In this document: in pieces, positions 1 to 64,000 of the stretch
Layout: every line of letters starts with the position of its first letter
How positions within the stretch are numbered: position 1 is the first letter of the stretch
NCBI RefSeq assembly: GCF_003609835.1
Contig: NZ_AP017898.1
Span: forward strand, 744,001-808,000
Source: Sphingopyxis sp. FD7
Lineage (GTDB): Bacteria; Pseudomonadota; Alphaproteobacteria; Sphingomonadales; Sphingomonadaceae
Length of the DNA stretch: 64,000 bases
Reading direction: 5' to 3'
Made by a program: the position numbers and the translations under genes
The notes under the pieces: generated by a model
What the model was told of the DNA's origin: nothing
Seen by the model: only the letters and a program-made list of their open reading frames with translations
Databases searched by the model: none

Positions 1-330
1 GCGTTGCCGAGCCGCGCGGCGCGGCTTTACATCTCCAGCGCCGACTGGATGCCGCGCAATTTCGACCGCCGCGTCGAATATATGATCCCGATCGAAAATC
101 CGACCGTCCACGACCAGATTCTCGACCAGGTGCTCGTCGCCAATCTGATCGACAATGAACAAAGCTGGATATTGCAGGCGGACGGCACATCGGTGCGGCT
201 GGCGCGGGGCGACAAGCCCTTTAACCTGCATCATTATTTTATGAACAACCCGTCGCTGTCGGGCCGCGGCACCGCGCTGCATCAGCGTCAGGACGTGCCG
301 ACGCTCGCTTACGACCTTCGCAAAGATTGA
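1..330 (+). CDS. ppk1: Polyphosphate kinase 1, C-terminal end (partial)
   Basis: The reading frame is open from the first base, so only the last 109 residues are present. The stretch [15 protein letters not shown], followed by a run ending in [12 protein letters not shown], is typical of the C-terminal phospholipase-D-like domain of PPK1, which makes long-chain polyphosphate from ATP. The stop codon overlaps the TTG start of the exopolyphosphatase gene (TTGA), so synthesis and degradation of polyphosphate are translationally linked. The 5' part lies outside the window. Confidence 0.93.
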
Positions 331-1826
331 GACGAAACGGCTTGGCCCTGCTCCGCACCTCGAAACCGGCGGTCCATCGTTCGGCGGTCATCGACATCGG
401 ATCCAACTCGGTCCGCCTCGTCGTTTATGAAGGGCCGGCGCGCGCCCCCGCAGTGATTTTCAACGAAAAGGTTGCCGCGGGGCTCGGCCGGGGCCTCGCG
501 ACCGACGGCCGCATCGCGGCGGCCGATGCGGAACGCGGCCTCACCGCGCTGCGCCGCTACGCGCTGCTCGCGCGGCATATGGAGGTGAAGGATCTGGTCT
601 GCGTCGCCACGGCCGCGGTGCGCGATGCCGAAAATGGCCCCGATTTCATCGCCGCCGCCGCGGAAGCGGGGCTCAAGATCCGCCTGCTGTCGGGCGAGGA
701 AGAAGCCGAAGCGGCGGGTTATGGCGTGCTGTCGGCGATCCCCGAAGCGCATGGCATCGCGGTCGACCTTGGCGGCGGCAGCCTCGAACTCGCCGAAGTT
801 GCGCATGGCGAGGTCGGGCGCCGCGCTTCCTTTCCGCTCGGCGTGCTGCGCCTGCCCGCGCTGCGCCGCGACGGGCAGCAGGCGTTTGAGCGCGCGGTGC
901 GCAAGATGCTGCGCGCCGCGGGCTGGCCGGGGGGGATGGCCGGACTGCCGCTCTATCTCGTCGGCGGATCGTGGCGAGCGCTGTCGCGCCTCGACCTCGA
1001 ACTCACCAATGATCCGCTCGCGGTGCTCGACCAGCACAGCTTTCCGCGCACCGCGCTCCGCCGCCTGGTGCGCGCGACGCGGCGGCTGAGTTTCGAGGAA
1101 TTGCGCGCGATCCCCGGCATGGCGTCGAACCGCGCGGCGACGCTTCCCGACGCCGCCGCGCTGCTCGCGGCGCTCGCCAACATCATCGACGTGCCCGCAA
1201 TGACCGTCTCCTCGTCGGGGCTGCGCGAGGGGCTGCTTTATCAGGCGCTCGACCCTGATACGCGCGCGCAGGATCCGCTGATCGTCGCCGCTGAGTTCGA
1301 GGGGCGGCGCCTCGCGCGCTTTGCGCCGCACGGGCGCGCGATCACCGAATGGATCGCGCCGCTCTTTGTCGGCGAGGCGCCCGCCGACAGTCGCGTTCGC
1401 CTCGCCGCCAGCCTGCTCAGCGACGTCGCCTGGTCGGCCAATCCCGATTTCCGCGCCGAACGCGGGATGGAGATCGGGCTGCACGGCAACTGGCGCGGCA
1501 TCGACATTCCGGGGCGCATCCTGCTGGCGCGCGCACTCCACGCGGGCTTTGGCGGCGCCGACGGCGATTTTCCCGCGATGGGCACGCTGGTTGGCGCCGA
1601 TCGGCTCGCGCGGGCGCGGCAATGGGGGCTGGCGATCCGGCTCGCGCAACGACTGACCGGCGGGATCGAGGCGCCGCTGAAGGCGAGCCGCATCGCGCTC
1701 GACGACGGGCGGCTCATCCTCGGCCTGCAAAAAGGCTGGCACCACCTCGCGGGCGAATCGGTCGACCGCCGCCTGCGCTCGCTCGCGCAGGCGATGGGCG
1801 CCAAACCCGAACTGGTGCTGCTTTAG
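327..1826 (+). CDS. ppx: Exopolyphosphatase, Ppx/GppA family
   Basis: A 499-residue protein of the Ppx/GppA family, which removes terminal phosphate from polyphosphate (or acts on pppGpp). The N-terminal phosphate-binding loop [16 protein letters not shown] is at about residues 22-37, and the second ASKHA motif, [12 protein letters not shown], at about 147-158. The C-terminal half looks like the HD-like extension of long Ppx proteins. The start is taken as the TTG overlapping the ppk1 stop; a second TTG about five codons later is also possible. Pairing with ppk1 supports Ppx over GppA. Confidence 0.9.
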
Positions 1827-1835
1827 GAGAGCTCA

Positions 1836-1922
1836 GTCACCCCCGCGAAGGCGGGGGCCGCTGGCGGTTCATGCTTTCGGTGCCTGGCAAGGTCGCTCGC
1901 GGCCCCCCGCCTGCGCGGGGGC
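1836..1922. repeat. REP-like palindrome (CCCGCGAAGGCGGG family)
   Basis: An imperfect inverted repeat between the convergent ppx and rnd genes. The arms contain CCCCCGCGAAGGCGGGGGCC and, on the other side, GGCCCCCCGCCTGCGCGGGG. Members of the same family recur near 16.2, 17.8 and 20.2 kb. It probably folds into a long hairpin and may end transcription from both sides. Confidence 0.75.
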
Positions 1923-1943
1923 GATGTTTATTCCATCACCGGC

Positions 1944-3131
1944 TTATGTTTCGGCAGCCACCGCCGCGTCGATCTCGCTCATCACCAGCTTGCCGTTCTT
2001 GACTGCAAAGCCCATGCGCCCTTCGACCAGGTCGAGCGCGGCGTGACCGAAGACGTCGTAACGCCAGCCCTCCATCATCGCGATGCCCTTGCGCGACCCC
2101 GCCGCCAGCGCTTCCAGGTCGTCGCTCCGCGCGATCAGCCGCGCCGCGACATTCAGCTCGCGCGCGCGGATTTTCAGGAGCAGCTTGAGCAGGTCGGCGA
2201 CAAGCGCGCCTTCCTTGCCCAGACCCGGCCCGCGCGGCGCACGATCGGGCATGTCGTCCTTGCCGAGCGGCCTGGCGTTCGTCAGCGCATCCATCAGCCG
2301 TGCGCCGATGTCGTTGCTTTTCCACGTCGCCGACAGGCCGCGGACACGGCCCAGCCCGTCCTGGTCCTTCGGCGGGTGCGCGGCGAGGTCGGCGAGCGTT
2401 TCGTCCTTGACGATGCGGCCGCGCGGCAGATTCTTGTTCCGCGCCTCGCGCTCGCGCCATGCGGCGAGCGCGCGCAGTCGGCCGAGCACGTCGGGCTTGC
2501 GCGACGGGATCTTGATCCGCTGCCACGCCTGTTCGGGGTCGACGCTGTAATTGGCGGGATCGGCCAGCTTTTCCATTTCCTCGTCCAGCCAATGCCCGCG
2601 GCCGGTCTTGATGAGCTTGTCGAGCATCATCGGGAAAATCCTGGCCAGGTGCGTCACGTCGCCGATCGCATAATCGATCTGCCGCTTGTCAAGCGGGCGG
2701 CGGCTCCAGTCGGTGAAGCGCGCGCCCTTGTCGAGCTGGACGCCCAGCCACGCTTCGACGAGGTTCGAATAGCCGACCTGCTCGGCCTGACCGAGCGCCA
2801 TCTGGCCGATCTGCGTGTCGAAAATCGGGTGCGGTGTCTTGCCCGTCAGGTTGAAGATGATTTCGACATCCTGTCCGCCCGCGTGAAAGACCTTCAGTAT
2901 ATCCTCATTGTCGACGAGCAGGTCGAGCAGGGGCTGAAGGTCGATGCCCTCTGCCATCGGGTCGATAGCCGCGGCATGCTCGGCGTTCGCGACCTGGATC
3001 AGGCAGAGTTCCGGCCAGAAGGTGTTTTCGCGCATGAACTCGGTATCGACCGCGATGAAATCGCTGTCCCCGATCAGGTCGCAGAACTGGGCGAGCGCGG
3101 CATTGGTATCGATCAACGGATGGACTTGCAT
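1944..3131 (-). CDS. rnd: Ribonuclease D
   Basis: 395 residues, the usual RNase D length. The DEDD exonuclease motifs are visible: Exo I FIAVDTEFMREN, Exo II in the VFHAGGQDVEII region, and Exo III at YAIGDVTHLARIF. The C-terminal part fits the HRDC domains. RNase D trims 3' ends of tRNA and other stable RNAs. The start is the ATG giving MQVHPLIDTN; the frame runs further upstream, but those residues do not look conserved. It is divergent from aspS across a 291-bp gap. Confidence 0.93.
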   Translation of the reverse strand: MQVHPLIDTNAALAQFCDLIGDSDFIAVDTEFMRENTFWPELCLIQVANAEHAAAIDPMAEGIDLQPLLDLLVDNEDILKVFHAGGQDVEIIFNLTGKTPHPIFDTQIGQMALGQAEQVGYSNLVEAWLGVQLDKGARFTDWSRRPLDKRQIDYAIGDVTHLARIFPMMLDKLIKTGRGHWLDEEMEKLADPANYSVDPEQAWQRIKIPSRKPDVLGRLRALAAWREREARNKNLPRGRIVKDETLADLAAHPPKDQDGLGRVRGLSATWKSNDIGARLMDALTNARPLGKDDMPDRAPRGPGLGKEGALVADLLKLLLKIRARELNVAARLIARSDDLEALAAGSRKGIAMMEGWRYDVFGHAALDLVEGRMGFAVKNGKLVMSEIDAAVAAET

Positions 3132-3422
3132 AGCGCGCCTATACAGCGAGTTGGAACCAACGGGCAGGAAAAATTGCGTGGCGGTCGACCGCTGCTCGAC
3201 GAACAAGCGCGATCGTGACGCTGAAGGGCGGCGGCGGGTCTGCCGGGCAACGCATTGCCTCGGCAGGGGTGGGGCGCCCGCAGAGTGAAGCAAGGCCGAT
3301 GACGGCCCGCGCCGCCACGCGGACGATGAGGCAAGCCTTGACAAATCGCTCCCCGACCTGCCTTAGGCGCGGCGGTAAATCACGCGAAACGTGATGTCCC
3401 CTCATCTTCGAAAGACCATGAA

Positions 3423-5204
3423 ATGCACGCCTATCGCACCCATCATTGCGGCCAGCTTCGCGCCGAGCATGTCGGCCAGACTGTTCGCCTGTCGGGCTGG
3501 GTGCATCGCAAGCGCGACCATGGCGGGCTGCTCTTCGTCGATCTGCGCGACCATTATGGCCTGACGCAGATCGTCGTGGACTCGAGCGATGCCGCTTTCG
3601 CGACGCTCGACGGCCTGCGCGCCGAAAGCGTCGTGACGATCACCGGCCAGGTCGTCGCGCGGTCGGCGGAAACGGTGAACGCCAATCTGCCCACGGGCGC
3701 GATCGAGGTGCGCGCGCGCGAGGTGGCGGTGCAGTCGGCGGCCGCCGAACTTCCGCTGCCGGTCGCGGGCGAACAGGATTATCCCGAGGACATCCGCCTG
3801 AAATATCGTTTCCTCGACCTGCGCCGCGAGCGGCTGCACGCGAACATCCTGCTGCGATCGAAGGTGATCGCGTCGCTCCGCCGCCGCATGGTCGAGCAGG
3901 GCTTTACCGAATATCAGACGCCGATCCTCACCGCTTCGTCGCCGGAGGGCGCGCGCGACTATCTGGTGCCGAGCCGCGTCCACCCCGGCAAATTCTATGC
4001 GCTGCCCCAGGCGCCGCAGATGTTCAAGCAACTGCTGATGGTCGCGGGTTTCGACCGCTATTTCCAGATCGCGCCCTGCTTTCGCGACGAGGACGCGCGC
4101 GCCGACCGTTCGCCCGGCGAGTTCTACCAGCTCGATTTCGAGATGAGTTTCGTCACGCAGGACGACGTCTTCAACGCGATCGAGCCGGTGCTCGCGGGCG
4201 TGTTCGAGGAGTTTGCGAACGGCAAGTCGGTGACGCCGGCAGGATCGTTTCCGCGCATCCCCTACCGCGAATCGATGCTCAAATATGGCAATGACAAACC
4301 CGACCTTCGTAACCCGCTGATCATCAGCGACGTTTCGGCGCATTTTGCGGGTTCGGGCTTCGGCCGTTTCGCCGACATCGTCGCGGCGGGCGATGTCGTG
4401 CGCGCGATCCCGGCGCCGGGGACGGCGGACAAGAGCCGCAAATTCTTCGACGACATGAACAGCTGGGCGCAGGGCGAGGGTTTTGCGGGGCTCGGCTATG
4501 CGACGCGCAAGGGCGGCGAATGGGGCGGCCCGATCGCCAAGAACCACGGGGCGGAGAAGATGGACGCGCTCGCCGCCGAGCTGGCCCTCGGCCCCGACGA
4601 CGGCCTGTTCTTCGCCGCGGGCAAGGAAGCGCAGGCGGCAAAGCTCGCGGGCCTCGCGCGCACGCGCGTCGCCGAACAGCTCGATCTCATCGACGCGAAC
4701 CGCTTTGAAATGTGCTGGATCGTCGATTTCCCGATGTTCGAGCGCGACGAGGAAACGGGCAAGATCGACTTCAGCCACAATCCCTTCTCGATGCCGCAGG
4801 GCGAGCTTGAGGCGCTGGAAACGCAAGATCCGCTCGACATTCTCGCCTGGCAATATGACATCGTGTGCAACGGCGTCGAACTGTCGTCGGGCGCGATCCG
4901 CAACCATCGCCCCGACATCATGTACAAGGCGTTCGAGATCGCGGGCTATAGCCAGGCCGAGGTCGACGCCAGTTTCGCGGGCATGATCAACGCTTTCAAA
5001 TATGGCGCGCCGCCGCACGGCGGGTCGGCGCCGGGGGTCGACCGCATCGTCATGCTGCTCGCCGACGAGCCCAATATCCGCGAGGTCGTCGTCTTCCCGA
5101 TGAACCAGAAGGCCGAAGACCTGATGATGGGCGCCCCGGCGCCGGTTTCGGAAAAACAGCTTCGCGAACTGCATATCCGGCTGGTTGACGGACCGAAGGG
5201 CTGA
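3423..5204 (+). CDS. aspS: Aspartyl-tRNA synthetase, probably non-discriminating
   Basis: 593 residues, bacterial-type AspRS with an N-terminal OB fold, class II core and GAD insert. Class II motif 2 is near [10 protein letters not shown] and motif 3 near [10 protein letters not shown]. In the anticodon-binding domain the sequence RKRDHGG carries a His (about residue 33) at the position where non-discriminating AspRS have His and the E. coli discriminating enzyme has Leu. Together with gatCAB at 14.4-17.7 kb this suggests it charges both tRNA-Asp and tRNA-Asn, with Asp-tRNA-Asn later amidated. No strong Shine-Dalgarno sequence precedes the ATG. Confidence 0.95.
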
Positions 5205-5208
5205 CTTG

Positions 5209-5249
5209 TTCTTCATGTGAAACTGTGGTACGCAGTTTCACATGAAGAA
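5209..5249. promoter_or_regulatory. Perfect 17-bp inverted repeat covering the vapB start codon
   Basis: The arms TTCTTCATGTGAAACTG (5209-5225) and CAGTTTCACATGAAGAA (5233-5249) are perfect inverted complements around a 7-nt spacer. The ATG of the antitoxin gene lies inside the right arm. Type II antitoxins commonly bind palindromes at their own promoter, so this is the likely autoregulatory operator. In RNA it would hide the start codon in a hairpin. No Shine-Dalgarno sequence is visible. Confidence 0.8.
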
Positions 5250-5565
5250 TGTCACCATTGCCCTCGACGAGGAAACCCATCGCCGCGCGCGCATTCGCGC
5301 CGCCGAGCTGGGCACCTCGCTGTCGGCGCTGGTGAAGGCCTATCTGGAACAGCTGGGGAGCGCGGAGGCCGCCCCTGTGGCGGGAGTGCGCGAAATGCCG
5401 ACCAGCTTTACGCCCATGCCGCCCGCCGCGCCCAAACCCCGCAAGCCGCGCCAGCCGGGCGCGCTCAAGGGCAAGATCTGGATCGCCGACGATTTCGACG
5501 TCACGCCCGACTGGCTGATCGATGCCTTTGAAGGCAAGGATTCGGACCTCCCCTGGCCCGAATGA
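5242..5565 (+). CDS. vapB: Ribbon-helix-helix antitoxin of a VapBC-type pair
   Basis: 107 residues. The N-terminus (MKNVTIALDEETHRRARIRA, then LSALVKAYLEQL) fits an Arc/CopG-like ribbon-helix-helix DNA-binding domain. The Pro/Ala-rich middle leads to a C-terminal segment IWIADDFDVTPDWLIDAFEG, which looks like the toxin-wrapping tail of antitoxins. It precedes the PIN toxin gene with a 4-bp ATGA overlap, the classic arrangement. Its start codon lies in a perfect palindrome that is probably its own operator. Confidence 0.85.
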   Translation: MKNVTIALDEETHRRARIRAAELGTSLSALVKAYLEQLGSAEAAPVAGVREMPTSFTPMPPAAPKPRKPRQPGALKGKIWIADDFDVTPDWLIDAFEGKDSDLPWPE

Positions 5566-5948
5566 GGTTGCTGCTCGATACGCATGTCCTGTTGTGGTGG
5601 CTCGGCGACAGCCCGCGCCTCGGGCCCAAGGCGCGCGCCTGTTTTCAGCGGAACGACGATGAGCTTTACGCCAGCATCGTGTCGCTGTGGGAGGTCGCGA
5701 TCAAAAGCCGGACGGGAAAGATCGACGCGACGGCGTCGCTGGTTGCCGCGCATCTTGCCGACAGCGCCATCCCCATTCTGCCCGTGGAACTTGGTCACCT
5801 CAACCTGCTGGAGCAACTTCCCTTGATTCACCGCGATCCCTTTGACCGGATGCTGGTTGCGCAGTCGCTGGCGCTGTCGGCGACGATTATGACCGACGAT
5901 GCAATGATCGGCGCTTATGGAGTGCCCACGATCGCGGCGAGAGAATAG
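5562..5948 (+). CDS. vapC: PIN-domain ribonuclease toxin (VapC family)
   Basis: 128 residues, a normal VapC length. The acidic PIN residues are visible: Asp6 in LLLDTHVLLWWL, Glu44 in SLWEVAIKS, the Asp cluster in HRDPFDRML, and a final Asp in IMTDDAMI. PIN toxins are magnesium-dependent RNases, often specific for tRNA or rRNA. The start overlaps the antitoxin stop by 4 bp. Confidence 0.9.
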   Translation: MRLLLDTHVLLWWLGDSPRLGPKARACFQRNDDELYASIVSLWEVAIKSRTGKIDATASLVAAHLADSAIPILPVELGHLNLLEQLPLIHRDPFDRMLVAQSLALSATIMTDDAMIGAYGVPTIAARE

Positions 5949-5950
5949 CA

Positions 5951-6823
5951 GTGCAGATGCCCGACGAACACCGGCTCGCCACGCCGGAAGGCGACATCTG
6001 CTGGTTCGAATGGGGCGCGCCGTCGGGCCGTCCATCGCTGCTGCTGCTCCACGCGACGGGCTTTCATGCGCGGTTGTGGGACGCCGTCGTCGCCGAACTG
6101 CCGCCCGGCACCCATGTCGTTGCGCCCGACCAGCTCGGCCATGGGCGCAGCGCCAAGCCGACCTCGCTTGCCGATTGGGGGCGCACTGCCGATGCGCTCC
6201 TGCCACTCGTCGATCGTTTCGCGGGGATGCCGCTCGTCGGCTGCGGGCACAGCATGGGGGGATATGTCCTCACGCGGCTCGCGGCGGTGCGTGCGGATGC
6301 CTTTGCGCATCTGTTCCTGATCGACCCCGTCATCATGGCGCCCCAACTCTATGCCGGTCCCGCGGCCGAGCCGGTGCCCGATCCGGCCGAACATCCCGTC
6401 GCGCGGCGCCGCGCCCGTTGGGACGGGTGGCGGGCGATGGACGCGCATTTCGCGGCGCGGCCGCCCTATAGGCACTGGCAGCCGTCGGTGCTCGCCGACT
6501 ATTGCCGTCACGGCCTGCTCCCTGCGGCGGACGGCGCGGGCTTCGACCTTGCGTGCCCGCCCGCGCTCGAGGCGTCGGTCTATCAGAATGCGCTGCGCAC
6601 CAATCCGCACGACTGGCTGCCGCAGATGGCCGCCCCGGTCAGCCTGATCCGCGCGCGCACCGGCGAGCGTGCGGGCCATCTTGACTTTTCGGTCAGCCCG
6701 ACCTGGCCAGGCCTCGGCGCCGCGCTCGGCGCGGTGCGCGACGAGCAATGGAGCGACCAGAGCCATTTCATCCCGATGGAGGCGCCCGCGCGCCTTGCCG
6801 CGCTGCTCGCCACCGCGCTGTAA
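5951..6823 (+). CDS. Alpha/beta hydrolase
   Basis: About 290 residues of the alpha/beta-hydrolase fold. It has an oxyanion-hole segment LLHATGFHARLW near residue 35, the nucleophile elbow GHSMGG near residue 98, and a likely catalytic His in the C-terminal SHFIPME. The substrate cannot be deduced; cytosolic esterases or C-C hydrolases look alike. The start is GTG at 5951 or ATG two codons later. It begins immediately after vapC but is probably unrelated to it. Confidence 0.85.
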   Translation: MQMPDEHRLATPEGDICWFEWGAPSGRPSLLLLHATGFHARLWDAVVAELPPGTHVVAPDQLGHGRSAKPTSLADWGRTADALLPLVDRFAGMPLVGCGHSMGGYVLTRLAAVRADAFAHLFLIDPVIMAPQLYAGPAAEPVPDPAEHPVARRRARWDGWRAMDAHFAARPPYRHWQPSVLADYCRHGLLPAADGAGFDLACPPALEASVYQNALRTNPHDWLPQMAAPVSLIRARTGERAGHLDFSVSPTWPGLGAALGAVRDEQWSDQSHFIPMEAPARLAALLATAL

Positions 6824-6906
6824 CGCAGCCCCCTGCGGCTGTCCCAGAAACTGACAATCGCCAGGGCGCGCTTGGTGCGCGCGCATGCTTTGGTTAGGAT
6901 CGGCGC

Positions 6907-7692
6907 ATGACCATTTCGCTTTCCGACTATGAAACCGGCGCCAAATATGACGGCGACTATTCCGGGGCGCTCGACGCGCTGACCGAGCGGCTCGAACGGC
7001 TCCAGGCCGCGCACATCGTTCATGCGCAGCGCAGCGTCATCATGGTCGAGGGCTGGGATGCGGCGGGAAAGGGCGGGATCATCCGGCGGCTCACCGCCTC
7101 GCTCGATCCGCGCTATTTCGAGGTGTGGCCGATCGGCGCGCCGACCGAGGAGGAAAAGGCGCGGCACTTCCTCTGGCGTTTCTGGAAACGGCTGCCCGGC
7201 AAGCGTGAAATCTCGATCTTCGACCGCAGCTGGTATGGCCGCGTGCTCGTCGAGCGCGTCGAGGGGTTCGCGACCGAGGCCGAGTGGCGCAAGGCCTATG
7301 ACGAGATCAACGAGTTCGAGGCGCAACTGACCGGCAGCGCGACCCATCTCGTCAAGCTGTTCGTCCATGTGACGCAGGAGGAACAGGACAGACGTTTCGC
7401 CGATCGGCTCGATCATCCGTGGAAGCGGTGGAAGACCGGGACGGAGGATTATCGCAACCGGGCGAAGCGCGCCGACTATCTGGCGGCGATCGACGATATG
7501 TTCGCGCAGACGCACACGCGCTGGGCGCCGTGGAAAGTCATCGACGGCAACAATAAGAAGGCGGCGCGCATCGCGGCGCTGACGCATGTTGCCGACACGC
7601 TGGAGGCCGTGGTGCCGATGACGCCGCCTGAACGCGACCCCGCGGTGGTGAAACTTGCCGCCAAGGCGTTCGGTTACAAGCCGAAGGACTAG
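6907..7692 (+). CDS. ppk2: Polyphosphate kinase 2 family protein
   Basis: 261 residues, the single-domain PPK2 size. It has a P-loop GWDAAGKGG (about 49-57), the lid/Walker B region IFDRSWYGRVLVERVEG, and RRFADRLDHPWKRWK. PPK2 enzymes transfer phosphate between polyphosphate and nucleotides, usually phosphorylating AMP, ADP or GDP. The subclass cannot be assigned by eye. The gene lies 5 kb from ppk1-ppx, giving three polyphosphate genes in one stretch. Confidence 0.93.
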   Translation: MTISLSDYETGAKYDGDYSGALDALTERLERLQAAHIVHAQRSVIMVEGWDAAGKGGIIRRLTASLDPRYFEVWPIGAPTEEEKARHFLWRFWKRLPGKREISIFDRSWYGRVLVERVEGFATEAEWRKAYDEINEFEAQLTGSATHLVKLFVHVTQEEQDRRFADRLDHPWKRWKTGTEDYRNRAKRADYLAAIDDMFAQTHTRWAPWKVIDGNNKKAARIAALTHVADTLEAVVPMTPPERDPAVVKLAAKAFGYKPKD

Positions 7693-7737
7693 GATTTTCG
7701 GCCTGTTTGGGTAGCAATCAGGCGCCCTAGTCGCTAC

Positions 7738-8283
7738 ATGGGACCGATGAGCCGCGCCAAGAGATCCGACGACTGGGGGTTTCCCCGCTGGCGCCCCTAT
7801 GGCTCGTCGCGCGAGGCGCAGCAGGTGCGGCTGTGCGACCGGCACGGCTGCACCGAACCCGGCAATTGCCCCGCACCCAAATCGCCGAACAGCCCTGAAC
7901 GCTGGTATTTCTGCGAAAACCACGCTGCCGAATATAATCGCGGCTGGGACTATTTCGCCGGGCTGAGCGCCGAGGACGCCGCGGCCCGCGCCGCCGAGGA
8001 AGCGCAGGGCGCGCGCAGCTATGCCCGTGCCCAACATTACGCCTGGGGCGGCGCCGGCGACGGCAGCCGCAGCGCTGACGAGATGCGCGCGCTCGAAATC
8101 CTGGGCCTCGACCCCGACGCCGATTTTGATGCGACCAAAAAGGCGTGGCGCGCCTATGCGAAGGAGTGCCACCCCGACGTCAAGCCCGGCGACGACGAAG
8201 CCGCAAAGCGCTTCACGGCGGGGCAGGCGGCGTTCGAGGTGCTCAAGCAGGCCGAAGAACGCAAGAGCTGGAAACCGGCCTGA
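7738..8283 (+). CDS. J-domain (DnaJ-like) co-chaperone
   Basis: 181 residues. The C-terminal 60 residues form a J domain with the invariant HPD motif (ECHPDVKPGDD) and the preceding helix (DATKKAWRAYAKE). The N-terminal half has Cys/His pairs (RLCDRHGCTEPGNCPAP, then FCENHAAEYNRGWDYF) suggesting a zinc-binding module. It probably stimulates a DnaK-type chaperone on a specific client. Translation may begin at 7738 or at the ATG three codons later. Confidence 0.85.
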   Translation: MGPMSRAKRSDDWGFPRWRPYGSSREAQQVRLCDRHGCTEPGNCPAPKSPNSPERWYFCENHAAEYNRGWDYFAGLSAEDAAARAAEEAQGARSYARAQHYAWGGAGDGSRSADEMRALEILGLDPDADFDATKKAWRAYAKECHPDVKPGDDEAAKRFTAGQAAFEVLKQAEERKSWKPA

Positions 8284-8368
8284 GGGACGACCGGTTTCGG
8301 TCGGAAGTGGACCTATAAGTTCCTCCCCGGAACGGCCGCTACGTCCGCTCCCCACTCCAAAGCGGGCC

Positions 8369-9154
8369 TCAGCCTTCGAGCAGCGCCCTTGTTGCCGCCG
8401 TGACGTCGGCCTGACGCATCAGGCTTTCGCCGACGAGGAAGGCCCGGACGCCGCTGTCGGCGAGGCGCTGGCAGTCGGCATGAGAGGCGATGCCGCTTTC
8501 GCCGACGAGCAAGGTGCCCGCCGGGACGAGTTTCGCCAGCCGTTCGGTCACGCCTAGGTCGGTTTCAAAGGTGCGAAGATCGCGGTTGTTGACGCCGATC
8601 AGGCGCGACTGGAGCTGGCTGAGCGCGCGATCCAGTTCGGCTTCGTCGTGGACCTCGACCAGCACGTCCATCCCGCGCTCGATCGCCGCAGCCTCGATCT
8701 CGCGCATCGCGCCATCGTCCAGCGCCGCGACGATGATGAGGATCGCGTCGGCGCCGATCGACCGCGCTTCGGCCACCTGCCACGGGTCGATCATGAAATC
8801 CTTGCGCAGCACGGGCAGCGCGCAGGCGGCGCGCGCGGCGGCCAGATAATCCTCATGCCCCTGAAACCAGGGCGCGTCGGTGAGCACCGACAGGCAGGCG
8901 GCGCCGCCCGCGGCGTAGGCGCGCGCATGATCGGCGGGATCGAAATCTTCGCGAATCAAACCCTTGGAGGGCGAAGCTTTCTTGATCTCGGCGATCAGCG
9001 CGTAGCCGCCCACGTCGATCTTGGCCCGCAAGGCGGCGGCGAAACCGCGCACCGGGCCGGCGTCGATCGCGTCGAGGTCGGCGAGCGAGCGCAGGGCGCG
9101 GCGCGCGGCGACTTCTTCGGCCTTGGTGGCGAGGATTTGAGTGAGTTTGTTCAT
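8369..9154 (-). CDS. trpC: Indole-3-glycerol phosphate synthase
   Basis: 261 residues. The TIM-barrel signatures are clear: [14 protein letters not shown] (catalytic Lys), [27 protein letters not shown] and LVGESGI. The enzyme closes the indole ring in tryptophan synthesis. The start is the ATG of [11 protein letters not shown]; the upstream in-frame extension falls in a repeat. It is the last gene of a trpG-trpD-trpC cluster; a REP palindrome lies between trpD and trpC. Confidence 0.95.
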
Positions 9155-9169
9155 TTCGGGCTCAAACTT

Positions 9170-9268
9170 ATCGTCATTGCGAGCGTAGCGAAGCAATCCC
9201 CAGCGAGCGATTTTGATCGACGAAAGCTGGGGATTGCCGCGTCGCCTTCGGCTCCTCGCAATGACGAT
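9170..9268. repeat. REP-like palindrome (CGTCATTGCGAG family)
   Basis: The ends ATCGTCATTGCGAG and CTCGCAATGACGAT are perfect inverted complements, with inner arms AGCAATCCCCAGC and GCTGGGGATTGC. It lies between trpD and trpC inside the likely transcript. A second copy is at 10989-11075. Confidence 0.8.
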
Positions 9269-9281
9269 ATCAAAAACCCGC

Positions 9282-10280
9282 TCATTTATAGGCGATCCAG
9301 CAGTTGAGCAGCGCGTTGGCGAGGCCCTTGTCGATCGCCTCGGCGGCTTCCTCGACTCCGTCCACCAGATTGTCGACCGCGCCCGCGACGATCAGCGCCG
9401 CGGCGGCGTTGTAGAGCACGGCGTCGCGATAGGCGCCCGTCTCGCCTTCGAGCAGGCGGCGCAGCGCGCGCGCGTTGAACGCCGCATCGCCGCCGCGAAT
9501 TTCGGCGAGCGAGCGCGTCGGCAGCCCGGCGTCGGCGGCGCTGCTGCGCTGCATCCGCACGCCTTCTGCGGTCACGACCGCGACCTCGTTGCCGCCCGCG
9601 AGCGACAGTTCGTCGAGGCCTTCGTCGCCCGAAATCACGCGCGAATGGTCGGTGCCGAGCCGGTGCAGCGCCTCGGCATAGACGGCGACATAGGCGGGGC
9701 GCGCGATGCCGACCAGCTGGCGCGTCACCCGCGCCGGATTGGCGAGCGGCCCCATCAGGTTGAAGATCGTCCGCCGCCCGATCGCCTTGCGGATCGGCAT
9801 GATGCGCTTCATCGCCGGGTGGCGTGTGCCCGCGAAAAGGAAACAGATGCCAAGGTCGGCGAGCTGCTCCTGCGCCTGACGGTCGGCGCGCTCCATGTCG
9901 AGGCCGAGCGCTTCCAGCGTGTCGGCGGCGCCCGATTTCGACGACGCCGCACGATTGCCGTGCTTGGCGACCGGAACTTCGCACGCCGCGACGACGATCG
10001 ACACCGCGGTCGATACGTTCAATGTGTGATGGCCGTCGCCGCCGGTGCCGCACACGTCGATCGCGCCCGCGGGCGCTTCGATGGGGATCAGTCGGTCGCG
10101 CATCGCCTGCGCCGCGGCGGCGATTTCGACCATCGTTTCGCCCCGTTCGGCGAGCGCGATCAGAAATGCGGCGACCTGTTCGTCGCTCGCGCCGCCGTCG
10201 AGCATCGTCGCAAAGGCGGCCGCGGCCTCGTCGTGATCGAGCAGCGCCGACGGGTCGGGAAACGGCCCGAACCGGCTCAT
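9282..10280 (-). CDS. trpD: Anthranilate phosphoribosyltransferase
   Basis: 332 residues. It has the glycine-rich PRPP site ([17 protein letters not shown]), [21 protein letters not shown], and [21 protein letters not shown]. It transfers phosphoribose to anthranilate in tryptophan synthesis. The ATG overlaps the trpG stop by 4 bp (ATGA), so the two are translationally coupled. Confidence 0.95.
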
Positions 10281-10867
10281 GCCGCTTGCCGTTCGCGCAC
10301 GGGAAGCCCGGCGATCTGGAGGAAATTGGCGAGCATCGCATGGCCATGTTCGGTGGCGATGCTTTCGGGGTGGAACTGGACGCCGTGGATCGGCAGCTCG
10401 ACATGGCGGAAGCCCATCACCGCGCCGTCGTCGCTCGTCGCGTTGATGATCAGGCAGTCGGGAATGTCGACAACTTCCAGGCTGTGATAGCGCGTCGCCT
10501 GAAAGGGCGAGGGAAGCCCCGCGTAAAGCCCGCTGCCGTCGTGGCAGACGGGCGAGGTCTTGCCGTGCATCAGATGGCCGCGCTGCACCGTACCGCCGAA
10601 ATGCTGGCCGATCGCCTGATGGCCGAGGCACACGCCGAGCAGCGGGCGCGCCGCATCGGCGCAGGCGGCGACGAGGTCGAGGCTGATTCCCGCCTCATTG
10701 GGCGTGCAGGGGCCGGGCGAGATCAGGATCGCCTCGGCGCCCGTCGCGAGCGCGGCGGATGCGGTGAGCGCATCGTTGCGCTCGACGCGCACCTCGGCCC
10801 CCAGCTCGATCAGATAATGAACGAGGTTGAAGGTGAAGCTGTCATAATTGTCGATGACGAGGATCAT
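10277..10867 (-). CDS. trpG: Anthranilate synthase component II (glutamine amidotransferase)
   Basis: 196 residues, class I amidotransferase. It has the N-terminus [18 protein letters not shown], the catalytic Cys in GVCLGHQ, and the His/Glu dyad in VQFHPES. It supplies ammonia to TrpE, or possibly also to aminodeoxychorismate synthase. No trpE lies directly upstream; the next gene is an unrelated DUF3089 protein, so trpE must be elsewhere. Confidence 0.94.
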
Positions 10868-10988
10868 GCGCGCGCCCTAACCATTTTGAGGCGACGGGGG
10901 AAGGTATAGAAGCTTTGCCCGCGCGAAAGCCAGCTTGTGAGGGCTGAAGCGGCGGACTCAGCCAGAATCTGATAACATTGGTTGAAAT

Positions 10989-11075
10989 CGTCATTGCGAG
11001 CGCAGCGAAGCAATCTCCAGCCAGCGGTTACGCAGAACGATAGCTGGAGATTGCTTCGCTGCGCTCGCAATGACG
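10989..11075. repeat. REP-like palindrome (CGTCATTGCGAG family)
   Basis: CGTCATTGCGAGCGCAGCGA at one end and its near-perfect inverted complement ending GCTCGCAATGACG at the other, with inner arms AGCAATCTCCAGC and GCTGGAGATTGCT. It is the second copy of the family seen between trpD and trpC, here upstream of trpG. Confidence 0.8.
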
Positions 11076-11096
11076 GAGTGGATCAATTCAAAGGTA

Positions 11097-12371
11097 TCAG
11101 GTTCTAGCCAGGTCCGCGGGCGCCGCCGCGGGCGGCACCGGCGACGGCTTGCCTTCATAGGCGGCAAGGCGGCGCAGCGCGTCGGCGCGGACATTGGCCC
11201 AGAACAGCGTGATGTCATAGACATGATAATTGTTGCCGGGCAGCACATAGCCCGCGACGACATAATCCTGCGCCACCTCGGCGTCGCCGATCATCAGGAA
11301 ACCGCGCGTGTCGTCGCACCTCGCGCCGATCCGGCCCGCGATCAGCGACCCCGACTTGAACCCGGCGGTCGGTTTCAGCGTGCCGATATTGGCCTCGGGC
11401 GGCGCGGCGGTGTCGGGAATGCCGGTGAGCGGGTTGGTGCAGAGCATCCGCGTGTTCGCGCGCGGGCGCCCGTCGAAGCCGATCGTCCCGTCATAGGCGT
11501 CGGTGACCATCGCCGGGTCGGCGGGCTCGGCGAAGCTGGCCCAGCCGACGATGCAGCCCTTCTGGTCGGGCGTCTGGCAGGCGGGAAGGCCGAGCGCCGC
11601 GAGGTCGGTGTCGAGGCTGACCGGCCAGCCGATGATATAGGCCGCGACGATGCGCCTGGCGAGCGGGGTGCCCGCGATGCGGGTGCGGAGCAGGGTGGTG
11701 AGGTGGAGCGCGCCCTGGCTGTGCCCGGCGAGGATGATCGGCCTGTCCTTCGGCTGCGCGGCGAGGAAGGCGTCGAACGCTTCCTCGACGTCGCGATACG
11801 CCGAATCGATCGCCTTGCCCGCGGTCACCCGGTCCGTCGCGAGGAAGGCGCCGAGCGTCGCCTGGCGATAGCGCGGCGCCCAGATTTCGCCCGCGTCGGC
11901 AAAGGCGCTCGCCATGCCCTGCACGAACAGATTGGCGCGGTGGTCCGAATCGCGATCGCTGAGCGGGGCGTTCCAGCTGGAGCGGCTGTAATAGCTCGTC
12001 GGGTGGACGAAAAAGACCGCGGCGTCGCCCTTGGCGAAGGGGGCTGCGGCGGGCGTTTCGGCCGCCTGGGCGGGCGGGATAAGCGGTTCGGGCGCCTTGT
12101 TTTCGGAAGCGTCGCCCGGCGTTTCGCTGCCGTCGGCGGCGGGGCGCCACGCCGCGGGATTTTGCTCCATCCCCGGCCGCGCGAACCACATGGCGGGGTC
12201 GTCATAGGCATTCGGCGCGACCGCGGCCTGCGGCTCGAACTCGGTGCTGGGGACAAAGGCGGTGCGCGCGAGCCAGCCGGGAAAGAGCTGATAGACGATC
12301 CCCGCGGCGAGGATGAGGAGGATGATCGCGGCGATCAGATAGAGGAACTTGCGGGCCAAGGGGGGCTCCAT
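11097..12371 (-). CDS. DUF3089 family lipase-like protein, membrane-anchored
   Basis: 424 residues. An N-terminal hydrophobic segment (FLYLIAAIILLILAAGIVY) is a membrane anchor or uncleaved signal. An Ala/Pro-rich linker follows, then an alpha/beta-hydrolase core with FFVHPTSYYSRSSWNAP and the nucleophile elbow LAGHSQGALH. This pattern matches DUF3089 proteins, predicted serine hydrolases of unknown substrate acting outside the inner membrane. Confidence 0.85.
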   Translation of the reverse strand: MEPPLARKFLYLIAAIILLILAAGIVYQLFPGWLARTAFVPSTEFEPQAAVAPNAYDDPAMWFARPGMEQNPAAWRPAADGSETPGDASENKAPEPLIPPAQAAETPAAAPFAKGDAAVFFVHPTSYYSRSSWNAPLSDRDSDHRANLFVQGMASAFADAGEIWAPRYRQATLGAFLATDRVTAGKAIDSAYRDVEEAFDAFLAAQPKDRPIILAGHSQGALHLTTLLRTRIAGTPLARRIVAAYIIGWPVSLDTDLAALGLPACQTPDQKGCIVGWASFAEPADPAMVTDAYDGTIGFDGRPRANTRMLCTNPLTGIPDTAAPPEANIGTLKPTAGFKSGSLIAGRIGARCDDTRGFLMIGDAEVAQDYVVAGYVLPGNNYHVYDITLFWANVRADALRRLAAYEGKPSPVPPAAAPADLART

Positions 12372-12426
12372 GGGAGGGGGAGATTTGCGGGTCTCTAGCT
12401 GGTCCTGATAGGCCCTTCAAATATCT

Positions 12427-12509
12427 CGTCACCCTGAACTTGTTTCAGGGTCCATGGCCCGAGGCCGCGATGTCAGGCCATGGATGCTGAAACAAGTTCA
12501 GCATGACGA
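12427..12509. repeat. Intergenic palindrome (CGTCACCCTGAACTTG family)
   Basis: Outer arms CGTCACCCTGAACTTGTTTC and GAAACAAGTTCAGCATGACG pair almost perfectly, with inner arms CCATGGCC and GGCCATGG. It lies in the divergent gap between the DUF3089 and DUF4153 genes. Similar repeats are common in sphingomonad genomes. Confidence 0.75.
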
Positions 12510-12531
12510 TTTTCCAACGTAGATATGGGGC

Positions 12532-14295
12532 ATGACCGATGCGCCAGCAAGCTCGCCCATTCCCGATTCGCCGCGCCCCTCCGCGCGCCTCGACGACAGC
12601 GATCCGCCGTGGCCGCTGCGGCCGTGGATCATGGCGGCGATCTGCGCCGCGGCGGGACTGGCCTTTCACTTGCTGGTCGATCATTCGCATGACGACCCGC
12701 TGGCGCCGTGGCGCAGCGCTGCGGCGGCCGCGATCGCGGTGGCGACATTGGTGTTCGTGCTGGGGGTCGAACGCCGCCGCTGGCACTGGGCGCTGGGTTT
12801 TGCGTTGCTGTGGGGCGCGATCCTCGGGCTGATCGCGCGGGCGACGGCGGCCTATAATTTACAGGGCAATCCGGTCGAATGGCCCTTCTGGTCGGGCATC
12901 CTCGCGGTGCTCGTCGCGACGCCGCTGTTCCAGACGCGACGCGACGTCGCGCCCGACTGGCGCTTCTGGAAGCTGTGGACGATGCCCTATGACCGGCTGC
13001 ACAACCATGCGTGGACCGACGCGGTAATCGGTGCGGCGAGCCTGGCGTTCGTCGGCATCACCTTCCTGCTCACCGTGCTGATCGGGCAGATGTTCAAGCT
13101 GATCGGGATCAACCTGATCTTCGACCTGCTGAACGACGAATGGTTCGGCTGGATGCTCGCGGGCGCGGCGTTCGGCGGAGCCGTCGGCCTGCTGCGCGAG
13201 CGCGACAGGCTGGTTGCGACCTTGCAGCGGCTGGTGATGATCGTGCTCGCGGTGCTGGCGCCGGTGCTCGCGGTGGCGCTGGTGCTATTCCTGCTCTCGC
13301 TCGCGGGGACGGGGCTGCAAAGGCTGTGGGATTCGGGCTTTTCGACCGCGGCGCTGATGATGGCGGCGGCGGCGTTCGCGGTCCTGCTCGCCAATGCGGT
13401 GATCGGCAACGGCGCCGAGGACCGTGCGACGGGTCCGGCGCTGCGCTGGGCGGCGCCCGTGCTCGCGGTGGCGGTGCTGCCGCTGGCGGTCATCGCGCTC
13501 TATTCGATGATGCTGCGGATCGGCCAATATGGCTGGACGCCCGAGCGCATCTGGGGGGTGATCGCGGCCGCGATTGCGCTGGCCTATGGGCTTGTGGGGC
13601 TATGGGCGGTGGTGCGCGGGCGGCGCGATTTCGACGACTGGTTGCGGCCCTTGCAGCAGAAGCTGGCGATCGCGCTGATGGCGCTCGCGCTCTTCCTCGC
13701 GCTGCCGATTGTCGATTTCGGGGCCATTTCCGCGCGCGATCAGCTGGCGCGGCTGAAATCGGGGGCGGTGCCTGCGGAAAAGTTCGACTGGGCGGCGATG
13801 GCGTTCGATTTCGGGCCGAGCGGGCGCACGGCGCTGGCGGCGCTCGTCAAGTCGCCCGACAAGGCGCGCGCCGATGCGGCCAGGGCGGCGCTGGCGGCGA
13901 AGAACCGCTGGGATCTGATGGGACCGCGGGCGCCGATCCTGCTCAAGCCCTTTGCCGAGCGGCTGCGCGTCATCCCTGCCGATCGCGCCTTGCCTGCCGG
14001 GGCGATCGACCGCATCGCGGGCAGCCATATGTGCAGCCGCGCGACGGCGTGCGCCGCGGTGTGGCTCGACGACCGGCGGATCGGCGTCCTCGGCCAGAAG
14101 GCGCCGGGCGAATCGCTGAGCTTCGACTTTGTGACGCAGGACGATGCCGGGCGCTGGATTGTTGGCGAACGAACGATGGCGTCGCAATCCGGGCAGTCGC
14201 AGCTCGACCTCTCAAAGGCGCGGATCGCGATCGAGACGGTGCAGCAACGGCGTGTCACCGTCGATGGCGTGCCGCAATCGGGCAGTTTCGACTAG
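12532..14295 (+). CDS. DUF4153 multi-pass membrane protein
   Basis: 587 residues. About eleven hydrophobic segments occupy residues 30 to 400, for example SLAFVGITFLLTVLIGQMF and LVMIVLAVLAPVLAVALVLF. A soluble C-terminal domain of about 170 residues follows. The N-terminal two thirds resemble the DUF4153 family; the function is unknown. Four cysteines lie close together in the tail (HMCSRATACAAVW). Confidence 0.75.
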   Translation: MTDAPASSPIPDSPRPSARLDDSDPPWPLRPWIMAAICAAAGLAFHLLVDHSHDDPLAPWRSAAAAAIAVATLVFVLGVERRRWHWALGFALLWGAILGLIARATAAYNLQGNPVEWPFWSGILAVLVATPLFQTRRDVAPDWRFWKLWTMPYDRLHNHAWTDAVIGAASLAFVGITFLLTVLIGQMFKLIGINLIFDLLNDEWFGWMLAGAAFGGAVGLLRERDRLVATLQRLVMIVLAVLAPVLAVALVLFLLSLAGTGLQRLWDSGFSTAALMMAAAAFAVLLANAVIGNGAEDRATGPALRWAAPVLAVAVLPLAVIALYSMMLRIGQYGWTPERIWGVIAAAIALAYGLVGLWAVVRGRRDFDDWLRPLQQKLAIALMALALFLALPIVDFGAISARDQLARLKSGAVPAEKFDWAAMAFDFGPSGRTALAALVKSPDKARADAARAALAAKNRWDLMGPRAPILLKPFAERLRVIPADRALPAGAIDRIAGSHMCSRATACAAVWLDDRRIGVLGQKAPGESLSFDFVTQDDAGRWIVGERTMASQSGQSQLDLSKARIAIETVQQRRVTVDGVPQSGSFD

Positions 14296-14360
14296 CCGCC
14301 GCTTGAAGCGCGGGGGGCGGGGTGCTAGCGGCGCCTCTTCTCCCGCAAAGGCAGGAATCA

Positions 14361-14663
14361 ATGGCAATCGATCAGGCAACAGTGAGGAAAATCGCGTCGC
14401 TGGCGCGCATCGCGATCAGCGATGCCGAAGCCGCGGCGATGGAAGGCGAATTGAACGGCATCCTGGGCTGGGTCGAGCAGCTCGGCGAGGTCGATGTGAC
14501 CGGGATCGAGCCGATGACCGCGGTGATCCCGAACACGCTCCGCCTGCGCGACGACGTCGTCGATGCCGACCCGCTCACCGGCGGCAACCGCCGCGATGAT
14601 ATTCTCGCCAACGCGCCCGCCGCGCAGCATGGCTTCTTTGGTGTCCCCAAGGTGATCGAATAA
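14361..14663 (+). CDS. gatC: Asp-tRNA(Asn)/Glu-tRNA(Gln) amidotransferase subunit C
   Basis: 100 residues, the usual GatC size: [17 protein letters not shown], then [15 protein letters not shown] and the conserved [10 protein letters not shown]. GatC stabilises the GatA-GatB complex. The start is the ATG of MAIDQATV. Its TAA stop shares one base with the gatA ATG (TAATG). Confidence 0.95.
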
Positions 14664-16144
14664 TGACCGAACTGACCAACCTGACCGTCGCGCAGATCCG
14701 CGACGGGCATCGCGCGGGCGATTTCAGCGCCGTCGAGGTCGCCGAGGCGTTCAACGCCAATGTCGCGGGCGCGAAGGCGCTCAACGCCTTCATCGTCGAG
14801 ACGCCCGAACATGCGATCGAGGCTGCGAAGGCGGCCGATGCCGACCGCGCGGCGGGGACGCTGAAGCCCTTGTCGGGCGTGCCGATCGGGATGAAGGATC
14901 TGTTCTGCACCAGCGGCGTTCAGACGACCGCGGCGAGCCATATGCTCGAAGGTTTCGTACCGCGCTATGAATCAACCGTCAGCCAGAAATTGTGGGACGC
15001 GGGCGCGGGGATGCTCGGCAAGCTCAACCTCGACCAGTTCGCGATGGGATCGTCGAACGAGACGAGCTATTTCGGCAATGTCATCTCGCCCTGGCGGCGC
15101 AACGACGGTGGCAATGCCGCGCTCGCCCCGGGCGGCTCGTCGGGTGGTTCGTCGGCGGCGATCGCGGCGCGGCTGTGCCCGGCGGCGACGGGGACCGACA
15201 CCGGCGGCTCGATCCGCCAGCCCGCGGCCTTCACGGGCATTTCCGGGATCAAGCCGACCTATGGCCGCTGCTCGCGCTGGGGCATCGTCGCCTTTGCCAG
15301 CTCGCTCGATCAGGCGGGACCGATGGCGCGCGATGTGCGCGACTGCGCGATCATGCTTGAAAATATGGCGGGCTTCGACCCCAAGGATGCGACGAGCCTC
15401 GACCTGCCGGTGCCTAATTGGGAAGCAGCTTTGTCGAGTGATCTCAAGGGGAAGACGGTCGGTATTCCCAAGGAATATCGCCTCGAAGGCATCGACCCCG
15501 ATATCGACGCGATGTGGGACGCCGGCATTGCGATGCTCAAGGATGCAGGGGCCGAGGTTGTAGAGATCAGCCTGCCGCACACCAGATATGCGCTGCCCGC
15601 TTATTATATCATCGCGCCCGCCGAAGCCTCGTCGAACCTCGCGCGCTATGACGGCGTCCGCTACGGGCTGCGCGAGTTGCCGCAGGGTGCAGGGTTGCAG
15701 GACATGTACGCCGCGACGCGCGCCGAAGGCTTCGGGGCAGAGGTCAAGCGTCGCATCATGATCGGCACCTATGTGCTGTCGGCGGGCTTTTACGACGCCT
15801 ATTATACGCAAGCGCAGAAGGTGCGGACGCTGATCGCGCGCGATTTCGAGGCGGCTTTTGGCTCGTGCGACGTAATCCTCGCGCCGACCGCGCCGTCGGC
15901 GGCGTTCGGGCTGGGCGAAAAGACCGCCGATCCGCTGGCGATGTATCTGAACGACGTGTTCGCGGTGCCCGCAAGCCTCGCCGGGCTGCCCGCGATGTCG
16001 GTCCCCGCGGCGCTGAACCGCGAAGGGCTGCCGCTGGGCCTGCAGATCATCGGCAAGGCGTTCGACGAGCAGGGCGTGCTCAACGCCGGGCTGGCGATCG
16101 AGGAGCGTGCCGGGTTCACGGCGCGGGCGGAGAAATGGTGGTAA
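14663..16144 (+). CDS. gatA: Asp-tRNA(Asn)/Glu-tRNA(Gln) amidotransferase subunit A
   Basis: 493 residues of the amidase-signature family. The Ser-cisSer-Lys triad is visible as Lys78 in [10 protein letters not shown], Ser in [10 protein letters not shown], and Ser in [13 protein letters not shown]. It releases ammonia from glutamine for transamidation of mischarged tRNA. Second gene of gatCAB; a REP repeat separates it from gatB. Confidence 0.96.
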
Positions 16145-16154
16145 TCTAGCGGTG

Positions 16155-16224
16155 TGCTCCCGCGAAGGCCGGAGCCCAGAGCGGCCTTGCGCTGCCCCGC
16201 ACTGGATCCCCGCCTTCGCGGGGA
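16155..16224. repeat. REP-like palindrome between gatA and gatB
   Basis: GCTCCCGCGAAGGCCGGAGC at the left and GGATCCCCGCCTTCGCGGGG at the right form an imperfect hairpin of the CCCGCGAAGG family. It lies inside the gatCAB transcript. Confidence 0.65.
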
Positions 16225-16242
16225 TACATGAAGGAACGAATG

Positions 16243-17709
16243 ATGTCTGATTATCGCATCAAAGGCGAAACCGGCGAGTGGGAGGTCGTGATCGGCCTCG
16301 AGGTCCATGCGCAGGTCACCTCCAACGCCAAGCTGTTCTCGGGCGCCGCGACGGCGTTCGGGGCGGAGCCGAACACGCAGGTGTCGCTGGTCGACGCCGC
16401 GATGCCGGGGATGCTGCCCGTGCCGAACCGCGAGTGCATCCGCCAGGCGGTGCGCACGGGGATGGCGATCGAGGCGCGGATAAACAAATGGTCGCGGTTC
16501 GACCGCAAGAATTATTTCTATGCCGACCTGCCGCAGGGTTACCAGATTTCGCAGCTTTATCATCCGCTTGTCGGCGAAGGTTCGCTGCATATCGAGGCCG
16601 ATGAAAAGGCGGGCATCGCGCATGGCAAGATGATCGGGATCGAGCGCATCCATGTCGAGCAGGACGCCGGCAAGCTGATGCACGACCAGCATCCGACGAT
16701 GAGCTTCGTCGATTTGAACCGCTCGGGTGTCGCGCTGATGGAAATCGTGTCGAAGCCCGACATGCGCTCGCCCGCCGAGGCGGGGGCTTATTTGCGCAAG
16801 CTACGCGCGGTTCTGCGCTATGTCGGGTCGTGCGACGGCAATATGGAGGAAGGCTCGATGCGCGCCGACGTCAATGTCAGCGTGCGGCGGCCCGGCGAGG
16901 CATTCGGCACGCGCACCGAGACGAAGAATGTCAATTCGGTGCGCTTCGTGATGCAGGCGATCGAATATGAGGCGAAGCGGCAGGTCGAGCTGATCGAAAG
17001 CGGCGGCGCGGTCGTGCAGGAAACGCGGCTGTTCAACCCCGACACGGGGACGACGCGGACGATGCGGTCAAAGGAAGACGCGCACGACTATCGCTATTTC
17101 CCCGATCCCGATCTGTTGCCGCTCGAACTCGACGACGTTTTTCTCGACGAATGCCGCGCGAGCCTGCCCGAATTGCCCGACGCCAAGCGCGCGCGTTACG
17201 AAGCCGCGGGGATTTCGGCCTATAACGCCGGGGTGCTGACCGCCGAGGTCGAAAGCGCGCGCTGGTTCGACGCGCTGCTCGAAACCGGCGCCGAGCCCAA
17301 GGCGGCGGCGAACTGGGTGACGAGTGAGCTTTTCGGCGCATTGAACCGGCTCGGCAAGGATATCGCCGACTGTCCGGTAACCCCGGCGCAGGCGGGCGAA
17401 CTGCTCGGCCTCGTCGCCGACGGCACGATTTCGGGCAGCATCGCGAAACAGGTGTTCGAGATCATGCTCGAAACGGGCGATGCACCCGCGAAGATCGTCG
17501 AGGAAAAGGGCCTCAAGCAGACGAGCGACACCGGCGCGATCGAAAAGGTCATCGGCGAGGTGCTGGCCGCCAATGCCGACAAGGTCGAGCAGTATAAGGG
17601 CGGCAAGGAAGCGCTGTTCGGATTCTTCGTCGGCCAGGCGATGAAGGCGATGCAGGGCAAGGCGAACCCGCAGGTGGTGAACGAGCTGCTGAAGAAGGCG
17701 CTGGGGTAG
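16243..17709 (+). CDS. gatB: Asp-tRNA(Asn)/Glu-tRNA(Gln) amidotransferase subunit B
   Basis: About 488 residues. It starts with [23 protein letters not shown] and contains the GatB signature around DVNVSVRR, ending in the YqeY-like tail. GatB phosphorylates the mischarged aminoacyl-tRNA and channels ammonia to it. Three in-frame ATGs are close together (16228, 16240, 16243). The sequence AAGGAACGA at 16231-16239 is a good Shine-Dalgarno match for 16243, so that start was chosen. Confidence 0.95.
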
Positions 17710-17760
17710 AGCCTGTCCTGAAGAGATTGAGGCGCCGTCTTCTTCGGATAGAAGCCGTGT

Positions 17761-17842
17761 GTACCCGCGTAGGCGGGTACCCATCATGCACCATATCATA
17801 GCATTGCCGTCGGGTGATGGACCCCCGCCTTCGCGGGTGGAT
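17761..17842. repeat. REP-like palindrome downstream of gatB
   Basis: GTACCCGCGTAGGCGGGTACC on the left and ACCCCCGCCTTCGCGGGTGG on the right, with further pairing CCATCA...TGATGG. Same broad family as the other CCCGCGAAGG palindromes. Confidence 0.65.
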
Positions 17843-17890
17843 GGAGCATAATGCAATCGTTGGCGATGAACTGCGCTATCCTCCCCCAAA

Positions 17891-17975
17891 CCTCGCCATT
17901 CCCGCGAAAGCGGGAACCCAGCGTGGCGTCAGCTTGGCTGCGTTCTGGTTTCCCGCTTTCGCGGGAATGGCGAGG
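17891..17975. repeat. Palindrome with 26-bp perfect arms
   Basis: The left arm 17891-17916 (beginning CCTCGCCATTCCCGCG) and the right arm 17950-17975 (ending CGCGGGAATGGCGAGG) are perfect inverted complements, separated by 33 bp. The palindrome sits between the convergent gatB and small proline-rich genes and would form a very stable hairpin, probably a two-way transcription stop. Confidence 0.8.
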
Positions 17976-17980
17976 GCGCC

Positions 17981-18178
17981 CTAATCCTGCCCCGGCGGCA
18001 GTTCGTCCGGGCCGCGGCCCGGTTCGTCGATGCCGTCGCCGCCCGGATTTCCGGGGATTTCGAGCGGCCGGTCGGCCGGTTCTTCCTGCGGCGCCGGGGG
18101 GGCCGGGGTTTCGGGGGGCGATTGCGGCTCGATCTTGTCGGGCCTGGGCTTGGGCAGCGGGTCGGTGCCGTTCGTCAT
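17981..18178 (-). CDS. Small proline-rich hypothetical protein
   Basis: 65 residues, about one quarter proline and highly acidic: MTNGTDPLPKPRPDK, then PPETPAPPAPQEEPADRP and a Gly/Pro/Asp tail. It has no hydrophobic segment and probably no stable fold. Small Pro-rich proteins like this occur in sphingomonads; the function is unknown. The frame stays open far upstream on this strand only because it is antisense to tRNA-Leu and tig; those upstream residues are not credible. Confidence 0.6.
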   Translation of the reverse strand: MTNGTDPLPKPRPDKIEPQSPPETPAPPAPQEEPADRPLEIPGNPGGDGIDEPGRGPDELPPGQD

Positions 18179-18347
18179 CTGCGGTCTCCTCCGGCGATCA
18201 ACGAATGCCGAGGCGTCCCGTTCCAGGGGCGGCCGGGCGCGGCTTTCCGCCCTTGCCCTTGGCCGCGCGTCTGCTATAGCCCCGCCCGGCCCGCACGGGC
18301 GTGCGCGGCACAGCGCATGGCGTCCGTGCACCCGGCCGAAGCTCTGA

Positions 18348-18432
18348 GCGGGCGTGGCGGAATTGGTAGACGCGCTGGTTTTAGGTACCAGTATCGCAAG
18401 ATGTGGGGGTTCGAGTCCCTTCGCCCGCACCA
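18348..18432 (+). tRNA. tRNA-Leu (anticodon TAG)
   Basis: An 85-nt class II tRNA. The acceptor stem GCGGGCG pairs with CGCCCGC, and the encoded CCA ends at 18432. The anticodon arm CTGGT-TTTAGGT-ACCAG gives TAG, reading CUA-family leucine codons. The long variable arm (TATCGCAAGATG region) is typical of tRNA-Leu, and the T loop GGTTCGAGTCC is intact. Confidence 0.96.
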
Positions 18433-18520
18433 ATCTGCAATGCAGGCCGGGATCATGGGGAACTTCGCCATTTTGGCGGGGTTCGGACAAGAGATTTTGA
18501 GCAAGGATAAGACCAAGGCA

Positions 18521-20125
18521 ATGAAGACCGTCGAAACGCTGAACGAAGGCCTGAAGCGCGAATATCGCGTCACTATCACCGCCAAGGACATCGACGCGCG
18601 CGTCGACGAGGAGGTGAAGAGCATCGCCCCGACCGTTCGTATGCCCGGTTTCCGCCCCGGCAAGGTGCCGCCGAACCTGATCCGCAAGATGCACGGCGCC
18701 GCGCTGTCGGCCGACGCGCTCAACAAGGCGATCGACCAGGGCGTCAAGGATCTGATGGCGAAGGAAAAGCTGCGCCCGGCGCTCCAGCCCGCGGTGACGC
18801 TGGCCGATGGTTATGAAACCGGCAAGGACGCCGAACTCACCGTCGCGCTCGAAGTGCTGCCCGACATCGAGGCGCCGTCGATCGACGGGTTGAAGCTCGA
18901 GCGGCTGACCGTTCCCGCCGACGACAAGGCGGTGATGGCGAAGATCGAGGAATTTGCCGCGCAGATGAAGCGCTTTGAGGAAGCGCCGAAGACCAGGAAA
19001 GCCGCGACCGGCGACCAGGTCATCATCGACTTCGTCGGCAGCGTCGATGGCACCCCCTTCGACGGCGGTACGGGCGAGGATATGGCGGTCGAGATCGGTT
19101 CGGGCCAGCTGATACCCGGTTTCGAGGATCAGCTTGTCGGCGTGAAGGCGGGCGACGAAAAGGTGCTGAAGGTCACCTTCCCCGAAGATTATCCGGTCGA
19201 CACGCTGAAGGGCAGGGACGCCGAATTCGCGGTGACGGTGAAGGAAGTGAAGGTTCCGGCCGCATCGAAGATCGACGATGAGTTCGCCAAGTCGCTCGGC
19301 CTCGAAAGTCTCGACAAGCTGAAGGAGCTGATGAAGGATCAGGTCGAACAGGAACTCAACGGCCTGACGCGCACCTATATGAAGCGTAAGCTGCTCGACC
19401 AGCTCGCCGCCGCCCATGATTTCGAGGTGCCGCCGACGATGGTCGAGGCCGAGTTCAACCAGATCTGGCAGCAGCTCGAGCATGAAGCGAGCCACGAGGA
19501 AGATCCCGAGGCGGCGAAGGCCGAGCTTGAAAAGGATCGCGAAGAATATCGCGCCATCGCGGTGCGCCGCGTCCGCCTGGGCCTGCTCCTTTCCGAAATC
19601 GGCCAGGCGCATGGCGTGCAGGTGTCGAGCCAGGAGATGCAGCGCCTGATCATGCAGGCGGCGCAGCAATATCGCCCCGAAGACCGCCAGCGTTTCGTCG
19701 AATATGTCCAGCAGGACGCGCTCGCCGCCGCGCAGCTTCGCGCGCCGCTCTATGAGGACAAGGTCGTCGACTTCCTGTTCGACAAGGCCGAGATCACCGA
19801 TCGCGAAACGACCCGCGAGGAACTCGAAGCCGCGATTGAAGCCGATGACGACGGCCACGTCCATGGGCCGGGCTGCGGCCACGACCATGACGAAAAGCCC
19901 GCGAAGAAGGCGGCCGCGAAAAAGCCCGCCGCCAAGAAGGAAACGGTGAAGGAAGAGGCCAAGGCCGAAGAAAGCCCCGCCAAGAAGGCACCGGTGAAAA
20001 AGGCCGAGCCCAAGGCCGAAGCCAAACCCGCCGCGGCAAAGAAGGCGCCGCCTGCCAAGGCGGCGGCCGAAAAGGCCGAGCCAGCGAAGAAGGCCCCTGC
20101 CAAGAAGGCTGCGGCGAAGAAATAA
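18521..20125 (+). CDS. tig: Trigger factor with a His-rich and Lys/Ala-rich C-terminal tail
   Basis: 534 residues, about 100 longer than E. coli trigger factor. The ribosome-binding signature GFRPGKVPPNLIRK is near residue 47. The FKBP-type prolyl isomerase domain follows (GDQVIIDFVGSVDGTPFDGG), then the helical chaperone arms. From about residue 445 the chain turns into a metal-binding-looking segment (HVHGPGCGHDHDEKP) and about 80 residues of PAKKA-like repeats resembling histone H1 tails. The ATG at 18521 was chosen because the upstream in-frame region covers the tRNA. Confidence 0.95.
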   Translation: MKTVETLNEGLKREYRVTITAKDIDARVDEEVKSIAPTVRMPGFRPGKVPPNLIRKMHGAALSADALNKAIDQGVKDLMAKEKLRPALQPAVTLADGYETGKDAELTVALEVLPDIEAPSIDGLKLERLTVPADDKAVMAKIEEFAAQMKRFEEAPKTRKAATGDQVIIDFVGSVDGTPFDGGTGEDMAVEIGSGQLIPGFEDQLVGVKAGDEKVLKVTFPEDYPVDTLKGRDAEFAVTVKEVKVPAASKIDDEFAKSLGLESLDKLKELMKDQVEQELNGLTRTYMKRKLLDQLAAAHDFEVPPTMVEAEFNQIWQQLEHEASHEEDPEAAKAELEKDREEYRAIAVRRVRLGLLLSEIGQAHGVQVSSQEMQRLIMQAAQQYRPEDRQRFVEYVQQDALAAAQLRAPLYEDKVVDFLFDKAEITDRETTREELEAAIEADDDGHVHGPGCGHDHDEKPAKKAAAKKPAAKKETVKEEAKAEESPAKKAPVKKAEPKAEAKPAAAKKAPPAKAAAEKAEPAKKAPAKKAAAKK

Positions 20126-20151
20126 GCCCTTCGCTTCGCAAGAGACAAAGA

Positions 20152-20184
20152 GGCCGGGTGGAGGATGCTCCGCCCGGCCATTTT
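20152..20184 (+). terminator. Rho-independent terminator after tig
   Basis: The stem GGCCGGG...CCCGGCC closes on a short loop and is followed by a four-T tract (ATTTTGTT). It sits 26 bp past the tig stop. Confidence 0.65.
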
Positions 20185-20192
20185 GTTGGGCA

Positions 20193-20265
20193 CGTCGCCC
20201 CCGCGAAGGCGGGGGCCGCTATCGATGGCGCAAGGTCGCCAGCGGCCCCCCTTCGCGGGGCGACG
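20193..20265. repeat. REP-like palindrome (CCCGCGAAGGCGGG family)
   Basis: CGTCGCCCCCGCGAAGG at the left and CCTTCGCGGGGCGACG at the right, plus inner arms GGGGGCCGCT and AGCGGCCCCC. It lies between the convergent tig and glycosylase genes. Confidence 0.75.
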
Positions 20266-20272
20266 GACACCC

Positions 20273-20890
20273 TCAAATCACGTCCATATTATAGCAATGC
20301 CAGCTGAAGATCGCGGCGGCGCCGCGGTGGGGGCGCCAGGGTTCGGCAAGCTCGCGCGCCTGTTTCTCGCTCGGCCGCGCGCCCAGTCCGAGGATCCGGC
20401 CGACGGCTTCCTGCACGGCCAGGTCGCCCGCGGGCCAGATGTCGGGGCGTCCTTCCGCAAAGAGCAGATAAATCTCCGCCGACCAGCGCCCGATGCCCTT
20501 GACCCTGGTGAGCAGCGCGATCGCTTCCTCGTCGTCGGCGGGCAGGGCGTCGAAGGTCAGCTCGCCATCGAGAACCAGCTGCGCGAGGCTTTTCGCATAG
20601 CCCTGTTTCTGTCCCGACAGGCCGCAGGCGCGCAGCGCGTCGAAATCGGCGGCGGCAATCGCCTCCGCCGGGCACCCCGTCCCGAATCCCGCCTCCAGCT
20701 TGTTCCAGATCGAGGTCGCGGCGGCGACGCTGACCTGCTGGCCGACAATGGTGCGGAGCAGGGTCGCATAGCCACGCTCGCGGATGCGCGGTTCGGGATA
20801 ACCGGCGTTGCCGAGCGCGCGCGCGAAACTGGCGTCGCGCTCCGCCAGTGCGTCAATTCCCGCGTTCAGCTGCTCCTGGCTGAGGCCCAT
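20273..20890 (-). CDS. DNA-3-methyladenine glycosylase II (HhH-GPD family)
   Basis: 205 residues of the AlkA-like HhH-GPD superfamily. It has LLRTIVGQQVSVAAATSIWNKL, the helix-hairpin-helix LLTRVKGIGRWSAEIYLLF, and the catalytic-Asp region WPAGDLAVQEAVGRILG. It excises alkylated bases in base excision repair and is the short form without the AlkA N-terminal domain. No iron-sulfur cysteine cluster is present, which argues against Nth/MutY. The start is the ATG of MGLSQEQL. Confidence 0.88.
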   Translation of the reverse strand: MGLSQEQLNAGIDALAERDASFARALGNAGYPEPRIRERGYATLLRTIVGQQVSVAAATSIWNKLEAGFGTGCPAEAIAAADFDALRACGLSGQKQGYAKSLAQLVLDGELTFDALPADDEEAIALLTRVKGIGRWSAEIYLLFAEGRPDIWPAGDLAVQEAVGRILGLGARPSEKQARELAEPWRPHRGAAAIFSWHCYNMDVI

Positions 20891-20990
20891 CCTATATTCT
20901 CCTTTTGTTCCCAAAGTTGCTGATAGCAACGCTTGATTTGGCAGGCAACGCGCGACATAGCGCCAGCGACAGAAATCTATGGGGACGAGC

Positions 20991-21308
20991 ATGGCCAAGC
21001 TGATTGTCGTGACGCGCGACGGGACCGAGCATGAGATCGAGGGCGACACCAGCCTGACCGTGATGGAGAATATCCGCGAGGCGGGCTTCGACGAGTTGCT
21101 CGCGCTTTGCGGCGGCTGCTGTTCGTGCGCGACGTGCCACGTCCATGTCGAAGCCGGCGACGCCGCCGCGATGCCCGCGATGAGCGAGGACGAAAACGAC
21201 CTGCTCGATTCGACCACCGACCGCGACGAGACCTCGCGCCTCTCGTGCCAGATTCCGTTCAGCGAGGCGCTGGACGGGCTGAAGGTGCGGATCGCGGCGG
21301 AGGATTGA
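20991..21308 (+). CDS. 2Fe-2S ferredoxin, adrenodoxin type
   Basis: 105 residues. The cluster ligands follow the C-x5-C-x2-C-x36-C spacing exactly (Cys40, 46, 49, 86), with two extra Cys at 43 and 44. The NNN-STTDRDETSRLSCQI end is typical of adrenodoxin-like ferredoxins that pass electrons to P450s or dioxygenases. GGGGA precedes the ATG at 20991 by about six bases, favouring it over an in-frame ATG four codons upstream. Confidence 0.92.
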   Translation: MAKLIVVTRDGTEHEIEGDTSLTVMENIREAGFDELLALCGGCCSCATCHVHVEAGDAAAMPAMSEDENDLLDSTTDRDETSRLSCQIPFSEALDGLKVRIAAED

Positions 21309-21317
21309 CCCGATTCC

Positions 21318-21394
21318 GTCATCCCGGCGAAGGCCGGGATCTCGACGGTTCCATTGTAACGCGACGCTGAGACCCCGGCCTTCGCCGGGGTGAC
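21318..21394. repeat. Intergenic palindrome (GTCATCCCGGCGAAGG family)
   Basis: GTCATCCCGGCGAAGGCCGG at the left and CCGGCCTTCGCCGGGGTGAC at the right form a long hairpin between the convergent ferredoxin and rlmB genes. Confidence 0.75.
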
Positions 21395-21405
21395 TGCCAA
21401 TGGGA

Positions 21406-22173
21406 TCAGGAGCCCGCCGTCGCCACCGCATAGAGCGCGATCGCCGCGGCGTTGGAGATGTTCAGGCTCTCCATCCGCGGCGAGATCGGCAGCCGCGCCA
21501 GCACGTCGCAATGCTCCATCACATTATGGCGCATCCCGTCGCCTTCGGACCCGAGCACCAGCGCGACCTTGCTGCCGTCCAGCGTCGCGCCCAGCGTCGT
21601 TTCGGTATCGCCCGTCAGGCCGATGCGCCAATATTGCGCCTCTGCAATCTCTTCCAGCGCGCGCGACAGGTTGACGACGCGCACCCATGGCACGGTTTCG
21701 AGCGCGCCCGACGCCGAGCGCGCGATGACGCCGCTTTCGGGCGGGCTGTGGCGGTCCTGCGTGATGATGGCGGCCGCGTCGAAGGCGGCGGCCGAGCGCA
21801 GCACTGCGCCGATATTGTGCGGGTCGGTGACCTGGTCGAGGATGACGAGCGGGCGCTTGCGCTCGGCATCGACTTCTTCCTGCAACAGGTCACCGAGATA
21901 GATGCTTTCGAGCGGGTCGACCTCGATCACCAGCCCCTGATGCGGCGCGTCGCGCGCGACGAGGCGTGCGAGGTCGGCGACGTCGGCATAGCTGATCGGA
22001 ATCACCGGCGGCAGGTCGAGCTGGCTCAGCGCTTCGCGCGTGCCCCAGATGCGCTTGACGGTACGGTCGGGGTTGGCGAGCGCGGCGAGGACGGCATGGC
22101 GGCCCCAGAAGCGCACGGCCTGTCCGCGCTGGTTTCCGCCGGTCGGGCGGCGGTGACGGGAAAATTGTCTCAT
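21406..22173 (-). CDS. rlmB: 23S rRNA 2'-O-methyltransferase of the SPOUT (TrmH/RlmB) family
   Basis: 255 residues. A short substrate-binding N-terminus (VRFWGRHAVLAALANPDR) is followed by the SpoU/TrmH knotted methyltransferase domain. The motifs are LVILDQVTDPHNIGAVLRSAAAF, LVLGSEGDGMR and LPISPRMESLNISNAAAIALYA. The likely reaction is methylation of a 23S rRNA guanosine ribose; the exact target is inferred. The ATG of MRQFSRHRRP was chosen over upstream in-frame starts. Confidence 0.85.
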   Translation of the reverse strand: MRQFSRHRRPTGGNQRGQAVRFWGRHAVLAALANPDRTVKRIWGTREALSQLDLPPVIPISYADVADLARLVARDAPHQGLVIEVDPLESIYLGDLLQEEVDAERKRPLVILDQVTDPHNIGAVLRSAAAFDAAAIITQDRHSPPESGVIARSASGALETVPWVRVVNLSRALEEIAEAQYWRIGLTGDTETTLGATLDGSKVALVLGSEGDGMRHNVMEHCDVLARLPISPRMESLNISNAAAIALYAVATAGS

Positions 22174-22251
22174 GGCCGCGCCTTTCCCATGACTGCCATT
22201 GACAGGCAAGCCTCGTTTCGCCATTGGGCCTCTTCCCAACGCGGACCCCAT

Positions 22252-22337
22252 GGACAGGTGGCCGAGTGGTTAAAGGCAGCAGACTGTAAATCTGCCCGGG
22301 TTTCCGTACGCTGGTTCGAATCCAGCCCTGTCCACCA
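22252..22337 (+). tRNA. tRNA-Tyr (anticodon GTA)
   Basis: An 86-nt class II tRNA. The acceptor GGACAGG pairs with CCTGTCC, and the encoded ACCA ends at 22337. The anticodon arm CAGACTGTAAATCTG gives GTA. The long variable arm and the T loop GGTTCGAATCC are intact. It marks the left junction of the integrated element. Confidence 0.96.
22311..22337 (+). other. Putative attachment site (attL) in the tRNA-Tyr 3' end
   Basis: P4-type integrases usually recombine within the T-arm/acceptor 3' end of a tRNA gene and leave the tRNA intact. An integrase of this type starts 197 bp downstream in the same orientation, so the 3' end of this tRNA is the likely attL core. I did not notice a second copy of this stretch in the window, so the other end should lie beyond 64 kb. 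The exact core is unknown. Confidence 0.6.
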
Positions 22338-22450
22338 CCCCCTTATCCGCAAGCATCCACGAATGACCGTGGAAATCCCGGAAAACCTAGGGTATTCTGC
22401 ACTTCTTGGCCCGCATTTGTCCGCTGCTGTTTGCATGCAGCCGGAGGCTA

Positions 22451-22528
22451 GTGTGGGAGGGATGTGGGAGTAAGTTGGCTTACTCCCACACTGCACCCCT
22501 CCCAAGGTGGGCTTGAAAGTGTGGGAGG
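22451..22528. promoter_or_regulatory. Cluster of TGTGGGAG repeats upstream of the integrase
   Basis: TGTGGGAG occurs four times in 78 bp: at 22452, 22463, inverted at 22483-22490, and at 22520. The second and third form a perfect 12-bp-arm hairpin (TGTGGGAGTAAG, TTGG loop). The last copy is fused to the integrase Shine-Dalgarno sequence (GTGTGGGAGGAAGAA). This is probably arm-type integrase/excisionase binding or autoregulation of int. Confidence 0.65.
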
Positions 22529-22533
22529 AAGAA

Positions 22534-23745
22534 ATGGGCAAGCTCACGGCGGTAGCGGTCAAGGCAGCTATGGCGAATCCTGGCACCTATCAGGATGGCG
22601 ATGGATTGGTGCTCAGGGTCGATAAGCGTGGTGGAGCCTATTGGGTCCTAAGGCTCCAGCGAGACGGCAAGCGACAGGATATCGGCTTGGGTAGCGCCAA
22701 GCAGATGACACTCGCAGAAGCGCGGCAAAAAGCCACGGTCTTGCGCAAGGCGGTTAAGGTCGACCACCGCGATGTTCTGGCCGAGAAAAAAGACGAGGCC
22801 GCTGCCAAGGTGACGTTCCGCGCTGCCGCGACTCAGTACCACAGCGAAAACGAAGCGGGCTGGAAAAGCACGGTCTATGCGCGCCAGTGGCTCGCCAGTC
22901 TCGAAAACTATGCCTTTCCGAAGCTGGGTGACATGCCGACGGGCAGCATCAGCAGTGCTGATATCATCGCTGTGCTGACCCCGATCTGGCAGGAAATCCC
23001 CGATACCGCCCGCCAGGTCCGCAACCGGATTTGCGCCGTGCTGGATTATTCCCACGCGAAGGGCTGGCGCTCCCGCGAGGCTCCATCGGGCAATGGCAGC
23101 CTGAAGGCGGGTCGCGGTCTGCCACGGCAAGTGAAGGTGCGTGAGAATCGCAAAGCGATGCCCTATGTCGCGCTGCCCGGATTCCTCACCGCCCTACGGC
23201 GTAAGCCATCCTTCGGGCGGCTTGCGCTGGAGTTGCTCATCCTGACTGGAGTGCGCAGTCAGGAGGTCCGCCTGGCGACATGGTCTGAATTTGACCTAGA
23301 GAGCCGGTTGTGGACGATCCCCGCCGAACACATGAAGCGAAACAAGGCGCATATCGTGCCGCTGTCTGACGAGGCTCTGGCCGTGCTTGCAAAAGCCGAT
23401 GCCCTGCGGATGTCTGAGAGCGACGTCGTGTTCCCCGGCGTGGCTGGTAAGCCTATGTCTGACATGACGCTGCTCAAGGTGCTGCGCGACATGAGCGAAC
23501 CATACCACGTCCACGGCTTCCGCTCTGCGTTCACCGATTGGGCAGCAAATGAGGGCATCCCCGATGCCGTGGTAGAAGCTGCTCTCGCGCACAAGACGCC
23601 CGACGCTGTCCAGGCTGCCTATCGCCGCACAACCTATCTTGGCACACCCGACCAGCCCGGCGCCCGCGTGAAGTTGATGGCAGCTTGGGGGCGTTACTGC
23701 CTAGGGGTGGCGACGGGCGCGGACAAGGCAGCCCCGCCGGCTTGA
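22534..23745 (+). CDS. int: P4-type tyrosine integrase
   Basis: 403 residues. The N-terminal arm-binding DUF4102-like domain (LTAVAVKAAMANPGTYQDGDGLVLRV, WVLRLQRDGKRQDIGLG) is followed by core-binding and catalytic domains. The catalytic residues are Arg in TGVRSQEV, His-x-x-Arg in HGFRSAF, His in LAHKT, and Tyr in AAYRRTTY. It integrates and excises the element at the adjacent tRNA-Tyr. The ATG follows a strong GGAGGAA; upstream in-frame residues are not conserved. Confidence 0.93.
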   Translation: MGKLTAVAVKAAMANPGTYQDGDGLVLRVDKRGGAYWVLRLQRDGKRQDIGLGSAKQMTLAEARQKATVLRKAVKVDHRDVLAEKKDEAAAKVTFRAAATQYHSENEAGWKSTVYARQWLASLENYAFPKLGDMPTGSISSADIIAVLTPIWQEIPDTARQVRNRICAVLDYSHAKGWRSREAPSGNGSLKAGRGLPRQVKVRENRKAMPYVALPGFLTALRRKPSFGRLALELLILTGVRSQEVRLATWSEFDLESRLWTIPAEHMKRNKAHIVPLSDEALAVLAKADALRMSESDVVFPGVAGKPMSDMTLLKVLRDMSEPYHVHGFRSAFTDWAANEGIPDAVVEAALAHKTPDAVQAAYRRTTYLGTPDQPGARVKLMAAWGRYCLGVATGADKAAPPA

Positions 23746-23837
23746 GTGTGGGATCAGCTTACCGATGCTCTCGCGCAGTAACTGAGACGAGAGGCAAACT
23801 CTCACCTTGAGCGTCGCTCTACAATTCGGAGCGACCG

Positions 23838-24494
23838 CTAAAAGCGCCAATGGCGAAGCACTTCGCGGACATAGCTAGGAGTCTCGCCATTGCGGGGAAT
23901 GCCGCCTGCACGCTCAACGGCGCCGGGACCTGCATTGTAGGCAGCTACCGCGAGGTGGACCACGCCAAACCTGTCGAGCATCTGCCGCAGGTATCGCGCT
24001 GCGCCGAAGATGTTGGCCATTGGATCGAAGCGATTGAAGACCCCAAGCTCTTTTGCCGTAGCGGGCATCAGCTGCCCAAGACCCGCGGCACCCGCCGGGC
24101 TGACAGCAAAAGGGTTGTAACGAGATTCGGTCCATACGAGCGCATCAAGCAGGCCCGCAGGCAATGAGTACTTCGCCTCAGCGGCATAGATGTGAGGCAA
24201 GTAGCTCGCTCTCCGAAACCCGGATGGGGCCGGCTTGGCATTGGGTTCGTATCTGTATGGCAGGTTGACCCGGCCATCGTCCGCCACTGCCAGGTGCGGT
24301 GCTGGGGCGGTCTGCGCGGAACGCCAGAGCCCATGCTCGACCAGTTGGAAGCCGTTTGATGCTTCCGCAATCCGAATGCCTTCGGAGTGGCTGGCCGCAG
24401 CGCCGTTCGTAGCTGGCGCTGCCATGTCTTGAGCACTGGCCGGGATAGCAGAAGTGATCGCGATGCCCGCGATCAAGAGAGTTCTGATTGTCAT
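23838..24494 (-). CDS. Lytic transglycosylase, VirB1-like
   Basis: 218 residues with an N-terminal signal peptide ([22 protein letters not shown]). An SLT domain contains the catalytic Glu123 ([29 protein letters not shown]) and the late motif [17 protein letters not shown]. It cleaves peptidoglycan in the periplasm, which for a conjugative element usually opens the wall for the mating apparatus. It is convergent with int and divergent from the primase-like gene. Confidence 0.9.
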
Positions 24495-24619
24495 TTCTCG
24501 ATCCTTGTCTAGCCGAATCGAGTGAGAACATATAAAGAACAATTGATGTAGGAAAACTGGACTGGCGCAAGTGCAGAGCGGAGGCTGCGCGGGGAGGGCA
24601 CCTCAACCGGAGAAGGTCG

Positions 24620-25516
24620 ATGCCCCCGTTAGACAAAGTTCATCAACTCGAACGCCGCGCCCGCACGATCGTCGAAAGCCTTCAGGGTACATGGAGTCGG
24701 GGCAAAGGCATGTGCTGCTGCCCTGCGCATGACGACCGAACTCCCTCGCTGAGCGTGACACTAGGTCGCAAAGCGATCCTGTTCCATTGCTTTGCGGGAT
24801 GCTCGAATGACGAGGTGATTGCCGCACTCGACCGTCAGGGTGTTCGCAGCCGTGACCTGTTCGATAGCTCTGGTGCCGTGGCCGCTGATCGACTGGAAAA
24901 AAGAGCCTTCAATTCCAACGCGCGGCGTTTGTGGCACTCGGCGACGGCGATCTCCGACAGCCCTGCCGAAGTATACCTCGGGCAGCGCGGGATTCTGCGT
25001 GCCTCTGATCAGCTTCGCTATCTCCAGCGAACGCCGCTCGGGCCACGCGGTGCAGTCCAGTTTCTCCCGGCCATGTTGGCGGCCGTCACGACTGACATGG
25101 GCATAATCGCGATCCACAGGACATTTCTCGACGCGCCGAGCGCAAAGCTCGCCGCTTTCGATCGGCCGAAGCGTGCATTGGGAAGCCTCGGCTGTGGTGC
25201 AGTCAGACTTGCCCCGCCGGCCGCAGGCCGGTTGGGCCTTGCCGAAGGTATCGAAAGCGCCCTGTCAGCCACGCAGATGTTTGGCGTCCCTTGTTGGGCA
25301 ACGCTCGGTAACGAGCGGTTCGGCCTCGTCGCGATTCCAGAGGGCGTGCGCGAGCTCTACTTGTTCATCGACAATGATCCGGGAGGCGAACTCGCGGATC
25401 AGCGCGCGCGAAAGGTCTATTCTGCATCAGGCCGTGTGATCCGCTCGCGAGCACCAGAATCGATCGGTTTCGACTGGAACGATGAACTCAAGGCAAGGTT
25501 CGCTCGGAAAACCTGA
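24620..25516 (+). CDS. Toprim-domain, CHC2-zinc-finger primase-like protein
   Basis: 298 residues. The N-terminus has a zinc finger of the DnaG/CHC2 type (CCCPAHDDRTPSLSV ... LFHCFAGCSNDEVI). A middle segment (YLGQRGI) and a C-terminal Toprim region follow, with the acidic GLAEGIESALSA and LYLFIDNDPGGE motifs. Plasmid and ICE proteins of this build are thought to prime DNA after transfer. It lies 75 bp upstream of the giant helicase gene and is probably co-transcribed with it. Confidence 0.82.
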   Translation: MPPLDKVHQLERRARTIVESLQGTWSRGKGMCCCPAHDDRTPSLSVTLGRKAILFHCFAGCSNDEVIAALDRQGVRSRDLFDSSGAVAADRLEKRAFNSNARRLWHSATAISDSPAEVYLGQRGILRASDQLRYLQRTPLGPRGAVQFLPAMLAAVTTDMGIIAIHRTFLDAPSAKLAAFDRPKRALGSLGCGAVRLAPPAAGRLGLAEGIESALSATQMFGVPCWATLGNERFGLVAIPEGVRELYLFIDNDPGGELADQRARKVYSASGRVIRSRAPESIGFDWNDELKARFARKT

Positions 25517-25591
25517 TCAGCGAGCCAGAGGGGAGGGCGCCTTCGGCTGATTGAGGCCTGCGAGACGCAGGACTTCGTCAGGAGGTTTCCC

Positions 25592-28500
25592 ATGTCCAAC
25601 ACTTCCCTCGCCTTCGCATTCGATCCACCATGTCCGCCGCTTGTCGTGACGGCAGCCAAAGCAATGGCGTTGCAATTGGCAGCAGGCAGCGCGCTTTCGC
25701 GCAGCGACATCAACCGCATCATGACGGACCACTTCGGCGGAACCGATGCACTCGGGGCATGGTCAGTCCGTGATGCTTACGCTGCGCTCGAGCTGGCGCA
25801 GGTTCAACACCTGCAAGCATCAGATCAAGTCCAGCCCACGAGCCCGATCGACGAGGCGGAACAGTTCTTCAGCGGTCTCGATGCCCGAATTCCGGCCCAG
25901 ACCAACCGCAGCGACGAGCAGATCGAATGGCAGCAGTTTGCAACGCCGCCGCGCCTTGCCTGGCTCGCTGCCCGGGCTTGCGCGCTGAGCGTCGATGAGC
26001 TCGCGCTTGAACCCTCGGCCGGAACGGGGATGCTCGCAGTCTGGGCGGCAAAGGCTGGCGCGCGCCTTGCCCTCAACGAAATCTCGCCGCTGCGCCGCGA
26101 CTGCCTGACTGCTGTGTTCCCCGCTTCCCGTGTGACTGGATACGATGCCGAGCTGATCGAAGAATTGCTCGATCCGGCCATCGTCCCAAGCGTCGTGCTC
26201 ATGAACCCGCCGTATTCTCACGGGATCGAGCGGGGCCACGATGGCCGCACCGGGGCGAGGCATCTGCGATCGGCCTGGAACCGGCTTGCGCCCGGCGGGC
26301 GGCTTGTGGCGATCATGCCTGAATGGTTCGACTGCGTGCGGTTTTTGGCCGGGGCGAAAGGGCCAGTTTCGCTGAGGCTCAATGCCGCCGTCGAACGCGC
26401 GTTCGTCAGGCAGGGCACCGGCATTACCACGCGGCTGTTGGTCTTCGACAAGGCGGAAGGCTCCAATGAGCCTGTCGCTATCCGCACAAACGACTTTCCC
26501 CAGTTGGTCGATCTCGTCGATGCTTTGCCGGCTCGCGCCAGCCTGGAGGCTGTTCCAGAGCAATCGAGCCTTCCCGCTCGTGCGCCGTTTCGCCTGGTGG
26601 CGGTGCCGCGCCGGCCGCTGCCGATACCAGCCAGGATCACGCCTCCAGCCTCCGCCATCGGGTCGCTCACCTACCATTCGCTCGAAACCCCTGCGCGGCT
26701 TGCCCCTCAGGTTGGCCACTATCTGCCCTATCGCCCGAGCAGGATTGTGATCGATGGCGCGGCCGAGCATCCGACGCCGCTCGTCGAGTCTGTTGCCATG
26801 GGGTCGATCGCCGCACCGATGCCCGAAGCGGTGCCGCAGCTGCCCAACGGTCTGGTTGCCAAAGGGCTGCTGTCGGCTGCCCAGGCAGAGACTCTGATCT
26901 ACGCGGCAAGCGCCCATGCGCGCGATCTTCCCGGCCGGTTCGAGCCCGAGGACAAGGGCTGTTCGCTCAAGGCCTCAGCGGAAGGCCAGACCTACCGGCA
27001 GGGCTATTTTCTTGGTGATGGAACGGGCGCCGGCAAGGGCCGACAGGTTGCAAGCGTCATCCTTGATCGCTGGGTGCGCGGGGAGCGACGCCATATCTGG
27101 GTTTCGAAGAACGAGGCCCTACTGGAAGATGCTCGGCGCGACTGGGCGGCTCTTGGCGGTCTCCCGATCGACATCCAGCCCTTGGCGTCCTGGAAGCTTG
27201 GCTCCCCAATCGCCATGCGCGACGGGATTCTCTTCGTCACCTATCCGACGCTCCGCTCGGGCCGAAACGACGCAACACGTCTTGATCAGATCCTCGCTTG
27301 GGCCGGTGAAGATTTCGACGGCGTGATCGTGTTCGACGAGGCGCACGCAATGGCCAACGCCGCTGGCGGTGAAGGATCGCGGGGCAAGGTCAAGGGATCG
27401 GAGCAAGGGATTGCCGGGGTGCGTCTGCAGAACCTCCTGCCCCGGGCAAGGGTGCTCTACGCCTCGGCAACTGGTGCGTCCGACGTCAACAATCTGGCCT
27501 ATGCGACGCGCCTCGGGCTGTGGGGGCCTGAGACCGCCTTCGCCAATCGTGAGGCCTTCGTTGCCGATATTCGCGATGGCGGCATCGCCGCGATGGAACT
27601 GGTCGCGCGGGACCTCAAGTCGCTCGGACTCTACACAGCCCGGGCCCTTTCATTCGCCGGTGTCGAATATGAGATCCTCGAGCATTGCCTGACCGAGGAT
27701 CAGATCGCGATCTACGATGCCTATGCCGAAGCCTGGGCGATCATTCACGCCAACCTGCGCGAAGCGTTGGAGGCGACGCGGATCGTCGACGGCGAGACCG
27801 GGGGCACGCTCAACTCCGGTGCCAAGTCCGCAGCGCTGTCGATCTTCGAGGGAACCAAGCAGCGCTTCTTCGCGCAGCTGCTTTTATCGATGAAGCTCCC
27901 CAGCTTGCTGCCCGCGATCGATACGGCGATCGCCGATGGGCATGCCGTTGTCGTGCAACTCGTCTCAACGGCAGAGGCCATGCTCGACCGGCGACTTGCC
28001 GACCTGTCTGACGAGGAACGCGAAGCTCTCGAGATCGATCTGTCCCCGCGAGAATATGTGATCGACTATCTCGCCAAGAGCTTTCCTGTCCGCCTGATGG
28101 CGGTGTTCACCGACGAAAACGGCAATCCTCGCTCCGAGCCGATGAGCGACGAGTATGGCGCGCCCGTTTTGTGTCGATCGGCACTCGCCGCGCGCGACCG
28201 GATGATCGAGCAGCTCTGTGCCTTGCCGCCGATTGCTACCGCGCTCGATGCCATCATTGAGCGCTTCGGCGTTGAGCAGGTTGCAGAGGTCACTGGTCGC
28301 ACGCGTCGGCTTATCGTTGGCGGCGACGGTCGTCAGAAACTCCAATCCCGCTCGCCGCGCGCCCACGTTGCTGAAACGCAGGCATTCATGGACGGTGCCA
28401 AGCGCATCCTGGTGTTCTCCGATGCCGGGGGGACGGGGCGCAGCTACCACGCCGATCTGGCCGCGAAGAACCAGGCCCGCCGCGTCCACTTCCTGCTCGA

Positions 28501-29833
28501 GCCGGGCTGGCGGGCTGACGCCGCAATCCAGGGGCTCGGGCGGACCAATCGCACCAATCAGGCATCGGCCCCGCTGTTCAGGCCCGTGACGACAGATGTG
28601 CGCGGCGAGCGTCGCTTCATCTCGACGATCGCGCGGCGTCTGGACAGCCTTGGTGCTCTGACGCGCGGGCAACGCCAGACCGGCGGCCAGAACCTCTTCG
28701 ATCCCGCCGACAATCTCGAAAGCACCTACGCCAAGGAGGCGCTCCATCGCTGGTTCGGCCTCTTGTTCACCGGCAAGCTCGAAGCGGTCAGCCTCGGGCG
28801 CTTCCAGGAGCTGACAGGCCTGCGGATCGAGGCGCCTGACGGGTCGATGGTCGATGACCTGCCGTCGATCCAGCGCTGGCTCAACCGCATCCTGGCGCTT
28901 CCCATAGCCCTGCAGAACGCGATCTTCGATGAGTTCATGGGGCTGGTCGAAGCGCGTATCGATGCCGCCCGGCAGGCTGGCACGCTCGATCTCGGCCTCG
29001 AGACCATCGCAGTCGAGGACTTCACTGTCCTGTTGGACACGCTGCTGCGCACCGATCCGGCATCGGGCGCGACGACCCATCTCCTCGAACTGGAGATCGC
29101 CAGAGCCTTGAAGCCGCTCACGTTGAAGCGGCTCGAGGAGATCCACGGCCTCACCGGGCAGCGGCAACGGCCGGTTCGAAATGCTCGCTCAGGCCGGGTT
29201 GCCTTGCTCGTGCCGGCCCGCAGTATTCTTGCTGATGACGGCACCCGCGTTTCCCGCTTCGAACTGCTGCGCCCCTTGAAGCGGACTCACATCACCGAGG
29301 ATCAGCTCGCTGAGAGCAGCTGGGAGGCAATTTCCGTCGACGTTTTCCGTGAAGCCTGGGCGGCCGAAGTTGAGGAAGCGCGGACCAGCCACAAGCGCGA
29401 GCGCCTCTATCTTGCGACGGGCCTCCTGCTGCCGGTCTGGGACAAGCTGCCTTCGGATTTCGTGAGGGTGAGCCGCATCTCGGCTGCCGATGGCCGCTCG
29501 CTCCTGGGCCGTGAGGTTCCTGTCCATTGCGTGCCCGAACTGTGCCGGGCGCTGGGACTCGAACGGGAACAGACGCTTTCCGCTGATGATGTTGTCCAGT
29601 CCGTCCTCGCGACGGGCAGAGCCATGGAATTCGCTGGCCGTGAACAGCTCATGATCAAACGCAGCTTGGTCAATGGCTCACAGCGACTTGAACTCACGGG
29701 ATGGAGTGCTGCTCGGCTCGACTGGTACAAGGCCCAAGGCTGCTTTACCGAGATCATTCGCTATCAGACCCGGCTCTTCGTACCGATCGAGGGCGCGGCG
29801 AGCGTGATTGCCAGACTGGCATCATCGGCATAG
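25592..29833 (+). CDS. Methylase-like plus Strawberry-notch helicase protein
   Basis: 1413 residues. Residues about 110-300 form a Rossmann methyltransferase-like domain (LALEPSAGTGMLAVWAA, then MNPPYSHG, the N6-adenine-type NPPY). A large Strawberry-notch (SBNO)-type ATPase follows with Walker A GDGTGAGKGRQ near 475, DEAH box FDEAHAMANAAG near 580, and a C-terminal helicase half with IQGLGRTNRTNQ. Such fusions are common on plasmids and ICEs of alphaproteobacteria; proposed roles are protection or modification of the transferred DNA. Confidence 0.88.
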   Translation: MSNTSLAFAFDPPCPPLVVTAAKAMALQLAAGSALSRSDINRIMTDHFGGTDALGAWSVRDAYAALELAQVQHLQASDQVQPTSPIDEAEQFFSGLDARIPAQTNRSDEQIEWQQFATPPRLAWLAARACALSVDELALEPSAGTGMLAVWAAKAGARLALNEISPLRRDCLTAVFPASRVTGYDAELIEELLDPAIVPSVVLMNPPYSHGIERGHDGRTGARHLRSAWNRLAPGGRLVAIMPEWFDCVRFLAGAKGPVSLRLNAAVERAFVRQGTGITTRLLVFDKAEGSNEPVAIRTNDFPQLVDLVDALPARASLEAVPEQSSLPARAPFRLVAVPRRPLPIPARITPPASAIGSLTYHSLETPARLAPQVGHYLPYRPSRIVIDGAAEHPTPLVESVAMGSIAAPMPEAVPQLPNGLVAKGLLSAAQAETLIYAASAHARDLPGRFEPEDKGCSLKASAEGQTYRQGYFLGDGTGAGKGRQVASVILDRWVRGERRHIWVSKNEALLEDARRDWAALGGLPIDIQPLASWKLGSPIAMRDGILFVTYPTLRSGRNDATRLDQILAWAGEDFDGVIVFDEAHAMANAAGGEGSRGKVKGSEQGIAGVRLQNLLPRARVLYASATGASDVNNLAYATRLGLWGPETAFANREAFVADIRDGGIAAMELVARDLKSLGLYTARALSFAGVEYEILEHCLTEDQIAIYDAYAEAWAIIHANLREALEATRIVDGETGGTLNSGAKSAALSIFEGTKQRFFAQLLLSMKLPSLLPAIDTAIADGHAVVVQLVSTAEAMLDRRLADLSDEEREALEIDLSPREYVIDYLAKSFPVRLMAVFTDENGNPRSEPMSDEYGAPVLCRSALAARDRMIEQLCALPPIATALDAIIERFGVEQVAEVTGRTRRLIVGGDGRQKLQSRSPRAHVAETQAFMDGAKRILVFSDAGGTGRSYHADLAAKNQARRVHFLLEPGWRADAAIQGLGRTNRTNQASAPLFRPVTTDVRGERRFISTIARRLDSLGALTRGQRQTGGQNLFDPADNLESTYAKEALHRWFGLLFTGKLEAVSLGRFQELTGLRIEAPDGSMVDDLPSIQRWLNRILALPIALQNAIFDEFMGLVEARIDAARQAGTLDLGLETIAVEDFTVLLDTLLRTDPASGATTHLLELEIARALKPLTLKRLEEIHGLTGQRQRPVRNARSGRVALLVPARSILADDGTRVSRFELLRPLKRTHITEDQLAESSWEAISVDVFREAWAAEVEEARTSHKRERLYLATGLLLPVWDKLPSDFVRVSRISAADGRSLLGREVPVHCVPELCRALGLEREQTLSADDVVQSVLATGRAMEFAGREQLMIKRSLVNGSQRLELTGWSAARLDWYKAQGCFTEIIRYQTRLFVPIEGAASVIARLASSA

Positions 29834-29837
29834 TTCC

Positions 29838-29873
29838 TTGCCAAATGGCATTATTCGCTGTATATGATGCCAT
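29838..29873 (+). promoter_or_regulatory. Promoter and operator of the Xre-RES pair
   Basis: TTGCCA (29838-29843) and TATATG (29861-29866) are separated by 17 bp, a near-consensus sigma-70 promoter. The inverted repeat ATGGCAT (29845-29851) and ATGCCAT (29867-29873) brackets the -10 element, as expected for autorepression by the antitoxin. GGAGA at 29876 then serves the ATG at 29887. Confidence 0.7.
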
Positions 29874-29886
29874 ATGGAGAACTGCC

Positions 29887-30300
29887 ATGCTGGCTCTGCA
29901 ACCCGTTGATACTGCCGTTACCGCCTTCCGGCCTGATCCGATTACCCAGGACGAGGCAGCTGCCATGTTCCGGGCAGTCCTCAATCTGTTCGGCAAGTGG
30001 GAGTTGACCGACGAGCAGGCGGCAACTTTGCTCGACATGCCGGTGCGCTCGTATCGCCGATGGAAGGCGGAAGGCCCCGGGCGTATTTCGCGCGATGGGC
30101 GTGCGCGCCTCTCCAATCTCATGGGCATCCACAAGGCGCTCCGGATCATCTTCTCGGAGGCGACCCGCGGGTACACTTGGATCAAGGCAGCGAATGAAGC
30201 GTTTGGCGGAGCCAGTGCGCTCGAAGTGATGCTGGGAGGCGAGCTTACCGACATCATGCGGGTGCGTCGCTACCTCGACGCCGAGCGCGGTGGCTGGTGA
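29887..30300 (+). CDS. Xre/MbcA/ParS-type antitoxin
   Basis: 137 residues. The N-terminal Xre-like helix-turn-helix spans about 20-75 (ELTDEQAATLLDMPVRSYRRW). A C-terminal toxin-binding segment follows (HKALRIIFSEATRGYTWIKAANEAFGGASALEVMLGG), the hallmark of antitoxins paired with RES toxins. The start at 29887 is set by GGAGA; an upstream ATG at 29845 lies within the promoter. Its stop overlaps the toxin GTG start (GTGA). Confidence 0.9.
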   Translation: MLALQPVDTAVTAFRPDPITQDEAAAMFRAVLNLFGKWELTDEQAATLLDMPVRSYRRWKAEGPGRISRDGRARLSNLMGIHKALRIIFSEATRGYTWIKAANEAFGGASALEVMLGGELTDIMRVRRYLDAERGGW

Positions 30301-31031
30301 GCGAAACAGCAGAAATCCCCGTTTCCAGAGTTGAGTGGAAGGGCGCTGTCAGGATCATCCGCAGTGCCTTTCCACCGATCGACCTGTTCGAAGACATCGC
30401 CGATCCCGCAGACTGGCCGCTTCTGATCTCGGCCGAGCAGAAGACCAATCCTCGCATCATGGCGACGATTGGTAATCTCGACCTCGTTCCGGTTGACCGC
30501 CGCGTCGGCGGCAACGGCGCCTCCTACCTCATGGCGCCGTTCACCCATGTCAGCATTGACCGGCCAAGCCGTTTTACTGACGGAAGTTATGGCGTGCTCT
30601 ATGTCGGGGACCGGTTCGAGACCGCGCTGTTCGAGACGATCCACCACCATGCCCGATTCATGGCACGAACCCACGAAGCGCCTGGCTGGACCTCGCAGTT
30701 CCGGGAGATCGTCATGACGGTCGATGCAGACCTGCATGATCTCCGGCCTCAGGCGGGGAAGCCGGATTCGGCGCTCGATCCCGACAGCTATGCCGCGTCT
30801 CAAGCGCTCGCGCGGCACCTTTGGGCTGCGGGATCGGACGGGATTGCTTACCCGAGCATCCGGCACCACGGCGGGGAATGCGTCGCGCTATTCTACCCGG
30901 ATTGCGCATCAAATCCGCTTCAGGGGCGGCACCTCGACTATCACTGGGATGGCGCGCGGGTTGATCTGGTTCGTGATGCGGGATCGGGCGCTGTCTTCCG
31001 GATTGTCGATTTGCCGCACGATCCCGCCTGA
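30297..31031 (+). CDS. RES-domain toxin (NAD-degrading)
   Basis: 244 residues, GTG start overlapping the antitoxin stop by 4 bp. The RES-family pattern is visible: an Arg-containing start region, GVLYVGDRFETALFET with Tyr and Glu, and a Ser/Gly-rich GIAYPSIRHHGGECVALFYPD near the end. Characterised RES toxins break down NAD+. It heads the cargo island and could act in plasmid maintenance or abortive defence. Confidence 0.9.
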   Translation: MSETAEIPVSRVEWKGAVRIIRSAFPPIDLFEDIADPADWPLLISAEQKTNPRIMATIGNLDLVPVDRRVGGNGASYLMAPFTHVSIDRPSRFTDGSYGVLYVGDRFETALFETIHHHARFMARTHEAPGWTSQFREIVMTVDADLHDLRPQAGKPDSALDPDSYAASQALARHLWAAGSDGIAYPSIRHHGGECVALFYPDCASNPLQGRHLDYHWDGARVDLVRDAGSGAVFRIVDLPHDPA

Positions 31032-31096
31032 CGGCATGAGTTAGGCTTCCGACCGATTACTGTAGAATCTCCGAGTACCGTTTCCGTCCAGTAGTC

Positions 31097-31609
31097 TCAA
31101 ATCTGCGAAGCAGCCTTCACGAGTTTGTCGAGGGCCTTGTCCGGCGAAACTGGTCCCTTGTACAGCGGGCTACACGGTGTCTCTGCGAGCTTGGCGGAAA
31201 TCGCCAGAAGGTCGTCGTCATCACCCTTCTCATAGGCATAGGCAGCCAGCCAGAATTCGGCCTGCTTAACGAACTCATTGAGGATGCCCACGACGCTCCG
31301 GTTCGCTGTCTTTGCATATTGGGCCTTGTCCATCCGCAAGACCTCCTGAGCGATGAATTCGCTCGGGACGCCGTGCTCCTTCAGAACCAGGGCCAATTGT
31401 GCGGGGAATCTTCGAGCAAGCGTGGCCGCCGGGGCTAGCGGCATAAGCACGGGAAGCAGCGTGCGCTCAGAAACCAGCAAAGCGAGTTGCGGCTTCCACA
31501 ATATGATCGTGGCATACCAGCTGCCTAGTGCGGTTTCGCTTGCCTCAGGCGTAACAATGTCGGGTTTGATCCGATCAAGCAGCTTCTTGGTGCAATGGAG
31601 GTGGAACAT
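31097..31609 (-). CDS. DUF6933-like hypothetical protein
   Basis: 170 residues beginning MFHLHCTKKLLDRIKPDI, a start I associate with the DUF6933 family. No catalytic motif is obvious. It is mostly helical with an acidic patch (YEKGDDDDLLAIS). It is a single gene convergent with the RES toxin, with no visible partner. Its base composition is less GC-rich than the ICE backbone, in keeping with the island it sits in. Confidence 0.6.
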   Translation of the reverse strand: MFHLHCTKKLLDRIKPDIVTPEASETALGSWYATIILWKPQLALLVSERTLLPVLMPLAPAATLARRFPAQLALVLKEHGVPSEFIAQEVLRMDKAQYAKTANRSVVGILNEFVKQAEFWLAAYAYEKGDDDDLLAISAKLAETPCSPLYKGPVSPDKALDKLVKAASQI

Positions 31610-32011
31610 GACGGCGCAGGATAGGGTTTGGCTTCCAGCGCGTCCACTGAAGCTGCTGGCATCAGTGAAAAAATGGCAAGAGCCGCCGACATTCCTGCCA
31701 ACCGCGACTAAGTTTCAGCTGCCTGATACCTGCCATTAACTCATGTCGCCTAGCGACGGTGGCCAGGCGCGCAAATGCCGCTTTTCGATCCGGATAACTT
31801 CCACGCCAGAAGTTGCCCGTGCAGAGATGATTGAAAGTCCAGCGATTGATTTCGACAGAATTGAAAGCATACATCCTTGATTGCTAAACCGAAACCGGTC
31901 AAATTTGATTAGGGAGTATCGCGGGCGCCCGTTCCTCTCGCTTCGACGGCGAGATCGAACGGAAACCCGACAGCGCGTGTTGGTTGATGCTCCCAAACCG
32001 GAATGGGCTCG
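31610..32011. other. Intergenic region without a supported gene
   Basis: A 402-bp, relatively AT-rich gap between the divergent DUF6933 and proteasome-like genes. Short frames on both strands have no recognisable motif or ribosome-binding site. It must hold promoters for both neighbours, but no clear -35/-10 pair stands out. Confidence 0.5.
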
Positions 32012-33259
32012 ATGACTGCAGAGATCGCAATCCTCAATCGCACGGCTGTGGCGCTCGCAGCTGATAGCATCGTGACGCTGGCGGGGCCGAGGTCATCAAA
32101 AACGTACGACTCTGCCGAGAAGATATTCCAGCTTTCACGTTTTCAGCCCATCGGGCTGATGATCTACAATAATGCGCTCTTCATGAACGCGCCGCTAGAG
32201 GTGCTTGTCCGACGATACCGCGAAAAGGTTCCCACCACCGGTTTTCAGGAGCTGGTGCAGGTCTGGCCGGCGTTCGAAACCTTCCTGCTGAATTTTAAGC
32301 GGGAGCGCGAGGATGAAGTCGAGCACTTCCAGGGCATGATTGGCGCCGAGCTTGCAGCATTCGCTGACGCGATCGTAACCCACATGTTGGAAGGCATTGG
32401 CAAGAGAAAGAAGAAGGGGGAAGAAACCGCTGCAGAATTGCTCGCACGCCGCGTTCAAGAGCGGACTGCCGAGGCTGAAGCCCGACCACTCGTTCCAGCG
32501 TTCCTCGATGACATCACGTTCGAGCAATTTACCGCGGAATATGGCGAAGAGGTGCAAAAAGCGGCCGAGGAGAGGTTCGGGCCGCTCGAAATTGAGGTAA
32601 CATCACGATTGCACGAGTCGCTTGGCCGGATGATGTTCGCAATCATCAGGTCCGATATTCGAACTGCGGCTTATACCGGTCTCGTGTTTGCCGGCTTCGG
32701 TAGTGAGGAGCTGTTCCCAACCCTGTTCGCGTTGGAGGTCGATGGTGTTTATTTCAATCGTCTTCGGACCATGAACAATCATATCGTCGATATTGATCGC
32801 CGCGGCGACACAGCGGCTGTGGTGCCCTTTGCGCAAAAAGACATGCCGGAGCGTTTCATTCTGGGCATCGACCGGCAGTTCGAGGGGGCACTTGAGAAAA
32901 TTGCGGACTCGATTGTCAGCGACGTCCTCGGACAATGCAAGGATGCGTTCGACACGGACCAGGCTGACCTGGTGCGCGTTGCGGCGGCCCGGCAGTTTAA
33001 GGACGGGCTCGACCGCTTGAAGCGCAATTCGGAGCAGACGCTCAAGACCGTCGTCAATCACATGTCCAAGAAGGAGCTTGGCGAGGTTGCGTTTTCGCTC
33101 GTCGAGTTGACATCGCGCAAGCGCCGTTACTCCACAGATATGGAGACGGTCGGTGGGCCGATCGATGTCGCGATACTGACTCGCAATGAAGGTTTCGTCT
33201 GGGTAAGGCGTAAACACTATTTCGACGCCGACCTGAACCCCCAGTATGTTCCGAAGTGA
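32012..33259 (+). CDS. Proteasome-beta/HslV-like N-terminal-nucleophile hydrolase
   Basis: 415 residues. The second ATG (32012) gives Met-Thr, and removing Met would expose Thr1 as in HslV and proteasome beta subunits. Counting from that Thr, AALAADS places Asp at position 17, the canonical Asp17, and SSKTYDSAEKIFQL supplies the Lys33-like lysine. The rest of an Ntn core follows (PIGLMIYNNALFM), and a helical charged C-terminal half of about 200 residues is extra. Peptidase activity is inferred. A 54-residue gene follows after 12 bp, and a ubiquitin-like operon begins 1.4 kb downstream on the same strand. Confidence 0.75.
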   Translation: MTAEIAILNRTAVALAADSIVTLAGPRSSKTYDSAEKIFQLSRFQPIGLMIYNNALFMNAPLEVLVRRYREKVPTTGFQELVQVWPAFETFLLNFKREREDEVEHFQGMIGAELAAFADAIVTHMLEGIGKRKKKGEETAAELLARRVQERTAEAEARPLVPAFLDDITFEQFTAEYGEEVQKAAEERFGPLEIEVTSRLHESLGRMMFAIIRSDIRTAAYTGLVFAGFGSEELFPTLFALEVDGVYFNRLRTMNNHIVDIDRRGDTAAVVPFAQKDMPERFILGIDRQFEGALEKIADSIVSDVLGQCKDAFDTDQADLVRVAAARQFKDGLDRLKRNSEQTLKTVVNHMSKKELGEVAFSLVELTSRKRRYSTDMETVGGPIDVAILTRNEGFVWVRRKHYFDADLNPQYVPK

Positions 33260-33271
33260 GGAGGGCTACCC

Positions 33272-33436
33272 ATGAACGATTCGCGCCCCCGACATAATGC
33301 AGGGCAATCGCCGCATCGAACGATGAGCTCGGGCCAGGCCAACGAGCAGCGCAAGATCGATGATATCGTTCGTCATGTCTCGGAGGCGTTCTCATCTGAG
33401 CTGTCTTCGATCATGAATCGCAATAAGCGCTCGTGA
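33272..33436 (+). CDS. Small protein linked to the proteasome-like gene
   Basis: 54 residues, beginning MNDSRPRHNAGQSPHR and ending ELSSIMNRNKRS. The sequence GAGGAGG lies eight bases before the ATG, an excellent ribosome-binding site, and the gene starts 12 bp after the peptidase stop, so the two are surely co-transcribed. The N-terminal half is polar and probably disordered; the second half (IDDIVRHVSEAFSSELSSIM) is a likely amphipathic helix. No family is recognised. It could be an adaptor, activator or inhibitor. Confidence 0.6.
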   Translation: MNDSRPRHNAGQSPHRTMSSGQANEQRKIDDIVRHVSEAFSSELSSIMNRNKRS

Positions 33437-33439
33437 CCG

Positions 33440-34051
33440 TCAGCGAGGGCGAAAGAAGCCTCTGATTGAGCTGAACGACCGAACCGCGATTTGGGCGTGG
33501 GTGTGGGTGTAGAATCCTCCACCGGGGTAGAGTTGCCCACCCTCGTGGAATAGACCTCGAACGGTGTCAAAAGGCTCAAAAATAGGGACGCCGCCTTTCG
33601 CGCGCGTTTCCTGAGCATCTGCTTCAATGTTCTCGTGCAAATGTTTGATGACTGCGCAGTCGAGATAGCGCAGCGGCTTGTCCGCCGCGCCGCCACGCAC
33701 TGCTTCCTTGTTTTCGGGAATCGGTTTTCCGGCTTTCGCAAGACCTGATTCCAGAGATCGGTAGGCATCGGCGAGTAGCTCGAGATGGCTTCGGATTGTC
33801 AGATCGAGACAATTGCCAAGCTCGATCACGGCACCTACGACCGCGCCCTTGGCATAGCGGCCGATCTTAACTCGCTCAGCGGCCCATTCCGCCGCCCGAT
33901 CTGCGTCGCCTTCCCAAAAATAGGCGCCTGGTCCGAGCCAGTCATAGTCCTTTTCGCTAGCACGCATTGGCGTGCCGGCGAAAATCGCTTCCGCAACTGC
34001 TTCGTCACACCCGTGATAGCCGAGGATGAATCCCGATCGGTGCTTGTTCAA
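33440..34051 (-). CDS. ADP-ribosyltransferase-like protein
   Basis: 203 residues. The N-terminal GYHGCDEAVAEAI (His13) and then DYDWLGPGAYFWEGD (Tyr44) followed by AAEWA match the spacing of the first two ART-fold motifs (His, Tyr) of PARP/diphtheria-type enzymes; a third acidic residue cannot be fixed by eye. The TTG start overlaps the stop of the preceding small gene (TTGA). Function is inferred: it may modify a protein, tRNA or DNA, either as a toxin or as a defence effector. Confidence 0.6.
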   Translation of the reverse strand: MNKHRSGFILGYHGCDEAVAEAIFAGTPMRASEKDYDWLGPGAYFWEGDADRAAEWAAERVKIGRYAKGAVVGAVIELGNCLDLTIRSHLELLADAYRSLESGLAKAGKPIPENKEAVRGGAADKPLRYLDCAVIKHLHENIEADAQETRAKGGVPIFEPFDTVRGLFHEGGQLYPGGGFYTHTHAQIAVRSFSSIRGFFRPR

Positions 34052-34218
34052 GCCGCATCCTCGGATTTTCCGTCACCGCCATATTGCGGCCTCAGCTTAC
34101 CATCGTCGTCCAGCAACCCCTCATCGGTGAGCCAGCGCTGCGCAAGCTCCTTGGTCTTGGTATTCTCACCAGTGCGACGCAGCAGCATGGCTTTGATCGC
34201 TTCTCGTTGCCGATCATC
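34048..34218 (-). CDS. Small protein between XRE regulator and ART-like gene
   Basis: 56 residues starting MDDRQREAIKAMLLRR and continuing with a helical stretch (ELAQRWLTDEGLLDDDGKLRPQYGG). It starts 4 bp after the XRE gene ends and its stop overlaps the ART-like start, so it is the middle gene of a tight three-gene operon. No family is recognised. A size-based guess is an antitoxin or immunity partner for the ART-like protein. Confidence 0.6.
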   Translation of the reverse strand, partial: DDRQREAIKAMLLRRTGENTKTKELAQRWLTDEGLLDDDGKLRPQYGGDGKSEDAA

Positions 34219-34222
34219 CATT

Positions 34223-34591
34223 TCACGATCCCTCCTGCTGATTCGTCCGACGCGAGCGCGCATAGGCAGCGGTGATCATCTCGATCATCGTTTCACGACT
34301 GTCGTGTGAAAGGCTATTGTCGGCGTAGAGCAAACTGGTGATCTGCGAGAGCGGTTCAGCCGGCATAATGCTCGCTCCGGGTGCGACAAACGGGTCTGCA
34401 CTTAAGCCCGACCACTGCACCAACGCAGCCAGACTATCTACGTCCGGCCGCTTGCCCTGCGCCATTCGCGTCAACGTTGACGCACTCACACCGGACTGCT
34501 CTGCGACCTGTTTCCAGTTGAGCCCGCGGGCCGTGCGCGCGCCATCGAGGGCCGCAAAAAATGCCTCACCTCGAAATTCCACCCTAGACAT
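34223..34591 (-). CDS. XRE-family transcriptional regulator
   Basis: 122 residues. The helix-turn-helix LNWKQVAEQSGVSASTLTRMAQGKRPDVDSLAALVQWSG (given here only to show the HTH span, residues about 24-62) is a textbook Cro/CI fold. The C-terminal 55 residues are helical and may sense a ligand or bind the small partner. It is divergent from the ubiquitin-like operon, with palindromic TTGCAA sites in the shared 80-bp gap, so it probably represses both directions. Confidence 0.85.
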   Translation of the reverse strand: MSRVEFRGEAFFAALDGARTARGLNWKQVAEQSGVSASTLTRMAQGKRPDVDSLAALVQWSGLSADPFVAPGASIMPAEPLSQITSLLYADNSLSHDSRETMIEMITAAYARSRRTNQQEGS

Positions 34592-34601
34592 AATTTCACT
34601 C

Positions 34602-34645
34602 TTGCAATCGGATTTCTATTTCGCCATAATTGCAATATAGCAATT
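34602..34645. promoter_or_regulatory. Palindromic operator sites between XRE and the ubiquitin-like operon
   Basis: AATTGC-AATATA-GCAATT (34628-34645) is a perfect palindrome with 6-bp arms, and TTGCAAT occurs at 34602-34608 and again at 34630-34636. The gap is strongly AT-rich compared with its surroundings. The XRE protein encoded next to it is the likely ligand. Confidence 0.55.
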
Positions 34646-34673
34646 CAAACCCCCAGATGCAATGGAGACCTTG

Positions 34674-35783
34674 ATGACGAACGCAGCTGATACCGACGCT
34701 CGCAGCGTCAACTATATCGAGGTGGCTGATCCGCGGCTCGCCTTTCGGCCAGTGGCAATTTCAGATCGCACGCCGACGGGCGACCAGATTCTGGCCGCGT
34801 GCGACGTCTCGCCTCGAGAAGACTATGTTGTCCTTCAGTGGCTTGCGTCCGGTGACCTTGAGGAGATCCGGGGCAATGAAACGGTTACGCTCAAGGGCAC
34901 CGAACCTGCCCGTTTCATCGTAGCGAAAGCTGACCGTCTCTTCCGACTCGTTTTAGATGATCGCTCGATTTCCTGGCCGCTCAAGAAGATCAGCGCTGCG
35001 GCGTTGCGGGAACTCGGCAAGATAGACCCGACCGCACGTCTCTATATCAGGCGCGAGGACGAGGCTGATGAACTGATTGCGGATGATGGGGCGGTGGCGC
35101 TTGACGACATCGGCGTCGAGAACATCTATTCTAAGCGCGAGGTTTGGAAGCTAAATGTGCAGGGGGTCGTCATCCAGTCTGAGGATCCGACGATCACCGT
35201 GCGTGCCGCATTGGTGGCGGCAGGCTTCGATCCCGAACAGGGATGGATTATCGTTCTTAAAGCCTCTGACGCGAAGCGGCAGGTGACGCTCGATGATATT
35301 ATTGATTTACGCGCGCCGGGCGTGGAAAAGTTGCGACTTACGCCACGCGAGATCAACAATGGTGAGGTGGATGAGGTGCTTCGGCGTGACTTCAGTTTGC
35401 TTCCTACAGATGAAGCGGGGCTCAATGCCCGCAATCTCGAATGGGAAACGGTCGTAGATGGCGGTCGACGCTGGTTACTCTTATCCAACTATAACCTGCC
35501 AGCTGGCTATACCATTACCGCAGCCACCATCGCTCTCGAAATTCCGCCGGCCTATCCCTCGGCGGAAATCGACATGTTCTATTGCCTGCCGCACCTTGTC
35601 CGGATCGACGGTAAGGGCATTCCTCAGACCGAAGCACGGGTGAGTATCCGCGGCCAGTTATTCCAGCGCTGGTCGCGTCATCGCGGGCCGGGGGCACCCT
35701 GGCGCCCTCATGCGGATTCAGTCCTTACCCATCTTACGCTGGTCGACGCCGCCATTCTGCGCGAAGTTGAACATGAGCATTGA
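34674..35783 (+). CDS. Triple ubiquitin-like protein fused to an E2-like domain
   Basis: 369 residues. Three beta-grasp repeats of the multiubiquitin type occupy about 16-84, 88-155 and 157-228; repeats 2 and 3 start with matching strands (RLFRLVLDDRSI, EVWKLNVQGVVI). Residues about 232-365 match prokaryotic E2 family E: IALEIPPAYPSAEIDMFYCLP, then FQRWSRH and WRPHADSVLTHL. Only Cys43 and Cys304 exist, and neither is at the usual E2 active-site position before the final helices. GGAGA precedes the ATG at 34674. The next gene starts 11 bp before its stop, so the products are made together. Confidence 0.82.
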   Translation: MTNAADTDARSVNYIEVADPRLAFRPVAISDRTPTGDQILAACDVSPREDYVVLQWLASGDLEEIRGNETVTLKGTEPARFIVAKADRLFRLVLDDRSISWPLKKISAAALRELGKIDPTARLYIRREDEADELIADDGAVALDDIGVENIYSKREVWKLNVQGVVIQSEDPTITVRAALVAAGFDPEQGWIIVLKASDAKRQVTLDDIIDLRAPGVEKLRLTPREINNGEVDEVLRRDFSLLPTDEAGLNARNLEWETVVDGGRRWLLLSNYNLPAGYTITAATIALEIPPAYPSAEIDMFYCLPHLVRIDGKGIPQTEARVSIRGQLFQRWSRHRGPGAPWRPHADSVLTHLTLVDAAILREVEHEH

Positions 35784-37158
35784 GCGAGACCTCGTCTTTC
35801 CGGGGAAGCTTTACGAGCGCATCCGCCGGCATCTGATCACTCCCGACGGCAACGAGGCAGCGGCGATCCTGTTCTGCCGCGACGCAATGCCAGTTCGTGC
35901 TCGTTTGCTCGTAATCGATGCTGTGCTCATCCCTCACGGCTTATGCGCGGACCGGCGCCCGGACTTTATCAGTTGGCCCGGCGAGTTCTTGTCGGACGCC
36001 ATAGATCGCGCTGAGGAAGAGGGATTATCGCTCATCCTCATACACTCCCATCCCGGCGGCTATTTCTCTTTCTCCAAAACGGATGACGAGAGTGACAAGC
36101 TGGCGATTGGTAGCATTTTTGGTGGTTGGTCGGGCGATGTGCCTAATGCGGGCCATGGGTCCGCGATAATGGTTGGTTCCGGCCAAATCCGCGCACGCCT
36201 CTATAACGCTGACCTCAAGTCTCGGCCAATCGGGCGTGTCATAGTTGCTGGCGACAATATCGCGATCTGGCGATCTGGAGACCCCGATGCGGCTCCACCG
36301 ATGGCCTTTGGCTCGGGAATGACCGAGCGGTTGAAGCAGCTCCACGCCTGCATCGTCGGCGTTTCTGGAACGGGATCGATTATCGCTGAGCAGGCTGCCC
36401 GGATGGGCTTCGGAAAGCTCACCCTGATCGACTTCGATCGGGTTGAGCACAAGAACCTCAACCGTATCCTCAATTCCTGTCACGCCGATGCCGATCATGG
36501 CCGTCGCAAGGTTGAGATGTTCGCCGATGCGGTCGCTCGCTTCAGACCAGATATCTCGATCACTGTCGTGCCTGAGAATATTTTCTCACGGGACGCCGTC
36601 GTCGCGGCAGCCCAGGCCGACGTGCTTTTTTCGTGCGTCGACTCGTCCGAGGGACGGCAGATCGCAGATCTGATCGCACGCGCGTTTATGATCCCCCTAA
36701 TTGATATGGGGGTGACGATCCCGACCCGACGTCTACCGAGCGGCGGAGCTGCTATCGTCGAAGTAATGGGACGTATCGACTATGTGCAGCCGCTTGGCGC
36801 GACGCTTGCTGATCGAGGAGTGTATACTCCGGCCTCGCTGCGGGCTGAGTATCTCGCTCGCATCGACCCTGAGGCATTCGCCGCTGAGCAGCGCGAGGGC
36901 TATATCAAGGGTGCGCCAGAAGAAGCGCCGTCAGTGATCGCATTGAACATGCGAGCAGCAAGCGCAGCGATGCTCGAGTGTGTCGCCCGCCTCTTCCCAT
37001 ATCGCCATGATGGTAATGGCGAATACGCCCGTACGGTTTTCGCGCTGGCGGACGGCGATGAAGAACATCGCGGCGAAGATGCTTTTGAAATTACCGACAC
37101 GCGCGACGTAGGTCGCGGGGCCGCTTCTCCCCTACTTGGCCTTCCAGCTTTAGGATAA
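35773..37158 (+). CDS. JAB deubiquitinase-like domain fused to ThiF/E1-like domain
   Basis: 461 residues. The N-terminal JAB/MPN domain has a perfect JAMM metalloprotease motif: His91-Ser-His93-Pro, six residues, Ser101, two residues, Asp104. The C-terminal E1/ThiF domain has the nucleotide loop VGVSGTGS (196-202), LTLIDFDRVEHKNLNR (Asp220/222, Asn228, Arg231) and FSCVDSSEGRQ. Where related E1s carry a Cys motif after the PG turn, this one reads PLGATLADRG (340-349), with no Cys. Expected roles are adenylating the ubiquitin-like C-terminus and processing or removing it. It overlaps the Ubl-E2 gene by 11 bp. Confidence 0.88.
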   Translation: MSIERDLVFPGKLYERIRRHLITPDGNEAAAILFCRDAMPVRARLLVIDAVLIPHGLCADRRPDFISWPGEFLSDAIDRAEEEGLSLILIHSHPGGYFSFSKTDDESDKLAIGSIFGGWSGDVPNAGHGSAIMVGSGQIRARLYNADLKSRPIGRVIVAGDNIAIWRSGDPDAAPPMAFGSGMTERLKQLHACIVGVSGTGSIIAEQAARMGFGKLTLIDFDRVEHKNLNRILNSCHADADHGRRKVEMFADAVARFRPDISITVVPENIFSRDAVVAAAQADVLFSCVDSSEGRQIADLIARAFMIPLIDMGVTIPTRRLPSGGAAIVEVMGRIDYVQPLGATLADRGVYTPASLRAEYLARIDPEAFAAEQREGYIKGAPEEAPSVIALNMRAASAAMLECVARLFPYRHDGNGEYARTVFALADGDEEHRGEDAFEITDTRDVGRGAASPLLGLPALG

Positions 37159-37162
37159 ACGC

Positions 37163-37510
37163 ATGTTCGCTGCTTTCCTGAACAAAGCCAGAAATTGGTT
37201 CCGCGGTCTTTTTCGCCCAAGACCGAAGGCCCGAGGGATCGTCTATTACGACGCCGACGAACTGCCACATGAATTGCCTGAATTCGATCTTGCTGTAGCG
37301 CGCGAGGATGGCACTCTGTGGACAGCTGGGATGCGATGCCCATGTGGTTGCGGCCGCCGACTTGAGGTTATGCTGCTTCCTGGAGTAACGCCGCGCTGGG
37401 ACCTACAAGTTGACCCCGATGGGCGTCCGACCCTTCATCCCTCGATATGGGTACAGGACGGCTGCAAAGCCCATTTCTTCCTACGATCGGGCATGGTCGA
37501 ATGGTGCTAG
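37163..37510 (+). CDS. DUF6527 zinc-binding protein of the ubiquitin-like operon
   Basis: 115 residues. A basic N-terminus (KARNWFRGLFRPRPKARG) precedes a metal site with Cys59, Cys61, Cys63, Cys101, His104 and Cys115 (RCPCGCGRRLEV ... DGCKAHFF ... EWC). The pattern matches DUF6527 proteins, which I know as neighbours of prokaryotic multiubiquitin/E1/E2 genes. Being the fourth activity of the operon and zinc-binding, it could be a ligase-like or substrate-recruiting factor; this is inference. It starts 4 bp after the JAB-E1 stop. Confidence 0.75.
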   Translation: MFAAFLNKARNWFRGLFRPRPKARGIVYYDADELPHELPEFDLAVAREDGTLWTAGMRCPCGCGRRLEVMLLPGVTPRWDLQVDPDGRPTLHPSIWVQDGCKAHFFLRSGMVEWC

Positions 37511-37823
37511 CCAATGCAGCTCGTCGCCGGGCCTATGAGATATGAGCGTCTCTGAATGAGATGTTTCAGACGGTCCAACGGAGTTGAGTCGACAATCCGC
37601 TCCTAAAGTTCATGCGTTGCTAGCCTGAACGAAGGGCTGCTTTCCTCAATCTCAGCGCAGGACTGGAAAGTGTCCAACGTCACCAAGGATAGTCGTTCGT
37701 CATTGCCCCGCGCTCTTAAACAGATCTGCTATGAACGCATGAAAGGGGAGTGGGCTTTGCCCTGATTGAGCCATTTGGGCGTCGATGGTCGATGCACCGG
37801 GCTCAAAATCAGGAGTGTGTCCC
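37511..37823. other. Gap between the ubiquitin-like operon and parB
   Basis: 313 bp with no supported gene on either strand. It marks the right edge of the cargo island; GC content rises again at parB. It should contain the parB promoter, but no convincing hexamer pair is visible. Confidence 0.5.
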
Positions 37824-39812
37824 ATGATCAAGTCGATTCCACTGAACAAGCTCGTTCAGTCGCCCCGTAATGTCCGGCGTCACAGTGACCCGTCAGCAGA
37901 TGCTGAGCTCAAGGCCAGCATCGCAGCCCGGGGTGTGCTGCAGAACCTTATTGTTCGGCCCGCCGCCAAGGGCAAGTTCGAGGTCGAAGCCGGAGAGCGT
38001 CGTCGCCGCGCTATGCTCGCGCTGGCCGAAGAGAAGCTGCTTGCCCGCGACCATGAAGTCATGTGCCTCGTCCTCGAGGAAAGCGCTGAAGCGGCCGTCG
38101 AAACCAGCCTCGCCGAGAACTTTCACCGCCTCGCCATGAACCCCGCCGACGAAGCCCAAGCCTTTGCCGCGCTTGTGACAGGTGGTGCGACTGCGGATGA
38201 TATCGCCCGCCGCTTCGGTCTGACTGTCCGCTTTGTCGAGGGACGCCTGCGTCTCGCGACGCTTGCGCCCGTCGTGTTTGAGGCTCTGGCATCGGGCCAG
38301 ATCACCCTCGACATTGCCAAAGCGTTCGGCGCCACCTCGGATCAGGACATCCAGACCCGCGTCTTCGAGCAGGTGTCCTCGGGCTACTATGCGCCCAACC
38401 CCGACAGTGTCCGGCGTATGGTCCTGTCCGGGACGGTACGAGGCAGCGATCCGCGCGCCCGTCTCGTTGGCCGCGACGCCTACATCGCTGCGGGCGGCCG
38501 CATTGAGCGCGAGCTGTTCGACAACGACGACAGCGAGTCTTGGGTCGATGTCGCGCTGCTCGAAAGCCTCGCGGCAGCAAAGATGGAAGAGCAGGCGAGG
38601 GCGCTCGCCGCCGAGCAGGGTCTTGCCTGGGTCAAGCCGACGCTCGATCCCTATGCCAGCCACGATCTGGTCGAAGGGCTGGTCAGGCTTCCCGCCGAAC
38701 CGGCGCCGCTGACTGAAGCGGAAGTGGCAAGGCTCGACGAACTCGATGCCTCCTATGACGCGCATGCGGCGATCCTGGAAGATGAGGACAGTGCCGAGGA
38801 GGCCGTGGCTGCAGCCGAAGCGGCTATCGAGGCCATCGAACGCGAATGCCAGGAAATCCGTGCCCGACCGCCGGTTATCGCGCCGGAGCTCAAGGCCGAG
38901 GCAGGAATGGTGCTGGCGCTCTCCCGCGATGGCACGCCGGTTCTCCAGCCGGTGTTCTACGGCGAGCGTCAGGCTGAACCCACCGAAGCCGACGACGGGA
39001 TCGAAGTCGTTGCAGGCGAAGAAGGTTCGGACAGACGCCGGACCACCTTGTCGAAACGTCTGGTCGACGAACTCGCGATGCAGCGCCGCGATGTTCTGGC
39101 ATTGCACGTTGCATCTGATCCCGGGCTGGCGCTCGACATCATGGTCTTCACCCTCGCCGATGCCGATACCCACGACTGGCGGGCACGCCCTTCGACCACG
39201 CTGCGCGCGCCCGTCCCAACAGGCCCGATCATCGGCTTCGAAGCCAAGGATGCACCGGCGTGCCGCGCGCTTGCCGAGTTCAGGTCCGGTCTCGATGAAA
39301 GCTGGCGCGCTGGCGAGGATGCAATGTCCCGCTTCGACCTGTTTCGGGCGCTGCCCGATGACAGCCGCGCCGCCTGGCTGGGTTACGTCGTGGCCCGGTC
39401 GCTTGAGGCGAGCCTCAACATGTCCGATGACCGCCAACTCCCGTTCCAGGATCATCTCGGCAGCCTGATTGGCATCGACATGGCGCAGTGGTGGCGTCCG
39501 ACAACCGCCAACTACTTCGACCGGGTGTCGAAGCAGGTGATCCTCGATGCGCTGACCGATGTCGGCGGTCTCGAACTCTCTTCGCGCTTTGCCTCGGTCA
39601 AGAAGGGTGACCTCGCGATGAGCGCCGAGCGCGTCTTCGCCGGCACCTACATCACCGAGGTCGACGTCCGCGAAAAGGCCTTGGCCTGGGTGCCTGAGGT
39701 CATGCGCTTCGCTCGCCCTACGCCGGAGGCGGGCGAAGCCGAGATCGACGCAAGCGACGCTGAGTCGGGTATCGACGGCGAAATTCATACCCCCCGCGAG
39801 CTGGCCGCCTGA
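37824..39812 (+). CDS. ParB/RepB/Spo0J-type DNA-binding protein
   Basis: 662 residues. The N-terminal ParB nuclease-like/CTP-binding domain is clear: IPLNKLVQSPRNVRRHSD, LIVRPAAKGKFEVEAGERRRRA, SLAENFHRLAMNPADEAQAF. An HTH follows (DDIARRFGLTVRFVEGRLRL). About 430 further residues include an acidic Ala/Glu coiled-coil-like stretch near 315-345. Long solitary ParB proteins without ParA are frequent on sphingomonad plasmids and ICEs. The start follows CAGGAG. Confidence 0.88.
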   Translation: MIKSIPLNKLVQSPRNVRRHSDPSADAELKASIAARGVLQNLIVRPAAKGKFEVEAGERRRRAMLALAEEKLLARDHEVMCLVLEESAEAAVETSLAENFHRLAMNPADEAQAFAALVTGGATADDIARRFGLTVRFVEGRLRLATLAPVVFEALASGQITLDIAKAFGATSDQDIQTRVFEQVSSGYYAPNPDSVRRMVLSGTVRGSDPRARLVGRDAYIAAGGRIERELFDNDDSESWVDVALLESLAAAKMEEQARALAAEQGLAWVKPTLDPYASHDLVEGLVRLPAEPAPLTEAEVARLDELDASYDAHAAILEDEDSAEEAVAAAEAAIEAIERECQEIRARPPVIAPELKAEAGMVLALSRDGTPVLQPVFYGERQAEPTEADDGIEVVAGEEGSDRRRTTLSKRLVDELAMQRRDVLALHVASDPGLALDIMVFTLADADTHDWRARPSTTLRAPVPTGPIIGFEAKDAPACRALAEFRSGLDESWRAGEDAMSRFDLFRALPDDSRAAWLGYVVARSLEASLNMSDDRQLPFQDHLGSLIGIDMAQWWRPTTANYFDRVSKQVILDALTDVGGLELSSRFASVKKGDLAMSAERVFAGTYITEVDVREKALAWVPEVMRFARPTPEAGEAEIDASDAESGIDGEIHTPRELAA

Positions 39813-39847
39813 CCTCCTCCTGACAGGCAAGGCCACTCGTACCTCGA

Positions 39848-39889
39848 GAAGCGGTCCTTCGGCTTACGCCGGAGGGCCGCTTCCTTTTT
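39848..39889 (+). terminator. Rho-independent terminator after parB
   Basis: GAAGCGGTCCTTCGGC and GCCGGAGGGCCGCTTC form an almost perfect 16-bp stem around TTAC, followed by CTTTTT. It starts 36 bp past the parB stop. Confidence 0.85.
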
Positions 39890-39979
39890 GGAAAGAGAGC
39901 AGAGGGGGCTCGGGACCCTGTGGCACTGAGCGGCGAAGCTGTCGCCGACTGTCCAGATGCCGCAATCAGGAGAACCATC

Positions 39980-40729
39980 ATGGCCTATCGCAAGGGGCAA
40001 GGCAGCGGCGTGTCGCCAGCCACCCGCATCACCCAGGAAATCATCGCCCGTCTGGAAGCAGGCACGAAGCCATGGATCAAGCCATGGCGCGGTGTCCCGG
40101 TCTCCCGGCCCTTGCGGGCCTGCGGAATTCCGTACCGGGGCATGAACGTGTTCTGGCTTTGGATGGTCGCCGACATGTGCGGCTACGCTTCGCCGTTCTG
40201 GATGACCTACAACCAGGCAAAATCGCTCGGAGCCCAGGTCCGCAAGGGCGAGAAATCGACCATCGCGATCTTCTACAAGAGCTACACCAAGGAGGTGGAA
40301 GCCCCCGATACTGGCGAAAAGACCGACGAGGCCCGCCGGGTGCTCAAGGCCTATCCAGTCTTCAATGCCGATCAGGTCGAAGGTCTGCCCGAGCGCTTTC
40401 ATCCGGCGGTTACGCTGGAATTGGTCGAGCCTGAAGGGCGCGAGGCCGAACTCGACGCCTTCTTCGCCGCCATCCCCGTCAATCTGCGCCACCAGGGCTC
40501 CGAGGCTTATTACGAACCGACTGCGGATCGTGTCACGATGCCGCCGACGAGCCTGTTTTCCGGCTTCGACCACTATTATGCCACGCTGGCCCACGAGCTG
40601 TCGCACTGGACCGGCCATGCCAGTCGCCTGGGGCGTGATCTCAAGAACCGCTTCGGCACGGCTGCCTATGCAGCCGAAGAACTGGTAGCCTTATCTGGAC
40701 AGTCTGCGCCGCCCGCAACATTGCAGTAA
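39980..40729 (+). pseudogene. ArdC-like antirestriction protein, 5' part (split by a mobile element)
   Basis: The first 237 codons of an ArdC-type gene: an N-terminal ssDNA-binding domain (ITQEIIARLEAGTKPWIKPW, RKGEKSTIAIFYKSY) and the start of the zincin domain with HELSH. Native sequence stops after AAEELVA at 40690, where the inverted repeat of an inserted element begins; the last 13 codons are element DNA. The missing end (AELSSAMLGAELGLP onward) is intact at 47239-47469 in the same frame. The truncated protein keeps HExxH but loses the C-terminal helices. ArdC proteins protect incoming ssDNA from restriction. Confidence 0.88.
40691..40704 (+). repeat. Left terminal inverted repeat of the trio element
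   Basis: TTATCTGGACAGTC, pairing with 47219-47232 in inverse orientation at 11 of 14 positions. ATTGCA follows 15 bp inside, and an equivalent TGCAAT lies 9 bp inside the right end. Confidence 0.75.
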
Positions 40730-40753
40730 GGTCGGCGATGGACGCCCACGGTA

Positions 40754-40817
40754 GGCAGTTATCAGGCTGGCCGTAGCGCTGACCCAAGAGCTGGCGAAGG
40801 CCAGCCTGATAACTGCC
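40754..40817. repeat. Perfect 19-bp inverted repeat near the left end of the element
   Basis: GGCAGTTATCAGGCTGGCC (40754-40772) and its exact inverted complement (40799-40817) flank 26 bp. It lies just upstream of the first recombinase gene and is probably a recombinase-binding or regulatory structure. No equivalent was seen at the right end. Confidence 0.75.
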
Positions 40818-40837
40818 GGGCCATAGGGCGCATCGGT

Positions 40838-42235
40838 GTGAGGTCAGCTTCCGGGTGGGGGGTCCGGGGGGAGGGTTTTGCGCCGGTGTCGATCATTACT
40901 GTTTGCGAGCGGCGTGAGGCCAAGGGCCTCGATGCGCATGTGCCGCTGATCCTGCACGGCGACGCGCTCTATGATCCCGATCTGGATCGCTTTTTTCTCG
41001 ACCTGCCGCTGTCGGGGGTCCGCTCCCGCCACTCGCTTCGCGCCTACGCCTATGATGTCGCGGTCTGGCTTCGCTTTCTCGATGCCTGTGGCAAGACGGT
41101 GTGGGCTGCGACCCGCGACGATGTCGACGCCTATCATCGTGAGCGACGCCGCGACGAGGCCGATCACCGGATCACGGCGGCAAGCTGGAACAGGGCCGTC
41201 GCCAGCCTCGATCGTCTCTACCGCTGGGGCGAGCAACAGGGGCTGATCGTCGAGGCGCCGTTCAGCCGCCTCGCCGTGTGGCGACCGGCGCAGGGTGGCC
41301 GTCGAGGCATGATCGCGGCGCGCAACGACGCCTATGAGCGCGTGGCCAGACGATCGGACGTGCGGTTTGTCACGATGGACGACTACCGCATTTTCCGCGA
41401 GGTCGGCCTGCGGGGTCTCGCCCCTGACGGCACGGAACGCCCCGGCGCTCGCGATCGCAACGGGCTGCGCAATGCGCTGTTCGCCGATCTTCTCGTTACC
41501 ACTGGCCTGCGTCTTGAAGAGGCGTCGGGCCTGCTCGCCGATGAACTCGCGGCCATCGACCACGACGATGGTCAGGCGGCGCAGCTTTGGCTGCGCCTGC
41601 CGCCGCCGCTCACCAAGGGCGACCGTGGACGCAGCATCCTGGTCCCGCGCCGTCTGCTTCGCCAGATCGCCGCCTATGTCGCCGTAGAGCGGACTGCGGG
41701 CGTGGCCAAGTTCGCCGCGCGCGACGGCGCGGCCAGATTCGAGCGACCGATCCCTGTCACTCGCGCCGGTTTCGACCGCATGCGCGACGTCTGCACCCCG
41801 GAGGAACGATGCCGCCTTATCCTGTGCGACGAGGATGGAACGCCCCGCGAGCCGGCGGCGCTATGGCTGACAGAGGTCGGGCAGCCTGTCCGCCCCAACT
41901 CGTGGGAGGTGATCTTCACCCGCGCCTGCAAGCGGTGTGCGGAGCACGGCTTTCCGCTGTCGATCAGCCCGCACCAGCTTCGCCACACCTTCGCGGTCCA
42001 TATGCTCGCCTTGCTGATCCAGCAGCGACTGCGCGAGGCCGCGCTGCCGGCGGGTCCGGTGGAGAGCTATCGGCTGATCCTGGGCGACCCGCTGCAACAG
42101 GTGCAACGCCTTCTCGGCCACGCGAGCCTCGCCACCACCTATATCTATCTCGATCATATCGCGACCCGCGCCGATACGGTGGATGCGGCCGTCGAGGAAC
42201 TGCTGGCGCTGTTGCCGGGACCGCAGGGCGCATGA
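40838..42235 (+). CDS. Tyrosine recombinase, first of trio
   Basis: Up to 465 residues (GTG start; a second GTG about 16 codons later is possible). It has an N-terminal SAM-like core-binding domain (SRHSLRAYAYDVAVWLRFLDACGK) and a catalytic domain. Visible catalytic residues are Arg in TTGLRLEEASG, His-x-x-Arg in SPHQLRHTF, His in LLGHASLATT and Tyr in TYIYLDHI. It corresponds to TnpA of Tn554-like trios. Its stop overlaps the next ATG. Confidence 0.9.
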   Translation: MRSASGWGVRGEGFAPVSIITVCERREAKGLDAHVPLILHGDALYDPDLDRFFLDLPLSGVRSRHSLRAYAYDVAVWLRFLDACGKTVWAATRDDVDAYHRERRRDEADHRITAASWNRAVASLDRLYRWGEQQGLIVEAPFSRLAVWRPAQGGRRGMIAARNDAYERVARRSDVRFVTMDDYRIFREVGLRGLAPDGTERPGARDRNGLRNALFADLLVTTGLRLEEASGLLADELAAIDHDDGQAAQLWLRLPPPLTKGDRGRSILVPRRLLRQIAAYVAVERTAGVAKFAARDGAARFERPIPVTRAGFDRMRDVCTPEERCRLILCDEDGTPREPAALWLTEVGQPVRPNSWEVIFTRACKRCAEHGFPLSISPHQLRHTFAVHMLALLIQQRLREAALPAGPVESYRLILGDPLQQVQRLLGHASLATTYIYLDHIATRADTVDAAVEELLALLPGPQGA

Positions 42236-44019
42236 GCGAGCGTCCCCGCAAGGGCCGGCCCGTCTCCTTCGCGCCCATCACGCCGGAGCGACCGCAGCCT
42301 GATCCGGTGCTTGGCCTCAAGTTCGCCATCGAGGCACGGCATGGCGGGACGGTCCTGGTCGATATGACCGCGCTCGATCCCCGCCCGCTCGCCATCGCCT
42401 TTGCCGGTGCGCTACGCCGGTCGGCCGCGCTCGGGGGGGCGATCGGTGCGGCCAGCGTCATCAAGCAGTATATTCAGGTCTATCGTCACTTCTTTACCTG
42501 GCTCGGCGATGAGGCGCCGAAGGTGGCCGGCGTCAGCGACCTGCGCGCAGCCCATATCGATGGCTTCGCATCCGCGCTCGAACGACGTGGGATGAGCCCG
42601 ATCCACCGGCACATAACGGTGAGCAAGGTCATCAACACACTGCGCGCGATCGAGGCAGACCGGCCCGATCGGATCGCGCCCGACCTGTATGAGCGGCTGC
42701 GCTATACGCTGGCCACTTCGGCGGGCCGCTCGACCCCGCGCGATGCTTACAGCCCGTTTGTCGCCCGCGCGCTGCGCGACGCCGCAAGGGTTGATATCGA
42801 CGCGATGTTTCGCCGTCTCGGCACCGATGACCGCATCGATGAGCGCGACCCGGTCATCGCCAGGGCGCGCGCCGATGTCGAAGCGATCATCGCGCGGCAG
42901 GGCTTTATCGCCGCAGACCAGCCCGCGCTGAAGAGCCTCTATTTCATGCGATTGCGGCGCGGATTGCCGATCAGCACACTGGTCGATGACCTGCATGGCC
43001 GGCACCATCTGCTCGCGCGCGATCTGCCAGCGCTGCTCGTGCTGCTCACACTCGATACCGGTCTTGAGCCCGAGTGCCTGAAGACGCTGACCGAGGACTG
43101 TCTGACTAACGCCCATGCCGGCACGGTGGAGCTGCGCTATCTGAAGCGCCGCGCTCGCGGCGCCGAGCACAAGAGCATGCGCGTCCGCGACGGTGGCGGC
43201 GGAACGCCCGGTGGGCTGATCCGCCGCCTGATCGGCGTCACCGCGGCCGCCCGCGAGCACCTGCCCGGCGATTATCTCTGGGTTTATCACAACGTCGGCG
43301 GCCTTCGTGCCGGCATTATTGACCTCAAGTATCAACTCCCCGCCTGGGCTCGCCGCCACGGCCTCGTCGACGATGACGAGAAGCCACTCCATCTGCTACT
43401 TTCCCGGCTTCGCAAGACCCACAAGGCGTTGTGGTACACCAAGACCGAAGGGCATTTGGCCCGCTTCGCGGTCGGCCACTCCCGCGAGGTCGCGGCGCGC
43501 CACTATGCCGATCTGCCATCGCTCCGGCCCCTGCACGAGGCGGCCATCGCCGATGCCTTTCGCGAAGCGGTCGCCGCCGCGATGCCGACCGTGCTCCCGC
43601 CCGCGGCCGAGCAGGCGCTGCGCGAAGCGCCCGAACAGGCCGCGCCGCTGATGCCGCCGGATACGGTGGGTCCGTTGCTCGACGGCGAACAGGATGTCTG
43701 GCTCGCCGCCTGCGCGGGTTTCCATAGCAGTCCCTTCGCCGAGGCCGGATCACCCTGCGCGCAGCCTTTCTGGGGTTGCCTCGATTGCCCCAACGCCGTC
43801 ATCACCGCGCGCAAGCTCCCCGGGATCCTCGCCTTTCTCACGTTCGTCGAAGAGCAGCGACGGAGCCTGCCGGCGAGCGACTGGGCGGCCAAGTTCGGTC
43901 GCGTCCACGCCCGCATCACCACTCAGGTCCTGCCGGCCTTCTCCGATGCCGTTGTCGCAGCGGCGCGTCGGCAGATGGAGAACGAGCGGCTCTATCTGCC
44001 GCCGGAGGCACGCGCATGA
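42232..44019 (+). CDS. Tyrosine recombinase-related protein, second of trio
   Basis: 595 residues. A core-binding domain (VIKQYIQVYRHFFTWLGDE) is followed by a divergent catalytic domain: LTLDTGLEPECLKTLTED, LLSRLRKTHKALWYTK in the His-x-x-Arg box area, and VGHSREVAARHYAD with the final His and Tyr. A Cys-rich stretch near the end (GSPCAQPFWGCLDCPNAV) suggests zinc binding. It is comparable to the large TnpB of Tn554-type elements and overlaps its neighbours by 4 bp on both sides. Confidence 0.8.
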   Translation: MSERPRKGRPVSFAPITPERPQPDPVLGLKFAIEARHGGTVLVDMTALDPRPLAIAFAGALRRSAALGGAIGAASVIKQYIQVYRHFFTWLGDEAPKVAGVSDLRAAHIDGFASALERRGMSPIHRHITVSKVINTLRAIEADRPDRIAPDLYERLRYTLATSAGRSTPRDAYSPFVARALRDAARVDIDAMFRRLGTDDRIDERDPVIARARADVEAIIARQGFIAADQPALKSLYFMRLRRGLPISTLVDDLHGRHHLLARDLPALLVLLTLDTGLEPECLKTLTEDCLTNAHAGTVELRYLKRRARGAEHKSMRVRDGGGGTPGGLIRRLIGVTAAAREHLPGDYLWVYHNVGGLRAGIIDLKYQLPAWARRHGLVDDDEKPLHLLLSRLRKTHKALWYTKTEGHLARFAVGHSREVAARHYADLPSLRPLHEAAIADAFREAVAAAMPTVLPPAAEQALREAPEQAAPLMPPDTVGPLLDGEQDVWLAACAGFHSSPFAEAGSPCAQPFWGCLDCPNAVITARKLPGILAFLTFVEEQRRSLPASDWAAKFGRVHARITTQVLPAFSDAVVAAARRQMENERLYLPPEARA

Positions 44020-46223
44020 CCATGCCCGCCCATGTTCGCGCACCCGCGTTCGATGATCGGCCCGTGCTGGCGACCGCGCCGCTCAAGGCGGGCCATGCCC
44101 GCGAAGAGCTGTCGCGCGTCGGCGACCCGAGCTGGGATCTCGGTGCCGCCGTCTTCCGCGAGAACGCCCGGCGCTGCCATGTCACCGTGCATTTCGACGT
44201 GCTCGAACACGCCGACGTGCAGGCGGCGATGCGCGCCTATCTCTACGCGCGCCTCAACGTCGATCTTCCCGGTTACCGCCAGAAGCTGCCGCCCGCGAGC
44301 ATCCGGCAGGCGTTCAACCGGGCACGCCGGTTCTTCGCCTTCGTGCGCTTGACGCTCGGACGGCTCGACCTTGCCCGCATCGATCAGGCGTTGGTCGATG
44401 CTTATGCCCGCCATCTTCGCGACGATCCTGCCCGGCGACCCATCATCGTCGGCCAGCTCCTTGAGGTGATCACCGATCTCTATCATTTGCGCGAGCACCT
44501 GCCTGACTGTGGCATCGCTTTCGAGCCCTGGGCCGGGCGAACGCCCGCGCGCGTCGCAGGCTATCGGCACGTACGTGAGAACCGCACCCCGCGGTTTCCG
44601 GAAGACGTCATCGCCGCGCTGCTCGCCTGGTCATTGCGCTACGTCACCGTCTTCGCACACGATATTCTCGCAGCCCGCCGCGAGCTTGACCGGCTCGAAG
44701 CGCGGCGTGATCGTCTTGTCGTCGCCGATTCCAGCTTCTCGGAGGCTGATCGCCAGCAACGTCGCCGCACCCGGCTCACGGCCTTTTTCGATCGCCGCCG
44801 CCGCGAGGGGCGCGGCTTGCCGATCTGGGGCACCGCTCACAACGGCAAGGTGCGCGTCGATCCCAACACTGGCACCGTGACCCCGCCGATCAACGCCCAC
44901 CTTCTTCATCTTCATGCCGGGATCGATGTGCGGGCGGAACCGCGTGCGCATCTCATGCTGACTGGCGGCGAGCCGAGGCTGATCGAGGCAGCGGCAGCCG
45001 AGCTGGGGGTCGAAGTGGGCGGCATGGACACACCGATCTCGATCGATCCCGAGAGCGGTCGACCATGGCGCGCACGCTTCGACGCGAAGACCCTCGCGCA
45101 CGAGGAACGCATGCTCCAGGCCGCCGCCTATATATTGTGCGCCTATCTAACCGGCATGCGCGACTGCGAGGTGCAGGCGATGCGGCGCGGTTGTCTCTCG
45201 ATCGTGCGCACCGAGGACGGTTTGATCGAGCGGCATCGCATCCGATCGACCATCTACAAGCGCCGGTCGGCCCTGGGCGAGGCGGCGAGCTGGGTGACGA
45301 TCGAGCCGGTCGCAGACGCGATCGCGGTGCTCGAACGCCTCTCGGCAAGACCAGCGCGCGCCAGTGGCAGCGATACGCTCTGGCCGGTGCTGCGCCCGAG
45401 CGCCGTCACCAAGACGCACCTGTCGAGCGAGGTAGTTCGTCAGCTCAACGTCTTCCGCGACCACCTCAACGCCGCCTTCGGCAGCCCCGATGCGCCGGTC
45501 GTCCCGCCCGGACCCGATGGCAAGCCGTGGCGGATCACGACGCGGCAGTTTCGGCGCACCATCGCGTGGCATATCGCCAACCGTCCGTTCGGCACTATCG
45601 CCGGCATGATCCAGTATAAGCACGCCTCGGTTGCCGCTTTCGAGGGCTATGCCGGGACCAGCGCATCGGGGTTCCGCGCCGAGGTTGAGGCGCAGCGTCG
45701 GCTCGGCCAGCTCGACGACCTGCTGGGCTATTTCGACCGGAGACAGGGCGGCGCATCGCTTGGCGGTCCGGCGGGACCGCGCATCGCGCGGACGCTCGAC
45801 GATGCGGCCGACAGGCTGGCCCCTTTGCCCGCCATGATCGCCGACCGGTCCCGGCTGCGGGTCATGCTCGCTAGCGTTGCGCGCACCTTCCATGTCGGTC
45901 CGCTCGCGGATTGCTTCTTCGATCCCGCGACAGCGCTCTGCCTCAAGCGTGTGACCACCCCCGATCCCGGGCAGCCGCTCACCGCCCTGTGCGAGCCGAC
46001 CCGCTGCCCCAACGCCTGCATCACCGCCCGCCACAGGCCGGCATGGGAGCGCGGCGCTGGTGAGGCGCGGACGTTGCTGCGCGAGAAGCGCCTGTCTGGA
46101 TTGCAGCGTATTGCTGTTGAACAGGATCTTCGCCGGATCGAGGCCGTGCTGGCCCAGATTGCGCCCGATGGCGCGTTGCCGCCGCAGTCGGCGGCAGAGG
46201 AAGAGGGGGCTCGGATCACGTGA
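44016..46223 (+). CDS. Tyrosine recombinase-related protein, third of trio
   Basis: 735 residues. A core-binding region (IRQAFNRARRFFAFVRLTLGRLD) leads to a divergent catalytic domain with LTGMRDCEVQAMRRG (Arg) and WRITTRQFRRTIAWHI (a box II variant with Arg). IQYKHASVAAFEGYAG supplies the final His and Tyr. A C-terminal Cys cluster (CEPTRCPNACITARHR) resembles that of the second protein. It starts with the ATGA overlap shared by the trio. Confidence 0.78.
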   Translation: MTMPAHVRAPAFDDRPVLATAPLKAGHAREELSRVGDPSWDLGAAVFRENARRCHVTVHFDVLEHADVQAAMRAYLYARLNVDLPGYRQKLPPASIRQAFNRARRFFAFVRLTLGRLDLARIDQALVDAYARHLRDDPARRPIIVGQLLEVITDLYHLREHLPDCGIAFEPWAGRTPARVAGYRHVRENRTPRFPEDVIAALLAWSLRYVTVFAHDILAARRELDRLEARRDRLVVADSSFSEADRQQRRRTRLTAFFDRRRREGRGLPIWGTAHNGKVRVDPNTGTVTPPINAHLLHLHAGIDVRAEPRAHLMLTGGEPRLIEAAAAELGVEVGGMDTPISIDPESGRPWRARFDAKTLAHEERMLQAAAYILCAYLTGMRDCEVQAMRRGCLSIVRTEDGLIERHRIRSTIYKRRSALGEAASWVTIEPVADAIAVLERLSARPARASGSDTLWPVLRPSAVTKTHLSSEVVRQLNVFRDHLNAAFGSPDAPVVPPGPDGKPWRITTRQFRRTIAWHIANRPFGTIAGMIQYKHASVAAFEGYAGTSASGFRAEVEAQRRLGQLDDLLGYFDRRQGGASLGGPAGPRIARTLDDAADRLAPLPAMIADRSRLRVMLASVARTFHVGPLADCFFDPATALCLKRVTTPDPGQPLTALCEPTRCPNACITARHRPAWERGAGEARTLLREKRLSGLQRIAVEQDLRRIEAVLAQIAPDGALPPQSAAEEEGARIT

Positions 46224-46273
46224 GGGAGTGAAGGAGCGGGAGAGCCCCGCTTCGCCCATCATGGAGATCCGCC

Positions 46274-47176
46274 ATGTTCCGCTCTTCCGCATCGGCCGCG
46301 CGCGCCGACGTCTACACCCGCATAACCGAGGAGATCATCGCCGCGATCGAACATGGTCCGGGAGATTGGCGCGCTCCCTGGCACCACAACGGCACCAGCA
46401 TTGCGCGCCCGTCCAACCTGGGCTCGGGCAAAAGGTACCGTGGCATCAACACGGTCGCGCTCTGGGTTGCGGCCATGAACGGTGGCTATGCCGATGGCTT
46501 GTGGGGCACCTATCGGCAGTGGGCAGCGGCCGGCGCTCAGGTCCGCAAGGGCGAGCGGGCGACGACCGTTGTCTTCTGGAAGCAGGTCGAGTCCGGCGGT
46601 GGCGATGCGCTTGAGGACGACGAAGGCGGCCGCAAAAAGATGTTCGCTCGAGCCTTTTCGGTTTTCAACGTCGCTCAGGTCGATGGGTTTGCGCCGCCCC
46701 CGGTCGTGACATTGCCAGAGGCCGATCGCCACGCCCATGCCGAGGCGTTCATCGCCAACCTTGGCATCCAGACCATTTTCGGCGGTTCGGAGGCATTCTA
46801 TCGTCCCTCGACGGACACGGTTCATATGCCCACCTTCGAGTGTTTCCGCGACGCAGCCGCATTCTACGGCGTCTGGTTGCATGAACATGGCCATGCCACA
46901 GGGGCAAAGCATCGTCTTGATCGCGACCTTTCCGGCCGCTTCGGTTCTGCTTCCTATGCGGCCGACGAATGCTGCGTGGAAATTCTCAGTGGGCTGATCC
47001 TGGCAGACCTCGGGATCGCCCATCATCCGCGCCCGGATCATGCTGCTTACATCTCTTCATGGCTCAAGGTGCTCAAGGATGATCCCCGGGCCATCTTCAC
47101 GGCAGCCAGTAAAGCCCAACAAGCCGCCGACTGGATGTGGGCGCAGCAGCCCCAGCACGAGGAGTTGGCAGCATGA
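46274..47176 (+). CDS. ArdC-like antirestriction protein (intact, element-borne)
   Basis: 300 residues. The N-terminal ssDNA-binding domain (ITEEIIAAIEHGPGDWRAPWH, RYRGINTVALWVA, RKGERATTVVFWKQ) is followed by a zincin-type domain with the HEHGH metalloprotease motif. The complete C-terminus AILADLGI-like ... HAAYISSWLKVLKDDPRAIFTAASKAQ is present. GGAGA precedes the ATG. It is only distantly similar to the split ardC around the element, so it is cargo, not a duplication. Confidence 0.88.
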   Translation: MFRSSASAARADVYTRITEEIIAAIEHGPGDWRAPWHHNGTSIARPSNLGSGKRYRGINTVALWVAAMNGGYADGLWGTYRQWAAAGAQVRKGERATTVVFWKQVESGGGDALEDDEGGRKKMFARAFSVFNVAQVDGFAPPPVVTLPEADRHAHAEAFIANLGIQTIFGGSEAFYRPSTDTVHMPTFECFRDAAAFYGVWLHEHGHATGAKHRLDRDLSGRFGSASYAADECCVEILSGLILADLGIAHHPRPDHAAYISSWLKVLKDDPRAIFTAASKAQQAADWMWAQQPQHEELAA

Positions 47177-47218
47177 CCAGCACCTCGATGAAAATCACGA
47201 AGGTGCAATTTAGGGCTG

Positions 47219-47232
47219 GACTGTCAGGATAT
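47219..47232 (-). repeat. Right terminal inverted repeat of the trio element
   Basis: GACTGTCAGGATAT; its complement ATATCCTGACAGTC matches the left end at 11 of 14 positions. The following GTCGCC rejoins the split ardC frame. Confidence 0.75.
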
Positions 47233-47469
47233 GTCGCCGAGCTATCGAGCGCCATGCTCGGCGCCGAGCTGGGCCTGCCCGTCACACATCTCGACAGCCA
47301 CGCGAGCTATATCGATCATTGGCTCAAGCTTCTGAAGGATGACGATCGCGCCATCCTGACCGCTGCGGCCAAGGCTGAGGAGGCGTCGACCCTGCTGCTG
47401 AAGCTTGCCGGAAGGATCATGCCCGAACAGTTTGACGACGTGTCAGACGACGCGGCGCTTGCGGCCTGA
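47233..47469 (+). pseudogene. ArdC-like protein, 3' part of the split gene
   Basis: Encodes VAELSSAMLGAELGLPVTHL, then SYIDHWLKLLKDDDRAILTAAAKAEEAS and a short acidic end. This is the C-terminal region missing from the ardC fragment ending at 40690. The frame stays open upstream to an ATG at 47176 that overlaps the stop of the cargo ardC, so a 97-residue fragment could be translated, but its first 19 residues are element DNA. Confidence 0.85.
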
Positions 47470-47480
47470 GGGAGGATGCC

Positions 47481-47903
47481 ATGGGCCGATCAGTGAGCTA
47501 TCCCAGCGGCGCAATCGTCGCCTTCACAGTGCTTGAGGTCGAAGCCAAGGACGACTGGGAATTCGAGTACGAATGGCTGCGCGAGGATTTGCGCGAGCGG
47601 GCCGCCCAAGCCTTCCCGTCGCTGATCCCGCATGACGGATGGCGCGGCCGAGAAGACCGGATCCTCATGCGCAATGCCTACGCAGATTTCGGCGTATCGG
47701 TCTACGGCGGGCTGGTGGCCGTCTGGATCGTCGAACGCGATGACGGCGCCTACTGGGACGCTGATTGGCGCACGGCCCGCTCACCGCGGGCACAGCGCTG
47801 GCTGTCCCAGATCGCAGCCCGCTTCGATGCCGTGTTCGGCGACTATGACTGTCTCGGGCATATGTCGAACGGAGAGGGTGTCTACGCCAAGCGAGCGGCT
47901 TGA
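47481..47903 (+). CDS. Conserved hypothetical plasmid/ICE protein
   Basis: 140 residues with no recognised domain. It is rich in Trp, Asp and Glu (DDWEFEYEWLREDLRERAA, VAVWIVERDDGAYWDADW). GGGAGG sits before the ATG. It lies in the row of small genes downstream of ardC that typically accompany sphingomonad conjugative elements; a role in anti-restriction or early transfer is only guesswork. Confidence 0.65.
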   Translation: MGRSVSYPSGAIVAFTVLEVEAKDDWEFEYEWLREDLRERAAQAFPSLIPHDGWRGREDRILMRNAYADFGVSVYGGLVAVWIVERDDGAYWDADWRTARSPRAQRWLSQIAARFDAVFGDYDCLGHMSNGEGVYAKRAA

Positions 47904-48208
47904 GCCGAGCGGGGCGGGGCTTGGATGAGGCATAGGGCGTGCCCCTGCCAATGGATCTGTTCCGACCGCCCATGGTCTGTCGCCATGCGAGAGAGGCCCT
48001 GGGCCAGCCGCCAGTCTTGCGCAACCCGGCTTGGGCGGGCCCGTGTTGGCCTTGGCCCTTCGGGCTCAAGGCCTGCCCGCGTCAGCCCGCCAAGCCGGGT
48101 TCCCCCTTACGGGTGCGCAAATCCTGCCTGAAGCTGGCCCTGACGGGCTCTCGCTGGCGCAGCCATGAACGGGTGCGTCGGCCTCACACCAGTCAGGAGG
48201 ACTTCCCC
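47904..48208. other. Gap upstream of the DUF2493 gene
   Basis: 305 bp, GC-rich, with several short inverted GGCCTTGGCCC-like stretches and no supported gene. The DUF2493 ribosome-binding site CAGGAGGA is at its right end. Confidence 0.5.
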
Positions 48209-49162
48209 ATGCACACGTCATTTGCCGACCAACTCGCCGGGCTCGATCTCGCCGGCTTCTCAATTGGACCCGCTCCCGTATCGACAAGCGATTTCCCGGT
48301 CCGGGAAGCGGTTGTCCAAACCCTCGAAGCGGTCTGGTCCGATCTTTTCGCCATGGTGTCCGGGACCGCTCTTGAAGCCGACGCCGAGGATCTTGGCTGG
48401 GCCTTCGTCAACATCTTCCACCGCTCGGCGGAACGCAAATCAACTGCCCTTGACCGGGCGACCGACGAGGTGCGCGCGCTGATTGCTACGGCCGACGGAT
48501 CCGAGGTCCACACCCATGACCTTGAGACCCAGGTCGAGCGAGCGCAGTGCGCCGAAAGCGCGATGCTGGCGCTCGAAGAGATGCGCGAAGTCGCAGCAGC
48601 CCTGTACCTCAATGAGTTCGGTTCCTCCTGGAAGCCGGTCTCCAGTTCGCGCTTCAATCACAGCGCCATGATGACTTCTGCGCTCGTCGAAGGTCGCGAC
48701 TTCCTGCGCGCACGTGCCGAGGCCAAGCGCCGTGCGGCGGTGCCCGAAGGAACCCCGGTCGTCTTCGCAGGCGGGCGCACCCGTCATGCCACCGAAGACG
48801 ATGCACTGATCTTCGGCAACAATGTCTGGGCCACGCTCGACAAGGTCCGCGACCGCGTGCCTGACATGGTGCTCATCCATGGCGGCGACACCAAGGGCGT
48901 CGACCGCCTGGCATCGAGCTGGGCTGAACGCCGCGGCATCCCGCAGGTCACGTTCTCGCTCGACATGCGCCTGGGCGCCCGTGCCGGCTTCAAGCGCAAC
49001 GAGCGGATGCTTTCCCTCGATCCGCGCTATGTCATCGCCTTTCCGGGCAATGGCGTGCTCGAACGTCTGGTCATCGAGGCCAAGGCTCGGCGGATCACCG
49101 TGGTCGATCGGCGCGGGCCGCTCGGCACCAATCCGAAGAGCACTTCGGTAGCCACTGACTGA
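48209..49162 (+). CDS. DUF2493 (SLOG-like) domain protein
   Basis: 317 residues. The C-terminal 130 residues form a DUF2493 domain: VVFAGGRTRH, LIHGGDTKGVDRLASSWAERRGI and IAFPGNGVLERLVIEAKARRI. These match the nucleotide-binding SLOG fold related to DprA/YspA. The N-terminal 180 residues are helical. DUF2493 proteins are frequent on plasmids; a nucleotide or ADP-ribose ligand is predicted for the fold, but no reaction is known here. The ATG follows CAGGAGGA. Confidence 0.8.
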   Translation: MHTSFADQLAGLDLAGFSIGPAPVSTSDFPVREAVVQTLEAVWSDLFAMVSGTALEADAEDLGWAFVNIFHRSAERKSTALDRATDEVRALIATADGSEVHTHDLETQVERAQCAESAMLALEEMREVAAALYLNEFGSSWKPVSSSRFNHSAMMTSALVEGRDFLRARAEAKRRAAVPEGTPVVFAGGRTRHATEDDALIFGNNVWATLDKVRDRVPDMVLIHGGDTKGVDRLASSWAERRGIPQVTFSLDMRLGARAGFKRNERMLSLDPRYVIAFPGNGVLERLVIEAKARRITVVDRRGPLGTNPKSTSVATD

Positions 49163-49179
49163 GGTCATGCCAGTCCTCG

Positions 49180-49204
49180 CGCCAGCGCCGGGTCGGCGCT
49201 GGCG
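49180..49204. terminator. Hairpin downstream of the DUF2493 gene
   Basis: CGCCAGCGCCG and CGGCGCTGGCG form an 11-bp perfect stem around GGT, 18 bp after the stop. No T tract follows, so termination is uncertain. Confidence 0.4.
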
Positions 49205-49284
49205 TCGTCCGTCAGAGGAAAGGCGCGCGCCTGTGGTTTGGAGCCAGCGAATGGTCGATGGCTCCTTTCTACAGGAGGTATTCC

Positions 49285-49746
49285 ATGATCGATATCGAGG
49301 CCGTGATGGCCGACTTTGCCGTTCGCCAGGCCGAGCGGCAGATGCAGGTTGCTGAAGAGATTCAGCAGCTCAAGGTCGCCATTCTTCCGCGCTTGCAGGA
49401 TGCCGGCATCGCCCGTGTCGAGATCCGCTTTGACGGCTGCGGCGACAGCGGTGCCGTCGAAGAATGTGCATGCCTCGATGCAGCCGGCGCGGGGATCCCG
49501 TGCCCGGATGTGACCCTCTTGGAAGGCGAAGCAGACAGCGTTGATCGTACCGGTTCCAGAGAGCCGCAATCACTCGGGCAGGCACTCGAACAGCTGACCT
49601 ACCTGTCGCTCGAACGTCACCATCCTGGCTGGGAGATCAACGACGGTGCCTGCGGCGAACTGGTGATTGATGTGGCTGAGGCGACTTTCGTGCTCGACTG
49701 CAGTCTGCGCTTCATCGCCACCGATGATCATTCGACCGAGCTCTAG
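49285..49746 (+). CDS. DUF6878-like hypothetical protein
   Basis: 153 residues. An N-terminal helix (VMADFAVRQAERQMQVAEEIQQL) is followed by IARVEIRFDGCGDSGAVEE and a C-terminal HHPGWEINDGACGELVIDV. This GCGDSG pattern is what I associate with DUF6878 proteins of plasmids and ICEs; the function is unknown. CAGGAGG precedes the ATG. The next gene starts 11 bp after it, so they are likely co-transcribed. Confidence 0.65.
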   Translation: MIDIEAVMADFAVRQAERQMQVAEEIQQLKVAILPRLQDAGIARVEIRFDGCGDSGAVEECACLDAAGAGIPCPDVTLLEGEADSVDRTGSREPQSLGQALEQLTYLSLERHHPGWEINDGACGELVIDVAEATFVLDCSLRFIATDDHSTEL

Positions 49747-49756
49747 GAGATTGAGC

Positions 49757-50182
49757 ATGGCCCACTGCTATTACCACGCTCTCTCGTCGGTCCGGAAATG
49801 GGGCGGCACGGTCGATGACTATCTCCCGCTGCACCAGTGGTTCGACCAGTCCAAGGCAATCCTGGCAGACCCACGACACCGCGCGCTGCGGCACCATGCC
49901 GAGGGGATATTCATGCTCGAAACACTCTTCGGCGAGACCCTCGTCAATGCCGATGGCCGGGTCGTTCCGGTGCGTCTGGTCGGCGAACAGCACGTGCGCG
50001 AAGACTTGGGCTCGATCCCCTCCTTTGCCGATTGGGCGCGCTTGATCACGCCGCAGGCCTGGATGCTTCGCGGCAACCCTTTGGACGGCGCTGAAGGGGT
50101 GACGATCGACATGCCTGGCCGCGGTGAAGCAGTTGCGCCCAGGAGCGTGCCACCTGCTGAAGCGGTCGGTACCGTGATCTAA
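49757..50182 (+). CDS. DUF6915-like hypothetical protein
   Basis: 141 residues beginning MAHCYYHALSSVRKWGGTVDDY. The conserved-looking HQWFDQSKAILADPRHRALRHHAEGIF and VRLVGEQHVREDLG resemble DUF6915 proteins. His-rich, soluble, no known activity. Follows the DUF6878-like gene by 11 bp. Confidence 0.65.
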   Translation: MAHCYYHALSSVRKWGGTVDDYLPLHQWFDQSKAILADPRHRALRHHAEGIFMLETLFGETLVNADGRVVPVRLVGEQHVREDLGSIPSFADWARLITPQAWMLRGNPLDGAEGVTIDMPGRGEAVAPRSVPPAEAVGTVI

Positions 50183-50541
50183 GAGGGGGGTCTCCGGTGA
50201 AGGGGCGGGGTGGATGATCCTGCCAAGACCGGAGGGAAACGAGTCAGGGCAAACCTGTTCAAGGCATCCAGCTCCACCCGGCTTCGATGCAAACCTGTCC
50301 CTGAATCACCCCTCGTCGAGACGCGCAACCCGGATCAGGTCCGACCGAGTTGCCGGGCACGATTTTGCGCATCGCTGGTGCCGAAAACCGGTTCCCACTT
50401 TTCGGCGCGATGCTGCGTGCCCGACTGCCCGCACCACCCGAACCAGTTCCGGGTTTCCCTTCGGTGCGCTTCGCCGCGGGGCGCTTCTGCTCGGGTTTTG
50501 CAGCCGGGATGGACCCGGAATGCTCGATCAGGAGAAAGCCC
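50183..50541. other. Gap upstream of ssb
   Basis: 359 bp without a supported gene. A frame in phase with ssb reaches into it, but its residues look random and the good ribosome-binding site (CAGGAGA) is next to the internal ATG at 50542. Confidence 0.5.
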
Positions 50542-50931
50542 ATGACCAATCTCGTTATCCTCGTTGGCCGCATCGCTCGCGACCCCGAGACCCGCACCAC
50601 CCAGGGTGGAACCAGCATCACATCGATCTCGGTCGTGACCGACCGTCCCGCCCGCAAGGATGGCAAGACCTACAAGGACGAAAACGGCTACACCGCCAAG
50701 GACAGCGAATTCCACCGGATCACCTGCTTCAACGGCCTCGGCCAGAATGTCGCCAAGTACTGCACCAAGGGCCAGCTCGTGACGGTCGAAGGGCGCATCC
50801 ACTACACCCAGTGGGAAGATCAGAGCGGCACCAAGCGCTACGGCTGCGAGATCATCGCCGACAAGGTCGACTTCCTCACCAAGGGCCGCTCCGGCAGCAA
50901 CGAAGGTGCTCCCGATATCGATGAGGACTGA
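50542..50931 (+). CDS. ssb: Single-stranded DNA-binding protein
   Basis: 129 residues, OB fold: MTNLVILVGRIARDPETR, DSEFHRITCFNGLGQNVAKY, KGQLVTVEGRIHYTQW and YGCEIIADKVDFL. It has a short acidic tail ending DIDED, shorter than the chromosomal type and without the canonical DDDIPF tip. It coats ssDNA during conjugative transfer. It ends at a strong terminator. Confidence 0.92.
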   Translation: MTNLVILVGRIARDPETRTTQGGTSITSISVVTDRPARKDGKTYKDENGYTAKDSEFHRITCFNGLGQNVAKYCTKGQLVTVEGRIHYTQWEDQSGTKRYGCEIIADKVDFLTKGRSGSNEGAPDIDED

Positions 50932-50949
50932 ATGTCCTTGCCTCACGAC

Positions 50950-50988
50950 AAGGCCCCGGTGGCAGACGCCATCGGGGCCTTTTCTTTT
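50950..50988 (+). terminator. Rho-independent terminator after ssb
   Basis: AAGGCCCC and GGGGCCTT pair around a loop that itself can pair (GGTGGC/GCCATC), followed by TTCTTTTT. It starts 19 bp past the ssb stop. Confidence 0.85.
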
Positions 50989-51047
50989 TGTACGCCGGCG
51001 ATGCGGCGGCGCAGGGCATCGAACCCTTTGCCGCCGCCGGATGGGCT

Positions 51048-51278
51048 TTACGCGGGAGCAATCCGCTTCAGCGTTTCCTCGATCCCGAGCGCCATCGATG
51101 CGCGAACGATCTGGCGCAACTGCGCCGGATCGATCGTCTCCGCGCCGCACTCGATCAGCAGCTTTCCGAGTTCGGTCGCTGCTTCTTCGCGAAGACGCGC
51201 CTCCTCGTTCTCAAGTTGGGCACGCTGTTCACGCAGCTTCTTCAGCGCATCGCGGGCAGTGGGTTTGGACCTGGCCAT
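51048..51278 (-). CDS. DUF6437/TraD-like small coiled-coil protein
   Basis: 76 residues: MARSKPTARDALKKLREQRA followed by a charged coiled coil (QLENEEARLREEAATELGKLL) and IDPAQLRQIVRASMALG. It resembles the small TraC/TraD-like accessory proteins near oriT of rhizobial and sphingomonad plasmids. The start is the internal ATG; upstream residues (MVFLRERPLPRL) are Pro/Arg-rich noise. Convergent with ssb. Confidence 0.65.
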   Translation of the reverse strand: MARSKPTARDALKKLREQRAQLENEEARLREEAATELGKLLIECGAETIDPAQLRQIVRASMALGIEETLKRIAPA

Positions 51279-51601
51279 AGTGCTTCCTTCTTGCTGGCCG
51301 TTGGTCCCCTCCGCTGCCGATCTTGGCACTGCGGGAGCATGTAGGAAAATGGTTTGTGGGGCAGGCGTTGCGCTTCTGCGCAGGCGTGGGAGAGGTCTCT
51401 CTCGCAGAAAGACCAAGTGTGATGCGGGCTTTGGGGCTGCGTCAAGGACGACGGGGCCCCACCATTTTTACCGGGCAAGCCCGGCAAAAATCGTTGCCCC
51501 CATCGCCGCTTCGCGGCCGCTATCGCGGTCCCTGACCCAGCCCGTCACCCACATCCTTCGCAGCTCCTGATGCGACGCATCGAACATCAGGAGGAAAGAT
51601 C

Positions 51602-51838
51602 ATGTACGCTTCACTGAACATTGCCGCTGCTGGTCCCGCCGCCGATCAGGCAGCCTTCGTTGCTGCCCTGGATCAGGCCCATGCCCGGTCCCTTCACAGC
51701 TACTTCACACAGTACGTCCTGACCGATGACGAGGCAGGCTATATCGCGGTCGATGAAGGCGACTACGGCGCCTTGCCCAAGGCCATGCTGGACCGTGTCA
51801 TCGATACTGTGCCGGGCCGTCTCAGCGATGAATTCTGA
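51602..51838 (+). CDS. Small hypothetical protein
   Basis: 78 residues: MYASLNIAAAGPAADQAAFV, then HARSLHSYFTQYVLTDDEAGYIAVDEGDYG. An excellent ribosome-binding site (CAGGAGGAAAG) precedes the ATG and a terminator follows, so this is a real monocistronic gene. No family recognised; similar short acidic proteins occur on sphingomonad plasmids. Confidence 0.65.
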   Translation: MYASLNIAAAGPAADQAAFVAALDQAHARSLHSYFTQYVLTDDEAGYIAVDEGDYGALPKAMLDRVIDTVPGRLSDEF

Positions 51839-51850
51839 CTCGCCGGTTTG

Positions 51851-51885
51851 GGAGGAGGTCCGTCAGGGCTTCCTCCTTTCTTTTT
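51851..51885 (+). terminator. Rho-independent terminator
   Basis: GGAGGA and TCCTCC form the stem, followed by TTTCTTTTT, 12 bp after the stop of the small gene ending at 51838. Confidence 0.7.
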
Positions 51886-51940
51886 GCTCGTAGACCGTTT
51901 CGGCAACCCTCGGCCGATACGGGAAGGCAGGTCGACAGCG

Positions 51941-52135
51941 TCAGTCGACGGTATCAGGACGGTCGAGATCGGCGAGCCGTTCCGGCATACCCAGAACCTT
52001 CAACGCCGCGGCCTCAATAGCTTCTGCCTGTGTCGGGAAAGCCTCGGAAGAACTGATCGACACCCCGTTCGGGTAAGTCACTGTCGCCTGGAAGCCGTTG
52101 CCCTTCGGTGTCGCACTCAGTGTGACCTGGCCCAT
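51941..52135 (-). CDS. Small hypothetical protein
   Basis: 64 residues, MGQVTLSATPKGNGFQATVT, then SISSSEAFPTQAEAIEAAALKVLG. Two or three beta strands followed by one helix are likely. It could be a small dsRBD-like or stress-type plasmid protein; no family is assigned. AGGAGG lies upstream of the ATG on the minus strand. A longer in-frame start at 52183 is less credible. Confidence 0.55.
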   Translation of the reverse strand: MGQVTLSATPKGNGFQATVTYPNGVSISSSEAFPTQAEAIEAAALKVLGMPERLADLDRPDTVD

Positions 52136-52573
52136 GCGGCGCCTCCTTTCTGCCTGGAATATTGGCTGCAACATAGGCGTCAATCCCGTCTGTGCCTATC
52201 GCGATCCGCAGCTCGGCTACCTGCCGAGGACCCTGGGAACGGGGCTCGCAAATCGCATCATCCGCTACAGGATCAATAGCTGGTTCCTGTCCTCGCAGTT
52301 GGGGACATTTGGGCACACCGTACGCGACAAATCGCTGGATCAACTGGCAGAAAAACACGAAATTCCAGATGCATGGATCGAAATCTGCGAAATGGCAGCT
52401 TCTCCGTCAAAAGTGACGGGGGCGAGGGGAGTTACGTGGATTTGACCAAAGCGAGGCCGAGAATGGCGGAATTCGGCAGTCCTATATGTTCTTGACATGT
52501 TCTTGAATCTGACTTAGCTTCTACCTCGCCTTTCGCAGTGTGAACCGGGCTCCTGACCACAAGGAGTCCGTGC
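52136..52573. other. Gap upstream of the transfer operon
   Basis: 438 bp with no supported gene, directly before the relaxosome-coupling-relaxase genes. Part of it is AT-rich (52240-52440). An oriT would be expected near the relaxosome genes, but I see no convincing inverted repeat with a nic-like site. Confidence 0.45.
52486..52520 (+). promoter_or_regulatory. Putative promoter of the transfer operon
   Basis: TTGACA (52492-52497) is a perfect -35, and TAGCTT (52515-52520) lies 17 bp downstream as a weak -10. The -35 is embedded in a tandem repeat ATGTTCTTGA (52486-52495 and 52497-52506, period 11 bp, one helical turn), a likely regulator site. Confidence 0.6.
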
Positions 52574-52906
52574 ATGACACGGCCAATCTGTCTCCAGGTT
52601 TACATCTCGAGCGAGCTCAGCTCGATGATCCGCAAGGCTGCCAAGGCCAAAGGGATCAGCATGAGCGAGTGGGTTCGCGCCTTGCTCGCCAATGCCTGCA
52701 CCGAGGACGAGCTTGCCTCGCGGCTCGACGCTTCCATTGAGCGAATTTCCCGCCGCTCGGTGTTCCTCATGGTCGGGGTTGATGCGCTGCTGGCAGGGCA
52801 CCCCGACCACGCGCTGCGCGGTCGGGCTCACCAGGCTTACGTGCGCAAATGTAAGGAACTCGGTCTTTCCACAGCCGCTGGCGAGGGAGGCTCCGATGAA
52901 GCGTAA
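52574..52906 (+). CDS. Ribbon-helix-helix relaxosome accessory protein
   Basis: 110 residues. The N-terminus (ICLQVYISSELSSMIRKAAKAKGISMSEWVRALLANA spans residues 5-41) fits an Arc-type ribbon-helix-helix DNA-binding domain; the second half is helical. It precedes traD with an 11-bp overlap, so it is likely the TraY/MobC-like protein that binds oriT or autoregulates the operon. A perfect TTGACA promoter with tandem repeats lies 50-90 bp upstream. Confidence 0.78.
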   Translation: MTRPICLQVYISSELSSMIRKAAKAKGISMSEWVRALLANACTEDELASRLDASIERISRRSVFLMVGVDALLAGHPDHALRGRAHQAYVRKCKELGLSTAAGEGGSDEA

Positions 52907-55292
52907 TCTCGTCAACTTCACGCGTGGCAGCCAGCTGCTTGGACACTTCAGCTTCATGTTCGCGGCGGGTCTCAAGGGCCCATTGATTGTCGCCGCGCTC
53001 GTGATCTCATGGACCTCCTGGTGGACCATTTCGGCAGGCCTCACCGACCATGAAGTCTACCTCGTCTGGATGCGGATCTATGCTGCCATCTACGGCTTCA
53101 TGGAGTTCGATCCCGCCAAGCGGATCACCCTGGAAACTGCCTTTGGCTCGACCATCCAGTTTCCGATTGCCCAGCTCGAAAGCTATCCGCCGGTGGTCCA
53201 TGCGTGGCAGAAGCTGACTGCGCTTCTGACCAGTGCCTTGTGGCGGTCCGGCTTCCTCTTGGTCCCAGCCTTTGCCGTCTTCTACTGGTTCGCCGAGCGG
53301 TTCGGCGGTCGCTCCAAGGAGCGCAAACACGAGCGCGGCGCGATGCTCGTCACGCTCCCCGAGCTCGTCGATGAACTGACCGCGCACAACCGGCGCGAGC
53401 GCACCCGTGAGCTCGATGCCGCGCTGGGCTGGAAATGGCGGCTCAGCCTGCCGCGAGAGATCGCCGGGGTCTTTCCCTATCGGCCATCGCATATCGCCAC
53501 GGTCACCTATCCGTGGCGGCTCGAACAAAGCCACGCAATGCTCATTGGCACCACCGGTATGGGCAAGACCGTGGCGATCTCCGACATGATTGCGGAAGCC
53601 AGAGCCAAGGGGCAGCGCTGCGTCGTCTTCGATCTGACCGGGGCCTTTATCGAGCACTTCCATGCGGCCCATTGCGACATCATCCTCAACCCGCTCGATG
53701 CGCGCTGCCCCCAGTGGAGCCTGTTTGAAGAATGCCGTTCCGAAGGTGAATTCTGGGCCGCAGCGGACGCCCTCGTCCCCCATGACGGGGGCGGAGAAGC
53801 CCAGTTCTGGGTGATTGCTGCCCGCGCGCTATTCGTCGAATTCTGCCTCAAACTCGTGGCCGAGGGCAGGGCGACCAACGACGCCCTGGCCCGTGAGCTG
53901 ATGACCGCGGACCTGTCGCGCGTGCATGCCATGATGCGCGGTACGATCGCCGATCCGCTGACCGCGCCGGAAGCCGCCCGTATGGCGGAATCGATCCGGG
54001 CCGTTTTCAACGTCAACGCAAAGGCGCTCAAGCTGCTGCCGACTGCCGGACCTCGTTTCTCGGTCCGCCAGTGGATCGAGGACGGGGCCGATAGCGCCCA
54101 AAGCGAAGGCTCGATCCTGTTCATTTCGGCCCGCTATGTCGACATGAGCGTCTGCGCGCAGTTGCTTACGCTCTGGCTCGACACGGCCATGAACACGCTG
54201 ATGACGATGCCCCGCACCCGCGATCTCAAGTGCTGGTTCTTCGTCGATGAGCTCGGCGCGTTGCACCGCCTGCCAGCCCTCGAGAAAGGCTTGCAGACGG
54301 CGCGCAATTTCGGCGGCGCCATTGTCCTTGGCCTTCACGCTTATGCCAAGCTCAAGGAGGTCTACGGCGAGAACATGGCGATGACGCTGGCATCGCTTGC
54401 CCGGACCAAACTGATCCTTGGAACCGCTGACCGCGAAACGGCCACCTGGTGCTCCGACTTCATCGGCCATCGCCAGGTCAGGGACATGGAAGAGGGCTAC
54501 ACTTACGGCTACAACAATGCCCGCGATGCGGTCAGCCTGACCCCGCGCAAGCATATCGAGCCGCTCCTGCTGCCTGACCAGCTGATGAACCTGCCGCGCC
54601 TGTCAGGGTACATCAAGTTCCCCGACGGCTTTCCCGCCGCACCGATCAAGCTGAAGCCCGTCGACCGACCCAAGCGGGCGGAGACCTTCATCGCCAGGGT
54701 CAAGGAAAGCCCGAAGGCAAGGGTCACGGTGCCCCATCCGGCGGCGGAGCAGGCCGAGCAGAAGGCAGCGCCAACAGGCAGCGAGCATCCCTCGTCTAAC
54801 GATGACGGAGCGGGCAAGCCGGTCGTCCCGAAGCAGGGAGAACTGGCCCTGGATCAGGGACCGAAAGCCGCGCCGAGACAGGAGCCTGACGCGCCTGCCA
54901 AGGATCTTGGTCGAGCAGTGGAACACCCACCCGGCAAGCGAACCAAAGAGCGGGAACCGGCAGCTCGTTCCGGGCAGGAGAAGGCGGGCAAGGCCAGGAA
55001 GGAGCGATCGAATACCAGAACCGATGCTCCGCCGCGAAAGACTGGACCTTCCGCCCGCCCACTTCTCCCGACAGGCGAAGCCGCAACGGGGCGGGATCAG
55101 ACGGCTGCTGCAAAGAGCGCTGCCCGGCCCGGCACGCCCGACACGAAGGCGCTGCAAGAGGGCAAGCCGGACAACCCGAAGAGCCAAGGCTCCAGCGATG
55201 CCGCCGCGCGCAAGCTGATGATCGAGGATGGTCTGCGGGAGCACGAGCCCCCGCCGATCACTGGTCCCGATCTTGGCGACATGGAGATGTGA
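52896..55292 (+). CDS. traD: Conjugative coupling protein TraD (VirD4-type ATPase)
   Basis: 798 residues. Two N-terminal membrane segments (about 28-48 and 110-132) are followed by the ATPase with Walker A GTTGMGKT (about 217-224) and Walker B WFFVDELGAL (about 446-455). The C-terminal 200 residues are Pro/Lys/Glu-rich and disordered. It links the relaxosome to the type IV secretion channel and pumps DNA. Its placement between the RHH protein and a MobF relaxase matches F/SXT-like transfer modules. Confidence 0.93.
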   Translation: MKRNLVNFTRGSQLLGHFSFMFAAGLKGPLIVAALVISWTSWWTISAGLTDHEVYLVWMRIYAAIYGFMEFDPAKRITLETAFGSTIQFPIAQLESYPPVVHAWQKLTALLTSALWRSGFLLVPAFAVFYWFAERFGGRSKERKHERGAMLVTLPELVDELTAHNRRERTRELDAALGWKWRLSLPREIAGVFPYRPSHIATVTYPWRLEQSHAMLIGTTGMGKTVAISDMIAEARAKGQRCVVFDLTGAFIEHFHAAHCDIILNPLDARCPQWSLFEECRSEGEFWAAADALVPHDGGGEAQFWVIAARALFVEFCLKLVAEGRATNDALARELMTADLSRVHAMMRGTIADPLTAPEAARMAESIRAVFNVNAKALKLLPTAGPRFSVRQWIEDGADSAQSEGSILFISARYVDMSVCAQLLTLWLDTAMNTLMTMPRTRDLKCWFFVDELGALHRLPALEKGLQTARNFGGAIVLGLHAYAKLKEVYGENMAMTLASLARTKLILGTADRETATWCSDFIGHRQVRDMEEGYTYGYNNARDAVSLTPRKHIEPLLLPDQLMNLPRLSGYIKFPDGFPAAPIKLKPVDRPKRAETFIARVKESPKARVTVPHPAAEQAEQKAAPTGSEHPSSNDDGAGKPVVPKQGELALDQGPKAAPRQEPDAPAKDLGRAVEHPPGKRTKEREPAARSGQEKAGKARKERSNTRTDAPPRKTGPSARPLLPTGEAATGRDQTAAAKSAARPGTPDTKALQEGKPDNPKSQGSSDAAARKLMIEDGLREHEPPPITGPDLGDMEM

Positions 55293-55314
55293 GCATGGCG
55301 CTGACTGCCTCGGG

Positions 55315-58257
55315 ATGGCGGACCGATCGATGCTGTCGGTAGCCAATGTCCGCACAGCCGGCGGCGCGGCCAACTACTTCGCTGCCGACAATTACTACAC
55401 GCGGGCTGATGCCGATCGCTCGGGTGAATGGATGGGCAAGGGCGCTGCCGCGCTCGGGCTCGAGGGGACCGTCGACGCGCGGCAGTTCGAGGCGGTCCTT
55501 AAAGGACTGCTGCCCGATGGTAGCCGCGTCGGCAGTGACAACCGGGCGCACCGGGCGGGGACCGATCTCACCTTTTCGATGCCGAAGAGCTGGTCGGTCC
55601 TTGCTCTGGTGGGCGGCGACAAACGGATCCTCGATGCCTACGCGTCGGCCGTCCGGGAAACACTGCGCTGGGCCGAAAAGAACCTTGCCGAGACCCGGAT
55701 GGAGGTTCGGGGCAGAGAGCGTGTTGTCCAGACCGGCAACCTTGCGATCGCGCTGTTCCAGCACGACACCAATCGCAACCAGGAGCCCAACGCCCACTTC
55801 CATGCCGTCATTGCCAATGTGACGAGAGGAGCCGATGGCAAATGGCGGGCGCTGCGCAATGATAAGCTCTGGCAGCACAATACTTTGCTCAATGCCATGA
55901 CGATGGCGCGGTTTCGGCTGAGCGTCGAGAAGCTCGGTTACGAGGTCGGGGAGTTCGGCAAGCACGGCAATTTCGAGGCCGTCGGTGTGCCCAAAGACGT
56001 GCGCGATGCGTTCAGTTCGCGGCGGGCGGAGATTCTCGACCGCCTGGCAACGATGGAAGGGAGGGGGCTCGCCGCTCGCAGCGCAGCAAACCTAATGACC
56101 CGGGCGGACAAGGCGCGGATCGAGGATCGCGATGCGCTGCGGCAGCAGTGGCGGGATACGTCCACAAGGCTGGGCTTTGATCCCGCCATGGTCATTGCAA
56201 GGGCCAATGCCCGCAGCGCGCAGGACCTTGGCAATGTGACTGGCGTTGGGCCCACGATGCGCGCGATAGTCCGCAATGCTCAGGCCCTTGCAACCTCCTT
56301 GGCCGAGCGGCTTGGTCTACGGGAAGGTGACCCGCTGATACCCTCAAGGCTGACCAACCGCAGTGTCGAGCAGGTCGCCGCAATTCATGCAGTCGCCTCG
56401 GCTGTGCGGCATCTGGGCGAGCGGGAGGCAGCTTTCACCCGGGCCGAGATCTACCGCGCGGCGCTTGGCTTTGCGCTCCCAACCTCGCTCGCTGACATCG
56501 AGCAGCGCGTCGACCAGCTACTCCGACAGGGACATCTGGAGAAGGGCAGGGGCGCCGACCGGGAACTGCTGACGACACGCGATGCTATCAGCCTCGAACA
56601 GCGCATCATTGCTGGGGTCGAAGACGGGCGCGGCGCTGCGCCGGCGATTGTTTCTCCCGACCTTGCTGGGTCCCGTCTGCAGGCCCTGTCCCAGATCAAA
56701 TATGGCCTAACCTTAAACGCTGGACAGGAAGGGGCAGGGCGTCTGCTACTTGGCTCGAACAATCGGATCGTCGCGATCCAAGGCGTCGCGGGCGCAGGCA
56801 AGAGCACGGTCCTCAAACCCGTCGCCGATATCCTGCGCGAGGAGGGAAGGGCCGTGCTCGGGCTCGCGGTGCAGAACACGTTGGTCCAGATGCTCGAGCG
56901 CGATACAGGCATTCCATCGATGACGGTGTCGCGGTTTCTCGCCCGGCACCGCGATCTCCTTGAAGGGGCCGATGCGGACCGTCTCGCCGAGGCGCGGGCC
57001 GACATGCGCGGCAGTGTCGTGCTGCTCGATGAGGCATCAATGGTCGGCAATGCCGACAAGGAGAAGCTTGTGCGGCTGGCAAACCTTCTCGAACTCGGCC
57101 GCTTTGCCAGCATTGGCGACCGCAAGCAGTTGGGTGCCGTCGATGCTGGAAAGCCATTCGATGTGATGCAGCAAGCCGGGATTGAGACGGCCATCATGAG
57201 CACCAATCTCCGCGCACGGACAGAGGGCCTTCGAGCTGCACAGCAGGCAGCGCAAGAAGGGCGCATCGAAGACGCCATGCGCCATTTGGCACCCCAGGTG
57301 ATCGAGGTGGGAAATGACGTTGCTGTCGAAGCGGCCGCCGCCTGGCTGTCGCTTTCGACCGCCGAGCGCGAAGCAACCGCAATCTATGCCTCAGGCCGAA
57401 ACTTGCGCAGTGCCGTGAACGATGCGGTGCAGACCGGCCTGAAGGCGAGCGGAGAGCTTGGTCCTGAAAACATGCGGCTCCAAACCCTGTCGCGCGTCAA
57501 TGTAACCCGCGAGGAGCTGCGCTATGCGAGCACCTATGCCCCCGGCATGGTGGTCGATGTGGCGCGGCGTCAGCGCAGCCAAGGCCTTGCAGCAGGTGAA
57601 TACCGGGTGGTCGGAACCGATGTGGCGCGCGAGCGGGTCACGCTGGAGAACGCGCGTGGCCGCCAGTTCGAGTTTCGTCCCGGTCAGATCAGGCCGCAAG
57701 GTGAGCAGGATCCGCTGCGTCTGTTCGAAGTCCGCGCCCTCGACATTTATACCGGCGACAGGATCCGGTGGACCGAGACCGATCACCAGCGGGGCCTGCT
57801 CAATGCCGACCAGGCCCGGATTGTCGCAGTCGACAAAGGGGCTGTCGTGGTGAAGACATCCTTGGGCGCAGAGCACAGGCTCGAGCAGGGCGACCCGATG
57901 CTGCGACGTCTCGATCTTGCCTATGCGCTGAATGCCCATATGGCGCAGGGGCTGACCTCCGATCGCGGCATTGCTGTCATGGACAGTCGCGAGCGTAATC
58001 TGGCCAACCAGCAGACGTTCCTGGTGACAGTTACACGGCTGCGCGATGGTCTCACGCTTTATGTCGATAATGCTGGCAAGCTTGAGGCAGCGGTCGAGCG
58101 CAATGCCGGCATGAAGCGTTCAGCGCTTGAAACGGTCGATCTCCTCCGCGATGCGGCAGCCAAAGGGCAGGCCAAAGATCGTGTGGCGCCTGCACCGGAA
58201 CGCAAGCCGCCAGAGCTTGTCCGGTCGATCACCAAGCCATTCGAGATCGGCATCTAG
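55315..58257 (+). CDS. traI: MobF-family conjugative relaxase-helicase
   Basis: 980 residues. The relaxase domain starts LSVANVRTAGGAANYF with catalytic Tyr in DNYYTRAD (about 26-28) and the metal-binding His cluster in FQHDTNRNQEPNAHFHAVI (about 145-165). The second half is a RecD/TraI helicase with Walker A GVAGAGKST (about 490-497) and Walker B VVLLDEASMV (near 570), followed by ALNAHMAQGLTSDRG. It nicks oriT and unwinds the transferred strand. ATG 55315 or 55330 may be the start; neither has a good ribosome-binding site, so coupling to traD translation is likely. Confidence 0.93.
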   Translation: MADRSMLSVANVRTAGGAANYFAADNYYTRADADRSGEWMGKGAAALGLEGTVDARQFEAVLKGLLPDGSRVGSDNRAHRAGTDLTFSMPKSWSVLALVGGDKRILDAYASAVRETLRWAEKNLAETRMEVRGRERVVQTGNLAIALFQHDTNRNQEPNAHFHAVIANVTRGADGKWRALRNDKLWQHNTLLNAMTMARFRLSVEKLGYEVGEFGKHGNFEAVGVPKDVRDAFSSRRAEILDRLATMEGRGLAARSAANLMTRADKARIEDRDALRQQWRDTSTRLGFDPAMVIARANARSAQDLGNVTGVGPTMRAIVRNAQALATSLAERLGLREGDPLIPSRLTNRSVEQVAAIHAVASAVRHLGEREAAFTRAEIYRAALGFALPTSLADIEQRVDQLLRQGHLEKGRGADRELLTTRDAISLEQRIIAGVEDGRGAAPAIVSPDLAGSRLQALSQIKYGLTLNAGQEGAGRLLLGSNNRIVAIQGVAGAGKSTVLKPVADILREEGRAVLGLAVQNTLVQMLERDTGIPSMTVSRFLARHRDLLEGADADRLAEARADMRGSVVLLDEASMVGNADKEKLVRLANLLELGRFASIGDRKQLGAVDAGKPFDVMQQAGIETAIMSTNLRARTEGLRAAQQAAQEGRIEDAMRHLAPQVIEVGNDVAVEAAAAWLSLSTAEREATAIYASGRNLRSAVNDAVQTGLKASGELGPENMRLQTLSRVNVTREELRYASTYAPGMVVDVARRQRSQGLAAGEYRVVGTDVARERVTLENARGRQFEFRPGQIRPQGEQDPLRLFEVRALDIYTGDRIRWTETDHQRGLLNADQARIVAVDKGAVVVKTSLGAEHRLEQGDPMLRRLDLAYALNAHMAQGLTSDRGIAVMDSRERNLANQQTFLVTVTRLRDGLTLYVDNAGKLEAAVERNAGMKRSALETVDLLRDAAAKGQAKDRVAPAPERKPPELVRSITKPFEIGI

Positions 58258-58327
58258 CGTCCCGCTGTCCCCATGCGTCCGCACATGGCCGGTTGACGCG
58301 AAGTTCTTTATTTGTTCTCATTGACCC

Positions 58328-58567
58328 ATGCCCCGAATCTCCGATGATATCCTGCTTACTCATCTCGAAGTCGCGCTGGCCGTTGCGCCGGAGCACACGC
58401 TCGTCCGTCTCAATGCCGATGATCCGCGCGCCCAGCGCAGCGCCAGGGTCGATCTTGCTCGTCATCTGGTCGAACGCATGCGCGGCTTCACCATCGAAGG
58501 CGACAGCCAGGGCGGCCAGGTCGCGCAATCGTGTCTGTTTCCGGGCGATCTGTCGCCGATCGGATGA
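58328..58567 (+). CDS. Small hypothetical protein downstream of the relaxase
   Basis: 79 residues: MPRISDDILLTHLEVALAVAPEHTLVRL, then ARVDLARHLVERMRGFTIEGD. Soluble, mixed alpha/beta, no recognised domain. It is 70 bp past the relaxase stop and may belong to the same transcript. Confidence 0.5.
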   Translation: MPRISDDILLTHLEVALAVAPEHTLVRLNADDPRAQRSARVDLARHLVERMRGFTIEGDSQGGQVAQSCLFPGDLSPIG

Positions 58568-58591
58568 ACTGATTGGCCTTGTCGAGGAGGT

Positions 58592-58789
58592 TTACTGGAG
58601 TGGCCGGTCCGGGGCGTTGGAGCTCAGCTGAACAATCCGCTCGGCGATAGCCTGCCATGTCCGAATGCCTGCCTCGTCGCCAGCAAGTGCGAGCGCCCCA
58701 ATCTGCTCGGCGACGTGCAAGGGAGCCTTGGCGCCATGAGTTTGCAGGACATGGTGGGCGCAGGCCCAAAGCTCCCAGTCGCTCAGCAT
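58592..58789 (-). CDS. DUF6961-like small protein
   Basis: 65 residues: MLSDWELWACAHHVLQTHG, then HVAEQIGALALAGDEAGIRTWQAIAERI. This composition matches the DUF6961 family found on sphingomonad plasmids. Its ATG overlaps the stop of the DUF5818-like gene (TGATG). It is the last gene of a four-gene minus-strand operon beginning with the S24 repressor. Confidence 0.7.
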   Translation of the reverse strand: MLSDWELWACAHHVLQTHGAKAPLHVAEQIGALALAGDEAGIRTWQAIAERIVQLSSNAPDRPLQ

Positions 58790-59094
58790 CAGCCCAGCAG
58801 GCCGACGACACCGCCAACCGCCGCGTAGAGACCGTAGGCGACGAAGGCTACGGCAAGGAGGAATTCGAGGCGTAGTTTGAAGGCAGTCGGTCGAGGTTGT
58901 CCGACAGGCCATATCTGGTCGCAAGCAAATCCGTTGAACCCCGAACGCTCCCCGACCACTTCGACACGAGAGCCGATGAATTTCCGTACCTGGCGGGTGT
59001 TGTCGAGTTCCCAAGTCCCGCCACCGTCAGTTCGCAGCACTGGTCCGTTGGCCGCCCATTCGACGATGCCGGTCAGATGCGTGGTGCTGCTCAC
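58789..59094 (-). CDS. DUF5818-like protein with C-terminal membrane helix
   Basis: 101 residues. THLTGIVEWAANGPVLRTDGGGTWELD and GSRVEVVGERSGFNGFACDQI resemble the small beta-barrel of DUF5818. The end (LEFLLAVAFVAYGLYAAVGGVVG) is a transmembrane segment. The GTG start overlaps the nuclease stop by 4 bp; a TTG two codons upstream with better Shine-Dalgarno spacing is an alternative. The role is unknown. Confidence 0.65.
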   Translation of the reverse strand: MSSTTHLTGIVEWAANGPVLRTDGGGTWELDNTRQVRKFIGSRVEVVGERSGFNGFACDQIWPVGQPRPTAFKLRLEFLLAVAFVAYGLYAAVGGVVGLLG

Positions 59095-59516
59095 CGGCAA
59101 GCTGGGCCTTTCCAGTAGCGATCCCAGCGCAGGACAGTGCCGGTCTTGATCATGGCGCATGACAGATCGGCACCTGACGGCAGACGGCACCAGGCAGCGG
59201 TCCTGTTTCCGCCTGCGGACCCCTCGGAGCGGCATGTCAGCCGCGGACCTCTGACCACCACATGACCGGTCGAAATTGTTCCCTTCGCGCCGCCCATCAG
59301 ATGTACAAGGGCGTCGCGCGCCTCAATTGCCGTGGCATTTGGGCAGGGCTGATTGGTGCGGCAGGTGCCGTCCATTTCCCGGGCCGCGATGCCGGCGATC
59401 CGCAGGTGAGGGCCTTCCGCACACCAGACCGGACCGTCACCATCCCAGACATGAGTCGGTGTGCAGGTAAAGGTCTGTCCGGAAGCGACGATCGAAGCGG
59501 CAAGGAGGGCAAGCAT
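59091..59516 (-). CDS. Thermonuclease-like (SNase-fold) secreted protein
   Basis: 141 residues with a short N-terminal signal (MLALLAASIVASGQT). The body (HVWDGDGPVWCAEGPHLRIAGIAAREMDG) follows the SNase pattern of DGD and an Arg after the strand RIAGI. Many cysteines (about nine) suggest disulfides in the periplasm. Plasmid-borne nucleases of this type are common; the activity is inferred. It lies 12 bp downstream of the repressor gene. Confidence 0.75.
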   Translation of the reverse strand: MLALLAASIVASGQTFTCTPTHVWDGDGPVWCAEGPHLRIAGIAAREMDGTCRTNQPCPNATAIEARDALVHLMGGAKGTISTGHVVVRGPRLTCRSEGSAGGNRTAAWCRLPSGADLSCAMIKTGTVLRWDRYWKGPACR

Positions 59517-59528
59517 CAGAGAACCACC

Positions 59529-60170
59529 TTAGAGCGCCCGTCCGAACCAGAGAACCCGTCCGACGATGTTGAGCGTGCGTTTCTCGAGGCCGCGCCAGCT
59601 TGGATAGGCCGGGTTGTCGCTCAGAACCGACGCGCGCTTGCCCTGTGGTTCGAGGGCAATGCGCTTTACGCTCAACATGTCGTCCATCCGCAGGACATAG
59701 ATCCCGTCTCTCAGCCGCGACTGGCCATCCCCGAGATCGACCATAACCTCGTCGCCATCGTGGAGGGTTGGCTCCATGGAGTCCCCATGGACCGCGATAA
59801 TCGAGAGGCTCGATGCCTTGCTCGCGGTCAGTCGGCGCAGCCACTTCTCGTCGAAGCCGAACTGAGCGGATTTGGCTTCCATTTCGGCCAGAGCGCCATG
59901 GCCGGCCGATGCCTCGACATTGAGCAAAGGCACATGGACCAGTTCGACGACCGGGCCTGAGCGGCGGGCAGGTGCTCCAAGAACCTTCTCATCGACCCCG
60001 AAAAATCGCGCCAGAACCGAGCGGTCCTGCTCGTCCAGCTGCCTCGGGCTGCCGCGCCGAATATACTGCTGGATGTAAGCGGCATTGCGCCCCAACAGGC
60101 GCGAAACCGAGGAGTAATTCACCCCTCGTTGCTGGATCAGTTCGTCCAGGGCTCTCCGTGCGTCGTCCAT
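59529..60170 (-). CDS. S24-family (CI/LexA-like) repressor
   Basis: 213 residues. The N-terminal HTH (VNYSSVSRLLGRNAAYIQQYIRRG) precedes a self-cleaving S24 peptidase domain. The probable cleavage bond is in VEASAGHGA (Ala-Gly), with catalytic Ser in VHGDSMEPTLHDGD and Lys in LSVKRIAL. Such repressors keep ICEs silent until RecA activated by DNA damage triggers cleavage. It is divergent from a small gene across a gap with two CTAGGA palindromes. It leads the minus-strand operon. Confidence 0.9.
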   Translation of the reverse strand: MDDARRALDELIQQRGVNYSSVSRLLGRNAAYIQQYIRRGSPRQLDEQDRSVLARFFGVDEKVLGAPARRSGPVVELVHVPLLNVEASAGHGALAEMEAKSAQFGFDEKWLRRLTASKASSLSIIAVHGDSMEPTLHDGDEVMVDLGDGQSRLRDGIYVLRMDDMLSVKRIALEPQGKRASVLSDNPAYPSWRGLEKRTLNIVGRVLWFGRAL

Positions 60171-60195
60171 GACTGCCAGTCCTATCGCGGGCGCC

Positions 60196-60234
60196 TAGGA
60201 AAATCGATCCTAGACTCTAGGAAGCCTTCCTAGT
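60196..60234. promoter_or_regulatory. Tandem operator for the S24 repressor
   Basis: Two inverted repeats of the same hexamer: CTAGGA-7 nt-TCCTAG (60196-60214) and CTAGGA-5 nt-TCCTAG (60218-60234). They lie between the divergent repressor and the small gene at 60277, the usual location of a CI-like switch. Confidence 0.75.
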
Positions 60235-60276
60235 AAGAACATAACAAGAACGCAAGCTTAAAGCGAGTCGAGGGCG

Positions 60277-60477
60277 ATGGAGCTACTGGAGCATATCGAG
60301 GCATATCTGGCGCAAACCCGGACGTCGCCAAGCACCTTCGGTCGGATGGCAGTTGGAGACCCAAGGCTGGTAGCCGATCTGAAATCTGGCAGGCGGCCAC
60401 GTCGGCGGACCGAAGAGCGCTTGCGCGGCTATCTGAATGAGGCCGAAGCAAGGGCTGAAATCTGCCAAACTGGCTGA
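60277..60477 (+). CDS. Small Cro-like or regulatory protein
   Basis: 66 residues: MELLEHIEAYLAQTRTSPST, then GDPRLVADLKSGRRPRRRTEERLRGYL. The FGRMAVGDPRLVADLKSGRRP segment looks like the recognition part of a short HTH. Small proteins of this form lie opposite S24 repressors on many sphingomonad elements; it may be the Cro-like counterpart. Confidence 0.65.
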   Translation: MELLEHIEAYLAQTRTSPSTFGRMAVGDPRLVADLKSGRRPRRRTEERLRGYLNEAEARAEICQTG

Positions 60478-60745
60478 GCCGTTCCCTTCCAGTCCCGCCG
60501 TCACATCGGATGTCGCACGGCAGGATATTCGTGATCAGGCGTTCAGGACTATCAGCATCTAGGCTGGCAATGTCGAAATGAAGCCGTCGCCATGCTGAAC
60601 CGATCTCCAGCGTAAGGGCCGTAAACAAGCCAGTTGCTGCCAACGGTCTTCCCAGTTAGACGATCTAAGGGTCAACTTTCTGTGCGGGTCAATTAACTGA
60701 TTCGTATCTGCGCGGTTGATAGGGGAACGGGGGGCGCTTGAACCG

Positions 60746-63700
60746 ATGAACTTCAAGCCTGGTGAACGAGTGCGCCTTAAGCGCGATCCTTCCGCAGTGG
60801 GGGTCGTTACGGACACGCCCCCTCAAGAAATGACGGGTCGCCTCATGATAGAGGTGGAATTTCCCACTGGTCGCGCCCGCCGCCCAGCCGGCCAGCTGGA
60901 ACGCGTGGAGGCAGAAGTCGACGCGCTCGAGGACCTTCGCAATGGCAAGCTTTCCTCACCGATTGATCTGCGGCGTACGATCAATCACCTAAGAATGACC
61001 GGCAAGCTGGCAGACATGATCTACGCTATGGGTGCCACCAACACCCAGTTTCATGCCTATCAGTTCAAACCCCTGTTGAAGCTGCTCAACGCTCCGGCGC
61101 GAGGGCTTTTGATTGCGGACGAAGTCGGTCTGGGTAAGACCATTGAAGCAGGACTGATCTGGACTGAACTGGTTGCCCGTTTCGACACTCGGCGGCTGCT
61201 GGTGGTCTGTCCCAAGCCCCTCGTGGAAAAATGGCGGGCTGAGCTGCGCTCAAAGTTCAACGTGGAAGCCAAGGCGTGCAATGCGGCGGAGCTGATGGAT
61301 CTGCTGCGCGATGATGCCGAGCGCAAGCAGGGCTTCGCCGCAATCGCATCACTTTCGTCGCTGCGGCCTCCAGCGAAATGGAATGACGATGTGGAGCCTG
61401 ACCAGTCCGCGAGGGGGCAACTGGCTCGCTACCTGGCCGATGAACGAGATGATGAGCTGTTCGACCTGGTGATCTTCGATGAAGCCCACCACATGCGCAA
61501 TGCCGATACCGCCAATCATAAACTCGGACAGCTGGTCACCGAGGCTGCAGACTATAGCCTTTTGCTATCCGCCACCCCCATTAACCTGCGCTCGAACGAC
61601 CTGCGGGTGCTGCTGAAACTGCTTGATCCGGACACGTTTGAAAACGAATGGCAGTTTGCAATCCTGCAGGATGAAAACGCGCCTCTGGTCGCTGCCTGCG
61701 AAGCAGCCCGAAATCCGGGTGTCCCCATCGCCTCAGTGGCAAAATTGATAGATGAGCTGCCGCCTGGGCGGATTCTCAAAACCGGGGGGCGTCTCAAGCG
61801 GCTTCGCGCTGAACTGAAGTCTGGCGTAGAAGATACCCCTGAAACCAGGGTGCGTTTGGCCGCCCGGCTAGAGGAGATGTCCCTGCTTGGTTCGATTGTG
61901 AACCGAACACGACGCCGGGATGTGGCTGAGTTCAAGGTCGAGCGGCGGCCCAAGACCATTCCTTGGGAAATGTCAGCGGACGAACGCAAATTCTATGATC
62001 GAATTACGCATGCGATCGAGCGTTACGCCTACGACCGGGATCTCAATGAACGGTTCCTGCTGGCTCAGACACAGCGTCTTCTGGCGTCCAGCCTAGCGTC
62101 GGCTTATCGCCATTGGGGAGAGAAGACCGGCAATCTTTCGCTGGATGAAGAGGACGACGACGCGCCGAAATCGGTTCCAGGTCCGCTTGTCAGTGCTCTT
62201 GGCGAGATCTGCAATGACCGCACGGTCCTTGCAGAGCTGGAACGGAACGATACCAAGTTCGAGAGGCTGAGCGCTGCGATCAAAGACCTCAAGTCTGCAG
62301 ATGGCGACCAGAAGCTCATTGTCTTTTCAAGCTTCAGGCGCGTCATCAGCTATCTCAAGGGGCGATTGGAATCCCAGGGGATTAATGTCGTGGAGCTCCA
62401 CGGCGGGATCAAAGAGGACCGCCAGCAGACCCTTGAACGGTTCGCGGATGCGCCTCGCGGCACCGTGCTCCTGACCTCAGAAGTCGGCGGCGAAGGTCTT
62501 GACCTGCAATTCTGCCGCATCGTGCTCAATTGGGATCTGCCCTGGAATCCCATGAAAGTTGAACAGCGGATCGGCCGCGTCGATCGTATTGGTCAGCAGT
62601 CCGAATCCGTGGACATCATCAATCTTATTGCCAGCAATACCATCGAGGAGATCGTCTATGATCGCCTCTATCAGCGCCTCGACATTATTCGATACGCCCT
62701 AGGCGATTTCGAGCCGATTCTGGGCGAGATCGTCAAGGATCTCGACATCATCCTGTCTGACCCCACGCTGAGTCTCGCTGAGCGAGCAGCAGAGATCGAC
62801 CGCGCGACCCAAGCGGCCGAAGCCCGCAAGCAGCAGGCGGATCAACTGGAGCGTGAGGCGCCTGGGCTCATCGCCCACGGAGAAAACATCCTCAACCGCA
62901 TCAAGGAGGCCAACGCACCTCACAAAATGCTCTCGAGCAGCGACCTTCGGGACTACATCGTCAGCACGCTCGTGGAGAATTTCCCCGACACCAGATTTGA
63001 TCGAGTGCCGGGCGCATCGGTGGAAATCTATGAAGCGCGTCTGTCCTCGCGCGCACAGGCAGAATTCGCACGGTTTCTGGACAGTTCGGCCAAGCGTTAC
63101 CCGACGCGCTTCAGAAGAGATGCTGGATCTGGTGTCCGTGTCGTATTCGGCAGCAATCCAGACCCGGGCCGCTTTCGCGCGATCGATACCGTACCCATGA
63201 CACACCCGTTGGCACGGTTTGCATCCGAGATCCGCCAACGCCGCCTCGCCGGTCTCGCCATTCGGCCTGTGACATCGCTTAAGATTTCCCGACAGGAAGC
63301 CGGCGGTCTGAAGCAGGGGCGATACGCAGTCGCGGTCGAACGCTGGTCGATCGATGGCCTCGTTCCCGTCGACAAGCTCTTTTATCTCGCATCAGAAATC
63401 CGGACTGGCGAGGTTATCGGACCTGACGAAGCCGAAAAGCTGCTCATTCAGGCCCTGACCTCCGATCCCAGCCTCTCGGCACTTGCTCCCGAGGAACTGA
63501 ACAGCGCGATCGATGCTGTCGAAAACAGGATCATCCCGCTCATTGCCAATGCTCGGGACGATTTCGAGAATGCTGAGGCTGCTCGGCATTATGACCAGAT
63601 CGAAACCCAAATTGCACTGGTCCAGGAACACCGGGAACGAAAACGCACCGACATGAAATCCCGGATTCTCGATCTGGAACTGTCAGGCGGCGATGTCCAA

Positions 63701-63865
63701 CAGAAGGACAAGAAACTGCGATCTGCCAAGATGCTCCAAGGGAAGCTCGATAAATTTCTTGCCCGGATGGACGTCAAACTGGACGATCTGAAGGTCAAGG
63801 AGGATGCCTTTGAGATCGCCCAGCCGCAACTCGTCGGCGTGGCGATTATAGAAGTGGCGGGCTGA
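60746..63865 (+). CDS. SNF2-type DEAD/DEAH helicase
   Basis: 1039 residues. A small N-terminal barrel (GERVRLKRDPSAVGVVTD) resembles the Tudor-like part of RapA. The SNF2 motor follows: Walker A ADEVGLGKTIEAGL (about 124-137), DEAH in LVIFDEAHHMRN (near 244), LLLSATP, and motif VI EQRIGRVDRIGQ (about 605-616). A long helical C-terminal part of about 400 residues is charged and coiled-coil-rich. Stand-alone helicases of this kind occur in several anti-phage systems; which one, if any, depends on genes beyond the window. The next gene starts 5 bp after its stop. Confidence 0.88.
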   Translation: MNFKPGERVRLKRDPSAVGVVTDTPPQEMTGRLMIEVEFPTGRARRPAGQLERVEAEVDALEDLRNGKLSSPIDLRRTINHLRMTGKLADMIYAMGATNTQFHAYQFKPLLKLLNAPARGLLIADEVGLGKTIEAGLIWTELVARFDTRRLLVVCPKPLVEKWRAELRSKFNVEAKACNAAELMDLLRDDAERKQGFAAIASLSSLRPPAKWNDDVEPDQSARGQLARYLADERDDELFDLVIFDEAHHMRNADTANHKLGQLVTEAADYSLLLSATPINLRSNDLRVLLKLLDPDTFENEWQFAILQDENAPLVAACEAARNPGVPIASVAKLIDELPPGRILKTGGRLKRLRAELKSGVEDTPETRVRLAARLEEMSLLGSIVNRTRRRDVAEFKVERRPKTIPWEMSADERKFYDRITHAIERYAYDRDLNERFLLAQTQRLLASSLASAYRHWGEKTGNLSLDEEDDDAPKSVPGPLVSALGEICNDRTVLAELERNDTKFERLSAAIKDLKSADGDQKLIVFSSFRRVISYLKGRLESQGINVVELHGGIKEDRQQTLERFADAPRGTVLLTSEVGGEGLDLQFCRIVLNWDLPWNPMKVEQRIGRVDRIGQQSESVDIINLIASNTIEEIVYDRLYQRLDIIRYALGDFEPILGEIVKDLDIILSDPTLSLAERAAEIDRATQAAEARKQQADQLEREAPGLIAHGENILNRIKEANAPHKMLSSSDLRDYIVSTLVENFPDTRFDRVPGASVEIYEARLSSRAQAEFARFLDSSAKRYPTRFRRDAGSGVRVVFGSNPDPGRFRAIDTVPMTHPLARFASEIRQRRLAGLAIRPVTSLKISRQEAGGLKQGRYAVAVERWSIDGLVPVDKLFYLASEIRTGEVIGPDEAEKLLIQALTSDPSLSALAPEELNSAIDAVENRIIPLIANARDDFENAEAARHYDQIETQIALVQEHRERKRTDMKSRILDLELSGGDVQQKDKKLRSAKMLQGKLDKFLARMDVKLDDLKVKEDAFEIAQPQLVGVAIIEVAG

Positions 63866-63869
63866 TTCG

Positions 63870-64000
63870 ATGAGCCGAAATCACAGCTTCCCGAAAGCTA
63901 CGCTCGGTGATCTCGGGTCCGCGCTTGGGGAACTGAAACGCACGTTGATCAAATCTGAAGCCGCAGCTGCTGAAGCCAGACGTCAGCAAGAAGCCGAAGA
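63870..64000 (+). CDS. Partial gene following the SNF2 helicase
   Basis: The first 43 codons of a gene cut by the window end: MSRNHSFPKATLGDLGSALG, then a charged Ala/Glu/Gln-rich helix (LIKSEAAAAEARRQQEAE) that looks coiled-coil. It begins 5 bp after the helicase stop, so it is part of the same operon and probably the partner in a defence-type module. No family can be assigned. Confidence 0.6.
   Translation, partial: MSRNHSFPKATLGDLGSALGELKRTLIKSEAAAAEARRQQEAE

What the first reader, a model, noticed from the sequence alone, without database searches (positions are those of the whole stretch)
34674..37510. Compact bacterial ubiquitin-like conjugation operon with a triple-Ubl-E2 fusion and a JAB-E1 fusion
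Seen: three overlapping or nearly touching genes encode (1) three tandem beta-grasp repeats fused to an E2-like domain, (2) a JAMM peptidase with an intact HxHPx6SxxDxxS motif fused to an E1/ThiF domain, and (3) a DUF6527 zinc protein. Known: Multi_ubiq, Prok-E2, Prok-JAB and ThiF domains form bacterial ubiquitin-like pathways, and the related BilABCD systems protect against phage. Inference: all conjugation activities are here in two polypeptides, so the E2 may be permanently tethered to its own modifier and act on itself or a nearby partner.
Basis: partly seen in the sequence, partly recalled or inferred. Interest (0 to 1): 0.9.

Follow-up and report, generated by a model that had tools for sequence, protein, structure and literature searches.

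The report
A known bacterial ubiquitin-like (Bub) operon

Summary
Three + strand genes at 34674-37510 encode three ubiquitin-like domains plus an E2-fold domain, a JAB peptidase plus an E1 domain, and a DUF6527 protein. The system is already in print: the layout is class 6e of Iyer et al. 2006, and both large proteins match solved Citrobacter structures deposited as BubA, BubB and BubCD. The locus is therefore a Bub operon, in a low-GC stretch.

Nine of ten unfused relatives of the JAB type end in a glycine, and the fusions' junction glycine, G230 here, is invariant in the 120 listed homologues and lies in a disordered linker. I read the fusion as a precursor cut there by the JAB domain. No conserved cysteine was found where E1 or E2 would form a thioester, whereas E1 Tyr377 is kept in 46 of 48. 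Phage protection by Bub had not been shown, says a 2026 paper.

Outside the given coordinates, 32012-33259 is a predicted proteasome-like hydrolase near some other Bub operons.

The parts
34674..35783 (+). BubAB: three ubiquitin-like domains plus E2-fold domain, 369 aa
   Evidence: Pfam Multi_ubiq x3 and Prok-E2_E; PDB Citrobacter BubA/BubB
34707..34937 (+). Ubl domain 1 (about residues 12-88)
   Evidence: Multi_ubiq; AlphaFold2 strands
34938..35141 (+). Ubl domain 2 (about residues 89-156)
   Evidence: Multi_ubiq; model
35142..35363 (+). Ubl domain 3 (residues 157-230), ending in N-N-G
   Evidence: matches PDB 9ea8_B, 'Citrobacter BubA 155-229'
35355..35363 (+). Predicted cleavage site NNG|E: N228, N229, G230
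   Evidence: N229 and G230 in 120 of 120 listed homologues; pLDDT under 50 at residues 227-234; matches free C-termini of unfused relatives
35376..35774 (+). BubB, E2-fold domain (residues 235-367), without an invariant cysteine
35773..37158 (+). BubCD: JAB peptidase fused to E1, 461 aa
36043..36084 (+). JAMM motif H91, H93, S101, D104 (D104 is the residue mutated in PDB 'BubCD D104A')
   Evidence: sequence
36280..37155 (+). BubD, E1/ThiF domain (residues 170-461)
   Evidence: ThiF; structure matches
36901..36903 (+). Tyr377, equivalent of the Citrobacter residue changed in PDB 'BubCD(D104A/Y370F)-BubB-BubA(155-229)'
   Evidence: alignment; Y in 46 of 48 E1s
37163..37510 (+). DUF6527 protein, putative metal binder, role unknown
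   Evidence: PF20137; C/H conservation; after the E1 in 26 of 26 loci
34223..34591 (-). Divergent HTH regulator, CapH-like
   Evidence: HTH_3; same divergent position in 7 of 49 loci scanned; the Synechocystis relative sits beside a capP-like peptidase

Best explanation
A Bub (bacterial ubiquitination-like) operon, class 6e of Iyer et al. 2006. Shown: domains, folds, homology to solved BubA, BubB and BubCD, and operon conservation. Inferred: (1) BubAB is a precursor; the JAB (BubC) domain cuts after Gly230, freeing a tri-Ubl modifier with a C-terminal glycine and a separate BubB. (2) The BubD E1 domain adenylates that glycine. (3) BubB docks on BubCD and helps move the Ubl to a target without a cysteine thioester; Tyr377 of the E1, and Ser334 and other invariant polar residues of BubB, are the candidates. 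(4) The same JAB domain can remove the Ubl again. (5) A divergent CapH-like repressor keeps the operon silent until stress, probably DNA damage. Purpose: stress response or phage defence, target unknown. My estimates: identity as Bub 0.97; precursor cleavage 0.8; cysteine-free transfer 0.7; phage defence 0.45.
Against: The JAMM/tail association rests on the six DUF6791-type loci, which lack JAB altogether (Fisher p 0.0002 with them, 0.24 without). The loci are related, so neither p value is a true probability. JAMM is also kept in 9 of 10 JAB-type loci with an exposed end, so processing is not its only job. Some Ubl ends lack glycine (L074, L071, L076, L077, L079, L080, L081 end in S or A), and L072, counted as fused, shows no clear junction glycine. 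19 of 120 listed homologues have some cysteine at residues 310-330 of the fusion. The paper that works out the Bub mechanism was not held, so steps 1-4 are not checked against it. No M78 (CapP-type) peptidase gene lies in the window.
Confidence: 0.8

Rival explanations
1. One reading: the E2 stays covalently joined to its Ubl repeats and modifies itself or a near partner.
For: The fusion is common: all 120 listed homologues carry both domains (the query was the fusion, and candidates are limited by length).
Against: The Ubl C-terminus is inside the chain unless cut. Relatives with separate Ubl and E2 genes exist. The junction glycine is invariant, disordered in the model, and matches free C-termini. 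The JAMM site is intact in 27 of 27 classed fused loci.
Confidence: 0.08
2. The Ubl repeats act mainly by self-assembly; E1, JAB and pseudo-E2 control filament assembly instead of tagging many targets.
For: PDB 9d59 and 9d5b are titled multi-ubiquitin protein filaments and match this protein.
Against: Near-invariant E1 ATP-site residues (G201, K246 and D290 in 48 of 48, D222 in 47), and a solved BubCD-BubB-BubA complex of relatives, point to chemistry on the Ubl C-terminus. Both roles could coexist.
Confidence: 0.15
3. Classical E1-E2 thioester cascade of Bil type, with Cys304 as the E2 active site.
For: C304 present in 96 of 120 listed fusions.
Against: C304 is V, A, S or T in the other 24 and, counting from the shared Tyr-Pro, lies well before the usual site (approximate). 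Iyer et al. 2006 call the domain cysteine-free and probably inactive. There is no conserved E1 cysteine after the adenylation motif.
Confidence: 0.05
4. Sulphur-carrier chemistry (ThiS/MoaD-like) instead of protein tagging.
For: The E1 domain is ThiF-related and neither protein has a conserved transthiolation cysteine.
Against: Triple Ubl, E2-fold partner and JAB; no thiamine or molybdenum-cofactor family among the 15 neighbouring window proteins given to Pfam; the deposited relatives belong to a protein-conjugation pathway by the title of Ye et al. 2026 (title seen in a reference list).
Confidence: 0.02

Closest known systems
Bub pathway (Citrobacter BubA, BubB, BubCD; PDB 9ea4, 9ea5, 9ea8, 9eae, 9eav, 9d59)
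   Same: Same domains and the same JAB-E1 fusion; about 41-50% identity over matched chains. Citrobacter BubB is numbered 234-361, following BubA 155-229, which suggests one BubAB chain there too (inference).
   Different: Other host. The Citrobacter gene neighbourhood of the PDB proteins was not examined. No functional difference shown.
Class 6e 'polyUbl' operons, Iyer et al. 2006 (PMC1779556, passages)
   Same: [quoted passage not shown] Nitrobacter hamburgensis is named and Nham_1370 is a 48% relative.
   Different: They predicted that the E2/RWD-like domain binds Ub moieties and discuss no junction cleavage in the passages seen. Their C-x3-C-x(35-38)-H-x2-C reads C-x3-C-x37-C-x2-H in the window protein.
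Bil (BilABCD)
   Same: Ubl, E1, E2 and JAB in one operon; the Ubl repeats resemble BilA (8u38, E 4e-28).
   Different: BilB has a catalytic Cys138 and BilD a Cys domain (PMC11354881, passages); no such cysteine is conserved here.

Membership tests
Bub | Triple-Ubl BubA homologous to the solved protein | tested here: met
   E 2e-82 to 9d59_A; 44% identity over 211 residues to 9d5a
Bub | BubB E2-fold protein | tested here: met
   [not shown]
Bub | BubCD JAB-E1 fusion with JAMM Asp104 and the Y370 equivalent | tested here: met
   E 1e-195 to 9ea4; D104 and Y377 aligned
Bub | ATP-dependent conjugation of BubA to targets and removal by BubC | not testable with these tools
   needs biochemistry
Bub | Associated DNA-damage regulator (not universal: 219 plus 59 of 544 operons have CapW, CapH+CapP or CapK+CapS per PMC13373217) | tested here: inconclusive
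   Divergent HTH present; PADLOC capH only E 0.005; no M78 peptidase in the window, five elsewhere in the genome
Iyer 2006 class 6e | polyUbl, cysteine-free E2/RWD-like domain, JAB-E1, metal-binding protein in one operon | tested here: met
   the window E2 domain does carry C304, and the last two metal ligands come in the reverse order to the printed signature
Bil | Conserved catalytic cysteines in E2 and E1 | tested here: not met
   against PMC11354881
CapH+CapP regulator pair | HTH repressor with adjacent ImmA/IrrE peptidase | tested here: not met
   HTH present; the next genes on its strand are a 57-aa ORF and an ADP-ribosyltransferase-like gene

The most novel reading that the evidence does not exclude
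In this subset of Bub operons the tag feeds a proteolytic arm: the neighbouring proteasome-like Ntn hydrolase (32012-33259), or a ClpP-like gene just downstream of Bub in two Rhizobium plasmids, acts on Bub-tagged proteins. This would be a bacterial ubiquitin-and-protease pathway unrelated to Pup.
Probability: 0.07. Interest if true: 0.85.

Novelty: new member of a known kind. Interest (0 to 1): 0.28.

Why it matters
Bub shows ubiquitin-like chemistry in bacteria without an evident catalytic cysteine, bearing on how ubiquitin transfer first arose. This copy adds little by itself. The comparison does give two cheap tests: that BubAB is a cut precursor (cleavage after the invariant NNG), and that Tyr377, not a cysteine, is the conserved E1 residue. 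A proteasome-like gene beside several Bub operons is a lead for the unknown downstream step.

Tried and rejected
Rejected: permanent tether, Bil membership, thioester chemistry via C304, sulphur carrier (see rivals). Covariation of JAB with a Ubl tail: consistent, but not significant once the DUF6791-type loci are left out.

Literature: seven searches for Bub-related terms found no held full text on the Bub mechanism; look-ups of PMC12885553, PMC12145246 and PMC11476048 failed. My recollection of those abstracts was not used as evidence. One search for a proteasome-like/ubiquitin-like link in phage defence gave one paper, PMC8665760; in the 12 of 15 passages shown for ubiquitin, JAB, phage and similar terms I saw no link to ubiquitin-like operons.

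Profile comparison of the E2 domain with a human E2 gave only 19 columns at 0.8% probability, so the position of the usual E2 cysteine (about T319, counting without gaps from the shared Tyr-Pro) is a guess. hhalign of the Ntn-like family with E. coli HslV found nothing solid; Pfam Proteasome matched 1 of 7 members at E 0.037; the archaeal proteasome match (E 0.058) is suggestive, not significant alone. The ADP-ribosyltransferase-like gene as a Bub part: 62 plasmid records carry it; of the 40 listed, 4 are records that also carry a listed Bub E1; of 6 family genomes with it, only the window's own also has Prok-E2_E. It is probably an independent module. The Ntn-like gene as a fixed Bub part: rejected; 15 of 308 class genomes have it, and besides the window's own only G681 is also among the Multi_ubiq genomes, on another contig (the two samples may not coincide fully).

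Rows dropped: three sub-cutoff E2 hits (L017-L019) were not followed; 12 of 166 plasmid records with a BubCD-like hit were fetched by hand choice for spread, three more came in through the Ntn-like gene; L088 and L093 (E1 split over several frames) were left out, as were L102-L107 and the window. Of 480 and 1577 homologues only the 120 listed each were aligned; 66 and 55 of them went into the structure alignments, the window's own protein included.

Full report
What is there. Three + strand genes form a tight operon at 34674-37510. Gene 1 (369 aa) has three Multi_ubiq stretches and a Prok-E2_E domain. Gene 2 (461 aa from 35773) has Prok-JAB and ThiF. Gene 3 is DUF6527. Genes 1 and 2 overlap by 11 bases and genes 2 and 3 are 4 bases apart. 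The genome holds one Prok-E2_E match. The six other same-genus genomes listed in the family sample have none. GC is 57-59% at 30-38 kb against 61-69% elsewhere in the window, except its last 4 kb (57-58%). An ArdC-type gene and a tyrosine-integrase gene follow at 39920-42235. This looks like a mobile island; that is inference.

Spread (counts include the window's genome). Prok-E2_E is in 9 of 398 genomes of the phylum sample (6 over cut-off), and 15 of 298 in the family. Multi_ubiq is in 12 of 385 of the class sample. A BubCD-like protein is in 166 of 72,556 plasmid records, 106 covering at least 80% of the query; 66 of the 166 are typed conjugative. The weakest of the 166 are other ThiF/MoeB-type proteins. 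No phage record covers 80% (0 of 9 with a hit). In 26 of 26 loci chosen by their fusion protein or E2 domain, the E1 and then the DUF6527 gene follow the E2; in L038 the Ubl gene comes last instead of first, and in L050 the Ubl was seen only with a wider profile. Of 11 further class loci, 8 have a DUF6527-like gene.

The junction. The Ubl and the E2 are one gene in some relatives and two in others. Of ten JAB-type loci whose Ubl has an exposed end, nine end in glycine (T-E-G, F-G or R-G) and L074 in serine; four more carry a short tail after the glycine (L037, L038, L085, L092). Most fused forms keep T-E-G or N-N-G at the boundary; L072 shows no clear junction glycine. In 120 listed fusions N229 and G230 never change, E231 is common (111), and the following residues vary. 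Residues 227-234 of the model have pLDDT under 50. PDB chain 9d59_A ends at NNG, 9ea8_B is 'BubA 155-229', and BubB is a separate chain numbered from 234. All 31 classed loci with a fusion or tail keep H-x-H...S-x2-D; with an exposed end 9 of 16 do. The contrast is carried by six loci without JAB (DUF6791-type) and vanishes without them (p 0.24). So a cut precursor is well supported by anatomy, but not by that test alone.

Chemistry. In the BubB domain the frequent cysteine, C304, is absent from 24 of 120 listed fusions. 101 of 120 have no cysteine at residues 310-330, where the usual site should lie; 19 do have one (placement approximate). In E1, C288 (118 of 120) belongs to the C-V-D adenylation motif, and no later position is conserved as cysteine. 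Tyr377 is kept in 46 of 48 E1s of all types, and R231, K246 and D290 in 48 of 48. Its Citrobacter equivalent was changed to Phe in the solved ternary complex. I infer transfer without a cysteine thioester. I could not read the mechanism paper, so this may be already settled there.

Surroundings. A divergent HTH gene (34223-34591) has relatives in the same divergent position in 7 of 49 loci. In Synechocystis it lies next to a capP-like peptidase (E 2.9e-6), which is missing here; a 57-aa ORF and an ADP-ribosyltransferase-like gene follow instead, as in two Rhizobium plasmids. Next to these, 32012-33259 encodes a 415-aa protein. Seven aligned sequences, the window's included, share M1-T2, D18, S19 and K37. 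The profile's best PDB match is archaeal proteasome beta (E 0.058, not significant alone; two collinear stretches at both ends of the fold). Thr1, Asp17 and Lys33 are the proteasome triad in Fuchs et al. 2021 (PMC8665760; abstract, passages and section 3.3 read). It lies within 4 kb of a BubCD-like gene in 5 of 10 plasmid records that carry it, two of them from one species, and by Bub in L005, L006, L045, L046 and L047. In the family sample 4 of 5 genomes with a near full-length copy have both genes close together, the window's own included. It also occurs apart from Bub: no BubCD-like gene was found around it in L103, L105, L106, L108 and L109, 13 phage or satellite records carry it, and of 15 class genomes with it only the window's own and G681 appear among the Multi_ubiq genomes. 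So it is a frequent neighbour, not a fixed part.

Verdict. A real, well-preserved Bub operon; a new member of a known kind. Interest is modest.

Noticed in passing
window 32012-33259 (+): Predicted proteasome-like Ntn (Thr) hydrolase with no Pfam match of its own; it neighbours several Bub operons but also occurs apart from them, in prophage, satellite and other records.
   Followed up: partly
window 33440-34051 (-) and 34048-34221 (-): ADP-ribosyltransferase-like protein (by eye; PADLOC PD-T4-9_A E 1.4e-6) and a conserved 57-aa ORF between it and the HTH gene; same trio in Rhizobium L102 and L107.
   Followed up: partly
L102 10863-11423 and L107 12602-13210: A gene annotated as ATP-dependent Clp protease proteolytic subunit sits directly after DUF6527 in two Rhizobium plasmids.
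   Followed up: no
L071, L076, L077, L079, L080, L081: A second kind of Multi_ubiq operon: the E1 (DUF6791 domain in the two checked, L076 and L081) lacks JAB, no E2 was found with my profile, and the Ubl ends in S or A instead of G. Probably Iyer's 'domain X' class.
   Followed up: partly
window 29701-31031 (+) and 31097-31609 (-): Xre/RES toxin-antitoxin pair and a DUF6933 gene (PADLOC candidate PDC-S63, E 3.6e-13) beside the Bub operon.
   Followed up: no
E1 residues 449-461 (window 37117-37155): Conserved C-terminal tail ...PLLGLPxLG in BubCD homologues, purpose unknown.
   Followed up: no
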